From: a virus
Direction: 5' to 3' (one strand)
IMG/VR virus record: IMGVR_UViG_3300043788_000065
Span: 1 to 47,686 of that record
DNA: 47,686 nucleotides
Shown here: one piece after another, positions 1 through 47,686 of the stretch
Layout of the letters: every line of letters begins with the position of its first letter
How positions within the stretch are numbered: position 1 is the first letter of the stretch
Program-made: the position numbers and the translations under genes
Notes under the pieces: model-generated
The model's input: only the letters and a program-made list of their open reading frames with translations
Database searches by the model: none
Told to the model about the DNA's origin: nothing

Positions 1-497
<497 letters not shown>

Positions 498-533
498 GCG
501 AGCAGGCTTCCCCTTACCCGCAAGGAGTCTCCC

Positions 534-764
534 GTGCTCGCATATCTCAAGTCGCTGTTCACGCGACAGACCGTTGACTCGATCATCGCCGACATCGAAG
601 CCAAGGTGGATAAGCTCAACGTAGTGGCGGAGCTGCACATCCGCGAGATCGCGGCCCACAACGCGGTCATCGACGAAAAGACAAAGCTCGTCGCTCTCGC
701 TCGCACGGAGTTCTCCCGCGCGAAGTCGATTGCCGGCAAGCTCGCTGACCTGATCCACGTATGA
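534..764 (+). CDS. Small helical phage protein
   Basis: 76 residues from a GTG start; an AAGGAG ribosome site at 521-526 fixes this start. The sequence is almost wholly alpha-helical and charged, with heptad-like hydrophobics (repeated I/L/V with E, K and H), so a short coiled coil is likely. No catalytic motif is visible. It overlaps the following DUF2800 nuclease start by four bases (ATGA), so the two are probably translationally coupled. Function unknown; the position suggests an accessory to replication or recombination. Confidence 0.7.
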   Translation: MLAYLKSLFTRQTVDSIIADIEAKVDKLNVVAELHIREIAAHNAVIDEKTKLVALARTEFSRAKSIAGKLADLIHV

Positions 765-1954
765 GCAGCGGCCACGCGCTGCTGAGTCCGTCGGGCTCGT
801 ACCGATGGATTCTGTGTCCTGGATCGCTTGCGATGGCGCAGGGGCTGCCCGACGAGCCCCCGTCCATCTACGCGGCCGACGGCACCTGCACGCACCACGT
901 CGCGCAGTGCATGCTCACGGGCGGTCCCGTGCCCGGCCCCGGCACGCGGCTCGAGTTCGACGGCTTCAAGTTCACCGTGGACGAGGAGCGGCTCGAGCGC
1001 GCGCAGCGCTACGCGGACGCCGTGAAGCGCCAGCCGGGCGCGCACTTCGTCGAGTACAAGCTGAGCCTGACTTCTGTCTACGGGGGCGTTGAGTCCTGGG
1101 GCACGGCGGACTTCATTGCCGTGGACGCGGCGACGCAGACGCTCTACATCGCGGACCTGAAGGACGGCAGCAAGCTCGTCGGCGCGGAGGGCAACTCGCA
1201 GTTGCTGTCCTATGCGCTCGCGGCCTACCACGACTTCGGCTGCTGGCTGACGCCCATCAAGCACATCGTCATGGAGATTCACCAGCCCAAGCTCGACCAC
1301 GTTGCGACGTGGAAGCTCTCGGTGAAAGAGGCTCTCGACCTCGGCGTGCAGATGGGCGCCGCGGCGATCAAGGCGAGCGAGCTGCTGGTCGCGTCCAAGG
1401 ACGAAGTCCTCGGCGGCCTCAACCCCGGCGACCACTGTCAGTACTGCCGCGTAGCGGGAAGCTGCCCGGCGCGCGCCAACATGATCGCCTCGCTGTTCGA
1501 GAAGGTTGTCGTGGGCGATCCGTCCATCGGCGACGACCCGTTGCGCATGGACGAGCGCGAGCTGGCCGACTGGCTGAAGCGCGAGAACAGCGTCCTCAGC
1601 TTCTTCAAGTCCGTGCGTGCCGAAGCGCTCTCGCGCGCGCAGGTGGGCACCGCGATCCCAGGGTTCAAGCTCGCCGTCGGGCGCCAGGGCAATCGCCAGT
1701 GGCGCGACGAGGAGCGCGCCGAGCAGGTGCTGAACGCGGCTCTCGCCGGCAACGCCTACGAGCGCTCGCTGATTTCGCCGACGCAGGCGCTGAAGAAGCT
1801 CAAGGGCGAGAAGTTCGCCGAGCACGTCAAGGTCATCAACGACGAAGGTTTGATCACACGTTCCGAGGGCCAGGTAACACTGGTGCCGGAAGCCGACGCT
1901 CGTCCTGCCGTCGCGGCTGGCGCGGATGAATTCAGCGACGTGTTACTCGGATAA
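761..1954 (+). CDS. DUF2800 / RecB-Cas4-like Fe-S nuclease
   Basis: 397 residues. The core carries the PD-(D/E)xK RecB-family pattern: G-T-A-D at about 114-117, D132-x-K134, then Q147 and Y151. A cysteine near the N-terminus (C19, in WILCPGSL) plus a C-terminal cluster C226-x2-C229-x5-C235 gives the four cysteines that bind a [4Fe-4S] cluster in Cas4/AddB-type nucleases. DUF2800 proteins usually sit beside DUF2815 and a family A polymerase in phages and prophages, as here. The likely role is exonuclease or end processing during phage replication or recombination. The activity is inferred from motifs; the family assignment is confident. Confidence 0.88.
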   Translation: MSSGHALLSPSGSYRWILCPGSLAMAQGLPDEPPSIYAADGTCTHHVAQCMLTGGPVPGPGTRLEFDGFKFTVDEERLERAQRYADAVKRQPGAHFVEYKLSLTSVYGGVESWGTADFIAVDAATQTLYIADLKDGSKLVGAEGNSQLLSYALAAYHDFGCWLTPIKHIVMEIHQPKLDHVATWKLSVKEALDLGVQMGAAAIKASELLVASKDEVLGGLNPGDHCQYCRVAGSCPARANMIASLFEKVVVGDPSIGDDPLRMDERELADWLKRENSVLSFFKSVRAEALSRAQVGTAIPGFKLAVGRQGNRQWRDEERAEQVLNAALAGNAYERSLISPTQALKKLKGEKFAEHVKVINDEGLITRSEGQVTLVPEADARPAVAAGADEFSDVLLG

Positions 1955-1968
1955 ACGGAGATTAGCAG

Positions 1969-2595
1969 ATGAGCGAACAGAAACAGGCCCCCGGATACAT
2001 CCATCTCAGCAACGTGCGCCTGAGCTACTTCTACGGCTTCGAGCCGTTCACCCCGCAGCCGACGCAGCAGAACCCGAACCCAAAGCCGGTGTACTGCCTG
2101 CACGCCCTCATGGACCCCAAGCACCCCGACCTTCCCAGGGTCGCGGCGCTGATCCAGAAGGTGGCGGAAGCGGAGTGGAAGGAGGAGACCTCGGTGATCC
2201 TCCCGGCTCTCAAGGCCAAGGACGACATCTGTCTGCACAAGGGCGACGTGACGAAGGCAGGCAAGCCGGAGTATGCCGGTCTCTACTTCGTCAGCGCCAA
2301 CAACAAGAAGCCCTTCACCATCGTCGACGGCGACCGCACGCCGCTGAGGGCGAAGGACGGGCGTCCGTACAGCGGCTGCTACGCCAACGTGATCCTCGAC
2401 ATCTGGGCGCAGAACAACCAGTTCGGTAAGCGTGTCAACGCCACCGCCACTGGCGTGCAGTTCCTGCGTCACGCCGAGGCTTTCGGTGGTGGAGCGCCGG
2501 CGGCAGACCCGAACGAGTTCGGCAATGTGGTCGCAGCGGCATCCGCCGATGCGCCTGCGCCGAGCGGCGATCCGGTCGCCGATCTCCTGGGCTGA
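1969..2595 (+). CDS. DUF2815 ssDNA-binding protein
   Basis: 208 residues. Hallmarks of the DUF2815/Enc34-type single-stranded DNA-binding family are visible: an N-terminal beta strand with L-S-Y, a central K-x3-F/Y-x3-A-N-N-K...P region (around PEYAGLYFVSANNKK), and a G-R-P-Y-S-G-C-Y-A-N-V segment. A disordered, acidic Ala/Pro-rich tail ends in DPVADLLG, like the acidic C-terminal tips of SSBs that recruit partner proteins. It would coat ssDNA for the polymerase, helicase and nuclease encoded around it. It starts 14 bases after the DUF2800 gene and is followed by a GC-rich hairpin. Confidence 0.88.
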   Translation: MSEQKQAPGYIHLSNVRLSYFYGFEPFTPQPTQQNPNPKPVYCLHALMDPKHPDLPRVAALIQKVAEAEWKEETSVILPALKAKDDICLHKGDVTKAGKPEYAGLYFVSANNKKPFTIVDGDRTPLRAKDGRPYSGCYANVILDIWAQNNQFGKRVNATATGVQFLRHAEAFGGGAPAADPNEFGNVVAAASADAPAPSGDPVADLLG

Positions 2596-2602
2596 TTGGC
2601 GA

Positions 2603-2633
2603 GGGGCCGGGTGGTGCCCGGCCCCTTCGCTTT
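2603..2633 (+). terminator. GC-rich hairpin after the SSB gene (weak intrinsic terminator or attenuator)
   Basis: A perfect 9-bp stem, GGGGCCGGG (2603-2611) / CCCGGCCCC (2617-2625), with a 5-base loop, is followed by TTCGCTTT. The T-run is broken, so partial termination or 3'-end protection of the SSB message is more likely than a full stop. Confidence 0.55.
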
Positions 2634-2642
2634 GGAGCGAGC

Positions 2643-2894
2643 ATGAGCACGATCTGCAAGCTGAATCGCAACGTCCGCGAACGGCGCGCCATGCGGCGCA
2701 ACCTCATCCGGGAGCTTGAGCGGGCATACCACGACCAGGCAGTCATCGCCGGCCGCTCGAGCGAGGGCGCGCTGGTAGCGAGCGCGACACTCAAATTCCT
2801 CAACGACGTGCGCCGCTCACCGTGGCGCACGGGCGACCAGAAGGGCGCGATCTTCTCCCGCGTCGCACACGAGCTTGCCGCGCCTACGTCGTGA
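2643..2894 (+). CDS. Small basic helical protein of the replication operon
   Basis: 83 residues, Arg-rich in the N-terminal half (RRAMRRNLIRELE) and predicted helical throughout. No enzyme motif is visible. A GGAGCG ribosome site precedes the ATG. Its stop overlaps the GTG start of the DNA polymerase (GTGA), indicating coupling. It may be a nucleic-acid-binding accessory, but nothing in the sequence proves this. Confidence 0.65.
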   Translation: MSTICKLNRNVRERRAMRRNLIRELERAYHDQAVIAGRSSEGALVASATLKFLNDVRRSPWRTGDQKGAIFSRVAHELAAPTS

Positions 2895-5017
2895 CACTCG
2901 GATTCGTCGACTTCGAGACGCGCTCGACAGAGAACCTGAAGACCGCGGGCCTCGACCGCTACATGACAGCGGCAGAGCCGACCATCGCTACCTGGGCGAT
3001 GGAGAACGGCCCGGTGTTCTGTTGGGACATGCTGCACGAGAAAGTGCCGAAAACGTGGGTCGACTTCATCCACAACCCGCACATGACCTTCATCGCGCAC
3101 AACGCGCAGTTCGACCGCGCGGTGATGACGCGCCTGCTCATGCACCCGACAGACGCCAACCGCTGGTGGTGTACCCGCGCGCAGGCTTACGCGCACGGGC
3201 TTCCTGGCGGCCTCGAATCGCTGTGCAGTGTGCTCGGAGTCCCGCAGGACCTGGCGAAGGTGGCCGACGGCAAGCGCCTCATCCAACTGTTCTGCGTGCC
3301 CAACAAGAAGGGCGCTTACAACACACCCGAGGAGTTTCCCGATGATTGGGCAGCCTTCAAGAACTACGCCTGCCGAGACATTGACGCTCTACGATCCATC
3401 TACCGGCGTCTCCCGGTCCATAATCTTCGGGCAGAGAACCTTCGTTACTTCTGGCTCGACCTTGCGATTAACGAACGCGGATTCGCTGTTGACCTTCCGC
3501 TTGCTGAGAGCGCTACTCGCTGCCTCTCCAAGTCCAAAGACGAAAGTGATCTCGAGGTTGCTAAACGAACAGGCGGGGCCGTCTCGGCAGTCACGCAGCG
3601 AGACAAGCTCCTCCAATATCTGCAGCACGCACGACCAGACCTCAAGAATCTCCGCCGCGATTCAATCGAGAAGGAGCTGACGCGCGATGACATCGACCCT
3701 GAGACTCGGTTCCTTCTGGCCGCGCGGCTCGAAGGCGGCAAAGCCAGTGGCGCTAAGTACAAGCGCGCGATCCAGACACACGTCGAGTCTCGCATCCGCT
3801 ATACGATGCAGGTCTTCGGGGCAGGCGCTACTGGACGCACTGCGCACAAAGGCTTCCAACCCGGCAACATGCCGCGCCCCACAACCTTCAACCCCATCGC
3901 CGAAAAGCTCGCCGACCAACACGTCCCGGTGAGCGCGAGGTTCATTGATGAAATCATCCTCCCCGCGATCAGAACCAACACCCTCGACCCGCTCCTCACT
4001 GGCGGCGCTGGAACTGCATGTGCTGTGTCGCTCCGTCATGTCATTGATGCAGAACCCGGCCGGACGCTTGTGGTGGCGGACTATCGAAACATCGAGTCCG
4101 TCGTCCTCGCTTGGGTCGCCGACGAAACCTGGAAGCTCGCTGCGTTCCGCGACCTTTTCGCTGGAAAAGGGACAGACCTGTACCGTCTTCTTTACAGTCG
4201 ATTCTTCGGGGCTGCCATCGAGAGCATTAACGACCATCAACGGAACTCCGGTAAGGTCATCGAACTTTCTTGCGGGTTCGGCGGGTCCGTTGGCGCGTTT
4301 GTCGGTATGGCTGCCAACTACGGGCTTGACCTCTCTACACTGCCTGATCTTGTCCTTCCGTCGGCGGGTGAGACCCGCATCCGTCTCGCCGAAGAAGCCT
4401 ATGCAAAATCTCCTGAGCATTACGGGCTGGACGAAGCAGTCTGGATCGCGTGTCACGTCCTGGTGCAAAGCTATCGAGCAGCGAACCCCGCGATTGACCA
4501 ATTCAAAAAGGACCTTGGCAAAGCTGTTCAGCACGCGCTGATGATCCGCGGGTCGCTGCGCACAGTGGGACGTTTCGTCCGCGTATGGGCCGACGCTGAG
4601 GTCCTCACCATCGAGCTGCCGAGCGGCCGGCGCCTGCTCTACTGGAAGCCGAAGGTAGAGGCCAAAGTGACGCGCGACCCGGAAACGGGCGAGGAGAAAT
4701 CGCAGCTCGTCACCACGTATCTGCGCTCGCGCGGCCCGCGCATGTTCCGCAACGTCGCGTGGGCCGGGCTGTTCGTGGAGAACGTCGTGCAGGCCATCGC
4801 CAACGATGTGCTGCGCGCGGGGTTGTTGGAAGTTGAGAAACGTTTCCCTGGTACTGTGGTGCTGCACGTCCATGACGAAATCGCGTGCGAAGTTGTGCCG
4901 GGTACCATGACGAAGAAGGACCTCGAGGAGGCGATGTGCGTCATGCCGTCGTGGGCCGCGGGGCTGCCAATCGCTGCAAAAGGGTGGGAAAATGAGCGTT
5001 ACGGGAAAAGAGATTAG
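2891..5017 (+). CDS. Family A DNA polymerase with 3'-5' exonuclease domain
   Basis: 708 residues from the GTG that overlaps the upstream stop; the longer reading from 2822 duplicates the upstream gene's sequence in another frame. The DnaQ-type exonuclease is intact: D7-F-E9, HNAQFD at 70-75, and YACRD with D163. The polymerase domain shows motif A DYRNIES (D397), an O-helix with R451-x3-K455 and CGFGGS, and motif C HVHDE (H661-D662-E663). Family A phage replicases of this type extend primers at the fork; no 5'-3' nuclease domain is present. The DUF2800-DUF2815-polymerase order is typical. The central part (about 3340-4550) uses many more A/T-ending codons than either flank, which suggests mosaic origin. 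Confidence 0.95.
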   Translation: MTLGFVDFETRSTENLKTAGLDRYMTAAEPTIATWAMENGPVFCWDMLHEKVPKTWVDFIHNPHMTFIAHNAQFDRAVMTRLLMHPTDANRWWCTRAQAYAHGLPGGLESLCSVLGVPQDLAKVADGKRLIQLFCVPNKKGAYNTPEEFPDDWAAFKNYACRDIDALRSIYRRLPVHNLRAENLRYFWLDLAINERGFAVDLPLAESATRCLSKSKDESDLEVAKRTGGAVSAVTQRDKLLQYLQHARPDLKNLRRDSIEKELTRDDIDPETRFLLAARLEGGKASGAKYKRAIQTHVESRIRYTMQVFGAGATGRTAHKGFQPGNMPRPTTFNPIAEKLADQHVPVSARFIDEIILPAIRTNTLDPLLTGGAGTACAVSLRHVIDAEPGRTLVVADYRNIESVVLAWVADETWKLAAFRDLFAGKGTDLYRLLYSRFFGAAIESINDHQRNSGKVIELSCGFGGSVGAFVGMAANYGLDLSTLPDLVLPSAGETRIRLAEEAYAKSPEHYGLDEAVWIACHVLVQSYRAANPAIDQFKKDLGKAVQHALMIRGSLRTVGRFVRVWADAEVLTIELPSGRRLLYWKPKVEAKVTRDPETGEEKSQLVTTYLRSRGPRMFRNVAWAGLFVENVVQAIANDVLRAGLLEVEKRFPGTVVLHVHDEIACEVVPGTMTKKDLEEAMCVMPSWAAGLPIAAKGWENERYGKRD

Positions 5018-5177
5018 TCGGCGCCGCCTGCTTCAGGCGGTGCATGTGTGGGACCAACTGCGCGACGTGAACGCGGTGATGCAGGAGCGTGGCATCGACT
5101 TCGCCACCATCCTGACACTGCGCGCCGAGGCGATGGAGGAGATCATCGAGGCAGCCCGTGTCGTCGTCGGACTCTGA
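4992..5177 (+). CDS. Small helical phage protein between polymerase and VRR-NUC
   Basis: 61 residues with a basic N-terminus (GKEISRRRLL) followed by an amphipathic helical stretch. It overlaps the polymerase 3' end by 26 bases and the VRR-NUC start by 20 bases, so it is embedded in a coupled operon. A GGGAAA-like ribosome site is weak. Function unknown. Confidence 0.55.
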   Translation: MSVTGKEISRRRLLQAVHVWDQLRDVNAVMQERGIDFATILTLRAEAMEEIIEAARVVVGL

Positions 5178-5451
5178 AAACGACATCGACAAGCACTTCT
5201 GCGAGGCGGTGTCAGCCGCCGGCGGGGTGACGAAGAAGATCATCGGCCGCGGCTGGAAAGGCTGCGCCGACCATCTCACTGCGTTCTCCTTCAACCGGCT
5301 GTTCCTCGTTGAGCTGAAGCGTCCGCGCGGCGGCCGCATCAAGTTCCACCAGGATGAAGACGCGCGCGAGTGGTACCAGATGGGAGTAGTGAAGGTGTAC
5401 TTGCGCAACACGGACGAGATCAACGCCTGGATCGCGAAGGTGCGCGCGTGA
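5158..5451 (+). CDS. VRR-NUC domain nuclease
   Basis: 97 residues from a GTG start, the normal length for a free-standing phage VRR-NUC protein. The motif order fits: E-x-D-I-x3-F near the N-terminus, G-G-V-T-K, a G-C-A-D metal-binding aspartate (usually G-x-P-D), V-E-L-K as the catalytic E-x-K, then G-R-I-K-F-H-Q with the conserved glutamine. These PD-(D/E)xK enzymes cleave structured DNA. Here it lies directly before a SNF2-type helicase, the standard partner in phage operons. The P-to-A change in the G-x-P-D motif keeps the metal ligand. The stop overlaps the helicase GTG. Confidence 0.85.
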   Translation: MSSSDSENDIDKHFCEAVSAAGGVTKKIIGRGWKGCADHLTAFSFNRLFLVELKRPRGGRIKFHQDEDAREWYQMGVVKVYLRNTDEINAWIAKVRA

Positions 5452-6821
5452 AAGCTCCTGTGCTCTGGACACCGAAGGCGCACCAGGTAGTCGGCGGCGA
5501 CTGGCTCTGGCAGAACAAGCGCTGCTCGCTGTGGGCGCACCCCGGCATGGGCAAGACCAGCATCTGCTACGGGCTGTTCGATGCCATGAAGCTCCTCGGC
5601 TCGAACTTCTTCCCGATCCTGGTCATCGGTCCGCTCGCCGTCGTGCGCGACGTGTGGCCGGACGAGCAGATGAAGTGGACAAACTTCCGCGACCTCCGCG
5701 TCATTCCAATCACTGGCTCCGCTGAGCATCGCATCAAGGCGCTGCAGCTTCGCGGAGACGTGTACACGGTGAACTATGAGAACCTCGAGTGGCTCGTCAA
5801 CTACTTCGGCGTGGATCGTTGGCCTTTTCGTGCTGTGGTTGCTGACGAGTCCACCAAGCTGCGTGGACACCGGAGCAAGAAGGGGACGAAGCGGGCCGCC
5901 GCCCTGTCTCTCGTATCCGATAAGGCCGGACGATGGATCAACCTTACCGGCACACCCAGTCCGCACGGCCTGGAATCCCTGTGGGGACAGCAGTGGTTCG
6001 TGGATGAGGGACACCGACTCGGGCGCACTTACACTGACTTCCTCCGCCGTTGGTTCGTGGTCGACGCCTACACACGCGAGGTCGTCCCACGCCCGAACGC
6101 ACGGGAGGAAATCTACGAGAGGCTCGCGGATTCGGCGATTGCACTGCGCGCGGAAGATTGGCTCGACGTGCTCAAGCCGGAGTACATCCCGCGCCCGCTG
6201 AAGCTGCCACCAGACGCCCAGGTGCTCTACAAACAGATGGAGCGCCAGTTCTTCGCTGACATGCCGGAGGGCAAGATCGTCGCCTGGAACGCCGCGGCGA
6301 AATCCAACAAGCTGATCCAGATGGCGTCGGGGTCGGTGTACGACAAAGAGGGCAACGATCACTTCGTCCATGACGCCAAGGCGGACGCGCTCGAGGACCT
6401 CTACGAGGAGCTGGGGGAAAACCTTTTGGTTGTGTGCCACTTCCAGTTCGATTGGGAGCGCATCGCCAAGCGCTTCCCCTTCGCCGTGAAGTACAAGGGG
6501 AAAAAGGAGGAGGACGCCTGGAATGATGATAAGATCCGCATGCTGTTGGTGCATCCGAAGTCCGCGGGCCACGGACTCAATCTGCAGTACGGTGGCCGCG
6601 CAGTGTGCTTCTTCACGAACACCTGGGACCTCGAGCTGCGCCAGCAGGTGTTGGAACGCATCGGTCCTGCCCGCCAGCTCGCCTCCGGTTTCAACCGGGT
6701 CGTGCTGATCTACGACCTGATCGCGCAAGGCACCATCGACGAGAACGTGTTGGATCGACTCGAGGGCCGAATGTCAGAACAAGATGCGCTTATGGCTGCT
6801 CGCGCGAGGGCCATGACGTGA
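5448..6821 (+). CDS. SNF2/DEAD-like helicase
   Basis: 457 residues starting at the GTG that overlaps the VRR-NUC stop; a longer reading upstream would overlap the nuclease almost fully. Motifs: Walker A HPGMGKT (31-37), motif II ADES (D133-E134), motif III LTGTPSP (166-172), motif V AGHGLNLQ (373-380), and a motif VI-like QQVLERIGPARQ (399-410) with the arginine positions kept. This is the compact phage SNF2-type translocase/helicase found next to VRR-NUC proteins, probably acting in replication-fork remodelling or recombination. It overlaps the primase gene at GTGA. Confidence 0.92.
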   Translation: MKAPVLWTPKAHQVVGGDWLWQNKRCSLWAHPGMGKTSICYGLFDAMKLLGSNFFPILVIGPLAVVRDVWPDEQMKWTNFRDLRVIPITGSAEHRIKALQLRGDVYTVNYENLEWLVNYFGVDRWPFRAVVADESTKLRGHRSKKGTKRAAALSLVSDKAGRWINLTGTPSPHGLESLWGQQWFVDEGHRLGRTYTDFLRRWFVVDAYTREVVPRPNAREEIYERLADSAIALRAEDWLDVLKPEYIPRPLKLPPDAQVLYKQMERQFFADMPEGKIVAWNAAAKSNKLIQMASGSVYDKEGNDHFVHDAKADALEDLYEELGENLLVVCHFQFDWERIAKRFPFAVKYKGKKEEDAWNDDKIRMLLVHPKSAGHGLNLQYGGRAVCFFTNTWDLELRQQVLERIGPARQLASGFNRVVLIYDLIAQGTIDENVLDRLEGRMSEQDALMAARARAMT

Positions 6822-9271
6822 CACCCGTTCAAGCTGCTGTCGCCGAGTACATCGAGCACGGCTGGAAGCTCTGCCGCATCCAGCCCGGCCAGAAGTCTCC
6901 GCGCGACAAGGAGTGGAACGCACCGGGCCACGAGATCCGTGTCCCCGAGGCGTTCAAGATCGGCTGGGGCGTTGGGCTCCTGCACCTGTACAGCGGCACC
7001 TGCTGCATCGACATCGACCACTATGGCGAGGCGTACAAGTTCCTCGAGTCGCGCGGCATCGACCTCGACGCGATCTACAACGATGACTTCTCGGTGCGCA
7101 TCGTCAGCGGGCGCCCGAACCGCGGCAAACTCCTCTACCGGCTCACCGAGCCGCTGATCCACGTCACCTGCGCCCCCTACGACACCGGCGAGAAGACCGA
7201 CGAGGGCAAGGCGATCATCGGCAAGGCTCTCGAGCTGCGCTGCGCCAGCGCCCGCGGGACCTCGACCCAGGACGTGCTGCCGCCCTCCGTCAACCCCAAG
7301 AGCGGCCAAGCCTACCGCTGGGACGGGGGCATCCTCGGGGACTGGCGGACGCTGCCGGAGCTGCCGGCTTCATTACAGGCCCTGTGGGAGGAGCTTTCCA
7401 GGCCGGCATCCAGAGACCCCGGAAACCAGATCGCCGTAGGCGGCCAGCCGGCGCAAGCCGGCGACCCCAAAATCGAGGCTTGGCTGGCCGAGCAGCGCGA
7501 TTACAGCTACGACGGGTGGCTGGACGTGGGGATGAGGCTCCACGCGGCCTTCCAGGGGGACCAGGCCGGACTCGCCCTGTGGGACCGCTGGGCGATGAAG
7601 GACCCGACCAGTTACCATAAGCCGGACGGTGCCAACCGCACCGGGCTCGCGGTGCTCCACGCCAAGTGGCATTCGTTCAAGCTCTCCGGTGCTGTGAAGG
7701 GGCTGGATGCCGAGCTGCGCTCGATGCCCGCGGCCGCGGATGAGTTCGCGCAGACGGAGCCCGAGCCCGCCAAGCCTGCCCCGACTACGGCAGTGCCGGA
7801 TGCCGCGGCTGAGATCGTGCAGGCGTCGCTCGGCGCGGCGGAGCGCCAGAACATCGAGTTGCTGCGCCAAGTGGTGCTCCTCACCGGCGAGGACAAAGCG
7901 CCGTACTACATCCAACCGGGGCACGGTGAGCGCAAGATCGCACTCGCCGCCGGGCGCAGCGGCGTGCAGCAGAGCGCGGGCCAGTTCAACCGGCTGTTCA
8001 GCCCGTACATGCAGCCGATGCAGGTCAGCAAATCCGGCGTCCCGATCTTCACGAAGCCGGCGGAGTATTTCGAGCGCGCGAGCTGGCGCGACGAGGCGCA
8101 CTCGGTTGGCTTCCGTCCATCACCGACGGCGTTCTACAACGACTACGGCAAGCGTTTCGTCAACTGCTACCGGCCGGTGCAGTTGCGTCCGCTCGCGCCG
8201 CCCCCTCAGCACCGCGCCACCATCGAGTGGCTGTTCGGCCGCATCAAGACGGAGACCGACGGCACGCCGCTGTTCGCGCGCTACCTGCACGCGCTCTATG
8301 CCTTCTGCCTGCTGAACCCCGGCCGCAAGGTCCGCTGGGCACCGCTCCTCTGGTCGAGCCAGACTGGCACCGGCAAGTCGACGCTGATGCGGCGCATCCC
8401 GGAGATCCTGTTCGGCCGCGAGTACGTGCGGCAGGTGGAGACGAAGCATCTCGAGAGCGAGTTCACCGGCGATCTGTTCCACAATTCCTGGTGGATGGCG
8501 GTCGAGGAGCTGCGGATGAACGGCAGCAAGCGCGACGCCAAAGAGATGTTCAACATGGTGAAGACGTGGATCACCGAGGACGCGCTGCCCGTGCGCCGCA
8601 TGTACATGCCGCACTACCAGATGACCAACTTCCTGCAGGTCACGGCCACTTCCAACTTCCCCGACGCGCTCTTTCTCGAGGACGGCGCCAACGGCGCAGA
8701 CCACGACCGCCGCTGGCTGGTGGGCGAGGTCATCAATGAGCGCCTCACGGAGGCCGAACTGTACATGCTCGATCCGGTGTTCGGCACGCCGGAGGTCCAA
8801 CATCCCGACGCCGAGCGCTGGCTGCAGTGGTACTTCATCGACTACGCCGAGCGCGTCTTCAAGGATGCCCCGCTCAACCCCAACGCGCCTCCGCCGACGA
8901 CGGAGGCGAAGCGCGAGATGCTCGAGTCCGGCCGCGGCGGTTGGGAAGACCACATGATCACGCGCAAGCGCCGCGAGCAGTCGCCGTTCGACAAGGACAT
9001 CATCACTCCCGACGATGTAAAGGACTGCATGCTGCCGGCGTCCGTGACCACCGGCCAGGCGGTGGAACTGCTTCGCAAATTCGGCGGAAGCCTCTGGCGC
9101 GGCCACGGGCGCACGTCGTTCAGCCGCAACGTTTTCGTATGGCGCAACCGGCGGGAGTGGGACGGGTCCTCAGAAGGGGAGCTTCGGGAGTACGTGCGCA
9201 CCGGGGTCCGCCCTGGGGACCCGGCCCGCTGGGGTGAGGCTTGTCGCCAAGAGGACCCCCTGTTACAGTAG
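6818..9271 (+). CDS. Bifunctional primase-polymerase / superfamily 3-like helicase
   Basis: 817 residues from a GTG overlapping the helicase stop. N-terminal Prim-Pol (AEP) domain: GVGLLHLYSG...CIDID gives D65 and D67, then SGRPNRGKLLYR and a VLPPSVNPKSGQ-x-Y segment. A PriCT-2-like domain lies near 218-290 (GWLDVGMRLHAAF, WDRWA). The C-terminal ATPase has Walker A GTGKST (517-522), an acidic Walker B within WWMAVEEL (about 558-565), a T-S-N sensor (610-613) and DRRW (630-633), as in D5/DUF5906-type helicases. It would unwind and prime DNA for the family A polymerase, replacing separate primase and DnaB-type genes. Confidence 0.92.
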   Translation: MTPVQAAVAEYIEHGWKLCRIQPGQKSPRDKEWNAPGHEIRVPEAFKIGWGVGLLHLYSGTCCIDIDHYGEAYKFLESRGIDLDAIYNDDFSVRIVSGRPNRGKLLYRLTEPLIHVTCAPYDTGEKTDEGKAIIGKALELRCASARGTSTQDVLPPSVNPKSGQAYRWDGGILGDWRTLPELPASLQALWEELSRPASRDPGNQIAVGGQPAQAGDPKIEAWLAEQRDYSYDGWLDVGMRLHAAFQGDQAGLALWDRWAMKDPTSYHKPDGANRTGLAVLHAKWHSFKLSGAVKGLDAELRSMPAAADEFAQTEPEPAKPAPTTAVPDAAAEIVQASLGAAERQNIELLRQVVLLTGEDKAPYYIQPGHGERKIALAAGRSGVQQSAGQFNRLFSPYMQPMQVSKSGVPIFTKPAEYFERASWRDEAHSVGFRPSPTAFYNDYGKRFVNCYRPVQLRPLAPPPQHRATIEWLFGRIKTETDGTPLFARYLHALYAFCLLNPGRKVRWAPLLWSSQTGTGKSTLMRRIPEILFGREYVRQVETKHLESEFTGDLFHNSWWMAVEELRMNGSKRDAKEMFNMVKTWITEDALPVRRMYMPHYQMTNFLQVTATSNFPDALFLEDGANGADHDRRWLVGEVINERLTEAELYMLDPVFGTPEVQHPDAERWLQWYFIDYAERVFKDAPLNPNAPPPTTEAKREMLESGRGGWEDHMITRKRREQSPFDKDIITPDDVKDCMLPASVTTGQAVELLRKFGGSLWRGHGRTSFSRNVFVWRNRREWDGSSEGELREYVRTGVRPGDPARWGEACRQEDPLLQ

Positions 9272-9286
9272 CGCTCGGAGGACTCT

Positions 9287-9604
9287 ATGCCCGATACCAA
9301 CGTCCCGACGCCGATGCCCGGCGCCAAACCGTCAGCCCCCCAGGCGAACACCGGAGATCCGCGCGCGCAGTTCGACAAGACGCGCGCAGGCCAGAAGGCG
9401 GCCGACGACAGCGAGGACAATTCGGAGCGCAATACGCTCACGAAAGAGGAGCACGAGCATCTCGACGTGCATCTCACGGCGCTGCAGAAGCTGCTCGGCA
9501 AGGCCCAGGCTCCCGCCGGCGACACGACCGGCAAGCTCTCCACGGTCGATGACGAAGTGAACAAGGCCGTCAGCTCCGTGCCGGGCAACAACTCCGACTA
9601 CTGA
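9287..9604 (+). CDS. Small hydrophilic phage protein
   Basis: 105 residues behind a strong GGAGGA site (9277-9282). The N-terminal third is Pro/Ala-rich and probably disordered; the rest is acidic and helical (LTKEEHEHLDVHLTALQKLL). No signal peptide, membrane segment or catalytic motif is present. It stands between the primase gene and the endolysin and may be a virion or lysis accessory. Function unknown. Confidence 0.7.
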   Translation: MPDTNVPTPMPGAKPSAPQANTGDPRAQFDKTRAGQKAADDSEDNSERNTLTKEEHEHLDVHLTALQKLLGKAQAPAGDTTGKLSTVDDEVNKAVSSVPGNNSDY

Positions 9605-9605
9605 C

Positions 9606-10076
9606 GTGGCCGACCCTCGCCTCGTCGCTGACATCCAGCGTGCCGAAAGCTGTGTCCTCACCGCCTACAAAGACACGGAAGGCTTCTGGACAATCGGGTG
9701 GGGCCACCTGCTCGATCAGTCCATCGACTGGACCGGCCACACCATCACGCAGGCCGTCGCCGACAATCTCCTTGCGCAGGATCTCGACGAGCACACCGCG
9801 CAGGCGCAGTCGCTTCCCGAGTGGGCTGCTCTCGACACACCCTGCCGCCAGAACGCGCTCATCGAGTGCGTCTACAACCTCGGAGTGAAGCATTGGACGC
9901 AGGAATTTCCGCGGACGCGCAGCGCCTTGCAGGCGAAGCTCTGGCAATCGGCCGCAGCGAACTTGCTGCAGTCACCGGACTGGATCAAGCAAGTGGGGCT
10001 CAAGCGGGTGCAGCGCCTGGCAACGTACTTCCAAAACGGAATGTACCCGGCTGCCTCGACTGCAGCGACTGGGTAG
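9606..10076 (+). CDS. Endolysin, T4-type lysozyme (GH24)
   Basis: 156 residues from a GTG directly after the preceding stop. The catalytic triad spacing of T4 lysozyme is exact: E14, D23 and T29 within the segment AES...YKDTEGFWTIGWGH. The C-terminal half has the usual CRQNALIECVYNLG helix and WIKQVGLKRVQRLATYF. It cleaves peptidoglycan MurNAc-GlcNAc bonds. No N-terminal signal-anchor is visible, so export would need a holin. Immediately downstream, in the -1 frame, lies a membrane-spanning sequence with no start codon of its own. Confidence 0.93.
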   Translation: MADPRLVADIQRAESCVLTAYKDTEGFWTIGWGHLLDQSIDWTGHTITQAVADNLLAQDLDEHTAQAQSLPEWAALDTPCRQNALIECVYNLGVKHWTQEFPRTRSALQAKLWQSAAANLLQSPDWIKQVGLKRVQRLATYFQNGMYPAASTAATG

Positions 10077-10234
10077 TCGTAGCGTTCATCACGGCGTTTG
10101 CCGCGGCCGGCTACGTGTACTGTTTCATGCACCCGTCTCCCGAAGTGTTTATCGCGCAGACGGGGACGCTCGGAGTCATCATCGGAGCGCTGAAATGGAT
10201 CAGCGTCCACGACCAGAAGGTACCTGACGCATGA
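10055..10234 (+). CDS. Holin-like two-TM protein, start unresolved
   Basis: In the -1 frame relative to the endolysin, a protein-like stretch of about 58 residues encodes two hydrophobic segments (WVVVAFITAFAAAGYVY and TGTLGVIIGALKWI) and ends VHDQKVPDA. The membrane pattern and its place between endolysin and spanins fit a holin or other lysis membrane protein. The frame has no ATG, GTG or TTG close upstream of the first segment: the nearest are a GTG near 9864, deep inside the endolysin, and GTG 10115 / ATG 10127 after the first segment. A non-canonical start, a -1 frameshift out of the endolysin, or a sequencing indel near 10030-10060 would explain this. The start given is nominal. Confidence 0.4.
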   Translation, partial: LDCSDWVVVAFITAFAAAGYVYCFMHPSPEVFIAQTGTLGVIIGALKWISVHDQKVPDA

Positions 10235-10743
10235 TCACTCTCATCGAGGCTATCTTCGGCAGCAAAGTCGGACGGGTCATCGCGGAGATCGTCCTGGCGC
10301 TCGCGCTCATCGGCGGCGCCATGCTCTACCTCGAGCACCGCGGCGCCGAGAAGGTCATGGCGAAGCTCGAAAAGTCTAGCGACGAGGTCAAGCAACAGGC
10401 CGCGAAACAGATCGCGACCAACAACGCCGATCACGCGGCAAAGGTGAAGACCAATGAAGCGACAACTCAGGCAGCTCTTGATGCTGCTCACAAGCTCGGC
10501 GATGCTCTGGATGACAGCGTGCGCCAGTTCGACGCCTATCGCAGAGCGCACCCCGCAGTGGCACGTTCCGCCAGTGGACCCGCTGCAGCGGAGCCAGGAG
10601 AATGCGGCACTCGAAGCTGCTCAGACATCATTGTGTTCCTGGGCCAGCGCGGTGACGACCTTGCCAGGAGCGTCGCCGAACTCACCGCCATCCTGCAAGG
10701 CGCCCAGCGCGAGCGCGACTCGCTGACTGGATTGCCGAAGTGA
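10231..10743 (+). CDS. i-spanin (Rz-like)
   Basis: 170 residues. One N-terminal membrane helix (IAEIVLALALIGGAMLYL, about 17-34) is followed by a long charged helical periplasmic domain with coiled-coil character, the plan of an inner-membrane spanin. A lipoprotein reading frame is nested in the +1 frame (10454-10726), exactly the Rz/Rz1 arrangement. It overlaps the preceding frame at ATGA and the next gene at GTGA. It would fuse inner and outer membranes at the last step of lysis, so the host is Gram-negative. Confidence 0.85.
   Translation: MITLIEAIFGSKVGRVIAEIVLALALIGGAMLYLEHRGAEKVMAKLEKSSDEVKQQAAKQIATNNADHAAKVKTNEATTQAALDAAHKLGDALDDSVRQFDAYRRAHPAVARSASGPAAAEPGECGTRSCSDIIVFLGQRGDDLARSVAELTAILQGAQRERDSLTGLPK
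10454..10726 (+). CDS. o-spanin lipoprotein (Rz1-like), nested in the Rz gene
   Basis: 90 residues lying wholly inside the i-spanin gene in the +1 frame. It has a basic N-terminus (MKRQLRQ), a hydrophobic core and a lipobox ending T-A-C with lipidated C23, then a proline-containing mature part (STPIAERTPQWHVPPVDP). Position -3 is Met rather than Leu, which is unusual but tolerated. Nested Rz1 genes are a well-known lysis architecture; the mature protein would sit in the outer membrane and bind the i-spanin coiled coil. Confidence 0.8.
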   Translation: MKRQLRQLLMLLTSSAMLWMTACASSTPIAERTPQWHVPPVDPLQRSQENAALEAAQTSLCSWASAVTTLPGASPNSPPSCKAPSASATR

Positions 10744-11900
10744 AGCACCCAAACACGAAAGTAACCGATGAGCAGCTCCTGGCCGCCAAGGCCGAGGGGC
10801 TGAGCAAGCACCAGATCGCGGTGCGCTACGACTGCGACGAGCGCGGCGTGGCGCGCCGGTTGAAGCGCCTGCGCGCAGAGTGGGTGAAGGACCCAGCGCG
10901 CAACCTCACCGCGCCGGTAGATCAGCCGGTCGACGGCCAGCTCCTCAAGGGAACGTCCACTCTGGTCGGTCCCAACGGGGACATGATCGCGCAGTGGATC
11001 AAGACCGACCGCGACAAGGAGCGCGAGAAGGCTCTGCAGGAGGCGGCGCTGCGGGTGCTCTGTGAGAAGCTCGAGCCACTGCCACCGCAGCCGGTACCGG
11101 ACATCGGCGCGGGGCTCAACCGCTGCAACCTCTACACGCTCACCGACTGCCATGTCGGCATGCTCGCGTGGCCGCGCGAGACCGGCGAGCCGTGGGACCT
11201 CAAGATTGCCGAGCAGGTTCTGGTGGACTGCTTCAGCCGGCTCGTCAACAGTTCGCCGGACGCTGCGCACTGCATCGTCAATCAGCTCGGCGACTTCCTG
11301 CACTTCGACTCGCTGAAGGCGGTGACGCCAGAACACCAGAACCTGCTCGACAGTGATTCGCGCTACCAGAAGATGGTCGAGGTCGCGGTGCGCATCCTGC
11401 GCCGCGTGGTCGACCTGGCGCTCGCGAAGCACAAATTCGTTCAGGTCTACATGCACGAGGGCAACCACGACCCAGCCGGGTCGGTGTGGCTCCGCGTGAT
11501 GTTCGCGCAGCTCTATGCCAACGAGCCGCGCATCAAGGTCGACACAACGCCGCTGCCCTACGTGGTGTGCCAACACGGCAAAACCATGATCGGCTTCCAT
11601 CACGGCCACCTGGCCTCGAAGGAGTCTCTGCCGCTGCTGTTTGCCGCGCGCTTCCCGGATGTCTGGGGGAGCGCCAACGCCCGGTACATCCACGTAGGGC
11701 ACAAGCACTCCGTCCACGTCCAGGAATATCCCGGCGTGTACGTGGAGCAGCACCCGACGCTCGCCTCGCAGGACGCCTACGCGGCCCGCGGCGGGTGGCT
11801 GTCCCGCCGACAGGCTTCCGCCATCACCTACGACAACACGCGCGGCGAAGTCGGCCGCGTGGTCGTGGTACCGGAAGGCGTCGGTGTATTTGGACGATGA
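10740..11900 (+). CDS. HTH-metallophosphoesterase
   Basis: 386 residues, GTG start overlapping the spanin stop. The first 45 residues look like a helix-turn-helix (EQLLAAKAEGLSKHQIAVRY). The calcineurin-like phosphoesterase metal ligands follow: D136-x-H138, G-D185, G-N242-H243-D244, H288-x-H290 and G-H321-x-H323. Phage members of this group are annotated as DNA-repair-exonuclease-like phosphoesterases; the true substrate is unknown and could be nucleic acid or nucleotides. It lies next to an HD hydrolase and DUF3310, suggesting nucleotide or host takeover functions. Confidence 0.85.
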   Translation: MKHPNTKVTDEQLLAAKAEGLSKHQIAVRYDCDERGVARRLKRLRAEWVKDPARNLTAPVDQPVDGQLLKGTSTLVGPNGDMIAQWIKTDRDKEREKALQEAALRVLCEKLEPLPPQPVPDIGAGLNRCNLYTLTDCHVGMLAWPRETGEPWDLKIAEQVLVDCFSRLVNSSPDAAHCIVNQLGDFLHFDSLKAVTPEHQNLLDSDSRYQKMVEVAVRILRRVVDLALAKHKFVQVYMHEGNHDPAGSVWLRVMFAQLYANEPRIKVDTTPLPYVVCQHGKTMIGFHHGHLASKESLPLLFAARFPDVWGSANARYIHVGHKHSVHVQEYPGVYVEQHPTLASQDAYAARGGWLSRRQASAITYDNTRGEVGRVVVVPEGVGVFGR

Positions 11901-12000
11901 TCCAACCCCCGGCGAGATGCTGCTGATCAGCCTCAAGGTGGCAGCGCTCGGCTTGGCACTTATCGACTTGCTTCTGATCTTCGTTGGAGACCCACAATGA
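11884..12000 (+). CDS. Tiny single-TM protein
   Basis: A 38-codon frame starts at GTG 11884, with GGAAGG at 11873-11878; an internal ATG at 11917 gives 27 residues. Residues after the acidic N-terminus form one hydrophobic helix (LKVAALGLALIDLLLIFV). It overlaps the phosphoesterase end by 17 bases and the HD gene at ATGA, so it is coupled on both sides. Function unknown; comparable to the other tiny membrane proteins near the right end. Confidence 0.5.
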   Translation: MYLDDDPTPGEMLLISLKVAALGLALIDLLLIFVGDPQ

Positions 12001-12563
12001 CGCACCCGCATGTGCCATACATTTACACGGTGAAGGGCAGGCAGTTCTCACTCGACCACCCAAACTTCGACATCGAGGAGATGGCCCACTCGCTCTCGAT
12101 GCAGTGTCGGTTCACCGGGCACTGCAAGCGCTTCTATAGCGTCGCCGAGCACTCGCTGACAGTGTCCAGACTCTGTCGGTTCTTCGGCATCGGCTCGCCG
12201 CTCGAGGGGTTGCTGCACGACGCGCACGAGGCTTACATCTCCGACATCGCGAGCCCGTGGAAGGCGCGCCTCCCAGACTACGTGGATGTCGAACATCATC
12301 TCGAGCACGAGATGCGCATGCAGTTCGGGTTGCCGGCGAAGACGACCGTGAAGCGCGCGGACACACTGGCGCTGTTCATCGAGGCGCACCACCTGCTCGC
12401 GAACGGCATGGACGGGCTGTTCCCCGAGGGCATCAACGAGGAGATCCGCAAGCAGGCCGAGGACATCGCCGACGCCTGGTTCCTCGATTGCTGGACGCCG
12501 GCGCAGGCGAAGTGCCTGTTCTTGAGCGAGTACTACGTCCTCCAACAGGGAGTCGCAGCGTGA
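11997..12563 (+). CDS. HD-domain phosphohydrolase
   Basis: 188 residues. The HD signature is clear: SVAEHS with H52, then LLHDAHEAY with H74-D75, and a further Asp near 83. The phage members resemble YfdR/YfbR-type HD proteins that hydrolyse nucleotides, but no substrate can be read from the sequence. Coupled by ATGA to the tiny membrane protein upstream and by GTGA to DUF3310 downstream. Confidence 0.85.
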   Translation: MTHPHVPYIYTVKGRQFSLDHPNFDIEEMAHSLSMQCRFTGHCKRFYSVAEHSLTVSRLCRFFGIGSPLEGLLHDAHEAYISDIASPWKARLPDYVDVEHHLEHEMRMQFGLPAKTTVKRADTLALFIEAHHLLANGMDGLFPEGINEEIRKQAEDIADAWFLDCWTPAQAKCLFLSEYYVLQQGVAA

Positions 12564-12934
12564 CCGACAACGTGAATCACCCGCCCCACTACACGTCGCA
12601 CCCGTCCGGTGTCGAGTGCATCGCCATCACCGAGCACATGGGCTTCTGCATCGGCAACGCCGTTAAGTATCTCTGGCGCTGCGGGCTCAAGGACGACGAG
12701 ATCGAGGATCTGAAGAAAGCACGCTGGTACGTCGACCGCGAGATCGCAAAGCGCGAGAAGGCTGCCGGCAAAGCGCCGAGCAAGGCCCCGCCCACGCCGA
12801 CCGCCTGGGTGCGGTGCGCGTGCGGAGAGGTAGCCGAGCCGAAGTGGGCGCCGGGCTCCGTGCGCGTTAGCGACGGCGTCGAGCACTCACCGGACGAGTG
12901 TACCGTTCAGGGCGTCATTGCTTCGGGTGCGTAG
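12560..12934 (+). CDS. DUF3310 (SaV-like) protein
   Basis: 124 residues from the GTG overlapping the HD gene stop. The DUF3310 pattern is present: VNHPPHYTSHPSGVEC-I near the N-terminus, then FCIGNAVKYLWRCGLKD and the DLKKARWYVDREI helix. The C-terminal third is a Pro-rich linker plus a short cysteine pair (VRCACGE) not typical of the minimal family. Function of DUF3310 is not established. Its last 20 bases overlap the 3' end of the convergent holin-like gene, where the + and - arms meet. Confidence 0.85.
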   Translation: MTDNVNHPPHYTSHPSGVECIAITEHMGFCIGNAVKYLWRCGLKDDEIEDLKKARWYVDREIAKREKAAGKAPSKAPPTPTAWVRCACGEVAEPKWAPGSVRVSDGVEHSPDECTVQGVIASGA

Positions 12935-13133
12935 AGCGGTAGAACTGGTAGGCCAACCACCCGAACGAGGCGAGGCCCGACAGAATACCGACGATCTGCC
13001 CGATGTAGCCGAGCGCGCTGTGCAGATCGAACCCTGTGAAGCAGCTCGCCGCTGACGCGGCTCCCGCTGCCATCGTCCCTTTTGGGTGCTCGATGTGAGC
13101 GAGCCCGTCCGTAATGTAACTGATGAACTTCAT
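12915..13133 (-). CDS. Holin-like small membrane protein, last gene of the late block
   Basis: 72 residues with a basic/His N-terminal part, a small-residue stretch (GTMAAGAASAASCF) and a strong C-terminal membrane segment (IGQIVGILSGLASFGWLAYQFY) ending in charged residues. Size and topology fit a class II-type phage holin. It is far from the endolysin/spanin genes on the other strand. Its start overlaps the upstream gene at ATGA. Confidence 0.55.
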   Translation of the reverse strand: MKFISYITDGLAHIEHPKGTMAAGAASAASCFTGFDLHSALGYIGQIVGILSGLASFGWLAYQFYRSTHPKQ

Positions 13134-13531
13134 CGACCTGAGCCTCCCGCTGGCACCACACCTTCTGCGCCGCGCGGCGGCGCTTTTCCGCCCGGCGCCT
13201 TACCCTGCTGAGCGGGAGGGCGAACGCCCTCCGCGCCGCGCGCGGGGCCAGCACGGACGACCTTTCGAGGACGGGGTGGGGAGGCGGGAGTGGCTTGTGG
13301 CACCACCTTGGCCGCGGCTGCAGCGACTGCTGGCGAGAGAGCTTGCGGGGGGCTCGCCGGGGCTTCGGGGTTGACGCTGACCACGAACTGTCCGCTCGCA
13401 ACTCCATCGAGGAACTGCTTGACGCCTGACAGCATGGCCTGCGCCGTATCGTTCGCTGGCACAGTTGAGTTGTTGATCATCGTTCGCGCAGCCTGTGCAA
13501 GCTGCGGGAACGAAACGGTGACGTTCGGCAT
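13130..13531 (-). CDS. Small late protein with Pro/Arg-rich tail
   Basis: 133 residues. The first 60 residues look folded (TVSFPQLAQAARTMINN...VKQFLDGVASGQFVVSV); the rest is low-complexity Pro/Ala/Gly/Arg with RGAEGV occurring twice, and its DNA contains a GC hairpin (GGAGGGC/GCCCTCC) that is fully coding. Late position after the fibre suggests a minor virion or lysis-associated protein. Function unknown. Confidence 0.6.
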   Translation of the reverse strand: MPNVTVSFPQLAQAARTMINNSTVPANDTAQAMLSGVKQFLDGVASGQFVVSVNPEAPASPPQALSPAVAAAAAKVVPQATPASPPRPRKVVRAGPARGAEGVRPPAQQGKAPGGKAPPRGAEGVVPAGGSGR

Positions 13532-13532
13532 G

Positions 13533-13910
13533 TTAGGTGAGTCCGATTTCGCCTTCTGCCTCGAACGTGAGCGCCGTCGCCGAGCTGGCCCCGCCAGTCA
13601 GGAAGTCGGTGCTCTCGAGACGCACGCGGCCGTACCAGTCGACGTAGCTGAAGCTCGCCACCGGATAGGCGTTGAACGCGAACTCAGTGCCCGCAGCCGA
13701 TGCGCCGGTCGCGCCGATGTACAGCGAGACGTTCGCTGAGGCATTCGACTTGTTGACGACACGGATGTGCGTGAGGATCGCGTAGGGCTGCGTCTGCACA
13801 TAGCCGGTCGGCCCGGCCAATGCGCTGAGCGCAGTGTTGAGAATGGTCGTGCTCAGCGTGGTGGTCAGTGCCACCGGGCCGACACGAAGTGGTCGATTCT
13901 GCATGGTCAA
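13533..13910 (-). CDS. Small beta-rich structural protein
   Basis: 125 residues of beta-rich, Thr/Ser/Ala/Gly-rich sequence with no enzyme motif. The central segment (AILTHIRVVNKSNASANVSLYIG) resembles beta-sandwich domains of fibre-associated or decoration proteins. It follows the fibre gene on the same strand, so a tail-fibre accessory or tip protein is plausible. RBS GGAG is visible just upstream of the ATG. Confidence 0.6.
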   Translation of the reverse strand: MTMQNRPLRVGPVALTTTLSTTILNTALSALAGPTGYVQTQPYAILTHIRVVNKSNASANVSLYIGATGASAAGTEFAFNAYPVASFSYVDWYGRVRLESTDFLTGGASSATALTFEAEGEIGLT

Positions 13911-13954
13911 GCTCCTCCAAAGTCAGTGTAGTTCAAGAAAACCGTCTCCGCAAA

Positions 13955-16441
13955 TCAGGTCCCGTTAGCCATGACAACCCAGTCAGTACCGTCAGACACA
14001 AGCAGCGCCCAAGCCCCCGCCGTGGCAGGCAAAATAGCCGTGCCGGCGGTCGCCGAGCTGATCGGGCGCACGTTCGACGAGGCGCTCACAACGGTGAACG
14101 CAGCAAGGGTTTTCACCAACAGCTCGCGGCCGGGGTAGGTCCCCGCGGCCAACAGCGTGAGCGTGATGCTCGCGGTCCCGTTGAAGATCAGGTACGTGTC
14201 GGTGTTGAGCGCCGAATAGTTCGCCGTCTTCGTCGCGGTCACGGCGCGCGCCAAGCCGCCGTTCACAGTCAGAGACGTGTGGCCTGAGACTGCCGCGGCG
14301 GTGAGCCCGCTCGACGCCACAGTGAAGTATGTGGTGCCGGCGATTTGCAAAAAGATAGAACCGGCTGACGCCACGTTGTTGACGTGGACGTTGGATGAGT
14401 TGGCGACGGTGTCCTGCCAGATCTGGAAGTCCGACGTATTCTGCACCGCGCCATCGCCCATGATACTCATGCCGCCAGCGAGGCCAGAGCTGGTCGGCAC
14501 TTTGATCGTGAAGGGCGGCGTGGCACCCGCGGCAGCCGTGTCGTTGACCACAACGGCCCCGACGCTACTGATCGACATGATGAGCGCGCTGTCGGTGTAG
14601 AAGTTCAGCGCCGCTGCGCCGACAGTGCCGATACCGAGCGGATCGCTGGATGCAGATACAAGATTCCAGCCGTTCGCCAACAGCGCGGTGTTCCACCCGA
14701 AGCGCAGGTTGCCGGCAGCGCTCGTAGACCCTAAAGTGAGCACGTCCAAGCCGGCAAGACCGTCGATGGTCGCCGCGACTCCACTCGTCGGCGCATTGAT
14801 CGTGACGTTGCCGGCGTTTGCGACCTTCACGCGCGCGGTGCCGGAACCTCCTGTACCGATGTAGACCGCTCCGCCGTTGGACGCGATGCCAATGTCGCTG
14901 ATCGTGGAGCCGGCAATGGCCCAAATTCCCGTACCGATCCATCCGGGAGATGTCGAGCCGTTAAACCACTGGATGCCGAAGCCGTCTGTAGGCGTAGTCG
15001 GCCCCACAAGGCTGACGTTGGTGTCATCGAGCAAGTTGACCGTCAGTGCGTCACCGCTGGCGGGGAGAGCGATGATCCAATCGCCGGTTGCTGTGATCTG
15101 CCCTGCGTAGGTGTTGCTCGTGCCGAACACCAACGGGATAGCGCCGAGCGTGCGCAGCGTAGCCTGCGGCCCGGTGGGACCTTCTGTGATGATGGCGGTT
15201 GTGTTGTTTTGGTTGGCACAGAACAGCGCCACCTGTTCGCTGCCGGCGCCGATGTAGATGCGCGCATCATCACCAGCGGTCGTGCTGTTGTTCTGCACCG
15301 CAAGGTTGAGAGTAACGCCGCTGATAGTATTCAGCAGTTCAACCGGAGTGCTACCGCCTTGGAAAATCTGCTGCGCTGACCAAACATTGAGGTCACACAC
15401 GAGCGCGCCGTCGCGCACCGGCATTTCTTCTTCGTAGTCGAAGTCGAGGTATGCTGCCCATCCGCTTCCGCCGGCACTGCTCGAGCCCGGTACACCCTGT
15501 GCTCCCTGCGGCCCGGTAGCGCCCGTCGGGCCAGGGACGATCAGCGGGTCGTCTGGGTCCTGTACCTCGAAGATGATCGGCACACCGACCGTTCCGGTAG
15601 CGCCGGTCGGGCCGACAGGCCCAGGGATGACGATAGAGTCTTGCGGCTCATCGACCTCGAAAATAAGCGGCACGCCGAAGCCGCCCTGTGCGCCCGCGGC
15701 TCCCGCGGCGCCAGCAGCGCCAGTCGGGCCGGGAATGACGACTGCGTCCTGCGGCTCGTCCATCTCGAAGATTAGAGGCACGCCCAGGGCTCCCTGAGCG
15801 CCCGCGGCGCCGGCAGCGCCCGCAGGCCCCACCGGACCGGGGATCGGCTGTGGCGGGTCCTCAGCTTCTTCCAGCGTCCAGTAAACGGCCGGGCCGATGC
15901 CGCCCGACACGCCGTTGGAGCCGGGAGGCCCCTGAATACCAGGCGGCCCAGGGACCGGCGGAGGGGGGTCCTCTGGTGAGTCCTGCTCGAACCAGATCGC
16001 CGGTCCTGCGCCGCCCTGTGGACCCGGCGATCCGGCAGCACCGGCCGCACCGGCGGGTCCTGGTACGATCAGCGCGTCATCCGGGTCCTCCGCTGTGAGA
16101 TGGATCACAGTCGACACGCCAGCCGGCCCGCGCGGGCCGGCAACCGGGATTACCAGCGGGTCCTCGAGATCGTCCTGCTCGATGAACCGCGGCGGGTACG
16201 TCACCGACGGCGGGACGTTCTGCACGAGCGACCAGATGATCGGCGTGCTCGGGAAATTGCCGCTGGTCTGGATGACTTGCTGCTGGAACTCGGCGGCCAG
16301 CTCAGCGAGCGTCGGCACGCTCCCGTCGGGGAGCTGCACGTTGACTCCCAGGATCGCAGCGGCAGCCGTAGCTACCGGCAGGCGCACGGAGCGGCCGGAG
16401 GCAGTGCCCTTGACCGGGACGCGAATGCGACTACCCGCCAT
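13955..16441 (-). CDS. Tail fibre with collagen-like repeats
   Basis: 828 residues. Residues 1-82 form an N-terminal attachment region. Residues about 83-320 hold seven units of a short beta/acidic segment followed by Gly-x-y triplets. The remaining 500 residues are beta-rich, as in phage fibre shafts, and the extreme C-terminus (LLVSDGTDWVVMANG) is a typical fibre end. Collagen-like triplets in phage fibres are known to trimerise. It should be the receptor-binding or host-contact fibre. No intramolecular chaperone peptidase motif is evident. Confidence 0.82.
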   Translation of the reverse strand: MAGSRIRVPVKGTASGRSVRLPVATAAAAILGVNVQLPDGSVPTLAELAAEFQQQVIQTSGNFPSTPIIWSLVQNVPPSVTYPPRFIEQDDLEDPLVIPVAGPRGPAGVSTVIHLTAEDPDDALIVPGPAGAAGAAGSPGPQGGAGPAIWFEQDSPEDPPPPVPGPPGIQGPPGSNGVSGGIGPAVYWTLEEAEDPPQPIPGPVGPAGAAGAAGAQGALGVPLIFEMDEPQDAVVIPGPTGAAGAAGAAGAQGGFGVPLIFEVDEPQDSIVIPGPVGPTGATGTVGVPIIFEVQDPDDPLIVPGPTGATGPQGAQGVPGSSSAGGSGWAAYLDFDYEEEMPVRDGALVCDLNVWSAQQIFQGGSTPVELLNTISGVTLNLAVQNNSTTAGDDARIYIGAGSEQVALFCANQNNTTAIITEGPTGPQATLRTLGAIPLVFGTSNTYAGQITATGDWIIALPASGDALTVNLLDDTNVSLVGPTTPTDGFGIQWFNGSTSPGWIGTGIWAIAGSTISDIGIASNGGAVYIGTGGSGTARVKVANAGNVTINAPTSGVAATIDGLAGLDVLTLGSTSAAGNLRFGWNTALLANGWNLVSASSDPLGIGTVGAAALNFYTDSALIMSISSVGAVVVNDTAAAGATPPFTIKVPTSSGLAGGMSIMGDGAVQNTSDFQIWQDTVANSSNVHVNNVASAGSIFLQIAGTTYFTVASSGLTAAAVSGHTSLTVNGGLARAVTATKTANYSALNTDTYLIFNGTASITLTLLAAGTYPGRELLVKTLAAFTVVSASSNVRPISSATAGTAILPATAGAWALLVSDGTDWVVMANGT
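15482..16195 (-). repeat. Seven-unit collagen-like repeat array inside the fibre gene
   Basis: Each unit of about 26-41 residues reads (hydrophobic)4-[E/D]-x-P-x-D-(hydrophobic)-P-G-P followed by several G-x-y triplets rich in Ala, Pro and Gln. The two most similar units share VPLIFE-x-DEPQD. At DNA level the units are recognisable as imperfect direct repeats. Confidence 0.8.
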
Positions 16442-16667
16442 GCAGAGCCTTCAGGTACGAAGTCAGCTCGTGTTGATTGGCGCCCACCGTGCGCACCGGG
16501 ATCGACGCCTTCACGGCGTTGCTGGTGAGCGTGGGGTGCTCCTTGCGGTACTGCACCGTAGGCGCCTTACCCGTGCGCGGGTGGAACATCGGGCGCGTAG
16601 GCTTCAGCGCCTTCCCCGAGGCCACCAGAGCAGCTCCAAGCGACTCGCGTGGGCGAACTACGTTCAT
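16431..16667 (-). CDS. Small basic late protein
   Basis: 78 residues, basic, with PRTGKAPTVQYRKEHP in the middle. It overlaps the fibre start by 11 bases and the preceding virion protein by four bases. No recognisable domain. Its place between an ejection protein and the fibre suggests a minor virion component. Confidence 0.55.
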   Translation of the reverse strand: MNVVRPRESLGAALVASGKALKPTRPMFHPRTGKAPTVQYRKEHPTLTSNAVKASIPVRTVGANQHELTSYLKALHGG

Positions 16668-18637
16668 CCGCCACCCCGCTCGCGCAGGCGCCGCAGCAGC
16701 TCCTCATCGAATCCGCGACGGCTCAGGTTCTTGCCCGGCTCCTTCGGACCGCGCGTGAACCCGCGAGTCGCGTTGGCCGTCTCCTCGTTCGAGGGGACGG
16801 GCGGCACTTCGGTGTGTCCACCAGTCGTCGCCGTGCTGCCCGGCGGCGGATGGATGTCAGCGTTGGCCGGCACCTGCACCACGCGCCCGGCCTCCGGCGG
16901 CCGCTGCCGCGCGACCCCGGTCTCGACGGCGCTCGTGTTCGGCGGCACGCGCAGCGGCAGCTCACCCTGCGCCGGCGGCGCGCGTCCGACCACACCCGGA
17001 GGCGGCTCCATCGCAAGCGGCGGAGGGGGCTTGGGCGGACCGGCGGCGTTGATCGGCTCCTGGCCGGCCGGTCCATAGTTGGCCTCCTGGAACGCCTCAG
17101 TCGTCGGGTCCATGCCGGGGAGATGACGCGCGACCGAGCGCACCGCGCCCTGCACCGCGCGGAAGGCGCCGGCGTGGGTGTTCACCGCCGGTACGCGGGC
17201 GGCCGGGTCTCCTGGACCGATGCTCATGGACTCGGGCGCAGCGTCGAAGGCTTCCGCCACGTCTCGAGCGCCGCCGGTGAGCGGGGCGCCGTTCTTGAGA
17301 AGCCGGTTGACGAGCGAGGGCACCACCTGGCCCTGCTGCGTCACGGCGTTCAGCTCGTGGAGCTTCGCGAGCTGCTGGCGCGCAGCGGTGAAGCGCTGCG
17401 GCAGATCGCTCACGGCGCCGCGCACATCGACCTGGCGCATCATCTCGTTCTCGATGGCGTTCGCGATCTCCCGATTCGTTGCACCGAGCACCTGGACATC
17501 GGGGTTGTCGTTCGCCATCTGCTTGTAAGCCTGCTGGCGAAGCGTGCGCACGTCCTGCACAGCGTCAGGACCGTTAAAACCCTGACCGTACTGGTCACGG
17601 TAAAACTGAACCTGTTGGTCAACCATGTCACGACCCGCCGGGCTCGCCGCGCGCTGACCAGCGGAATTAATCTCGCGGTCGAGCTGCGGGGTCGGCGTGC
17701 GTCCACGGCCAATCGACTGCCCCATCTCGTCATATACGCTCCCTGCCTGCTGACGCGCCACATCCACCTGGTCGGGGTCGACGGCGCGCGTGTTCTGCAG
17801 GCCCAGGTCCTGGGTCATCTTCTGCGTTGCGAGGGCGCGGTTGAACCGCTGGTTGGCGTCGATGGCGCCTTCGCCCGCAATCGACTGGCGAGTAGAGCCG
17901 GGGATTTCCGCCGCCTCACCCGGCGTTGGCCCGTTCACCGCGTTGCGCACATCGCCCCCGGTGAGACGGAACCCGGCTGCCCGTGTGTTCGCAATGGCCG
18001 GGTTGGACGCAATCGTATCGGCGGCCGCACCGCTGGCCGGCGCCGCAGCGTTGATCGCCGTGTCCGCAGCGCGGCCGGCGGCGCGCACAGCGCCAACTCC
18101 GCCACGCACGGCGCCGGCGGCGAGAAGCGGAGCGCTGGCAGCCGAGAGGGCCTGCGGCGCGCGCTCCTCGATGGTCTGCTTGGCGGCATCCGACAGCGGC
18201 GTCTGATCGAGGACGTTGTGGAAGCCCTGACCCATCCGTTCGCTCTCCTGGCCGAGGAGCTGCTGCTGTTCCTTGCCCGCTTCGGTGTGCGGCTCGTACT
18301 CGTACCAGTGCTGGCCGGAATCCGGCGCGCCGTGATTGAACACCGCATCCTGCGCCGCGCCGATGGAGTGCGTGACGCCACTCAGCGTGTTCTCGAGCAT
18401 GCCCACGCCGCTCGTCAACGGGTGGCGCATGAAGCTCTCGGTAGCGTTCGCCGCGTGCTCCTCACCCTCCTCGAGCGGATCGGTCGTCATGGTGTGGGGC
18501 ATCGCCGCGACGTTCTTGGCGGTGGTCTGCTTGTCCTGCTCGTCCGAAAGGAAGGCGCGCAGACGCTTGCCGGTCTCGTCGTCGAGCTGGTCCGGCATGT
18601 TCACGACCGTGCCGTCGGGCATCGCCACGTTCGGCAT
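16664..18637 (-). CDS. Large internal virion / ejection protein
   Basis: 657 residues. The N-terminus (MPNVAMPDGTVVNMPDQL) matches the opening seen in many podophage internal virion or DNA-transfer proteins. A glycine/alanine-rich hydrophobic stretch (about residues 145-190) could contact membrane, and the C-terminal quarter is Pro-rich and probably disordered. No lytic transglycosylase motif was found. It belongs to a run of four proteins expected to be ejected with the DNA. Confidence 0.65.
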   Translation of the reverse strand: MPNVAMPDGTVVNMPDQLDDETGKRLRAFLSDEQDKQTTAKNVAAMPHTMTTDPLEEGEEHAANATESFMRHPLTSGVGMLENTLSGVTHSIGAAQDAVFNHGAPDSGQHWYEYEPHTEAGKEQQQLLGQESERMGQGFHNVLDQTPLSDAAKQTIEERAPQALSAASAPLLAAGAVRGGVGAVRAAGRAADTAINAAAPASGAAADTIASNPAIANTRAAGFRLTGGDVRNAVNGPTPGEAAEIPGSTRQSIAGEGAIDANQRFNRALATQKMTQDLGLQNTRAVDPDQVDVARQQAGSVYDEMGQSIGRGRTPTPQLDREINSAGQRAASPAGRDMVDQQVQFYRDQYGQGFNGPDAVQDVRTLRQQAYKQMANDNPDVQVLGATNREIANAIENEMMRQVDVRGAVSDLPQRFTAARQQLAKLHELNAVTQQGQVVPSLVNRLLKNGAPLTGGARDVAEAFDAAPESMSIGPGDPAARVPAVNTHAGAFRAVQGAVRSVARHLPGMDPTTEAFQEANYGPAGQEPINAAGPPKPPPPLAMEPPPGVVGRAPPAQGELPLRVPPNTSAVETGVARQRPPEAGRVVQVPANADIHPPPGSTATTGGHTEVPPVPSNEETANATRGFTRGPKEPGKNLSRRGFDEELLRRLRERGGG

Positions 18638-18638
18638 G

Positions 18639-20051
18639 TTAGTGCCCCTTCGACTTCAGGTAGTCGTCGAGCGACATCGGCGCAGCTCCGCCCGCGGGCG
18701 CAGGCGGCGCATTGCCACCGGCCGGCGCCGGAGTCGCAGTGCCGTGTCCCTTCACGCGCGAGAGGTAGGCGCCGAACGCCTCACCCGGCTGCCCGTGCGT
18801 CTCGAAGTCCGACACATCGTTCGGCAGGTAGGGAACCAGCCCGCGCACTTCCGTGGTGAAGCGCCGGTACTCGGCGATGGACTTCGGCGTGGCATCCGGG
18901 TTCACCTGGATCGCGCGCAGCCCGTTTTCGAGGCCCTGCCGGACGAGACCCATGTTGTACAGACGCTGCTCCTGCGTCGTGCCGGGGTTGTTGATGATCG
19001 AGGACATATCATCAATCGTGCGCTGGTTCGGCTTCTGGCCGGCCTGCTCGACGGTCTGCAGGTAGCGAGCCAGGTTCGCCACCGACGCCGAGTAGTGCTG
19101 CTGCACGTTGCTCGAGAGCGCGAGACCCAGGTTGTTCTTGGCGGTCGCCAGGAGGCCGGGGTGTGCGCCGTTGCCGAACTGCGTGAAGCCGCGATCCGGC
19201 TCGCCGTCCTTCGTCGCGAGCGCGCGGATGTTCTGGACTTCCGAGTCGATGCCCTCGCCAGCGTTGATGACAGACTGCACGTAGCGACGCGCCACGGCGC
19301 CGGTGCCGGCAGCCGGGTTCGGCTCCTGGATCGGCGAGTTGTTGCCGTCGTACATGATGTCGCCGTTCTCGTCGGTCTTCCAGCGGTAGCCGGTGGCGAG
19401 CTTCGGACCGCCGGGCGCACCCTTCGCGCGCTCTCCCGCGGCCGCGGCCTGCGCCCCGCGCTCGCTGACGAGCGACTGATTCATGGCGTGCTGCTCGGGG
19501 CTGATGTACTCGAAGCTGCTCTCGTCCGCCGGGTTGTAGGTCAGCGGGTCAGTGTGCGAGCCAGCCAGGCCGACGTTCTTCGGCACCGCTTCCGCCGGGT
19601 TCTCGCTGAACGCAGCTCCCAGGCGCTCGCGCGGGTCGGCGTTCGGATCGCCGAGCTTCTGGCGGTTCGTGTAGTGCTGAATGCCCTGCAGGAACTGGGT
19701 GACTTCCTCCGGCTTGTGCCCGGCAAGCGTCATCGTCGCGGCGAAGTTGCCGACCTCGTCGTTGATGCCGAGCGCCTGCTGCAGTTGCGGCGAGCGCATC
19801 GCCGCGGCTGCCGACTCGGCGTTCTGGTTCTCCGTTACGCGCTGGCGCGCCTGGGCAAGCGCACTGACCGTCTGCGCTCCCATCAACTCGCCGCGCGTCT
19901 CCGCCATCTCGCCCTGCATCTCCGAAGCGCCGGGGACGAGCGCCGCTCCCAGGGAGCGGTAGCCGTTCTGGCCGGCGCCGGCTTCAGCAGCGTGCTCCTC
20001 CGCGGCGGTGCCATAGAGGTTCTGGCGTTCGAGCATCGAAACCGGGTCCAT
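18639..20051 (-). CDS. Internal virion protein
   Basis: 470 residues, largely helical, rich in Ala, Gln and Glu, without catalytic motifs; the C-terminal tail has a Pro/Ala/Gly linker and a short helical end (PMSLDDYLKSKG). This composition and the position between a gp14-like protein and the larger ejection protein are typical of podophage internal core proteins. It abuts both neighbours almost without spacing. Confidence 0.65.
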   Translation of the reverse strand: MDPVSMLERQNLYGTAAEEHAAEAGAGQNGYRSLGAALVPGASEMQGEMAETRGELMGAQTVSALAQARQRVTENQNAESAAAAMRSPQLQQALGINDEVGNFAATMTLAGHKPEEVTQFLQGIQHYTNRQKLGDPNADPRERLGAAFSENPAEAVPKNVGLAGSHTDPLTYNPADESSFEYISPEQHAMNQSLVSERGAQAAAAGERAKGAPGGPKLATGYRWKTDENGDIMYDGNNSPIQEPNPAAGTGAVARRYVQSVINAGEGIDSEVQNIRALATKDGEPDRGFTQFGNGAHPGLLATAKNNLGLALSSNVQQHYSASVANLARYLQTVEQAGQKPNQRTIDDMSSIINNPGTTQEQRLYNMGLVRQGLENGLRAIQVNPDATPKSIAEYRRFTTEVRGLVPYLPNDVSDFETHGQPGEAFGAYLSRVKGHGTATPAPAGGNAPPAPAGGAAPMSLDDYLKSKGH

Positions 20052-20926
20052 TAGCCGCCTCCAAACGCATTACCCGTGAGGGTGTAGCGATTCGAGTTCG
20101 TCGGGTTGATCGCAGAGAAAATGCCGTTCGCGTTGGACGCGCCGGCATTCGGATCTCCAATGATAGAGCCTGCACCGTTGAATCCAAAGCCGCTCTGCGA
20201 CGCCGAGGTCGCAGTGCCAAGATCGTTCGGCGTGATGCCAGTGCCGCCAGCCTTCCAGCCAGAGGCGATGCCGTAGGCAGTGCCGGCGCCCTGCAGCAAC
20301 ATCCCGAGCGAGGTCAGCCACGGGTTGGCCTGCGTCGCGCGCACCTTGAGCTGCGTGACGTAGTTCTGCTCCTGCGACTGGCGCGAGAGGTCCCCCAGCG
20401 TAGTCGCGGTCTGCGCTTCCTGCTGACCCTCGTTGATGCGCTCGAGCTGCGTGCCCTCGGTCGTCGCTGCGCTCTGGGCGATGGCGTTGACGTAGTCGGC
20501 CGCGCTCGAACCGGCGGCTGCCTTCTCGGCGCCGTATGCCTTGCTGGCTCCCGGCACGTTCGGGTTGGCCGACGTGCTGATACCGTTCGCCTGCTGCAGC
20601 GCCTGGGTATAGGCACCAAGCTGCTGCGCCGACTTCTGCTGCACAGCCGCGGTCGAATCCTGGAAGTTCTTCGTGGTGTCGCTGACCGCCGCTTCGCCCT
20701 GCTTCTGAAGCTGCGTCTGCGCGGTGATGCCCTGCGCGGTGATCTCGTCCTGCTTGCGGAGCTGCTGCGCCTGCGCGTAGGAACCGACGGCGGTGCCGGC
20801 CATGCTGAGACCGGCCGCGATGAGCGCAGGCGTGAGCGAGCCGCCGGAAGCGACATCCGCTGCCGCGCCCACAATCGGGAGTACGTAACCCCCGACTCCG
20901 CCGCTGCCACTGTTACCCATGCACAT
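20051..20926 (-). CDS. Internal virion protein, gp14-type
   Basis: 291 residues starting MCMGNS (a second ATG lies two codons later). A hydrophobic small-residue segment near 14-50 (YVLPIVGAAADVASG...LIAAGLSMAGTAVG) is followed by a long Gln/Ala-rich helix. T7 gp14 and relatives also begin with Met-Cys and have this N-terminal amphipathic layout, forming the outer-membrane channel during DNA entry. Assignment is by pattern only. Confidence 0.6.
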   Translation of the reverse strand: MCMGNSGSGGVGGYVLPIVGAAADVASGGSLTPALIAAGLSMAGTAVGSYAQAQQLRKQDEITAQGITAQTQLQKQGEAAVSDTTKNFQDSTAAVQQKSAQQLGAYTQALQQANGISTSANPNVPGASKAYGAEKAAAGSSAADYVNAIAQSAATTEGTQLERINEGQQEAQTATTLGDLSRQSQEQNYVTQLKVRATQANPWLTSLGMLLQGAGTAYGIASGWKAGGTGITPNDLGTATSASQSGFGFNGAGSIIGDPNAGASNANGIFSAINPTNSNRYTLTGNAFGGG

Positions 20927-20930
20927 AGCG

Positions 20931-21551
20931 TTATCCGTTGAAGTAGCCGGAGCTGGTTGAAGCCGAGTTGGTGAACGGGCTGGTGTACGCCTGCGCCGCG
21001 CGCAATCCCATGCGGGTCGCCGCTGCGGTGTTCATGTTGTTCACCGTGTTCGTGATACCTCCGAACATCTGCCCGAGTGTGTTGGGGCCGAGCGCCGTCT
21101 GCGCGCCCTGCAGGTTCGCCTGCAGCGCCGTCGCCGTCTGCTCAGCCGCGTTGCCGATGTTGGCGCCGCTCTCGGCGAGCGAGATCATCTGCTGCTTCGA
21201 GGCGAGGTCCGAGGACTGCAGACTCGCGAGCTTGGCCTGCGCCTGCTGCTCGGCCGTGACCTGTGCCTGGCCCATCTCGCGCTGCAATTCCGCACCCTGG
21301 TCGGCCGCCACGCTCGAGCCGGTCATGCCGCCGCGGGCGAGCGCGAACTTGAGGCCGCGCGAAGATTGTGCCTGCTGGTAATTGAGCTGAGTCTGGTAGC
21401 TCTTGTTCAGAGCGTTGAGGTAGTCGTTGTACTGCGACTGTCGGTTCGCGAAGGCGCTATTGATCGACGAGATGCTCGCAGCAGTCGTAGCGTTCTGCTG
21501 TTCCTGCTGCTGCGTTGCCGCCTGACTCGCGTTACCTGTACCGAAGCACAT
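20931..21551 (-). CDS. Internal virion protein, gp14-type (second copy)
   Basis: 206 residues starting MCFGTG, again a Met-Cys opening, with a Gln-rich helical body (NRQSQYNDYLNALNKSYQ) and a Ser/Asn-rich tail. Together with the next gene it suggests a duplicated or split gp14-like function. Its TAG-side is only four bases from the following start. Confidence 0.6.
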   Translation of the reverse strand: MCFGTGNASQAATQQQEQQNATTAASISSINSAFANRQSQYNDYLNALNKSYQTQLNYQQAQSSRGLKFALARGGMTGSSVAADQGAELQREMGQAQVTAEQQAQAKLASLQSSDLASKQQMISLAESGANIGNAAEQTATALQANLQGAQTALGPNTLGQMFGGITNTVNNMNTAAATRMGLRAAQAYTSPFTNSASTSSGYFNG

Positions 21552-22036
21552 CAGCCCGCTCCTTTGAAAGCGGCGTAGACCACCCCGTTAGAGCGGTCCG
21601 CACCAAACTGCCCCAGAACGGTTTCCCGGTTGAGGCCGATTTTCTTGTACCAACGGTCGACGTGCGGGCGTCCCTCCAAGGATACTGTCTCCACCCGGTG
21701 GGCGCCACTTTTCAGGGCGCGCTCGATCACCCCGCGGCACTGCGCCGTCACCTGGCCGGGATGTGTCTCCCAGGCGTCCCTGTGAACGTAGCACCACGTC
21801 ACAAAAACGCCGTGCCGCTGCGGGATAAGGCCGCCGACGACGAGCGCCTTGTCGGGGGCGTCGTCATCGACCAGCGTCCACTTCTCGCCCGGCCGGGACA
21901 TGATCTCGAGCAGCACGCGGTCGACGTGGAAGGGGAAGCCGGTGAGGCGCTTGCAGTGCTCCATCTCCTCGGTGCTCTGGTTGCAAAGCACGAGCATCAG
22001 GTCGCCAAGGTGCATTGGGCGGATGGATGTCGTCAT
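21551..22036 (-). CDS. GNAT-like protein (T7 gp13-like, DUF2833 type)
   Basis: 161 residues from the ATG that overlaps the nozzle gene stop (ATGA); a longer upstream frame is only a shadow of that gene. The layout fits a GNAT fold: SIRPMHLGDL at the start, VVGGLIP and VTWCYVHRDAW in the middle, then VDRWYKKIGL...G-F-G. T7-group phages carry an acetyltransferase-like protein (gp13) at the same place between tail nozzle and ejection proteins, needed for virion assembly. Whether acetyl-CoA is bound cannot be told. Confidence 0.7.
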   Translation of the reverse strand: MTTSIRPMHLGDLMLVLCNQSTEEMEHCKRLTGFPFHVDRVLLEIMSRPGEKWTLVDDDAPDKALVVGGLIPQRHGVFVTWCYVHRDAWETHPGQVTAQCRGVIERALKSGAHRVETVSLEGRPHVDRWYKKIGLNRETVLGQFGADRSNGVVYAAFKGAG

Positions 22037-23991
22037 GGCTTGAGCAACGGACTGATGTAAAGGTTGGCGGCGCCCCAGCCCCAGTTCTGGCCCGTGCCGA
22101 AGTCGAGCCGGAGCTGGAAGCTCGGCGCGATCATCGGGTGCGGGACCATCGTGCCGGGGATGGTGTCGCCGGTGATTGCGAACGGTGTCGTCGAGAGCGC
22201 CGGGTTCGACTGGTTGTAGCCGAACGAGACGTTGCAGACGAGGTCGTTGTTGTAAACAACCTGGCCCTCGTCGTCGATCTGACCGATGGTGAGGTCGAAC
22301 CCTTCCATGATCTTGTCGATGCCAAGCTGGCCGCCCTCGACGTAGTTCCACGCGACGTAGCCGTGATAGCCGGTGTTGGTGCCGCCGACTGAGCTGGAAA
22401 TCTGCGTATCGTCCGTGAAGATAGTGCTCGTGGTGTCCAGCTCCCACACCAGGTCGCCAGCGCGCAGGTACAGCGTGCCGTTGCCGACCGTCCAGTCGGT
22501 GATCGCATCCGGGAAGGTGTAGCGCGACCAGCTCATGGCACTCGTGCCGTTGATGGTCAGCACGATGACCTGCGTGCCGAGGATCAGCCAGTACTGGCCG
22601 GTCGCCGGATTGTAGAGGCCGCGCGGCTCGTAGCCCTGGTTCGTGATGTAGGTGCGCACGAACGCCTGCACCAGCGGGTCGACCTGCTTGCCGAAGCTGC
22701 CGGCCTGCAAGTTGCCGCTCGCGCCGGCGGTGCCGATGTTACGGATACCGACCGGCGAGAGGAACACGAAGTCGTTGTTCACCGGCTGGCCGGCCTTGTT
22801 GTAGGCGCTGCCGACCGGCTCCGCATCGAGGATCGCGATGTTGTTCGGGTCAGGGTCGATCTGCCACATCTGGTAGCCGAGCGTGTTGAACGCCAGCAGG
22901 TTCGAGCGGTAGAGCCCGAGCGCCAGGCACGGCTCGTTGCCGTAGGTATTGAGGCCGAACGGGATGAAGCCGGCGTCCTGAGAGCTTGACCAGTCGAGCG
23001 GGTTGGTAGTCGCGCAGAAGCGGATGATGTCTCCGTCCGCCGCGTAAACCTTGGCCTCACCGATGGCAACGACCGTCGACTGCGGGCAGTTGGTGTCGGT
23101 CACGCGGCCGTCGCTCGCGGTCCACACCACCGTACCGTCGACCACCGAGCCGCCGACTGTCGTCGGGAAGTTCGGCTGCGTGGCACCGGACTTCAAGATC
23201 GAGGTCGCTGTCCAGATGATGAGCGACGCATCTTCCGCGGTCCAGGTGACACCACCGTCCTGCACCGTCTGCCCAGCGTTGACCGGCCATACCGGCTCGG
23301 TTGCGCCGGAGATGCCGGGAGCGTTCTGCGTCGCGACGAACGTGAGACCCGGCGGATAACCCTGCTCGGTGTAGTCCCAGGTGTAGTCGTCGAAGTAGAG
23401 CGCGCTGCCGCCGTTGGAGTCGACCCAACCGGCGAAAGCAGCCGATGCGTAAGCAGCGTTCGCGGGCGCGGTCGCGGTTCCAGACGTGACCTGCCAGATC
23501 CCAGCCGCGCGAGTGCCGACCATGCCGGCCGGCGCGCTCTGCGCCGCGCCGAGAGTTGCCGCCGGCTGAGTCGCGATGTCGTACTTGATGAGCGTGTGGC
23601 TCGAGTCATACCAGTAGATCCGCGCGCCGCCGGTGACATAGGCCGTGTTGGCGTTCGTCCAGTTGCGGTACACGTAGCCCTGGAAGTTGATCACCTGGCC
23701 CGGCTGCACCGGCGCCATGTAGTTGTTGATCAGCGTGACGAATGCGCTGTTGCGGTCGCCGGAACCGGCGCTCGCGGTGAACAGCGCGCTATACGCGCCG
23801 TCGAACGCCTCCGCCGCGGACTGCGTGACCGTGCCCGAGCCGCTGCTGACGGCGGCCGTCCAGTCGGTGGTGCCGCTCTCGAAGCTGTTGTTGGAGGGCT
23901 GTACCTGCGTGACGATACCAGTCGTCGTCCGCGGCGTGACGATTGCGCCCGGCTGGTAAAGTGTCCCTGGTGCCCACTGGTTGGCGCTCAT
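22033..23991 (-). CDS. Tail nozzle/stabilisation protein, C-terminal partner
   Basis: 652 residues. The latter half looks like the beta-propeller of P22 gp10/T7 gp12-type nozzle proteins (VVAIGEAKVYAADGD, TTNPLDWSSSQDAGF, LLAFNTLGYQMW, NNDFVFLSPVGIRNIG). The first 170 residues contain a jelly-roll-like carbohydrate-binding segment, followed by two copies of a Trp-rich motif (SGATEPVWP..., SGATQPNFP...VW-T). Its start overlaps the upstream gene at ATGA. The neighbouring gene seems to encode the N-terminal part of the same architecture. Confidence 0.7.
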   Translation of the reverse strand: MSANQWAPGTLYQPGAIVTPRTTTGIVTQVQPSNNSFESGTTDWTAAVSSGSGTVTQSAAEAFDGAYSALFTASAGSGDRNSAFVTLINNYMAPVQPGQVINFQGYVYRNWTNANTAYVTGGARIYWYDSSHTLIKYDIATQPAATLGAAQSAPAGMVGTRAAGIWQVTSGTATAPANAAYASAAFAGWVDSNGGSALYFDDYTWDYTEQGYPPGLTFVATQNAPGISGATEPVWPVNAGQTVQDGGVTWTAEDASLIIWTATSILKSGATQPNFPTTVGGSVVDGTVVWTASDGRVTDTNCPQSTVVAIGEAKVYAADGDIIRFCATTNPLDWSSSQDAGFIPFGLNTYGNEPCLALGLYRSNLLAFNTLGYQMWQIDPDPNNIAILDAEPVGSAYNKAGQPVNNDFVFLSPVGIRNIGTAGASGNLQAGSFGKQVDPLVQAFVRTYITNQGYEPRGLYNPATGQYWLILGTQVIVLTINGTSAMSWSRYTFPDAITDWTVGNGTLYLRAGDLVWELDTTSTIFTDDTQISSSVGGTNTGYHGYVAWNYVEGGQLGIDKIMEGFDLTIGQIDDEGQVVYNNDLVCNVSFGYNQSNPALSTTPFAITGDTIPGTMVPHPMIAPSFQLRLDFGTGQNWGWGAANLYISPLLKP

Positions 23992-25274
23992 CCGCTGAAC
24001 CCTCCTGCGATGGTGCCGGTGTACTTGATCGGCTTCACCACCAGCGTTGCTGTCGGGCTCGTCTGCGGCGCGCTCTGCACGAGCGTGACACTCTGATCAG
24101 TCGTCAGCGTCGATTCCTCCTGCACTACTCCGCCGTCCGTCGTCGGCCAGGTCGGCTCGGTCTGTCCAGACACCGGATTGCCTCCGACCACCGTCGTCGC
24201 CGTGAAGTAGAAGCCGTTCGGTACCGTCGGCTCGACCTTGTCGTTGAGCTGGTGCGTCGCGCCGGCGGTCCACACCGGGTTCGGAGACGTGAGCCGCGAG
24301 GCGACGTAGAACAGCCCGTTCGGCGTGTCAGGCAGCACCACGTCTCCGATCATGTAGTCCGTGCTGGCTTCCCAGGGGTCGGTAGGTGAAGCGCTCTGCA
24401 CCCAGTAGTGGAAGACGTTACCGACGGTGTTGGCGGTGCTCGTCGTGTCGAACTCTGCCACTACGTACAGGTAGCCGAGGAACGGCGTCGCGTAGTGGAT
24501 CTCCTTGATCGGGACCGGCGATACCGTCGGGTAGGTAAGCGTGATCGTGAGCGACCCGGCCTGCCAGTTCGGCAGAAATGCTGTGCCCGCACCGAGCTTG
24601 AACACGTAGTACGTGGCTTCGGTCATGTCGAGCACGGCGTTCGCCAGGTTGCCGGTGTCGAGCGCAGTGGTGACGGTTCCCTCGCCAACGCTGGGGTAAG
24701 ACGCGAGCCATCCCTGCGTGATCGGGAAGATCGACGGCATCACCAGGTAGACGGTGTTGGGGTCGTCGGTCGACGTGGCTGACGTTACCAGGAAGCCGTC
24801 GATGGTCTGACCGTCGATTGAAGCCGGCGCGATGGCGCCGTGCGCCGAGCCGTCGAGGAGCCCGGTGACGCAGGAACCGAGCGTCAGCGATCCGGCCTGC
24901 GAGTTGCTGCCGAGTGTCTTGCCGGTCAGCGACGCGCTCTGCGCGGTGAACTGCCCGGTAGCCTGCGAGTTCTGCTGCGCGCTCGGGTGCGTGAGGATGT
25001 GGAGCTGGAAGCCTGACGGTACCGTCACTTCTTCGTGGCAGAAGACGTGGAACTCGCCGCCGTAGTAAACCAGCCCCTTCGTGATCCCAGGCGTCGCAGC
25101 CGCGGCGAGGTTGGCGATGCGCAGTGTGCCGGGACGAACCTTGAGCGTGTTGGCGTAGCTGACGTACCCGTTGACCAGGTCGTACAGGCTGTTGCGGTCG
25201 GCGGCGCCCTTGACGCGAAGCCGGTTGATCCCGCCGTTGACTACTGTGAGGGCCAGTGCCGGCTTGCCTGCCAC
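23988..25274 (-). CDS. Tail nozzle/stabilisation protein, N-terminal partner
   Basis: 428 residues, GTG start. The N-terminus (VNGGINRLRVKGAADRNSLYDLVNGYV...LKVRPGT) matches the start of nozzle/DNA-stabilisation proteins, which go on into a beta-propeller. It ends with a Trp-rich repeat (SGQTEPTWPTTDGG) related to those in the next gene. This suggests a nozzle protein divided over two overlapping genes. Confidence 0.65.
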   Translation of the reverse strand: MAGKPALALTVVNGGINRLRVKGAADRNSLYDLVNGYVSYANTLKVRPGTLRIANLAAAATPGITKGLVYYGGEFHVFCHEEVTVPSGFQLHILTHPSAQQNSQATGQFTAQSASLTGKTLGSNSQAGSLTLGSCVTGLLDGSAHGAIAPASIDGQTIDGFLVTSATSTDDPNTVYLVMPSIFPITQGWLASYPSVGEGTVTTALDTGNLANAVLDMTEATYYVFKLGAGTAFLPNWQAGSLTITLTYPTVSPVPIKEIHYATPFLGYLYVVAEFDTTSTANTVGNVFHYWVQSASPTDPWEASTDYMIGDVVLPDTPNGLFYVASRLTSPNPVWTAGATHQLNDKVEPTVPNGFYFTATTVVGGNPVSGQTEPTWPTTDGGVVQEESTLTTDQSVTLVQSAPQTSPTATLVVKPIKYTGTIAGGFSG

Positions 25275-25277
25275 AGG

Positions 25278-26699
25278 CTACTCCTCGAGCGGCAGGAACC
25301 GCGGCGGCGTCATCGGCGTCTGGACACGGGTGCGCGGGACGTAGCGGCGCGTATCGTGCATGCCGGCGGTCAGGAGCTTCGTCCAGTTGCCGGCCTGTGT
25401 CATCACGGACGCAGCTTCCGGGTGCCCCTTGCTGGTCATGTAAGTACCGCAGGCCAGGAGGTAAACACCTTCGGCATCCAGCGTCGTGACATCGGTATCC
25501 TCGAGGAACGGATCGAGGGTGAAGGCAGCCTTCGCCCACAGCGTGTAGTTGGCGCGCGGCGCCGGGAAGATTTCGATGCACGAGCGGATCTCGTAGTGCG
25601 TCGGCCAGCCGGTGCTGATCTGGGCGCGCGTGTAGAGAACCGGGTCGATGCCGCAGGTGAGCGGGTACCACGCCTGGTTGAGATCCTCGAAGCCGACCCA
25701 GTTGATGCTGAGGGGGTCGATGACACGGCAGCCTCCCTGATCCTGATCGAAGCCGTAGTAGCGCTGGTTCGGCACCATCTGCCACGACCACATGCGGATG
25801 ATCCGCTTCTCGTAGTGCTGGCGGTAAAGCTGATTCTGCGCATCGCGCAGGCGCTCATTGAACTCGAGCACGATGCCGGGAGGTGGGTTGGCCGCCATCG
25901 CCGCGTAGCCGCAGCGAATCAGCATGCGCGTGCGCAGGCTGAGAAGCGTGTCCGTCATGTAGCCGTCGACGGGCAGCGGGGCAGTCTCGCAGTCGCAGTT
26001 GAATGTCGCCGATACGCCGGGCTCGGGCGTCGTCACCTGCAGCTCGACGGACGTGTTGACCGTGCCGTCATTCCAGGTGGCGACCACGTAGTAGTTGTAC
26101 TGCGTGTCCGCGGCGAGCCCCGTGTCGTTGTAGAAGGTCGTGCCCGAACCGAGCGTCTGGTAGAGCGTCGGCGTAGCGCCTGCAACACCGCGCCACAGCT
26201 CATAGTTCGTGAGGTTGCTCAGCGGCCCGTTGTTGATCCACGCCAGGTCGATTTCGGTGCTCGAGGTCGTAACCGCCTGAAGGTCGATGAGCGTGTCGAA
26301 CGTATCGCCGAAAGTGACGGTCCCGGTCGAGAGGCCGGGGTTGCCACTCAACTGCCACGTCCAGGTCGTGATGTTGAGCGTGCCGACCAGGCTCGTCACG
26401 AACGCCGCAGCGCTCGAGTCGTAGACGTTCCCGTTGGTATCGGTGAAATTGCCGAGGAACGTCTGGTCGTAGGTTCCCTCGAGCGCAACGATGAGCTGCG
26501 TCGGCGCCGCGTGGCTGTCGTTCGCCACGGCAACGATGGGCGCGCCGAAGTACGTGCCGGCGCCGCCGATGGCGCCAGCGTGATCAGCAGACGGGTTGGA
26601 CGCGGCCGCTACGTAGCCGTAGCACCCAGGCAAGTAGTTCGGCGGGAACGGGCCGCCTACGGTTGTTGCAGCAGCGGTGAGTGAGACCGTCAGGGGCAT
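25278..26699 (-). CDS. Head-tail adaptor (P22 gp4-like) with N-terminal Ig/FN3 domains
   Basis: 473 residues. Residues 1-130 are a beta-rich unknown domain. About 135-235 is a fibronectin type III-like domain (STEIDLAWINN, TNYELWRG, TFYNDTGLAADTQYNYYVVA). About 250-473 fits the gp4/adaptor family: TLLSLRTRMLIRCGY, EFNERLRDAQNQLYRQHYE, a central WY segment and MTSKGH-P. P22 gp4-like adaptors are normally 160-220 residues, so this is a fusion adding surface domains that may bind cells or carbohydrate weakly. Confidence 0.75.
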   Translation of the reverse strand: MPLTVSLTAAATTVGGPFPPNYLPGCYGYVAAASNPSADHAGAIGGAGTYFGAPIVAVANDSHAAPTQLIVALEGTYDQTFLGNFTDTNGNVYDSSAAAFVTSLVGTLNITTWTWQLSGNPGLSTGTVTFGDTFDTLIDLQAVTTSSTEIDLAWINNGPLSNLTNYELWRGVAGATPTLYQTLGSGTTFYNDTGLAADTQYNYYVVATWNDGTVNTSVELQVTTPEPGVSATFNCDCETAPLPVDGYMTDTLLSLRTRMLIRCGYAAMAANPPPGIVLEFNERLRDAQNQLYRQHYEKRIIRMWSWQMVPNQRYYGFDQDQGGCRVIDPLSINWVGFEDLNQAWYPLTCGIDPVLYTRAQISTGWPTHYEIRSCIEIFPAPRANYTLWAKAAFTLDPFLEDTDVTTLDAEGVYLLACGTYMTSKGHPEAASVMTQAGNWTKLLTAGMHDTRRYVPRTRVQTPMTPPRFLPLEE

Positions 26700-26897
26700 T
26701 TACTTGCCCCCAACGAGCGCCTCGCCGAGCTTCGCTCGTGCCTTGGCCTTGATCTCTGCTTCCTTCGACGCCGAGATATTCCCGGCGCGGAACGAACGGG
26801 TTGCTCCGCCGATGGCGAGCCGCGCGTGCGTGTCGTCGCCAATCGGGAAGCCTTCCTTCCCTTTGGGACCACCGCCAACAGGTTCTGTGCGTGCCAT
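26700..26897 (-). CDS. Small basic head-region protein
   Basis: 65 residues: a Gly-rich N-terminus (GGGPKGKEGFPIGDD) and a Lys/Ala-rich C-terminal helix (EAEIKAKARAKLGEAL). Such short proteins are common between capsid and adaptor genes in podophages; function unknown. The gene follows an intrinsic terminator, so it may be expressed at a lower level than the capsid unit. Confidence 0.6.
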   Translation of the reverse strand: MARTEPVGGGPKGKEGFPIGDDTHARLAIGGATRSFRAGNISASKEAEIKAKARAKLGEALVGGK

Positions 26898-26906
26898 ACG
26901 GCCTCC

Positions 26907-26937
26907 GAAAAAGAGCCGGGGCGTAGGCCACCCCGGC
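26907..26937 (-). terminator. Intrinsic terminator on the late strand
   Basis: Reading leftward, GCCGGGG / CCCCGGC (7-bp stem, 9-base loop, 26915-26937) is followed by TCTTTTT. It lies in the gap between the 159-residue and 65-residue genes. Confidence 0.7.
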
Positions 26938-26952
26938 GAACCACCCGCAAAC

Positions 26953-27432
26953 TTACGCGATCAGCGAGTCACCGCCTGCCTCGACCTGCGCCGCGGCGAA
27001 CGTGCCCACATCTTCGTCCTGACCGATCAGATCCGCCGTATCGGCGCTCTCGGAGATCGCCGCCAGGACATCCTGGCGAAGCTCCGGCGAAGCGTCCTCG
27101 GGAGTGATCTCCGTGCTCTCGGGCAGACGCGCGGTGAGCATCGCCTGCTTCAGGGCGTTGTGCCCGGCGGCGTGCTGACCGTAGACGGCCTCGACATACG
27201 GGATGCCCTTCGTGCCGCCCTCGGCGCGCTCTGCGCCGTAGGCTTCACGCAGGCGGTCGTACTCGCGCGACACGGACACGGGACCGGCCATCTCGTGGCA
27301 GGTGTCGCGAATCTCTGTGATCTCGGGGTGGATGGCCTGGATGACTGGAACTTCCCACTCGGGCACGCGCTTGGCGACTTCGGAGGCGCCGGACTGCATG
27401 CGAATGCGGATTTCCTTGTAGCGGAACTTCAT
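26953..27432 (-). CDS. Unknown head-region protein
   Basis: 159 residues, acidic overall. The N-terminal part is mixed alpha/beta (KFRYKEIRIRMQSG, EWEVPVIQAIHP), the C-terminal tail acidic and Ala-rich. No known motif. It is bracketed by two intrinsic terminators (27455-27487 upstream, 26907-26937 downstream), so it may form its own transcription segment reached only by read-through. Confidence 0.6.
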   Translation of the reverse strand: MKFRYKEIRIRMQSGASEVAKRVPEWEVPVIQAIHPEITEIRDTCHEMAGPVSVSREYDRLREAYGAERAEGGTKGIPYVEAVYGQHAAGHNALKQAMLTARLPESTEITPEDASPELRQDVLAAISESADTADLIGQDEDVGTFAAAQVEAGGDSLIA

Positions 27433-27454
27433 TGTGATTTCTCCGTTGCGGGTT

Positions 27455-27487
27455 GAGGAAAACTCCCCCGGCTCGAAGCCGGGGGAG
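27455..27487 (-). terminator. Strong intrinsic terminator after the capsid unit
   Basis: An 11-bp perfect stem, CTCCCCCGGCT (27463-27473) / AGCCGGGGGAG (27477-27487), with a 3-base loop. On the - strand it is followed by TTTTCCTC. It lies just after the stop of the 141-residue structural gene and would cap capsid/decoration transcripts. Confidence 0.85.
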
Positions 27488-27498
27488 AGTCTTTCGAC

Positions 27499-27924
27499 TT
27501 AGTTGCTCAGCAGATACGCGGACACCTTTCCGAGGCCCGTCGTGCCGGTGGTCGTGATGCTGAGCTGAATTGCTTCACCCAGCTTCACGCGGTCGACGTA
27601 GTAGCTCCGCCACGAATTGGCGCCGAGCGCTCCGGGGGTGATGGTCGCGACGGTCGTGAAGGTCTCGCCGCTGCCACTGTCCGCGTAGTAGTTGTTGGAC
27701 ACCTGGAAGTTGATGGTGTCACCCGCAGCGGTCGTTGCCGCCTCGAGTGACACTTCCAGGACCGCGTTTCCCGAGGACGGGAAGCCCATGTCCTCGCCCG
27801 GCACCGCCGCCTGCCCGCCGTAGACCGAACCCACGTTCGCTGCAGTGAGCAGGACGGGGGTCGAGTTCGCGGTCGTGGCAGTCGTCGGATAGGTCATGCC
27901 GAGAGTGACCAGAAGTGAACGCAT
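27499..27924 (-). CDS. Probable head decoration or capsid-associated protein
   Basis: 141 residues, beta-rich with many Thr, Ser, Gly and Ala (NSTPVLLTAANVGSVYGG, TINFQVSNNYYADSG, TFTTVATITPGALG). It directly follows the major capsid gene and shares its transcript up to the terminator, a common place for decoration proteins. It shows some resemblance in composition to the small beta-rich gene at 13533. Identification is by position and composition only. Confidence 0.6.
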   Translation of the reverse strand: MRSLLVTLGMTYPTTATTANSTPVLLTAANVGSVYGGQAAVPGEDMGFPSSGNAVLEVSLEAATTAAGDTINFQVSNNYYADSGSGETFTTVATITPGALGANSWRSYYVDRVKLGEAIQLSITTTGTTGLGKVSAYLLSN

Positions 27925-27949
27925 GTTGCTGTCTCCTTCCTCAGTGACC

Positions 27950-29044
27950 TTAGTTGGTCACGCTGATGACGGCGTGCGCGTTACGCTTGCCGGTCGTGAT
28001 TGCCGCCTTCGCCGTCAGCGCCCAGTAGTGGACGTAGCGGTCGTAGACGCGCGGGGGCCGACGGGCGATCATCCAGTGCCCCTTGATCGGACGCAGCTTG
28101 AAATGCCGCTTGTTGATCAGGTAACACCGATTCTTCCACGAGTGCGTCGGGTTGTAGGTCGTGTCCAGGTAGTCGACGATGGGGTCCCACACGAGGGGAA
28201 CACCCTTGTAGTACAGGCCCGTTTCCTCGCCCGTACCCACGCCGGCATCGAGGCCCTTCCCAGCGCCCTTCGCGCCCGGCTCAACGAACACCTGACGGGT
28301 GATGTACCCCGCCGAGCTGCCCGAGTCCGTGCGATAGGCGTCGATGAAGTTTTCACCCGCGAGGATGAAATTGGGCGCCTGCCCACCGACCTTGATGCAC
28401 GCACGCCACGCCTTTTCCAGGCCGTTCACCACGTTGCCGGCGGTCGCGGTGTTGATCGCGGTCGCCACGTAGTTCTGCCACCAGGTGTTGGTCGTGGTGT
28501 TGGTCTGGATCGTCCCGACCGTCTGCGAGCTGCCCGATGCAGTCGAGATGAGCAGGTCCAGGCCGGGGATGTTGGTCGTGGACTGCGTGCCGTCCAGGTG
28601 GGCCATGATGTCGAAGTTCTCGAGGAAGCCGAGCTTCAGCGTCTCCATGTTCTCCTCGAGGAGATTGGTGAGCTGGACCTTCTCAGCGTCCGTCGGGACC
28701 GCGTTGCGGTCATCCGTCATCACGATGCCGTTCTGCGTCAGCTCGTCCTCGTTGAGGCCGAAACCGTCGTGGAAGGCACCCCACACGTACTTGGCCTGCT
28801 GCAGCGTGCGCTTGCGGTTGTACGTGACCTGTGAGTCGCCGAAATACGACTGGAAGTTGGAGTCGTTCTGGTACCGGAGCTGCTCGACGACGTACTGCAG
28901 TCCGCCCGTGTACTCTTTCTTCTCGGCCATCAGCATCTTGATGAGCGGCCGATTGATGTTGTAGTTATCAATCGGGTCGTTCTTCAAGAAGTAGTTGATA
29001 GCCGCGTTGCCCGCGTATGCGAGCTGTTCGCTGTTGAAAGGCAT
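27950..29044 (-). CDS. Major capsid protein
   Basis: 364 residues. Features typical of HK97-fold podophage coat proteins: a hydrophilic N-arm (NSEQLAYAGNAAINYFLKND), an E-loop-like stretch, a long spine helix with NEDELTQNG and LLEENMETLKLGFLEN, and a C-terminal A-domain ending KAAITTGKRNAHAVI. An RBS GGAGT lies just upstream and a leader hairpin precedes it. Neighbours are scaffold/portal upstream and a decoration-like gene downstream. Confidence 0.85.
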   Translation of the reverse strand: MPFNSEQLAYAGNAAINYFLKNDPIDNYNINRPLIKMLMAEKKEYTGGLQYVVEQLRYQNDSNFQSYFGDSQVTYNRKRTLQQAKYVWGAFHDGFGLNEDELTQNGIVMTDDRNAVPTDAEKVQLTNLLEENMETLKLGFLENFDIMAHLDGTQSTTNIPGLDLLISTASGSSQTVGTIQTNTTTNTWWQNYVATAINTATAGNVVNGLEKAWRACIKVGGQAPNFILAGENFIDAYRTDSGSSAGYITRQVFVEPGAKGAGKGLDAGVGTGEETGLYYKGVPLVWDPIVDYLDTTYNPTHSWKNRCYLINKRHFKLRPIKGHWMIARRPPRVYDRYVHYWALTAKAAITTGKRNAHAVISVTN

Positions 29045-29055
29045 CTGCCTACTCC

Positions 29056-29090
29056 TTCAAAGGGTTGTGGATTGAACCACCGGCCTTTGA
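29056..29090 (-). promoter_or_regulatory. Hairpin in the capsid gene leader
   Basis: A nested inverted repeat: TCAAAGG/CCTTTGA (7 bp) outside, a 3x3 internal loop, then GTGG/CCAC (4 bp) around a 6-base loop. It lies one base before the capsid ribosome site (GGAGT at 29055-29051), so it could stabilise the 5' end of the capsid message or tune its translation. Confidence 0.55.
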
Positions 29091-29145
29091 GGGACACGAC
29101 GCCTCGTACAGTGTCTACCGGGCGCGACTCCGGCGTGCAGCTAGG

Positions 29146-29901
29146 TCAGTCGTCACCAGTGTAGACGGGCTGGCACGCTTTTTGCAACAGGTGAGGACGC
29201 GCCTCCGGTTCTGTGAGCAAGATCACGCCGTCGCCGACCTGGTCCTGCGGGTGCAGGAAGATCGGCCGTGTGGTCGTGTAGGGCTTCCCCGGCATCAGCG
29301 CGGCGTGCTCTTTCGGCTTGAATACGGGAAGCACATCATCCGGGTTGAACACCTTCCAGAACCGGCGCATGGGAGTCCCATCGAACACGCGAACCTGAGA
29401 GTTCTTGCAGAACTCGACGGTGTGCTCGGTGCTGACGCGGATGTTTTCTCCGTTGGGGAGAGTGCGCCGCTTCCAGTCCGGCGGCGACTCGCCCCAGAAG
29501 TACTTCTCCGCCGAGCACCAGCGGTCAAGTCCGACAACCACAACGGGATGACCACCGAGAAGAACAGCGACGCATACAGCAGCCAGGCCGGAATCTCCGT
29601 TGAAGTCCCATCGAGGGAGTCGGTAGTCGGCCCAGGACCAGCGGTTGACGTGTACGGGTGAGTACTCTTTGAGCGCATCGTCCATCCTCGTGCGGGTGCT
29701 GCCGAAGAACCAGTCGCAGCTCACCACGTAGTCGACCTTGAAGCGAGATTGCTTGTAGCCGTGTTGGTTCGCGCTGATGACGCAGGCCGGGTAGTCGACC
29801 GGAATCTTGTCGAGATCGCGCGCGACGCTCGGGCCACCGCAGATCACCAGGATCGGCTTGCCGTAGTAGCGCGGGACCAAATCGCAGAACAGGCGTTTCA
29901 A
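29146..29901 (-). CDS. Rossmann-like protein of the DUF115/Maf-type transferase group
   Basis: 251 residues from a TTG that overlaps the stop of the upstream Cys-rich frame (TTGA). The segment PILVICGGPSVARDLDKIP is the glycine-rich loop typical of DUF115/MptE-like and motility-associated (Maf) glycosyltransferase proteins. It is followed by VISANQHGY, VDYVVSCDWFF and a second strand VVVVGLDRW. Members transfer sugar or pyrophosphate groups. Here it sits between scaffold and capsid genes, so it could modify a virion protein. The 3' end contains the promoter-like element for the capsid gene. Confidence 0.55.
   Translation of the reverse strand: MKRLFCDLVPRYYGKPILVICGGPSVARDLDKIPVDYPACVISANQHGYKQSRFKVDYVVSCDWFFGSTRTRMDDALKEYSPVHVNRWSWADYRLPRWDFNGDSGLAAVCVAVLLGGHPVVVVGLDRWCSAEKYFWGESPPDWKRRTLPNGENIRVSTEHTVEFCKNSQVRVFDGTPMRRFWKVFNPDDVLPVFKPKEHAALMPGKPYTTTRPIFLHPQDQVGDGVILLTEPEARPHLLQKACQPVYTGDD
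29158..29187 (-). promoter_or_regulatory. Candidate late promoter for the capsid unit, with embedded TGGCAC-N5-TTGC element
   Basis: Leftward reading gives a -35-like TTGCAA (29187-29182), an 18-base spacer and a -10-like TACACT (29163-29158), about 114 bases before the capsid start. The spacer holds a copy of the recurrent element. Read on the + strand (29170-29186), that element is CTGGCACGCTTTTTGCA, a near-perfect sigma-54 -24/-12 match. Which direction is active cannot be decided from sequence. Confidence 0.4.
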
Positions 29902-30083
29902 ATGCCCTCCACGCCGCTATCTTCGTCGCCGGGCTCGCACTCGCAGCAGTTACTGCTGCACTCGCCGCACCACCCGCACAGGTCTGCCATGCGGTCGCAT
30001 CCCGAGCACCACCAGTGCGTTTGAACGCACAGCAGCCTCGAGACGAGCACGCGCACTGCCGAGAACCTTGACGACAGCTTCAC
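29898..30083 (-). CDS. Cys-rich small protein overlapping another small gene
   Basis: 61 residues from GTG. The C-terminal half has ten cysteines, several as C-x2-C (WWCSGCDRMADLCGWCGEC, NCCEC), with an acidic tail, suggesting a zinc-binding knuckle. Its stop overlaps the TTG start of the following gene, which supports translation in this frame. About 134 bases are shared with the 53-residue frame at 29950-30111. It may alternatively be the C-terminal half of that protein after a frameshift. Confidence 0.45.
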   Translation of the reverse strand: MKLSSRFSAVRVLVSRLLCVQTHWWCSGCDRMADLCGWCGECSSNCCECEPGDEDSGVEGI

Positions 30084-30111
30084 GGCGTTTCTTGCACCCC
30101 TTACATGCCAT
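29950..30111 (-). CDS. Small basic C-x2-C protein
   Basis: 53 residues from an ATG that overlaps the scaffold gene end by 11 bases. It starts MACKGCKKRREAVVK, a C-x2-C plus basic helix opening common in small podophage proteins, but then becomes Arg/Val-rich without clear structure. The overlap with the Cys-rich frame downstream makes it possible that only the N-terminal half is meaningful. Confidence 0.45.
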   Translation of the reverse strand: MACKGCKKRREAVVKVLGSARARLEAAVRSNALVVLGMRPHGRPVRVVRRVQQ

Positions 30112-31282
30112 CGAGCGCCTGGTCGATTGCCTCACGCGCGGTCTTCGGACCGGACTGAACGCCACCGCTCCCGGCGGGCGGCTTCGGACGAAGCGGTTGC
30201 GGGCGGTTCGCCGGAGGGGCGCCGCCGGGAGCAGGGGGTTTCGGAGTAGCTGCAGCAGAGATCTTCAGCTTCTCGTAGTGGTTGAGGAAGACGCCCTTCC
30301 AGTGCTTCGGGTCGAGCTGCTTGAACAGGTCGGCCAGGATCGGCACCAGGATGTCGTACTTCGCGTTGAACACGGCGTCGCCATCGCGCTTGCGCAGCTC
30401 GCCATCGAGCGCATCGAGCGCCGACTTGCCTTCCTCTGACGCGCGGGTGTCTGCGTCCTTCTGCTCCTGCGCGGTGCGCGTCTGGACCGCCGCGGTGGAA
30501 CCCGCAGCCGCCACCGCGCGAGCGACCGCCAGCTCGTGCGCGCGATTGACCGTGATCTTGCCGTCGCGCACTTCCTGGATCAGGTCTTCGTTGCCCCTCT
30601 CACGCAGCAGGTTGACCTCTGGGATCGGCTTGCCCATGCGGATGCACAGGCCCCGCAGCTCGCCCTTCAGCAGGTTGTAGGCTGCGTCCAGCGACTTCGG
30701 ATCGCTGGATGTGTGCGCCGCCTTCATGTACGTGACCATCGCCGCGAACTCGTCTGGTGAGGCGCCGGTACCCTGGATCATGCCGAACAGCGCGTTGTGC
30801 TGCTCCACCAGGGCCGTCTGCGCTTTCACCGTGTCGATGAGCGCCTGCATGCGCTTCGCAGTCGCTTCCTTGAGATCCTTCGGGATCGGGTCGTTGACCG
30901 GGTCAGCTTCCTTGGCCGCGGCAGCCGCCTTCTTCTCCTCGTGAGCCTTCTTCTCCTCGGGAGTCATCTCGCGGAAGCGTCCGTCGGCGCCGCGCACCTG
31001 CCCCTTCTCGGCGGCCTCGGCGTCTTCGGCGGCCGTCTTCTCGGCGGCCGCGTCGATCTCGGCCTGCTTCTCCTCGGGAGTCAGCTCGGCCTTCGGCGTT
31101 ACCTTCTTGGGACCCGCACCGGAAATCGCAGCGTCGATGGCTTCGGACAGGGACGGCTTTTCGCCGCCATCCTGACCAGGTTGTGGCGCATCGTCAGCAG
31201 ATTCCGGCGGCGTTACCTGTTGGTCTTCGGCAGCCGGAACGGGCTGTTCATCTTCCAGCTCTGTGTTGGTCTCGTCGGTCAC
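30101..31282 (-). CDS. Capsid scaffolding protein
   Basis: 393 residues, GTG start with GGAGA upstream. It is highly charged: an acidic N-terminal third, Lys/Glu/Ala-rich coiled-coil (MTPEEKKAHEEKKAAAAAKE), a helical middle and a Pro-rich basic C-terminus. It lies between portal and capsid, the usual scaffold position. Scaffolds of this kind direct procapsid assembly and then leave; the basic C-terminus would contact coat protein. No protease motif is visible. Confidence 0.8.
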   Translation of the reverse strand: MTDETNTELEDEQPVPAAEDQQVTPPESADDAPQPGQDGGEKPSLSEAIDAAISGAGPKKVTPKAELTPEEKQAEIDAAAEKTAAEDAEAAEKGQVRGADGRFREMTPEEKKAHEEKKAAAAAKEADPVNDPIPKDLKEATAKRMQALIDTVKAQTALVEQHNALFGMIQGTGASPDEFAAMVTYMKAAHTSSDPKSLDAAYNLLKGELRGLCIRMGKPIPEVNLLRERGNEDLIQEVRDGKITVNRAHELAVARAVAAAGSTAAVQTRTAQEQKDADTRASEEGKSALDALDGELRKRDGDAVFNAKYDILVPILADLFKQLDPKHWKGVFLNHYEKLKISAAATPKPPAPGGAPPANRPQPLRPKPPAGSGGVQSGPKTAREAIDQALDGM

Positions 31283-31300
31283 GGGTGGTCTCCATCGTTG

Positions 31301-33589
31301 TTAGGCCATCTTGCCCTGCGTGTGCGGGGCGGCTTTGGGCTCGGGAAGTGGTTCCGGCATTCCGGGGTGCGGAGGCGGCAGCTCTCCGTCCGGCGGCGCG
31401 AGGCCGGCGTGCGCCATCGCGGTCGGCGGCGCGCCGCCAGTAGCGAGGACAGCTTCCGGCGGCAAGCCGGCGGCCTTCGCGCCGATGGCGGCGGCGTCGA
31501 GCGGCGGCAGCTCTCCCTTGAGGCTGACGCTGACTGCCGGCGGAGGCGGCGGGGGCGGCGGCTGCGGAGGCGGCGGAGTCGTCGGGATGAACTCGTCGAT
31601 GTCGAGGCGGTCGTCCATGCGATGCAGCGACTCGCGCAGCAGGTTCTCGAGAGCCTGCGCGAGCGGCGGATCGGACGGCTGCACCTGGCGGATCTGCACG
31701 ATGAGCTTCTGCAGCAGCGGCAGGATCGTCGCCCAGTTGGCCTTGTCGGCCGCGAGATTCGGCTTTCCCGTGGTGCCCGCGGTGATGTCCACGTCCACCA
31801 TCGTCAGCACGTCCTGCACGTCCATGCCATAGGGCCAGAAGGCGTTGCCGCCGGCGATGCGCTGCGCGACCGGACCAGGGATCTCCTGGATCGCGGTCTC
31901 GGCGGTGTACTCGGCGAGATCGGTCAGCATGTCCTCGAGCGAGTCGCGATCCGCGCTCGTGCGCGAAGCGAAGCCGGTCTGCTGGATCTGCGCCTCGGTG
32001 GCGGTCTTCGGCTGCTGCGACACGGTCTGCTGCAGCGCCTCCTGCACACCGGAGAGCGATTCCATGTCCTGGCGGATGACGCTGGTATCCCACAGCCGCA
32101 CGTCGATTGTCGGCAGCGGCTTCACCATCACCGCGTTCTGGATCGGCATGTTGATGTCGGTCAGCTTGAGCCCGACCATCTCAGCGATGACGCTGACCTC
32201 GAGTTTCTTCGCGTCCTCGGGCGACATCAGGCCGGAGTTGAAGATCAGGCCGGGGATCGAGCGCTCGCGCGTGAGGCGCTGGTTCGAGCGGCACGCAGCG
32301 TACTCGTCCTGCAGCTTGCGCAGCCGCCAGGAGAGCGACTGCGGGTGACGGTGTCCATCGACCTCGAAGAAGGCGAGGCCGAAGTACGGATAGAAGCGGT
32401 TGCTCGCCTGCGGCGGGATGTACGGCTCGACCGCCCAGCGGTCCATGCCGTCGACGAACGTCTTGACGTGCCCGTCGCGGCGATCCCAGAACTCCACCAC
32501 CTTTGCGAACTCGGTCGGCTTCGCGCCGCTCATCACGAGCGAGGGCGCGGTCTTGCTGTAGTTGCCGTCCGCGGCTTCCTCGCCGGTGGCAGCCTGCAGC
32601 ACGTCGCCCTTCGCGTTCGCCGGGATGTTCTTCTGGTAGTAGACAATCGCGCGCTGGACATCTTCTTCCTCGAGCACGGGGAAGCGGGTGCGCAGCGCGG
32701 TGCGCGGGATGTAGATGTCCTCGGACATCCAATCCGCGTCGCGGTAGTCCATCACGTTCGACACGTCGAGCGACACCTGCATGTCCTCGGCGCGCACGAA
32801 GTCGTAGTTGAGCCCGGCTTCGGTATTCTTGAGGAGCTTCGAGCGCAGGTCTCCGATCAGGTTGGTGATCTTCTCCTGCTGCAGCACGAGATCGTTCGGG
32901 TCGGAGTTCGTGTCCTTCAGCTCGGCGACTGCCGCCTGCAGCGCCATCGTCTGCTGCTCGGCGTCGTACAGCGCCTTCTCCACCTGCGGCTGCGGGCGCT
33001 TGCGTGACCACATGAGCCCCTTCGACCAGCCGATGCCGATGGAGAGCACCGAGCGAACCTGCCGGCGCACGCCGCGCTTCATCTTCGCCAGGTGCCAGAG
33101 CTTGGAGATCATCAGCTCCATCGTCTGCGCGAACGCCTGCGCGTCCTGGTCGTTCGCCGACTGCTGTTGCTGCTGAGGCGGAGCGTTGGGGTCCTGCAGC
33201 GGCTTGACCTTCTCCGCGGGCTTGCAGCTCACGTCGGGGTTCTGCGCGTACAGGAAGCTCGTCATGATGTCGATGAACGAGCCGATGAGGTTGGCGTCTG
33301 ACGCCCACGACGGATCGGAGAGCCCGGCCGCGTACTTGCGGTCCGAGGCGTAAGTCATGCGAGCGGGCTTGTCGAAATCGCGCGCGGCCTCATACTCGGC
33401 CTGCAGCGCTTTGACCAGCTTGCGCTCTTTCTCGCGCTGCTTTTCCTTGTCCTCCTGGGTTGATGCTTCGTCGACGCCGGCGTTCACCGCGTCGAGCGCG
33501 CCGTTCGGAGACGACGCTTCACCGGCGCCATCGGAGCCGATGTCACCAATCAGGTCTGCGCCATCGCCGCCAGTTGCCGAGTCAGCCAC
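31301..33589 (-). CDS. Portal protein
   Basis: 762 residues, GTG start immediately after the preceding stop. Consistent with large podophage portals: RKYAAGLSDPSWASDAN near 90, RGVRRQVRSVLSIGIGWSKGLMW near 167, a hinge with SWRLRKLQDEYAACRSNQRL near 418, and a Gln-rich C-terminal barrel with TGFASRTSADRDSLED. The end is a low-complexity Pro/Ala/Gly tail. It forms the dodecameric DNA gate and binds TerL and the gp4-like adaptor. Confidence 0.85.
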   Translation of the reverse strand: MADSATGGDGADLIGDIGSDGAGEASSPNGALDAVNAGVDEASTQEDKEKQREKERKLVKALQAEYEAARDFDKPARMTYASDRKYAAGLSDPSWASDANLIGSFIDIMTSFLYAQNPDVSCKPAEKVKPLQDPNAPPQQQQQSANDQDAQAFAQTMELMISKLWHLAKMKRGVRRQVRSVLSIGIGWSKGLMWSRKRPQPQVEKALYDAEQQTMALQAAVAELKDTNSDPNDLVLQQEKITNLIGDLRSKLLKNTEAGLNYDFVRAEDMQVSLDVSNVMDYRDADWMSEDIYIPRTALRTRFPVLEEEDVQRAIVYYQKNIPANAKGDVLQAATGEEAADGNYSKTAPSLVMSGAKPTEFAKVVEFWDRRDGHVKTFVDGMDRWAVEPYIPPQASNRFYPYFGLAFFEVDGHRHPQSLSWRLRKLQDEYAACRSNQRLTRERSIPGLIFNSGLMSPEDAKKLEVSVIAEMVGLKLTDINMPIQNAVMVKPLPTIDVRLWDTSVIRQDMESLSGVQEALQQTVSQQPKTATEAQIQQTGFASRTSADRDSLEDMLTDLAEYTAETAIQEIPGPVAQRIAGGNAFWPYGMDVQDVLTMVDVDITAGTTGKPNLAADKANWATILPLLQKLIVQIRQVQPSDPPLAQALENLLRESLHRMDDRLDIDEFIPTTPPPPQPPPPPPPPAVSVSLKGELPPLDAAAIGAKAAGLPPEAVLATGGAPPTAMAHAGLAPPDGELPPPHPGMPEPLPEPKAAPHTQGKMA

Positions 33590-33970
33590 TTATGCCTCGT
33601 CCGCTTCGGAGACGCCTTTGCTGACGGCATCGAGCGCGCCCTTCGGCGTCGCCCCCTTGGGAGCCGGTGTGCCCGCGGCCTTCGGCTTCACGCCGAGCTT
33701 GCGGAGCTGAATGCCGACGCGAAGGCTCTTGCCGCCGCCGTCACTGTCCTGCATGTCGACGGAGTGGACGTGGCCCTGACCGAGCACATGGAACACGTCG
33801 CCGACCTTCGGGGTACCCGCGACGCCGAGCTTGTCGAGCGCATCCTGATCGAGCGAGATGCGGTGATCGTAGCTGTACGGGTCAGGACTGATTTTCCCGA
33901 CGTTCTTTGGGGACAGCGACTCCTTCGGTCGCTTCATGTCCACCATCTTGACGCCTGCGACATCGGTCAT
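33590..33970 (-). CDS. Small head protein (capsid-staple/decoration type)
   Basis: 126 residues from the ATG with GAGG upstream; a longer reading adds 14 residues without a ribosome site. Pattern: VDMKRPKESLSPK, YSYDHRISLDQDALDKLGV, PKVGDVFHVLGQGHVHSVD, GGKSLRVGIQLRKLGV. This K-rich start plus small beta-barrel layout recurs in podophage proteins annotated as head-binding or capsid staple. It sits between TerL and portal and has its own promoter-like sequence upstream. Confidence 0.6.
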   Translation of the reverse strand: MTDVAGVKMVDMKRPKESLSPKNVGKISPDPYSYDHRISLDQDALDKLGVAGTPKVGDVFHVLGQGHVHSVDMQDSDGGGKSLRVGIQLRKLGVKPKAAGTPAPKGATPKGALDAVSKGVSEADEA

Positions 33971-33995
33971 GGGAAACCTCGCGTTGGTGCGCCCC

Positions 33996-34025
33996 AGTAT
34001 AGGGTCTGGCACGATTCTTGCACAA
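33996..34025 (-). promoter_or_regulatory. Candidate late promoter before the head genes, with embedded TGGCAC-N5-TTGC element
   Basis: Leftward: TTGTGC (34025-34020), an 18-base spacer, then TATACT (34001-33996; 5 of 6 to the -10 consensus), 26 bases before the 126-residue head gene start. The spacer contains, on the + strand (34006-34022), CTGGCACGATTCTTGCA, a full sigma-54 consensus match. It is in the short gap between TerL and the head gene. The same 18-base geometry occurs before the capsid gene. Confidence 0.45.
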
Positions 34026-34028
34026 CTG

Positions 34029-35642
34029 TTACCTGTATCTCACTTTGGGTCCCTTGTCGGGTTCCCACTCGAGCCACTCGACGCTGAAAGGCTTGATTCC
34101 GCGCTTGCGCTCGAGCGCCGGGTTCGCCGGCGGATGGTACTGATCGAGGCCGCGGCCGGCGAGGCCGCACACGTCCGCCGCGTCGTCCCAGCGGCCGGCA
34201 GGCATCGCGAGGAGCTGCTGGATCACGCGCTCCGCCCACGGCGCGCGCCGCGGGAACCAGACTTTGCCGATTGCTGCGCGGCCTTGGAAAGCAGCAAGTT
34301 TCGCAGTTTTGTCCTGCATCGACGGCAGGGAACGAAGGTCGAGGAAGATGCGGCGGCCGCCTTCTTGTTGGGCGCGAGCGTTCCAATCACGGATTCCAAC
34401 AGTGATGAGTGGGCGCACCGCTTTGTCGATGACGCCTCCTTCGTTAAAGCCCAGATGAATGCCGTGACGGTCAACCAAAGTGAGTAATTGATTGACTCCT
34501 TCGCCGGTGTTGCACTGCTTGAACCACCAGTCGAGCGCGTAGAGGTCGTCCGTAGACGAGAGCCCCCAGATGCCGTGTTCCGTGAAGTCATTGCGTCCCT
34601 CCGTTACCGCGAAATCCGAGCAGACGATCTTCGAGAGCGCCACGTCGGTCGGCAGGTCGTCGTAGTAGCGCACCATCTCGCGCGTGAACTGCCCCGAGCC
34701 CTGCGGCGTCGGGCGCTGCTGATAGAGGCTCGACCAGGTGCGCTGTCGCGTCGGGCCTTCGCCGTTCTCGAACATCTGCCAGTGCTTGATCGGGTAGTAC
34801 TCGGGCCAGATGTACTCGCCGATCTGCCGATTGAGCGGGTCATCCAGGTGCTCGCACTTCGCCGGGAGATTCAGGACCTCCCAATCGAGCCCGTCGCGGC
34901 AGGTGATCATGCCGCTCTGGCCCTTGTAGTCCATCGGCAGGATCTCGCCGGCCAGATCCTGCTCGTTCCAGCGAGTCATGATCAGGATGAGCCACGCGCC
35001 AGGCAGCAAGCGCGTCAGCAGGTCGTCCTGGTAAGCATCGAGCGTCTTCTTGCGTACCGCGGGCGAGTCCGCCTCCTCGCGGCCGGCGACCGGGTCGTCG
35101 ACGATGGCCCCGTTGGCGCGGTTTCCAGTGATACCGGCGGTCAAGCCCGCGGCCAGCAGCTCGGACCCGTTGCTCAGCGTCCACTCGGGGTCGGCATCTT
35201 TCATAACCTCGAGGTCTGCACCAAAAATCGAGCGGTAAGCGGGTGAAGACGCGATTTGACGAGCACGGCGGCTCTGCCGGTAGGCCAGGAGGCTCGCGTA
35301 GGAGGTCAGGATGATGCGCTGGCGCCTCTTGCGGCCCATCGCGAACGGCGGCACGACCACGCTGATGTAGGTCGACTTCGCCGTGCCCGGCGGCGCCATG
35401 ATCAGTGCGCGTCCGAACGGCCTGTTGATCGTTCGTTCAGCAACCGCCAGGATCGCGGCGTGATGTAACGGCATGAGCGATGCCGCCGGACCCATGATGT
35501 CCTCGTCCGGCTCGAGCGCGGGGTTGGGGTTGGTCGGGATGTCGATGTTGAGCGCGAAGGAGTGCAGCGAGGTCTCCGCGCGGCGCCGACGGATCAGCTC
35601 TCGGGCGATGTGTACCGGGATATTAGCCCTCGGCAACGACAC
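34029..35642 (-). CDS. terL: Terminase large subunit
   Basis: 537 residues, GTG start overlapping the small subunit by 20 bases. ATPase: Walker A APPGTAKST (83-91), Walker B GAIVDDP with D182-D183, and a coupling motif LTSYASLLAYRQSRRAR. Nuclease (RNase H-like): CSDFAVTEG with D343, and a C-terminal acidic cluster WDDAADVCGL near 490. It packages DNA into the procapsid through the portal; the packaging type (headful or cohesive ends) cannot be read with certainty. Confidence 0.93.
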   Translation of the reverse strand: MSLPRANIPVHIARELIRRRRAETSLHSFALNIDIPTNPNPALEPDEDIMGPAASLMPLHHAAILAVAERTINRPFGRALIMAPPGTAKSTYISVVVPPFAMGRKRRQRIILTSYASLLAYRQSRRARQIASSPAYRSIFGADLEVMKDADPEWTLSNGSELLAAGLTAGITGNRANGAIVDDPVAGREEADSPAVRKKTLDAYQDDLLTRLLPGAWLILIMTRWNEQDLAGEILPMDYKGQSGMITCRDGLDWEVLNLPAKCEHLDDPLNRQIGEYIWPEYYPIKHWQMFENGEGPTRQRTWSSLYQQRPTPQGSGQFTREMVRYYDDLPTDVALSKIVCSDFAVTEGRNDFTEHGIWGLSSTDDLYALDWWFKQCNTGEGVNQLLTLVDRHGIHLGFNEGGVIDKAVRPLITVGIRDWNARAQQEGGRRIFLDLRSLPSMQDKTAKLAAFQGRAAIGKVWFPRRAPWAERVIQQLLAMPAGRWDDAADVCGLAGRGLDQYHPPANPALERKRGIKPFSVEWLEWEPDKGPKVRYR

Positions 35643-35994
35643 GCTGCAGCTCCTCCATCGTCATCGAGCCGAGCGCCTCCTTGCCCTCCGCTGTCGGTGT
35701 CAGGTTCGCCACGACCTGCGCGGCTTTGAGGCGCGGCATGACGAACTCGGTCAGCTCCATGAGGAGTTGGATCGCGCGCGCCGGGTCACGCTCGGCGACC
35801 TGATCGAGCCAGCCGCTGACCTTGCTGACGTTGCCCTGCATCAGGTCGTTGAGCGCGACGTGGAAGCGCGCCTTGGCGACTGCCGTGGCCTCGCGCGGCG
35901 TCAAGCCGCCGGGCAGGCCAGTCCGCAGCAATTTCTGCTCCGGCGTCAGGTGCCCGATCAGGTCCTTCGGCTTCAGGTCGAACTCACCCTTCAT
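35623..35994 (-). CDS. terS: Putative terminase small subunit
   Basis: 123 residues. Sequence blocks TGLPGGLTPREATAVAKARFH, LDQVAERDPARAIQLLMELTEFVMPRLKAAQV are typical of the small phage protein immediately before TerL that is usually called the small terminase subunit. The C-terminal part is acidic. No clear HTH is present, so DNA recognition mode is unknown. It overlaps both neighbours. Confidence 0.65.
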   Translation of the reverse strand: MKGEFDLKPKDLIGHLTPEQKLLRTGLPGGLTPREATAVAKARFHVALNDLMQGNVSKVSGWLDQVAERDPARAIQLLMELTEFVMPRLKAAQVVANLTPTAEGKEALGSMTMEELQRVVAEG

Positions 35995-36748
35995 GCACGC
36001 CCCGCCAGTGTGGGTTCCAGTCGGCGACCACGTCGTGCGGCCGCGGCTCTCCGTCGAAGAATACCAGATCGCACTCCGGCGGCAGCGGCTCGCAACTCTG
36101 GTGCAGGTCGTGCTTGTAGCTCAGCACGCGACCCGGCAGTACTTCGTCCCAGCCGAGCCAGTCGCCGGCCGGCAGGTAGTGGTGCATCCAGTGCTCGTCC
36201 GTCACTTTGGGGCCAGCAACGGGGTGCATGAACGGAGGGCCTTTGGAGCCGTGAGGGAAGTCGCGCCAAATGCGCGCGCTCGCGGTGCCGGTGCGGAAGC
36301 TGAAGACACCAGATCCTGCGTGGGTTCGGAAGGCTGCATCCCGAATGTAGATGGGTCTTTCCAGGTCAACAGCCAGAATTTGGTCGAGTCTTCGCACGAC
36401 CGTGTCGAGGTCCAGGACGAGGACTCTTGATCCCAGCGGAAAGTTTGAAGGCGCAAAGGCATAGAGCTTTCCCCACCAGCCGGGCAGCCAGGGCGGCAGA
36501 TACCGCGTGACGATGCCAGGAATCTCGCGATCCGTGAAGCACACGAAGGAGGCGCGGTCCTTCACCGGGAACGCGGCCTGCACCATCGCGTTCAGCTTGC
36601 GCACGTAGGTGATGCCGAGGTCCGGCCGGTTCTGCGGCCACTCGCCCGACAGCACCGTCACGATGAACGTGTCGCGCAGGTCCTCGATGCGTGCGTCGAT
36701 CTCGCCCTGCACCGCCTCTCGAACCACTTTGTTGATCGGATCACTCAC
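35984..36748 (-). CDS. GT-A-like glycosyltransferase, copy 1
   Basis: 254 residues, GTG start. The glycosyltransferase (GT8-like) pattern is: VLSGEWP, FVCFTDREIPGI, WWGKLYAFAP, then the metal/nucleotide-sugar motif VLDLDT (D113-x-D115), a GVFSFRTG strand and a closing VFFDGEPRPHDV. It is a clear paralogue of the gene at 37021-37959: the same blocks occur in the same order. It overlaps TerS by 11 bases. It may glycosylate a virion component or host surface glycan. Part of the gene (about 36230-36450) is lower in GC than its surroundings. Confidence 0.7.
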   Translation of the reverse strand: MSDPINKVVREAVQGEIDARIEDLRDTFIVTVLSGEWPQNRPDLGITYVRKLNAMVQAAFPVKDRASFVCFTDREIPGIVTRYLPPWLPGWWGKLYAFAPSNFPLGSRVLVLDLDTVVRRLDQILAVDLERPIYIRDAAFRTHAGSGVFSFRTGTASARIWRDFPHGSKGPPFMHPVAGPKVTDEHWMHHYLPAGDWLGWDEVLPGRVLSYKHDLHQSCEPLPPECDLVFFDGEPRPHDVVADWNPHWRGVHEG

Positions 36749-37031
36749 GTTGCAGCTCCTGTGCGATGCGTTCGAGCCAGCGGCCGAGGCGTGCTCTCCA
36801 CGACATGCGTGGAGGCGGTGTGTAGTCGACCGTCAGCGTCTTGAGGAGCGGCCGCTTGCCTTCCTCGAGCATCTCAAACTGCGCGAACGCCTGGCGGTAT
36901 GCTCCTTCGCGCACCGACGCGCGGAACGCATCGCGCTCTGCTGTCGGCGTGTCGCACACCGCCGGCGGCTTGCTCGGCCACGTCACGTTGAACACGAAGC
37001 CGTCAACGAACTCCTGCCACTTAGACGCCAC
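36741..37031 (-). CDS. Small protein between the two glycosyltransferase copies
   Basis: 96 residues, GTG start overlapping the upstream glycosyltransferase stop. Mixed alpha/beta N-terminus (WQEFVDGFVFNVTWPSK) and basic C-terminal helix (RARLGRWLERIAQELQRE). No recognised domain. Overlaps on both sides bind it into the operon. Confidence 0.6.
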   Translation of the reverse strand: MASKWQEFVDGFVFNVTWPSKPPAVCDTPTAERDAFRASVREGAYRQAFAQFEMLEEGKRPLLKTLTVDYTPPPRMSWRARLGRWLERIAQELQRE

Positions 37032-37959
37032 TGGCGACTCTCCCTGCTGTCACGAGCGGCGCAGGCGCATCGAGGATGCCGCGCCAGAACGGGTTCCAGC
37101 GCTGCACGACTTCGTGCGGCCGCGGCCGCCCGTGGAAGTAGACGACCTTCGCCGCGCGCGCAGCTTCCGCCGTCAGCGTATCCGCAGCGAGCGAGCCGTC
37201 GCGCCGACGCAGCCCCATGATCTGGTACTTGTACGAGAGGAACGCTTCCGGCAGCAGATCCTGCCAGGCGTACCAGTCGTCCCACATCGTGTAGTGGTGC
37301 AGCCAGTGCTCATCCGTGCGGATACTGACCGTCGGGCTCGTCTCGCGCATCGGGAAGTGCCGCGGGTTCGGGTGCGTGAAGGGCGGCCGGCGCCCGATCC
37401 ACTTCTCGAAGTCGTGCCAGATGCGGTAGGTGGCCGTTGAGACGCGCCACGACATCACGCCGCTCGCCGGCATGTGCTTGGCCCACACATCCCGCAGCAT
37501 CACGATCTTGTCGACCGGAACCTCGAGCAGCCCCTTGAGCGGCCCGACAATCGCCGTGTCGAGATCGAAGTACAGCACGCGCGCGCCGAGCGGGAACGCC
37601 TCCGGCGCGAAGCAGTAGAGCTTGTTGAAGAAGCTGAAAATGCCGTGCGGGATCGGCCGCGTCGGCACGCCGTCGATGCTCTGGCGGTCGGTGAAGCACA
37701 CGAAGCGCCACGGGATGCCGACCGGCATGTAGCGGCCGACCATCTCGTAGAGGCACTGCACGTAATGCGCACCGAGGTCGGGGCATCGCCGTCGAACTTC
37801 CGCCGAGGCGCCGGGCCAATCACCGGAGAGCACGCAGGCGATGTACGTCATGCCCGGCGGCTCGGGGAAGTCCTCAAGAGCGTTGACCGGCTTGTCGCCG
37901 ATGCTCGGAGCCGCGACGCACCCAGGCGGTGGCGGCCCCATCTTGTTCGGGTCGATCAT
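37021..37959 (-). CDS. GT-A-like glycosyltransferase, copy 2
   Basis: 312 residues from an ATG overlapping the upstream stop; a much longer frame upstream is a shadow of the neighbouring gene. Blocks: IACVLSGDWPG, RFVCFTDRQSIDGV, FFNKLYCFAPEAFPLG, FDLDT with D132 and D134, GVMSWRVSTATYRIW, TDEHWLHHY and VVYFHGRPRPHEVVQRW. It carries about 60 extra residues compared with copy 1. GT8-like enzymes with this DxD use UDP-sugars; acceptor unknown. Confidence 0.75.
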   Translation of the reverse strand: MIDPNKMGPPPPGCVAAPSIGDKPVNALEDFPEPPGMTYIACVLSGDWPGASAEVRRRCPDLGAHYVQCLYEMVGRYMPVGIPWRFVCFTDRQSIDGVPTRPIPHGIFSFFNKLYCFAPEAFPLGARVLYFDLDTAIVGPLKGLLEVPVDKIVMLRDVWAKHMPASGVMSWRVSTATYRIWHDFEKWIGRRPPFTHPNPRHFPMRETSPTVSIRTDEHWLHHYTMWDDWYAWQDLLPEAFLSYKYQIMGLRRRDGSLAADTLTAEAARAAKVVYFHGRPRPHEVVQRWNPFWRGILDAPAPLVTAGRVASGV

Positions 37960-38399
37960 ACGCTGCACACCATGCGCTGCTTGTAGTTCGTCACCCAGCC
38001 GTCGCTCGTCGGAAGCTGCTGCCAGCCGATCTTGTAGGCGCGGCCGAACAGCCAGGTGCCGGTCTTCAGCGGCGGGACGGCGGAGCTGCGCCACGTCAGG
38101 TAATTGAGCCCCGCGGCGAAGTTGCGCTGGTTCCAGAGGAACGCCTGCCAGGCAGAGAACGACGGATTTGCCTGCGGCCTCGCGAAGAAGCCGCTCACTC
38201 CGTCCTCGGGGTTGCCGAAGACCGAGTTGGGCAGCCACGTCCACTCATCTACGAGCGCGCGACCTGGCAGCGGTTTGATCGAGGTAACTGTGATGCTCCA
38301 CGCTTTGGTCGCGCACGCGACGGCGAGCGGCAGCGCGCTCACGACGCGCAGCACGAGGGACGCGATCTGCCAGAGACTCCACTGTACCCACGGGTTCAT
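37956..38399 (-). CDS. Phage protein with N-terminal membrane segment
   Basis: 147 residues. Residues about 5-32 form a hydrophobic helix (WSLWQIASLVLRVVSALPLAV); the rest is aromatic-rich (WTWLPNSVFGN, WQAFLWNQRNFAAGLNYLTW). Proteins with this WNQRN-x2-AGLNYLTW signature recur as uncharacterised genes near terminase in phages. Possibly membrane-associated; no function is assigned. Coupled by ATGA to glycosyltransferase copy 2. Confidence 0.6.
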   Translation of the reverse strand: MNPWVQWSLWQIASLVLRVVSALPLAVACATKAWSITVTSIKPLPGRALVDEWTWLPNSVFGNPEDGVSGFFARPQANPSFSAWQAFLWNQRNFAAGLNYLTWRSSAVPPLKTGTWLFGRAYKIGWQQLPTSDGWVTNYKQRMVCSV

Positions 38400-38400
38400 G

Positions 38401-38784
38401 TTAGTTGCTCCTGTTGCGTTTGCCGCCCTTGAGCTTGCCGCTGACCTTGTCCTTGCGCTCGAGCGCAGGGAGGATGATGAGCTTGCCTTGGCTGAGATCC
38501 ATCGCGCCCTTCGGGCCTTCGTCCATCTCGGCGGCCGCCTGCGCCAGCTCCTTGTCCAGCTCGGTCGTGTCGACCTTCATGCCGATCATCGACTTCAGCA
38601 CCTTGCCGATTTCCTCGGCGATGCGCGCGTCGCGGTACGTGAGCCCGGCGGTCGTCACGCCCTCGCCGCCGTCGTTACCCTCGCGGCGGAAGATCAGGAT
38701 GCCCTGGGTCGCCCCGTGCATGGCGCAGAGCTTGGCGACCATCTCGTAGGGGATCTCGCGGAACGGGGGGAGATTGCCTCTCAT
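38401..38784 (-). CDS. Unknown small protein with basic C-terminus
   Basis: 127 residues: an alpha/beta N-terminal part (EIPYEMVAKLCAMHGATQGILIF), a helical middle with acidic residues and a strongly basic tail (KLKGGKRNRSN). No catalytic motif. It overlaps the upstream gene at ATGA. It may bind nucleic acid through the tail, but this is only composition. Confidence 0.6.
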   Translation of the reverse strand: MRGNLPPFREIPYEMVAKLCAMHGATQGILIFRREGNDGGEGVTTAGLTYRDARIAEEIGKVLKSMIGMKVDTTELDKELAQAAAEMDEGPKGAMDLSQGKLIILPALERKDKVSGKLKGGKRNRSN

Positions 38785-39017
38785 GTTTCGATGTCTCCGT
38801 CTTTGTGTTCAGGCTTCGGCGCGTCCTCGAGCTTCGGCAGCGGCACGCACAGGCCAATCCGCTTCGTGCCCTCCTCTTTCGGCAGCTCCTTGAGGAACGC
38901 CTGCGCGAACTGGCTGCATACCTCGGCGTCGGCGAAGTGCCCAGGCGCCACGTCGGCGATATGCGGCACGCCGTTGACGTACTGCACGATAACCAGAATG
39001 AATCCCCGGATGTTCAT
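38781..39017 (-). CDS. Unknown 78-residue protein
   Basis: Starts MNIRGFILVIVQYVNG, a short hydrophobic strand, followed by VPHIADVAPGHFADAEVCSQFAQAF and an acidic Pro/Lys-rich tail. Probably a small alpha/beta protein. It overlaps FkbM upstream at ATGA, so it is part of the same operon. Confidence 0.6.
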   Translation of the reverse strand: MNIRGFILVIVQYVNGVPHIADVAPGHFADAEVCSQFAQAFLKELPKEEGTKRIGLCVPLPKLEDAPKPEHKDGDIET

Positions 39018-39700
39018 GCTCCCTCCCGGTGGTGGAGGGCGATGTCGTTGCCGTTGGTCCGCCACTGTTTGTAACCGAGGTTCTTCATCACCGTTACCAG
39101 GTCCTTGTGCGAGCGCCCGTAGCGCGCGGCGCACTCGTTCGACTCGAGGATGATCAGCGGGCGCTGGCGCTGGATGTGATCGACCGCTCCCTCGAGCGCT
39201 TCGATCTCGTATCCTTCCACGTCGAGCTGCAACAGGTCGAGCGAGAGAAGTTGCAGCCAGTCGAGCGGCATCACGTCGCATGCGCTGTACTCGCCCTTCT
39301 TCGGGATCTCGTTGTCCGGTGTCACGTAGCTCGCGCCGCAGTTGAGCCCGTTGTGCTCGATGGTCGCGACGCGGTGCGTCGCACCGAGCGCCTTGTGGCA
39401 CGCGGTGACGTTGCTGTAACCCTCAAGGTTACGCAGCAGGCACGGCCAGTTGAGCGGGTCCGGCTCGAAGGTGAGCACCTTCTTGAAGTACTGCGCGAAC
39501 ATTTTGGGGAACATCCCGACGTTGCCGCCGGCCTGCACCGCGGTGTGCATCTCGCGCCCCGGCCACAGCTCCTTGAACCACTCGCAGTAGAGCCGCGCGT
39601 GGCTCTCCTGCAGCGCCACCCAGAAGTTGGCGTTCTGGTTGGGGTACCCGCCGTTGCCGGCGTCCTCCGTCGGAAAGTAGTAACCGGCCTGGAAGTTCAC
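39014..39700 (-). CDS. FkbM-type SAM-dependent methyltransferase
   Basis: 228 residues, GTG start overlapping the upstream stop. SAM-binding motif I is VQAGGNVGMF (55-64); the acidic end of strand 2 is FEPD (E79); motif IV region is LLQLDVEGYEIEAL (D160, E162), the L-K/D-x-D-V-E-G signature of FkbM methyltransferases. FkbM proteins O-methylate sugars or natural products. With two glycosyltransferase-like genes nearby it suggests modification of a glycan. Confidence 0.82.
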   Translation of the reverse strand: MNFQAGYYFPTEDAGNGGYPNQNANFWVALQESHARLYCEWFKELWPGREMHTAVQAGGNVGMFPKMFAQYFKKVLTFEPDPLNWPCLLRNLEGYSNVTACHKALGATHRVATIEHNGLNCGASYVTPDNEIPKKGEYSACDVMPLDWLQLLSLDLLQLDVEGYEIEALEGAVDHIQRQRPLIILESNECAARYGRSHKDLVTVMKNLGYKQWRTNGNDIALHHREGA

Positions 39701-40029
39701 GGGCGGTACGCCGGCTCGATCTCAACGATGAGGCGATGCTGCACGCCGTTGTCGTAGCTGTACTTCCTCACCGGCACTCGGCAGTCGAGGTTGCCCAGCC
39801 GCTGCGTGACCATCACATCGGGCGGTGCATCGCGCATCGCCTTGACGATCTTGTCGAGGCGCTCCACGTCGCCCTTCAGCCGCACGTTCTCGTTCTTGGC
39901 GTGGCGCAGCTCATCGTTCAGGCGCGCGCGGGTCTCGAGCAGCGCTTCGCGGTCCGCCACGAGCGAACGAATCTTGCAGCGGTCGCACTGACAGTTCTCG
40001 CAGTATCCGGTTTGTGTGATTTCGCTCAT
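39697..40029 (-). CDS. Coiled-coil protein with N-terminal cysteine motif
   Basis: 110 residues. The N-terminus has GYCENCQCDRCKIRSL, a C-x2-C-x-C-x2-C cluster likely to bind zinc. A 50-residue coiled coil follows (ALLETRARLNDELRHAKNEN, LKGDVERLDKIVKAM), then a short beta-rich end. Found beside another small zinc-ribbon gene. Function unknown. Confidence 0.65.
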   Translation of the reverse strand: MSEITQTGYCENCQCDRCKIRSLVADREALLETRARLNDELRHAKNENVRLKGDVERLDKIVKAMRDAPPDVMVTQRLGNLDCRVPVRKYSYDNGVQHRLIVEIEPAYRP

Positions 40030-40256
40030 CGGAGTAGCGGGTCCTCTGCGGGTGGTGTTGGAAGTTGGATGTTAGATTCGAGCGCGGCGATTCTCGCTTC
40101 GAGCGCTGCGATCCTGGCGCGGATCGCGAACGGCTTGCCGCCGCGGTGCGCCTGGGCCGCTTCTCGCGCGCAGCGCACGCAGGCGCCGCTCGAGTCGTAG
40201 CGCAGCGTGTGCTGACACACACGGCACGGTTTTCCTTCGTGGGTTGCGGCTGGCAT
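40026..40256 (-). CDS. Small zinc-ribbon protein, first gene of the late arm
   Basis: 76 residues from the ATG at 40256; in-frame GTG 40286 and TTG 40301 would extend it, but none has a convincing ribosome site. Motif: CRVCQHTLRY...GACVRC gives C-x2-C / C-x2-C, then a helical tail with ALEARIAALE. It is the promoter-proximal gene of the leftward arm and could be a regulator, but there is no direct evidence. Confidence 0.55.
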   Translation of the reverse strand: MPAATHEGKPCRVCQHTLRYDSSGACVRCAREAAQAHRGGKPFAIRARIAALEARIAALESNIQLPTPPAEDPLLR

Positions 40257-40299
40257 CTCGAATTCAGCGTAGTGCCTGGCGAGCACTAACGGCAAGGAC

Positions 40300-40354
40300 A
40301 AACGTTAAAAGTGTGATGCGCGTAGCAAAACGTTGAAAAGCTGGTCGCGTAGCA
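40300..40354. repeat. Tandem 27/28-base direct repeat
   Basis: Copy A (40300-40327) and copy B (40328-40354) are contiguous. Both open AAACGTT(G)AAAAG and close CGCGTAGCA, with a variable middle. Both contain a GTT(G/A)AA word like the palindrome half-sites further right. Confidence 0.75.
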
Positions 40355-40494
40355 GTCGTTGGGGCCACCCCGTTTAAGCGGCCCGCTGTTCCCAGGAAAT
40401 CCCCCCTCCCCCGTCTGCGAGCGCCCCGTCAGTGCGCGTGCCGCCTTGGCGCGGTCAGCGGTGCGCATTATGGCAAACGCGGCGAGCTGGCAGC

Positions 40495-40554
40495 GTTGAA
40501 CGGTCATTCAACCAAGGCCGTCAGCGCTGCGCGAGCGTTGAATGAGCGTTCAAC
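40495..40554. promoter_or_regulatory. Two identical-half-site palindromes (operator or enhancer pair)
   Basis: GTTGAA-N6-TTCAAC occurs twice, at 40495-40512 and 40537-40554, 42 bp apart (about four helical turns), each preceded by AGC. Such pairs bind dimeric regulators. They lie about 65-125 bp upstream of the sigma-54-like element at 40618, the usual distance for enhancer-type activator sites, and just upstream of a weak leftward -10. Confidence 0.7.
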
Positions 40555-40617
40555 GGACAGCGATTTGCAGTAGCGAGAAACGTTGCCCGGCCAGTCGCGA
40601 TTTAGACTCAGTCCAGC

Positions 40618-40634
40618 TTGGCACGCTTTTTGCG
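40618..40634 (+). promoter_or_regulatory. Sigma-54-like -24/-12 element 1
   Basis: TTGGCACGCTTTTTGCG fits the YTGGCACGrNNNTTGCW consensus except the r and last positions. It is about 390 bases before the first rightward gene, with paired palindromes upstream. Confidence 0.45.
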
Positions 40635-40655
40635 TCGTGACACTTCCGCCAAATC

Positions 40656-40733
40656 GTCAGGCGATTGTCAGGTTTCTTTACACTGTCGTTTCAAGCGCTT
40701 GCGCTCACTCCTGACACCCTGACGCTTCTGACA
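40656..40733. repeat. Cluster of GTCAGG / CTGACA words
   Basis: GTCAGG at 40656 and 40667 (11-bp phasing) faces CTGACA, CTGACG and CTGACA at 40711, 40719 and 40728. Two more GTCAG words lie at 40819-40831. This layout suggests cooperative protein binding, for example by a regulator or replication initiator. Confidence 0.5.
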
Positions 40734-40935
40734 CTTCTCACTTATGCGACTGATAACACAGGGGTACACACCGGGGGAGAGGAGTAATATACGCGGGAGA
40801 GAGGACAATGCTTTCGCTGTCAGAAAGTCAGACGACAGTGCAACGTTTGTCACATTGTGCCCTAGAGCGTCACTTAGTGCCGAAAAGTTTAACACTACCC
40901 TTGACCTGCTCTCAGTCAATTCAATGACTTGCGAG

Positions 40936-40952
40936 CTGGCACAACGTTTGCA
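40936..40952 (+). promoter_or_regulatory. Sigma-54-like -24/-12 element 2, before the early operon
   Basis: CTGGCACAACGTTTGCA matches the sigma-54 consensus with one deviation. The implied start near 40963 would give a leader of about 43 bases with a GCGCGC-GAGT-GCGCGC hairpin (40965-40980) and a GGGAG ribosome site before the gene at 41006. Confidence 0.5.
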
Positions 40953-41005
40953 TTATTCTCGCATGCGCGCGAGTGCGCGCGGATCGACAACCGGGAGCAG
41001 CGCCC

Positions 41006-41194
41006 ATGCCCACCAAGTTCAGCGACACCGTCAAGGGGACGCCCGAGCGCCCCTATGTGCTCACGCACAGGCAGACCGGCGAGCGGTACGGGTACAGCGA
41101 GAAAGCGCTAGCGCGCACCCGCGACATGTACCGCCGCGTCGGCGAGCGTCTTGAGGCGCACTACACAATCGCAAAGGAGTACGAGCCGTCATGA
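41006..41194 (+). CDS. First gene of the rightward early arm, small basic protein
   Basis: 62 residues; the ATG is fixed by GGGAG at 40993-40997. Helical and basic (TPERPYVLTHRQTGERYGYSEKALARTRDMY), acidic end. Possibly nucleic-acid binding. Its stop overlaps the next gene at ATGA. Confidence 0.65.
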   Translation: MPTKFSDTVKGTPERPYVLTHRQTGERYGYSEKALARTRDMYRRVGERLEAHYTIAKEYEPS

Positions 41195-41379
41195 CCACAA
41201 CCGAATTTCTCGCCGCCTACAACCGGGCCGGGTTCTGCACCCCGCTCCTACCCTTCATGCCGGAAGCCTTCAGGGCGCCGGAGAGCGTGACCATTCAATC
41301 TTTCCTAGGCGGCGACGTGGTAGTCGCCGACAGCGCTTTCCCGGTGCGTGTGCCTTGGGGCGAGGAGTCAGCGCTTTGA
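41191..41379 (+). CDS. Unknown 62-residue early protein
   Basis: AAGGAG precedes the ATG. The N-terminal part is helical (TEFLAAYNRAGF), the rest beta-like with hydrophobic strands (VTIQSFLGGDVVVADSAF). No recognised domain. It overlaps both neighbours. Confidence 0.6.
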   Translation: MTTTEFLAAYNRAGFCTPLLPFMPEAFRAPESVTIQSFLGGDVVVADSAFPVRVPWGEESAL

Positions 41380-41726
41380 TCTGCCGGTGCAGCGCGTGCG
41401 GCGAGTACTACGACACGCGCTTTCCCGTTCTCAAGCTGCACGCGAGCGGCGCGTGCCGCACCCTTTTTAACATCGGCGGCGCGTTGGTGGCGCCTGTCGT
41501 CGGTGCATCCAACAGCCACCACGGAGATTGCAAGATGTACGTCTATCGTAAGGAGTCTGAGGGTTCCTTCGCCGTTGGGTACTTCGATCCCAACGGGGAG
41601 TGGAAGGTCGCGAGCCGCCACAACACGCGCAATGCCGCACAGCGCCGCGTCAACTACCTGAACGGCGGCACGGGCGGATCGCCGCCCCCGGTCAACGACA
41701 GCGTAACGGGGGGACGCGATAGCTAA
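41376..41726 (+). CDS. Small early protein with two possible starts
   Basis: From TTG 41376 (overlapping the previous stop, GAGGAG at 41362-41367) it encodes 116 residues. The first 53 form a possible zinc motif (ICRCSACGEYYDTRF, ACRTLF). From ATG 41535 (GGAG at 41523-41526) it encodes a 63-residue protein of a widespread small-phage type (MYVYRKESEGSFAVGYFDP, EWKVASRHNTRNAAQRRVNYLNGG). Either one fused protein or two proteins from one frame may be made. Confidence 0.6.
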   Translation: MICRCSACGEYYDTRFPVLKLHASGACRTLFNIGGALVAPVVGASNSHHGDCKMYVYRKESEGSFAVGYFDPNGEWKVASRHNTRNAAQRRVNYLNGGTGGSPPPVNDSVTGGRDS

Positions 41727-41772
41727 CCCCGCAGGGTTATGAGCGCATGCACGTTGGCAACAGCGTGCATGC
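41724..41772 (+). promoter_or_regulatory. Two tandem hairpins before the amidoligase gene
   Basis: TAACCC-CGCA-GGGTTA (41724-41739) is followed by GCATGCACG / CGTGCATGC (41745-41753 / 41764-41772; perfect 9-bp stem, 10-base loop). No T-run follows, so RNA processing or protection, or a protein-binding site, is more likely than termination. Confidence 0.6.
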
Positions 41773-41801
41773 CTGATAACCAAGCAGAGGAGTTGACGAC
41801 G

Positions 41802-43097
41802 ATGACACCCGCAGTATTTGGAGTCCTGCGGCGCGCGATCACAGCGTGCCGCTTGCGCGTTTGGAACCGCGACCGAGGGCGCGACGCTTACTACTTCCAG
41901 CGTCGAGAGGACGAGTCGAGCGGCCCGCTGCTCGCGGTCACGGACGCCGAGCGCGAGGCTTTTAACTTCGATAACCCGACGCACGTTGTAGTGAGCGGCG
42001 GGACGCTCGAATTTTTCGACAGCGAGCCGAGCTGTTGCGAGCACTGCGACGAGTGGGCGCCGCTCGACGGGTTCGCGGAGGTTCATAGGCTTGGGAGCCG
42101 TGGCAATCATAGCGTCGTCGGTACGGAAATGTGGTGCGAGCACTGTCAGATCGCCGACGCCACGCGCACAGAATCGGACGACGAGCTGTGGCGCGACTCC
42201 GACGTGGTAAGCGTCGACGGCGGCAACCGGATTGTTTCTGTCCCCTACGCTCGCGACCACTACTACCAGGACAGCGACGGCGATTGGCACAGCGAACCGC
42301 CGGGGGATTACGAAACCGACGACGCCGACGCGGAGGACTCCGGCGCGCTCTATCCCTACGGCACCAACATCTTAGGCAAGCTCGACTGGCCGGAGAACGC
42401 AAAGCGCGAGGCGCTCGTTTTCGGCGTCGAGCTGGAAGTCGAGCCAGTCGATTACAACACGCACGATCAAATCGAGCTGGCGCGCGCGCTTGGCGGACGG
42501 CGCGGCGATGGTTATATCCTCGCGGCGGACGGTTCACTCGAATACGGCGTGGAAATCATCACGCTCCCGCAGACGCTTGAGCAGCATCACACGGGCGCCG
42601 TGGTTCACTGGCGCGAAATCACAAAGCGCCTCGCGGAGAAGAAAGCGCGCAGTGGCCAAGGCACCGACAGGTGCGGCATGCACGTTCACATCAACAAACG
42701 CGCGCTGTCGGCGCTCACAGTCGGCAAGATGCTTGTCTGTGTGAACAGCGACGAAATGCGCCCGCTCGTTGAGCTGGTAGCGCAGCGCTCCGAATCGCAG
42801 TATGCGCAGCGCAAGCCGAAGAAATTCACGGACGCACTCGCCGACGACGGCACGCACTACGACGCGCTCAACATCAGCACGGAGCATGACACGCTTGAGC
42901 TGCGAATCTTTCGCGGCAACACGCGCTATTCGCGCGTCATGAAAAATCTGGAATTTGCGCACGCGCTGTGCATCTACTGCCGGGACGCGAGCATGCAAGA
43001 CGTAACTAAGCCTGAGCTGATGCGCGCTTGGATTTGCGCGCGGCCCGCGATCTACCCGCATCTGTCCAAGTACCTTACCGAACGCACCGAGGACTAA
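41802..43097 (+). CDS. Amidoligase-family (COOH-NH2 ligase) enzyme with N-terminal zinc ribbon
   Basis: 431 residues from the ATG with AGAGGAG 9 bases upstream; an ATG at 41739 adds 21 residues but lies in the hairpin region. The N-terminal part has CEHC at 79-82 and 112-115, a zinc-ribbon. The C-terminal part has the glutamine-synthetase-fold amidoligase blocks: FGVELEVE (207-214), DGSLEYGVEIIT (243-254), GMHVHIN (292-298), ELRIFRG (366-372) and a following helix. Such enzymes use ATP to form an amide on a carboxylate. A class II glutamine amidotransferase lies directly downstream. Confidence 0.82.
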   Translation: MTPAVFGVLRRAITACRLRVWNRDRGRDAYYFQRREDESSGPLLAVTDAEREAFNFDNPTHVVVSGGTLEFFDSEPSCCEHCDEWAPLDGFAEVHRLGSRGNHSVVGTEMWCEHCQIADATRTESDDELWRDSDVVSVDGGNRIVSVPYARDHYYQDSDGDWHSEPPGDYETDDADAEDSGALYPYGTNILGKLDWPENAKREALVFGVELEVEPVDYNTHDQIELARALGGRRGDGYILAADGSLEYGVEIITLPQTLEQHHTGAVVHWREITKRLAEKKARSGQGTDRCGMHVHINKRALSALTVGKMLVCVNSDEMRPLVELVAQRSESQYAQRKPKKFTDALADDGTHYDALNISTEHDTLELRIFRGNTRYSRVMKNLEFAHALCIYCRDASMQDVTKPELMRAWICARPAIYPHLSKYLTERTED

Positions 43098-43102
43098 CCA
43101 AC

Positions 43103-44083
43103 ATGTGCCTTATCGCATTTGTTCCAAAGGGCGCGGCGATCCCGCGCGACATTTTCAATCACGCTGGCCGGATCAACGACGATGGCTACGGCGTGATGAG
43201 CGTAGAGCGTGGCGTCGAGCGCTTTTACGGGCGCAAGGCGAAGAAACGCGCCCGGCGCTACTCTGAGCTGTTGAGCGGCGAAGGCATCCCGCACGCGGTG
43301 CATATGCGCTACGCGACGCACGGGCGCCCATCGCTTGAGCTGTGCCACCCGTTCACTACCAAAGGCGAACACCCGGCGCACGTCATGCACAACGGTGTGT
43401 TGCATGAGCTGACAGCGTTCACTAGCGCCACGGAGAGTGACACATCGCTCTTTGTCGACATGCTCGATGACGTGCCCGCGCCTGTCGCCCCAGGTGAGGA
43501 CTCGCCTTACTGGGGGATGGTGCGCGAGCTGATCGGCACCGATAACCGTATGGTCGTGCTGCACGGGGAGAGCTTCTTTATCCTCAACGAGAAGCAAGGC
43601 ACATGGCGCGACGGTGTTTGGTACTCCAACGCCTACAGCTTGCCGCACACCTACGACGACAGCGGATGGGATGATTGGCTCGCCAAGCGTCGCGAGAGCG
43701 CGCTTATCCCGTTCAATGAGCCGTACAACACGCCAGTCGGACAGACGTACGACTTGCGGCCCGAGTCCACCGCAGGCGATTACGGGTACGCCATCGGCAA
43801 GCGCTATAACCCGGTGTTGCTGCGGTGGGAGTACCCGCACGACAAGGTGCCGATGCCGAGCGGCCCGACGCTCGATGCGGACCCGCTGACGATTGACGAG
43901 CTGCGGATGCTGCGCGAGCTGGACATGGCCGACGACTACTACGACGCCGACCACGACACGCGAGCCACCATGCGCGCGGAACTGCGCGCCATGATGACGC
44001 CCGACGATGAGGATTACGCACTGAGCGAAGCAGAGTCGGAAGGCATGTTGCCCGCGTGGGGAACTGTTAGGGAGAGCGAGTAA
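43103..44083 (+). CDS. Class II glutamine amidotransferase
   Basis: 326 residues starting MCLIAF, so Cys2 becomes the N-terminal nucleophile after Met removal; GAGGA precedes the ATG. Ntn-hydrolase signatures: GRINDDGYGVMSV (22-34), HMRYATHG (67-74), CHPF, the MHNGVL oxyanion motif (95-100) and ESDTS with D113. The C-terminal 150 residues are unlike standard family members and acidic. It would release ammonia from glutamine for the adjacent amidoligase, a pairing described for amidoligase operons in bacteria and phages (Aravind group). Confidence 0.87.
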   Translation: MCLIAFVPKGAAIPRDIFNHAGRINDDGYGVMSVERGVERFYGRKAKKRARRYSELLSGEGIPHAVHMRYATHGRPSLELCHPFTTKGEHPAHVMHNGVLHELTAFTSATESDTSLFVDMLDDVPAPVAPGEDSPYWGMVRELIGTDNRMVVLHGESFFILNEKQGTWRDGVWYSNAYSLPHTYDDSGWDDWLAKRRESALIPFNEPYNTPVGQTYDLRPESTAGDYGYAIGKRYNPVLLRWEYPHDKVPMPSGPTLDADPLTIDELRMLRELDMADDYYDADHDTRATMRAELRAMMTPDDEDYALSEAESEGMLPAWGTVRESE

Positions 44084-44085
44084 CC

Positions 44086-44208
44086 ATGACACACGGAACA
44101 TGCAACACGCCGAGCGCTGCCGCCCTTTGGGCAGCGCTCGCGCTGATTCTCACCGGCGCACCCGCCGTTATCATCTGCCTGATCTGGGAGGTTTCGCGTC
44201 ATGCCTAG
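44086..44208 (+). CDS. Tiny single-TM protein
   Basis: 40 residues with a membrane helix (LWAALALILTGAPAVIICLIW) and a short basic end. The GAGAGCGAG before the preceding stop may supply the ribosome site. It overlaps the next gene by eight bases. It could anchor a partner of the amidoligase pair to the membrane, but only the position suggests that. Confidence 0.5.
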   Translation: MTHGTCNTPSAAALWAALALILTGAPAVIICLIWEVSRHA

Positions 44209-44638
44209 CGAGCGTAGGACTTTCGGCTTTCAGAACGGATGCACCTGCGACGATTGCGCGGGCATCCAAACGTGGTTGCGGCAAGTTGTCGGGCGGGAAA
44301 TTTTCTCTCGCTTCTCGCATCGCGGCGACATTGAAGTCCGCGAAGATGTGCTCACCTACGAGACACAGCCGCCAATGGTCTCGCATCTGCAATTGCGCGA
44401 CCGCACGAGCGGAGATATTTTCGAGTGGTACAGTTCGCCGGGCGCGAGAGTTGAACCCTACAGCGGCGGACAGTATGGGTTAAGTCTCTATCCGTCGCGA
44501 GCGCAACTACCGTCGGGTCTCTACGCGAGCGGCGCTGAAGCGGTCGCGCATGCGCTTGGCACGCCGCCGCGCCGCGTTCGCCGCTCACGCGCCCCGTGGC
44601 GCGCAAACGTCGACGTTGCCATGCCGCTCCCGGAGTAA
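44201..44638 (+). CDS. Unknown early protein with C-x-C-x2-C motif
   Basis: 145 residues. N-terminal NGCTCDDCAGIQTWLRQ suggests metal binding; the centre is beta-rich (MVSHLQLRDRTSGDIFEWY), and the tail is Arg-rich. GGGAGG lies 11 bases upstream. No recognised family. It belongs to the amidoligase operon by spacing. Confidence 0.6.
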   Translation: MPSERRTFGFQNGCTCDDCAGIQTWLRQVVGREIFSRFSHRGDIEVREDVLTYETQPPMVSHLQLRDRTSGDIFEWYSSPGARVEPYSGGQYGLSLYPSRAQLPSGLYASGAEAVAHALGTPPRRVRRSRAPWRANVDVAMPLPE

Positions 44639-44640
44639 CC

Positions 44641-45189
44641 ATGCCAGCAGCATCAACACACGACTTCCCGGTGTGCCCGCCGCAAGCGGTGCAGGTGCGC
44701 TCGCTGCCGAACGGACGCGAGCTGTGGCGCACCCGCGCGTGTCGCCCCGAGCGGTGGCATTACCGCGAGAATCGGTGCAATTGCCGAATCGCGGAGCGCT
44801 TCCGTTTTGAGGATTTCGTGAGCGTGCGCCAGTGGCGCGTCGATCCGGTGGCCGAACCGCCACCGCGCCAGTCGCGTCCGCCGCAGGTTCCGATTCGCTA
44901 TATGGACACGCCGATTGTACTTGCCGACGTGGTGGACGCGGTAAGTCCGCGCCTCACCTGGAATGTCTACAGAGATTACTTTAACGGACCACCGCCCGCG
45001 CCGGAGCCGCGAACCGGCACGGAGATCGCGCAGCGAGCGTGGCGCACAGTAGACGACTACGCTGCGCGCATGCAGGAAGAAATGATCCGCTCGCTGCGCT
45101 TGTCGCCATCGGTTTACGAGCGTTACGCTATGAAACCGCGTAAGCGCAAATGGCGCGAAGTTACCCCCATGCCGCTACCCGGAGATTGA
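44641..45189 (+). CDS. Unknown early protein with N-terminal cysteines
   Basis: 182 residues from the ATG following a GGAG site (44632-44635). The first 50 residues hold several cysteines (VCPPQAV, RACRPERW, NRCNCRI). The rest is Arg- and Pro-rich with a helical end. No known domain. Three bases follow the previous stop, so it is co-transcribed. Confidence 0.6.
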   Translation: MPAASTHDFPVCPPQAVQVRSLPNGRELWRTRACRPERWHYRENRCNCRIAERFRFEDFVSVRQWRVDPVAEPPPRQSRPPQVPIRYMDTPIVLADVVDAVSPRLTWNVYRDYFNGPPPAPEPRTGTEIAQRAWRTVDDYAARMQEEMIRSLRLSPSVYERYAMKPRKRKWREVTPMPLPGD

Positions 45190-45193
45190 GCTT

Positions 45194-45307
45194 ATGACCT
45201 ACCTGACGCTGATCGCGGTCGCGCTGCTTGTCGGCGCTCCGCTGTGTTGGTTCCTGAATACGTGGCGCCGCGTGCGCGGTGCGCTGCCCGTGCGGTGGCG
45301 CCCGTGA
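45194..45307 (+). CDS. Tiny single-TM protein
   Basis: 37 residues: a hydrophobic helix (TLIAVALLVGAPLCWFL) followed by a strongly basic tail (RRVRG, RWRP), so a cytoplasmic C-terminus is likely. GGAG lies 9 bases upstream. Its stop overlaps the lipoprotein GTG start. Confidence 0.5.
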   Translation: MTYLTLIAVALLVGAPLCWFLNTWRRVRGALPVRWRP

Positions 45308-45510
45308 TCCGCGCGCTGCTGGCTGTACTCCTCGCCGCCGTCACGGGATGCAGCGCTTTTGATGAAACGGACTGCGCTAACTATCAGGATCACTTAACGA
45401 CGTATCGACTTTGTTTGCAGGACGCGCACTGCCGACTCACCGCCAATGAGTACCACGACTACCTGTGGATGCTCGATCACGCGAAACGAGTATGCCATGA
45501 CTACCCTTAG
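45304..45510 (+). CDS. Cysteine-rich lipoprotein
   Basis: 68 residues from GTG. A signal peptide (IRALLAVLLAAVTG) ends in a lipobox V-T-G-C with C16 lipidated. The mature part is small with C24, C37, C43 and C64, which could form two disulphides in the periplasm. Residue +2 is Ser, favouring outer-membrane sorting. Small phage lipoproteins expressed early can block receptors (T5 Llp is an example), so superinfection exclusion is a reasonable hypothesis but not shown. Confidence 0.75.
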   Translation: MIRALLAVLLAAVTGCSAFDETDCANYQDHLTTYRLCLQDAHCRLTANEYHDYLWMLDHAKRVCHDYP

Positions 45511-45640
45511 CGCAATGCCCGACTGGGTGCCCGGCGCCTACATCCGCACCGACGTTGTGCGCGCTGTGCGCCGCTGGTGGCAGCGCTCCGCGCCGGTTCA
45601 CGTCATGCGCACCTGCGAGCGGTGGAGCGCCTTACCGTGA
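45497..45640 (+). CDS. Small basic early protein
   Basis: 47 residues, Trp/Arg-rich (RAVRRWWQRSAPVHVM), overlapping the lipoprotein end by 14 bases and the next start at GTGA. No recognised domain; the ribosome site is weak. Confidence 0.45.
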   Translation: MTTLSAMPDWVPGAYIRTDVVRAVRRWWQRSAPVHVMRTCERWSALP

Positions 45641-45825
45641 GGCGCCGCCGCGATCTTAGGCCCCGCACCGCTCGCGACGTTGAGCGCGATTTGCAGCGCT
45701 GCGACGCGGAGCTTATGAACGCCCCGCGCCCCTCGCGTCAGTTCCGCTCGCTTGTGCTGCGCCGACAGGCGCTCGCGCTCGAGCTGGCGCTTACTACGGG
45801 CGCGCTTTCGATGGGGAGTCTTTAG
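45637..45825 (+). CDS. Small basic helical early protein
   Basis: 62 residues from a GTG overlapping the previous stop. Arg-rich start (RRRRDLRPRTARDVERDL) and helical body (SLVLRRQALALELALTTG). Possibly nucleic-acid or protein binding. Last gene before a small intergenic region. Confidence 0.5.
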   Translation: MRRRRDLRPRTARDVERDLQRCDAELMNAPRPSRQFRSLVLRRQALALELALTTGALSMGSL

Positions 45826-45932
45826 TTTCCGGTCGATAACTACTCCGTTCGGTACCGCACATACGGCGTGTCGCCAGACTGTTAGGCTTCGCGCTGTTAG
45901 ATGTTAGAAAACCAGTAACGGAGGATTTGTCT
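45826..45932 (+). promoter_or_regulatory. Intergenic region with three TGTTAG repeats
   Basis: About 107 bases without a gene. TGTTAG occurs at 45880-45885, 45895-45900 and 45902-45907, just before a strong GGAGGA site (45920-45925). The words may be operator half-sites or part of an unrecognised promoter. No good -35/-10 pair was found. Confidence 0.45.
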
Positions 45933-46580
45933 ATGGATATTGAAGCAAAAGGCTATGTAGCCACCCCGAAGGACGTGGACGCGCTGACGCGCTCGCTTTT
46001 GAGCGCCGAGCAGGCGCTGTCAGGAGGGCGCACAACGTATATGCGTGCGCTCATCGCCACGACGCAGAAGGATCTAGGCGTGGCGCTGCGCGTGCGGACG
46101 CCTCGCAAGATCCCGCGTCTGACGCCCGAGGAAACGCTCGTGCAAATGGACGCGCTGACGGCCACGCACGAGCGTTTCTACGCGGTCGTGTTGAAGGTGT
46201 GCGCGGAGGACGGCGCCAAGAGCCGTGAGCTTAACCGGCGCAGTAACTTCGCTCGCACGGCGCTCTATGCCGTAAGGACGTGGACGCGCGCAGGCAATGA
46301 CCTGACGGCACTCGCGGCTGGCCGCGTGACAAAGGCATCGCTGCGTGTCACTGGGCGCAAGAGCGCGAAGCCGCCGAGTCCGGCGCGTCTGCGCAGTCGC
46401 GTTGAGCGCGACTGTAAGCGCGTCATGGCGTCGATCCTGGCGCTGGCTGAGACGGACAGAGATAAAGCCCGCGTCGAGGTCCGCGCGCTCCTTGCGCAAC
46501 TTGAGGCGCTCGAAGGCACGGCGACACTTCGCCGCGCAATTCGCCCGGCAACGGGAGAGGCGCAACATAACGGTGCGTAG
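45933..46580 (+). CDS. Unknown early protein, separately transcribed
   Basis: 215 residues from the ATG seven bases after GGAGGA; a TTG two codons earlier is less likely. Almost wholly helical and basic, without HTH or catalytic motif (ALTRSLLSAEQAL, LRSRVERDCKRVMASIL, KARVEVRALLAQLEALEG). It is isolated by the TGTTAG region in front and a strong terminator behind, so it seems to be made in a controlled, possibly high, amount. Function unknown. Confidence 0.7.
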   Translation: MDIEAKGYVATPKDVDALTRSLLSAEQALSGGRTTYMRALIATTQKDLGVALRVRTPRKIPRLTPEETLVQMDALTATHERFYAVVLKVCAEDGAKSRELNRRSNFARTALYAVRTWTRAGNDLTALAAGRVTKASLRVTGRKSAKPPSPARLRSRVERDCKRVMASILALAETDRDKARVEVRALLAQLEALEGTATLRRAIRPATGEAQHNGA

Positions 46581-46630
46581 TGCCCGCTAGGCACTCTAGG
46601 GGCCGCGCCTCTTGCGCGGCCCTTTTCTTT
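46579..46630 (+). terminator. Strong intrinsic terminator preceded by a small hairpin
   Basis: AGTGCC-CGCTA-GGCACT (46579-46595) overlaps the stop codon. A perfect 9-bp stem, GGGCCGCGC (46600-46608) / GCGCGGCCC (46614-46622), follows with loop CTCTT and then TTTTCTTT. A classic rightward rho-independent terminator. Confidence 0.9.
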
Positions 46631-46650
46631 GGGGTACGTTCTGCGCTCAT

Positions 46651-46872
46651 ATGGCTGCTGCGTTCGCGCTTCGGGAAATGACACACTGCCGAGTGTGCAA
46701 GCATGAGCTGCCCCACGCGCGGCGATTCGTAGGAACGTGCAGCGAGACGTGCTACCGCACGTCGCTGCGGACAGTGACGCAATCCGACGTGCGCAGCAAC
46801 GGCGACCACTTCGGCGTGCGGATCGGTGAAGGCTGCTATTACACACCCAAAGGCAACAGAGCGTGCGAGTAA
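46651..46872 (+). CDS. Small zinc-finger protein
   Basis: 73 residues. HCRVCKHELPHARRF...TCSETC gives C-x2-C / C-x3-C; the C-terminal part is polar. No clear ribosome site; an alternative ATG lies at 46678. It overlaps the next gene at TAATG. As the first gene after a strong terminator, it needs its own promoter, which I could not identify. Confidence 0.5.
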   Translation: MAAAFALREMTHCRVCKHELPHARRFVGTCSETCYRTSLRTVTQSDVRSNGDHFGVRIGEGCYYTPKGNRACE

Positions 46873-47207
46873 TGCAGGAAATCGGCTTCAAGCACAAACG
46901 GATCGGCAACGACCGCTTCAGGATCAGCGTGAGTTACGCGGGCCGCTCGCATGACTTCGACTGGTACGAGGCGCCGGGTGTCACCGGGCGCGCGGCGCCT
47001 CCGCAGCAGCGCAAGGTGCTTACCTTCCTGGCGCTTACCGTCGCGACCAGTCACATGCCTTTCGACACCTGGCGCGAGGACGTGGGCGTGGATGACACGC
47101 GCACCGCGCGAGAGCTGCACGCGCGCGAGCAGAAGAAAGCCGAGCACATCCGCGATCTCTTTGGCCCCGACGTGCGCGACCTGATGCGCCAGTACTGCGA
47201 CGCATGA
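46872..47207 (+). CDS. Unknown early protein
   Basis: 111 residues from the ATG that overlaps the upstream stop (TAATG). The N-terminal half is beta-rich (KHKRIGNDRFRISVSYAG, HDFDWYEAPG), the C-terminal half helical and charged (ARELHAREQKKAEHIRDLF). No known motif. Overlaps the next gene at ATGA. Confidence 0.65.
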   Translation: MQEIGFKHKRIGNDRFRISVSYAGRSHDFDWYEAPGVTGRAAPPQQRKVLTFLALTVATSHMPFDTWREDVGVDDTRTARELHAREQKKAEHIRDLFGPDVRDLMRQYCDA

Positions 47208-47320
47208 ACGACTTGGAGCTGATGTGGGACGTGGGCGTTGTCGCGCTCATGCTGATTATCCTGGCGCCAGTGATGTGCGGGCTGATACGGATTTGGCTCG
47301 AATGGAAGCTCTACAAGTGA
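47204..47320 (+). CDS. Tiny single-TM protein
   Basis: 38 residues: acidic N-terminus, a membrane helix (VGVVALMLIILAPVMCGLIRIW) and a basic C-terminus, predicting C-inside topology. Coupled by ATGA and GTGA to its neighbours. Function unknown. Confidence 0.55.
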   Translation: MNDLELMWDVGVVALMLIILAPVMCGLIRIWLEWKLYK

Positions 47321-47517
47321 ACAGCATACGCCACGACATGGAGGAGCTAGTCGCTGAGGTCGAGCGCCAAGGGTGGCGCGTCGAGAGACGCAAAGGCTCG
47401 TATGCGATGTACTCGCCCGATGGCAAGACCATAGTTTCCGCAGCCCTAACCCCGTCTGATCACCGCGCGATAAGGAACGTCAGAGCGTACTTGCGACGCG
47501 GCGGCTTTCGGGGTTAG
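47317..47517 (+). CDS. HicA-like small protein lacking the catalytic histidine
   Basis: 66 residues from GTG. The double-stranded RNA-binding-like HicA fold is suggested by LVAEVERQGWRVERRKGSYAMYSPDG, a P-x2-H-x-A-I segment and a final helix ending LRRGGF. In HicA toxins the strand reads K-G-S-H; here it is KGSY, so mRNA interferase activity is probably lost. No HicB partner is adjacent. HicA-like solitary proteins occur in phages and may be RNA binding. Confidence 0.6.
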   Translation: MNSIRHDMEELVAEVERQGWRVERRKGSYAMYSPDGKTIVSAALTPSDHRAIRNVRAYLRRGGFRG

Positions 47518-47529
47518 GATTGCATCGCC

Positions 47530-47686
47530 ATGCCGGTCGAGCTGGAACGCAAACTCAAGAAGGAAGCCAAGGCGCGTCACGTCCGCGACGCGGGCGCATA
47601 CGTCTACGGCACCCTGCGCAAACTCGGCTGGACACCCTCAACACAGAAGGAACCCGCAAATGCCCCCGGCACCCGAAATTCAAAGA
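47530..47686 (+). CDS. Small basic phage protein, running off the right end
   Basis: 52 codons from ATG without a stop: a basic start (LERKLKKEAKARHVRDAGAY) and VYGTLRKLGWTPS, a pattern of small phage proteins. The frame is continuous with the gene at the left end if the ends are joined. A competing ATG at 47660 with AAGGAA upstream starts another frame, which fits the left-end gene only if the join differs by one or two bases. Confidence 0.5.
   Translation, partial: MPVELERKLKKEAKARHVRDAGAYVYGTLRKLGWTPSTQKEPANAPGTRNSK

Follow-up and report, generated by a model that had tools for sequence, protein, structure and literature searches.

An amidoligase and a glutamine amidotransferase form a near-obligate two-gene lineage in diverse phages and are a candidate glutamine-dependent amide synthase

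Introduction

To our knowledge, amidoligase and glutamine amidotransferase (GATase) genes are recurrent in phages, and since about 2009 the roles given to them have been speculative only. In phages phiEco32, LUZ24, tf and UFV-P2 they belong to a cassette, named the 'peptidoglycan modification cassette', that also contains a COOH-NH2 ligase, an ATP-grasp protein and a gamma-glutamyl cyclotransferase (PMC3890496; PMC5498523). A modification of the cell wall was proposed for phages of the phiEco32, RIO-1 and LUZ24 types (PMC5498523; PMC10580990). The Planctomycetes phage ZRK32 carries an amidoligase, a GATase, a glutathione-synthase-like gene and a gamma-glutamylcyclotransferase, for which a role in nitrogen metabolism was suggested (PMC10945688). 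Glutamine-dependent amidation of the wall exists: it is performed by AsnB/LtsA and by MurT/GatD. The latter, a glutaminase and a ligase whose genes share an operon, amidate lipid II and provide a precedent for a two-gene amide synthase (PMC6736417).

Adjacent genes from these two families, ordered as in the window, were annotated earlier in the Methylophilales phages MEP401 and MEP402 and in Caudoviricetes sp. MW202733. A weaker match is the gp105-gp106 pair of Mycobacterium phage Marvin. The pairs of MEP401/402 and Marvin were discussed earlier as auxiliary genes of unknown function. The locus analysed here lies in a window of 47,686 bases, which is the whole of an IMG/VR virus record.

Results

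Sequence and structure of the amidoligase

A first-pass annotation of the window had proposed a GS-fold amidoligase next to an Ntn-type amidotransferase. Both genes were found in place, and their families and predicted folds bore this out (Table 1).

Table 1. Features of the amidoligase-GATase locus in the window
Feature	Position	Strand	Description
Amidoligase (PF12224), GS-fold ligase	41802..43097	+	431 aa; catalytic part approximately residues 200-425
Zinc-ribbon-like N-terminal region of the amidoligase	42033..42149	+	CxxC at residues 79-82 and 112-115; limits uncertain
Amidoligase/GATase junction	43086..43105	+	Shine-Dalgarno-like GAGG within the end of the amidoligase gene, followed by the ATG of the GATase gene
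Class II (Ntn) glutamine amidotransferase	43103..44083	+	326 aa; MC start, Cys2 nucleophile

The amidoligase gene has a good ribosome-binding site (AGAGGAGTTGACGACGATG) and its product matched the Pfam family with an E value of 4e-8 (33.8 bits against a gathering cut-off of 22). The motifs FGVELEVE (residues 207-214), CGMHVHIN (residues 291-298) and ELRIFRG (near residue 370) were present exactly, and DGSLE and GVE were further motifs of the catalytic part. An alignment with 10 relatives revealed G208, E210, E212, D243, E251, C291, G292, H294 and H296 as invariant. The GS-type catalytic motifs (ExE, GxHxH and ExRxF), which include those for metal and ATP, are present. The HVH residues, whose loss in close homologues would have counted against the first-pass annotation, lie within a CGxHxH motif that was present in 66 of 73 non-redundant amidoligases.

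The model of the protein had a mean pLDDT of 74, with values of 80-97 for most of the catalytic part. Comparison of this model with the PDB by Foldseek returned YbdK (1r8g, E 2e-5) as the top match, followed by glutamine synthetases, PafA, Dop and GmaS; the TM scores were low (approximately 0.3-0.4), so that the fold class is supported and the detailed relation less so. No significant match was obtained when the amidoligase profile was searched against PDB sequences, and fold comparison alone gave matches. The model thus has a GS-like fold, and the structural outcome that would have refuted the first-pass annotation did not arise. YbdK, glutamine synthetase and PafA/Dop share the GS-type ligase fold with the amidoligase but have low identity to it (approximately 10-13%) and lack a paired glutaminase.

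Two CxxC knuckles, C79/C82 and C112/C115, make up the putative zinc ribbon; they are kept in relatives and lie in a region with a pLDDT of approximately 75-91. At least one CxxC precedes the catalytic domain in 66 of the 73 non-redundant amidoligases and at least two do so in 44 of them. A zinc-ribbon-like extension, which the first-pass annotation had picked out as noteworthy, is therefore the rule of the family, and the idea that it is special to this phage was rejected.

Sequence and structure of the GATase

The GATase is composed of a catalytic domain (residues 1-183) and a variable acidic tail (residues 184-326). Taken alone, the protein stayed below the Pfam thresholds (PF13230, E 0.007; GATase_4, 15.8 bits against a cut-off of 23), which we attribute to the limited sensitivity of the Pfam model, since a family profile did make the connection. 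This profile matched the glutaminase domain of E. coli GlmS with an E value of 2.5e-10, and among 45 family members 25 matched GATase_4 and 20 matched GATase_6. Residues M1, C2, N25, H67, R69, T72, G74, H82, H96-N97-G98, S112 and D113 were invariant in these 45 sequences and align with the GlmS glutaminase site; for M1 and C2 this has to be read with the selection of relatives by an MC start, the one recovered ORF without MC being cut at its 5' end. R69, T72, H73, HNG and SD, which align with the glutamine-binding set of GlmS, were invariant or nearly so. The model reached a pLDDT of approximately 97 across the catalytic residues and matched GlmS (1xff, E 2.8e-6) and PurF and, more weakly, EgtC (E 2e-3). 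The invariance of C2, HNG and SD and the matches to GlmS and PurF bore out the assignment as an Ntn-type amidotransferase with a Cys2 nucleophile.

The unusual acidic C-terminus pointed out in the first-pass annotation did not hold as a distinctive trait. Long and mostly acidic tails occur throughout the family, and they are neither alignable nor confidently folded. The tail was rejected as a conserved feature of the sequence, although its acidic composition is common.

EgtC is a hydrolase that removes gamma-glutamyl groups and its presence among the Ntn matches means that the GATase need not donate ammonia. On this basis the two proteins could act in succession, the amidoligase joining a carboxylate to glutamate or another amine, which an EgtC-like Ntn gamma-glutamyl hydrolase would then remove or trim; the GS fold serves glutamate/amine ligases and PafA/Dop too. 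We regard such an add-and-remove function as improbable, in view of the GATase profile and best structural matches, which are the glutaminases GlmS and PurF, and of the conservation of the GlmS-type glutamine-binding residues.

Co-occurrence of the two genes in viruses

Viral loci were first chosen by the amidoligase alone and the GATase was then searched independently. A GATase was adjacent in 75 of the 84 loci chosen in this way, and 8 loci end within 400 bases, so that among loci with room the proportion was 75 of 76. The remaining locus contains a divergent adjacent GATase that fell below the stricter cut-off. In the reciprocal selection by GATase, the amidoligase was adjacent in 64 of 70 loci, three others being located at a contig edge and three being without it, which corresponds to 64 of 67 loci with room. 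The three loci lacking a recognisable adjacent amidoligase (L107, L112 and L117) represent three GATase lineages; at the amidoligase locus of C. difficile phage AR1086-1, in turn, no GATase was matched. The earlier suggestion that the two enzymes fit together is by this reciprocal adjacency far better backed, as a functional coupling, than at first reading.

The loci were collapsed to 66 divergent groups, with GATases less than 60% identical between groups. The amidoligase family was present in 63 of these groups, the next commonest neighbour family in 14 and any other in at most 8. A survey of gene neighbours in homologous phages, as advised in the first-pass annotation, accordingly showed a near-constant pair among non-conserved neighbours. 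There was no third conserved partner across the 66 groups, which means that the pair should suffice for its own reaction. Pairwise distances of amidoligases and GATases were correlated (r 0.72, the largest value of 500 shuffles being 0.19); this two-protein comparison, to which shared phage ancestry may contribute, shows co-inheritance rather than contact. Four loci (L108, L109, L114 and L121) have two amidoligases, the second approximately 3 kb upstream of the pair, and L108 and L109 have a second GATase as well.

The GATase start lies 5 bases after the amidoligase stop, and the layout of the junction suggests that the two genes may be translationally coupled. In relatives the median gap between the genes was 22 nt and 21 of 138 pairs overlapped; no fusion of the two genes was seen among them.

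A search of 84,980 genomes with short sequence patterns, which cannot prove absence, retrieved no amidoligase and one GATase. At the sensitivity used, the lineage of the pair thus appears to be almost missing from cellular genomes. The only match in the cellular collection (L169, 6001-8973; a 283-kb contig of an uncultured bacterium) is a GATase of the family without amidoligase, with GroES- and GroEL-like genes directly downstream; the contig may derive from a jumbo phage that was binned with bacterial sequence.

YbdK, the top structural match of the amidoligase model, is a gamma-glutamyl-cysteine ligase. This agrees with a reading in which the pair would make a small amide, similar to glutamine or glutathione, and help the host to assimilate nitrogen, as suggested for ZRK32 (PMC10945688). 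Such a metabolic role seems to us a poor candidate, for the cyclotransferase is absent from the window, the N-terminal CxxC extension suggests a macromolecular target, and the pattern search yielded no bacterial relative of the amidoligase, unlike what is typical of host-derived metabolic genes.

Comparison with described systems

The GATases of MEP401/402, MW202733 and Marvin grouped with the window GATase in one tree, and the window clustered with its nearest kin in both the amidoligase and the GATase tree. Identity between these pairs and that of the window was only approximately 23-31%, and the Marvin amidoligase is divergent, without an exact CGxHxH motif.

The window resembles the phiEco32/LUZ24/tf/UFV-P2 cassette in having a PF12224 amidoligase near a class II GATase in the replication-side region of a phage genome. 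However, the COOH-NH2 ligase PF14395, which was detected in the positive controls UFV-P2 and phiEco32, was absent from 49 of 50 records of the lineage and its loose kin, and gamma-glutamyl cyclotransferase (GGACT) was absent from 47 of the 50 and found in 3; the window lacks both. As for the ATP-grasp member of the cassette, the survey of neighbours in 66 groups gave no recurrent third gene. A branch of approximately five changes per column separates the cassette GATases from the window family. The cassette amidoligases also stand apart in their tree, where long branches call for caution, and are without the CxxC N-terminus that window-type amidoligases usually possess. The missing partners and the separate clades in both trees led us to reject a stripped-down form of the LUZ24/phiEco32 cassette. 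In Stenotrophomonas phage StenR_269 (L003/L171), an amidoligase and a GATase of the cassette type occur together with a separate small GATase of the window type, behind which lie a GS-like ligase and an ATP-grasp-like gene. The gene content of this phage suggests that the cassette and the window-type pair are two systems and makes it a natural case in which to compare them.

These differences bear on the wall function proposed for the cassette. The pair could amidate peptidoglycan precursors in the infected cell, at the alpha-carboxylate of D-Glu or the epsilon-carboxylate of mDAP, and in this way alter the wall against superinfecting phages or tune lysis, as proposed for the phiEco32-type cassette. 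Besides the known enzymes of glutamine-dependent wall amidation, the lysozyme-type endolysin encoded by the window phage is in line with this function, since it cleaves the glycan and would still work on a wall with modified stem peptides. In a P. aeruginosa phage evolved by directed evolution, missense mutations were found in an amidoligase and an adjoining aminotransferase-like gene (PMC11450229), a hint that genes of this kind have some importance in infection. Against it, PF14395 and GGACT, the defining partners of the cassette, are absent from the window. In mycobacterial peptidoglycan both sites already carry amides, so that the product of the divergent pair kept by Marvin would be redundant there, and a CxxC/zinc-ribbon targeting region would not be expected in a lipid II enzyme. 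On balance, amidation of the envelope is rather unlikely.

The pair shares with MurT/GatD the logic of two genes for a glutaminase and an ATP-dependent ligase, but is not a member of that system. Its glutaminase, GatD, is of the triad type and its ligase, MurT, belongs to the Mur ligases, whereas the window proteins have Ntn and GS folds. The glutaminase domains of GlmS, PurF and AsnB likewise use a catalytic Cys exposed after removal of Met; in these enzymes a sugar, PRPP or adenylating domain is fused to them, while the synthetase of the window is a separate GS-fold protein.

Genomic context of the pair

The left part of the window encodes a family A DNA polymerase, an SNF2-type helicase and a Prim-Pol primase on the + strand, the middle part packaging, head and tail genes on the - strand, and the right part, from approximately 41 kb to the end of the record, a second + strand block. 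A terminal repeat was looked for in the window and none was found. When the ends (47686/1) were joined, one reading frame ran through and was still open, and the record may therefore be a complete permuted genome in which the right block may continue into the replication genes, an arrangement resembling that of phage MEP401, whose pair sits a few genes ahead of primase, helicase and polymerase. The placement of the pair in an early region, as presumed in the first-pass annotation, is plausible because it lies on the + strand, divergent from the late genes, and because of the position of the MEP401 pair upstream of replication genes.

Scans for sigma-70 promoters and terminators gave sites no more numerous than in shuffles. 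A 19-nt inverted repeat (95% complementary, 24-nt gap) at 40494-40555 occupies the divergent intergenic region between the - strand late arm and the + strand arm of the pair and is a possible operator. The - strand segment 35984-39700, upstream of the terminase gene, contains a glycosyltransferase-like gene (PHROG 1962), its possible paralogue without Pfam match and an FkbM methyltransferase, an unusual cargo for late genes. A tail fibre protein with long collagen-like G-x-y repeats is encoded at 13955-16441, also on the - strand.

The flanking ORFs that the first-pass annotation had described around the pair (Cys-rich proteins, a 40-aa membrane protein and a lipoprotein-like protein) are present, but none travels with the pair, and they are not part of the unit. 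Neighbouring ORFs were rejected as parts of the system, since the single one to recur is a small upstream protein of 45 aa, shared by three loci of the close lineage. This protein (MYVYRKESEGSFAVGYFDPNGEWKVASRHNTRNAAQRRVNYLNGG..., 41535-41726 in the window, and in L012, L095 and L096) is the sole conserved upstream neighbour in close relatives and had no Pfam or PHROG match. Neither the amidoligase nor the GATase matched the PADLOC-DB models, and a reading of the pair as a defence system was dropped.

Discussion

We consider it likely that the two proteins are the subunits of a glutamine-dependent amide synthase, with the GATase supplying the ammonia that the ligase uses. The identity of the domains, their folds, the conserved catalytic residues, the near-obligate pairing and the lack of any other conserved partner are observations, from which we infer that the proteins form a complex, that ammonia passes between them, that an amide is made, and on what kind of target. 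The absence of fusions, and the three GATase lineages and the AR1086-1 locus without a recognised partner, speak against this reading. No biochemistry on any member of the pair was found in the literature searched.

In the proposed reaction, Met1 would be removed from the GATase and its N-terminal Cys would split glutamine hydrolytically into glutamate and ammonia, the latter of which would pass to the adjacent GS-fold amidoligase, which would use ATP to convert a carboxylate of the substrate into an acyl phosphate and then into a carboxamide. A macromolecular target is probably picked by the zinc-ribbon-like region at the N-terminus of the ligase, and it is this region that argues for a macromolecule at all. 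A host or phage protein or peptide is tentatively favoured over lipid II, at somewhat below even chances. A peptidoglycan precursor ranks next, as a doubtful choice, and a small molecule or nucleic acid is less likely. The most specific form of the proposal is that an autonomous, essentially virus-only two-gene system of very different phages post-translationally amidates protein carboxyls (Glu/Asp side chains or C-termini) on a host or phage target chosen by the zinc ribbon; taken as a whole, this is rather unlikely.

Both families were known, similar pairs had been annotated before, and the family itself is already recognised. What is new is the definition of a distinct near-obligate two-gene lineage that is spread over very different phages. 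As the lineage comprises exactly two near-obligately linked genes and is distinct from the multi-ligase cassette, what has to be explained shrinks to a reaction of two proteins, which can be rebuilt in vitro. Were the target a protein, the pair would carry out a type of phage-made modification that is undescribed as far as we found in the literature; were it the wall, the pair would be the smallest phage equivalent of MurT/GatD.
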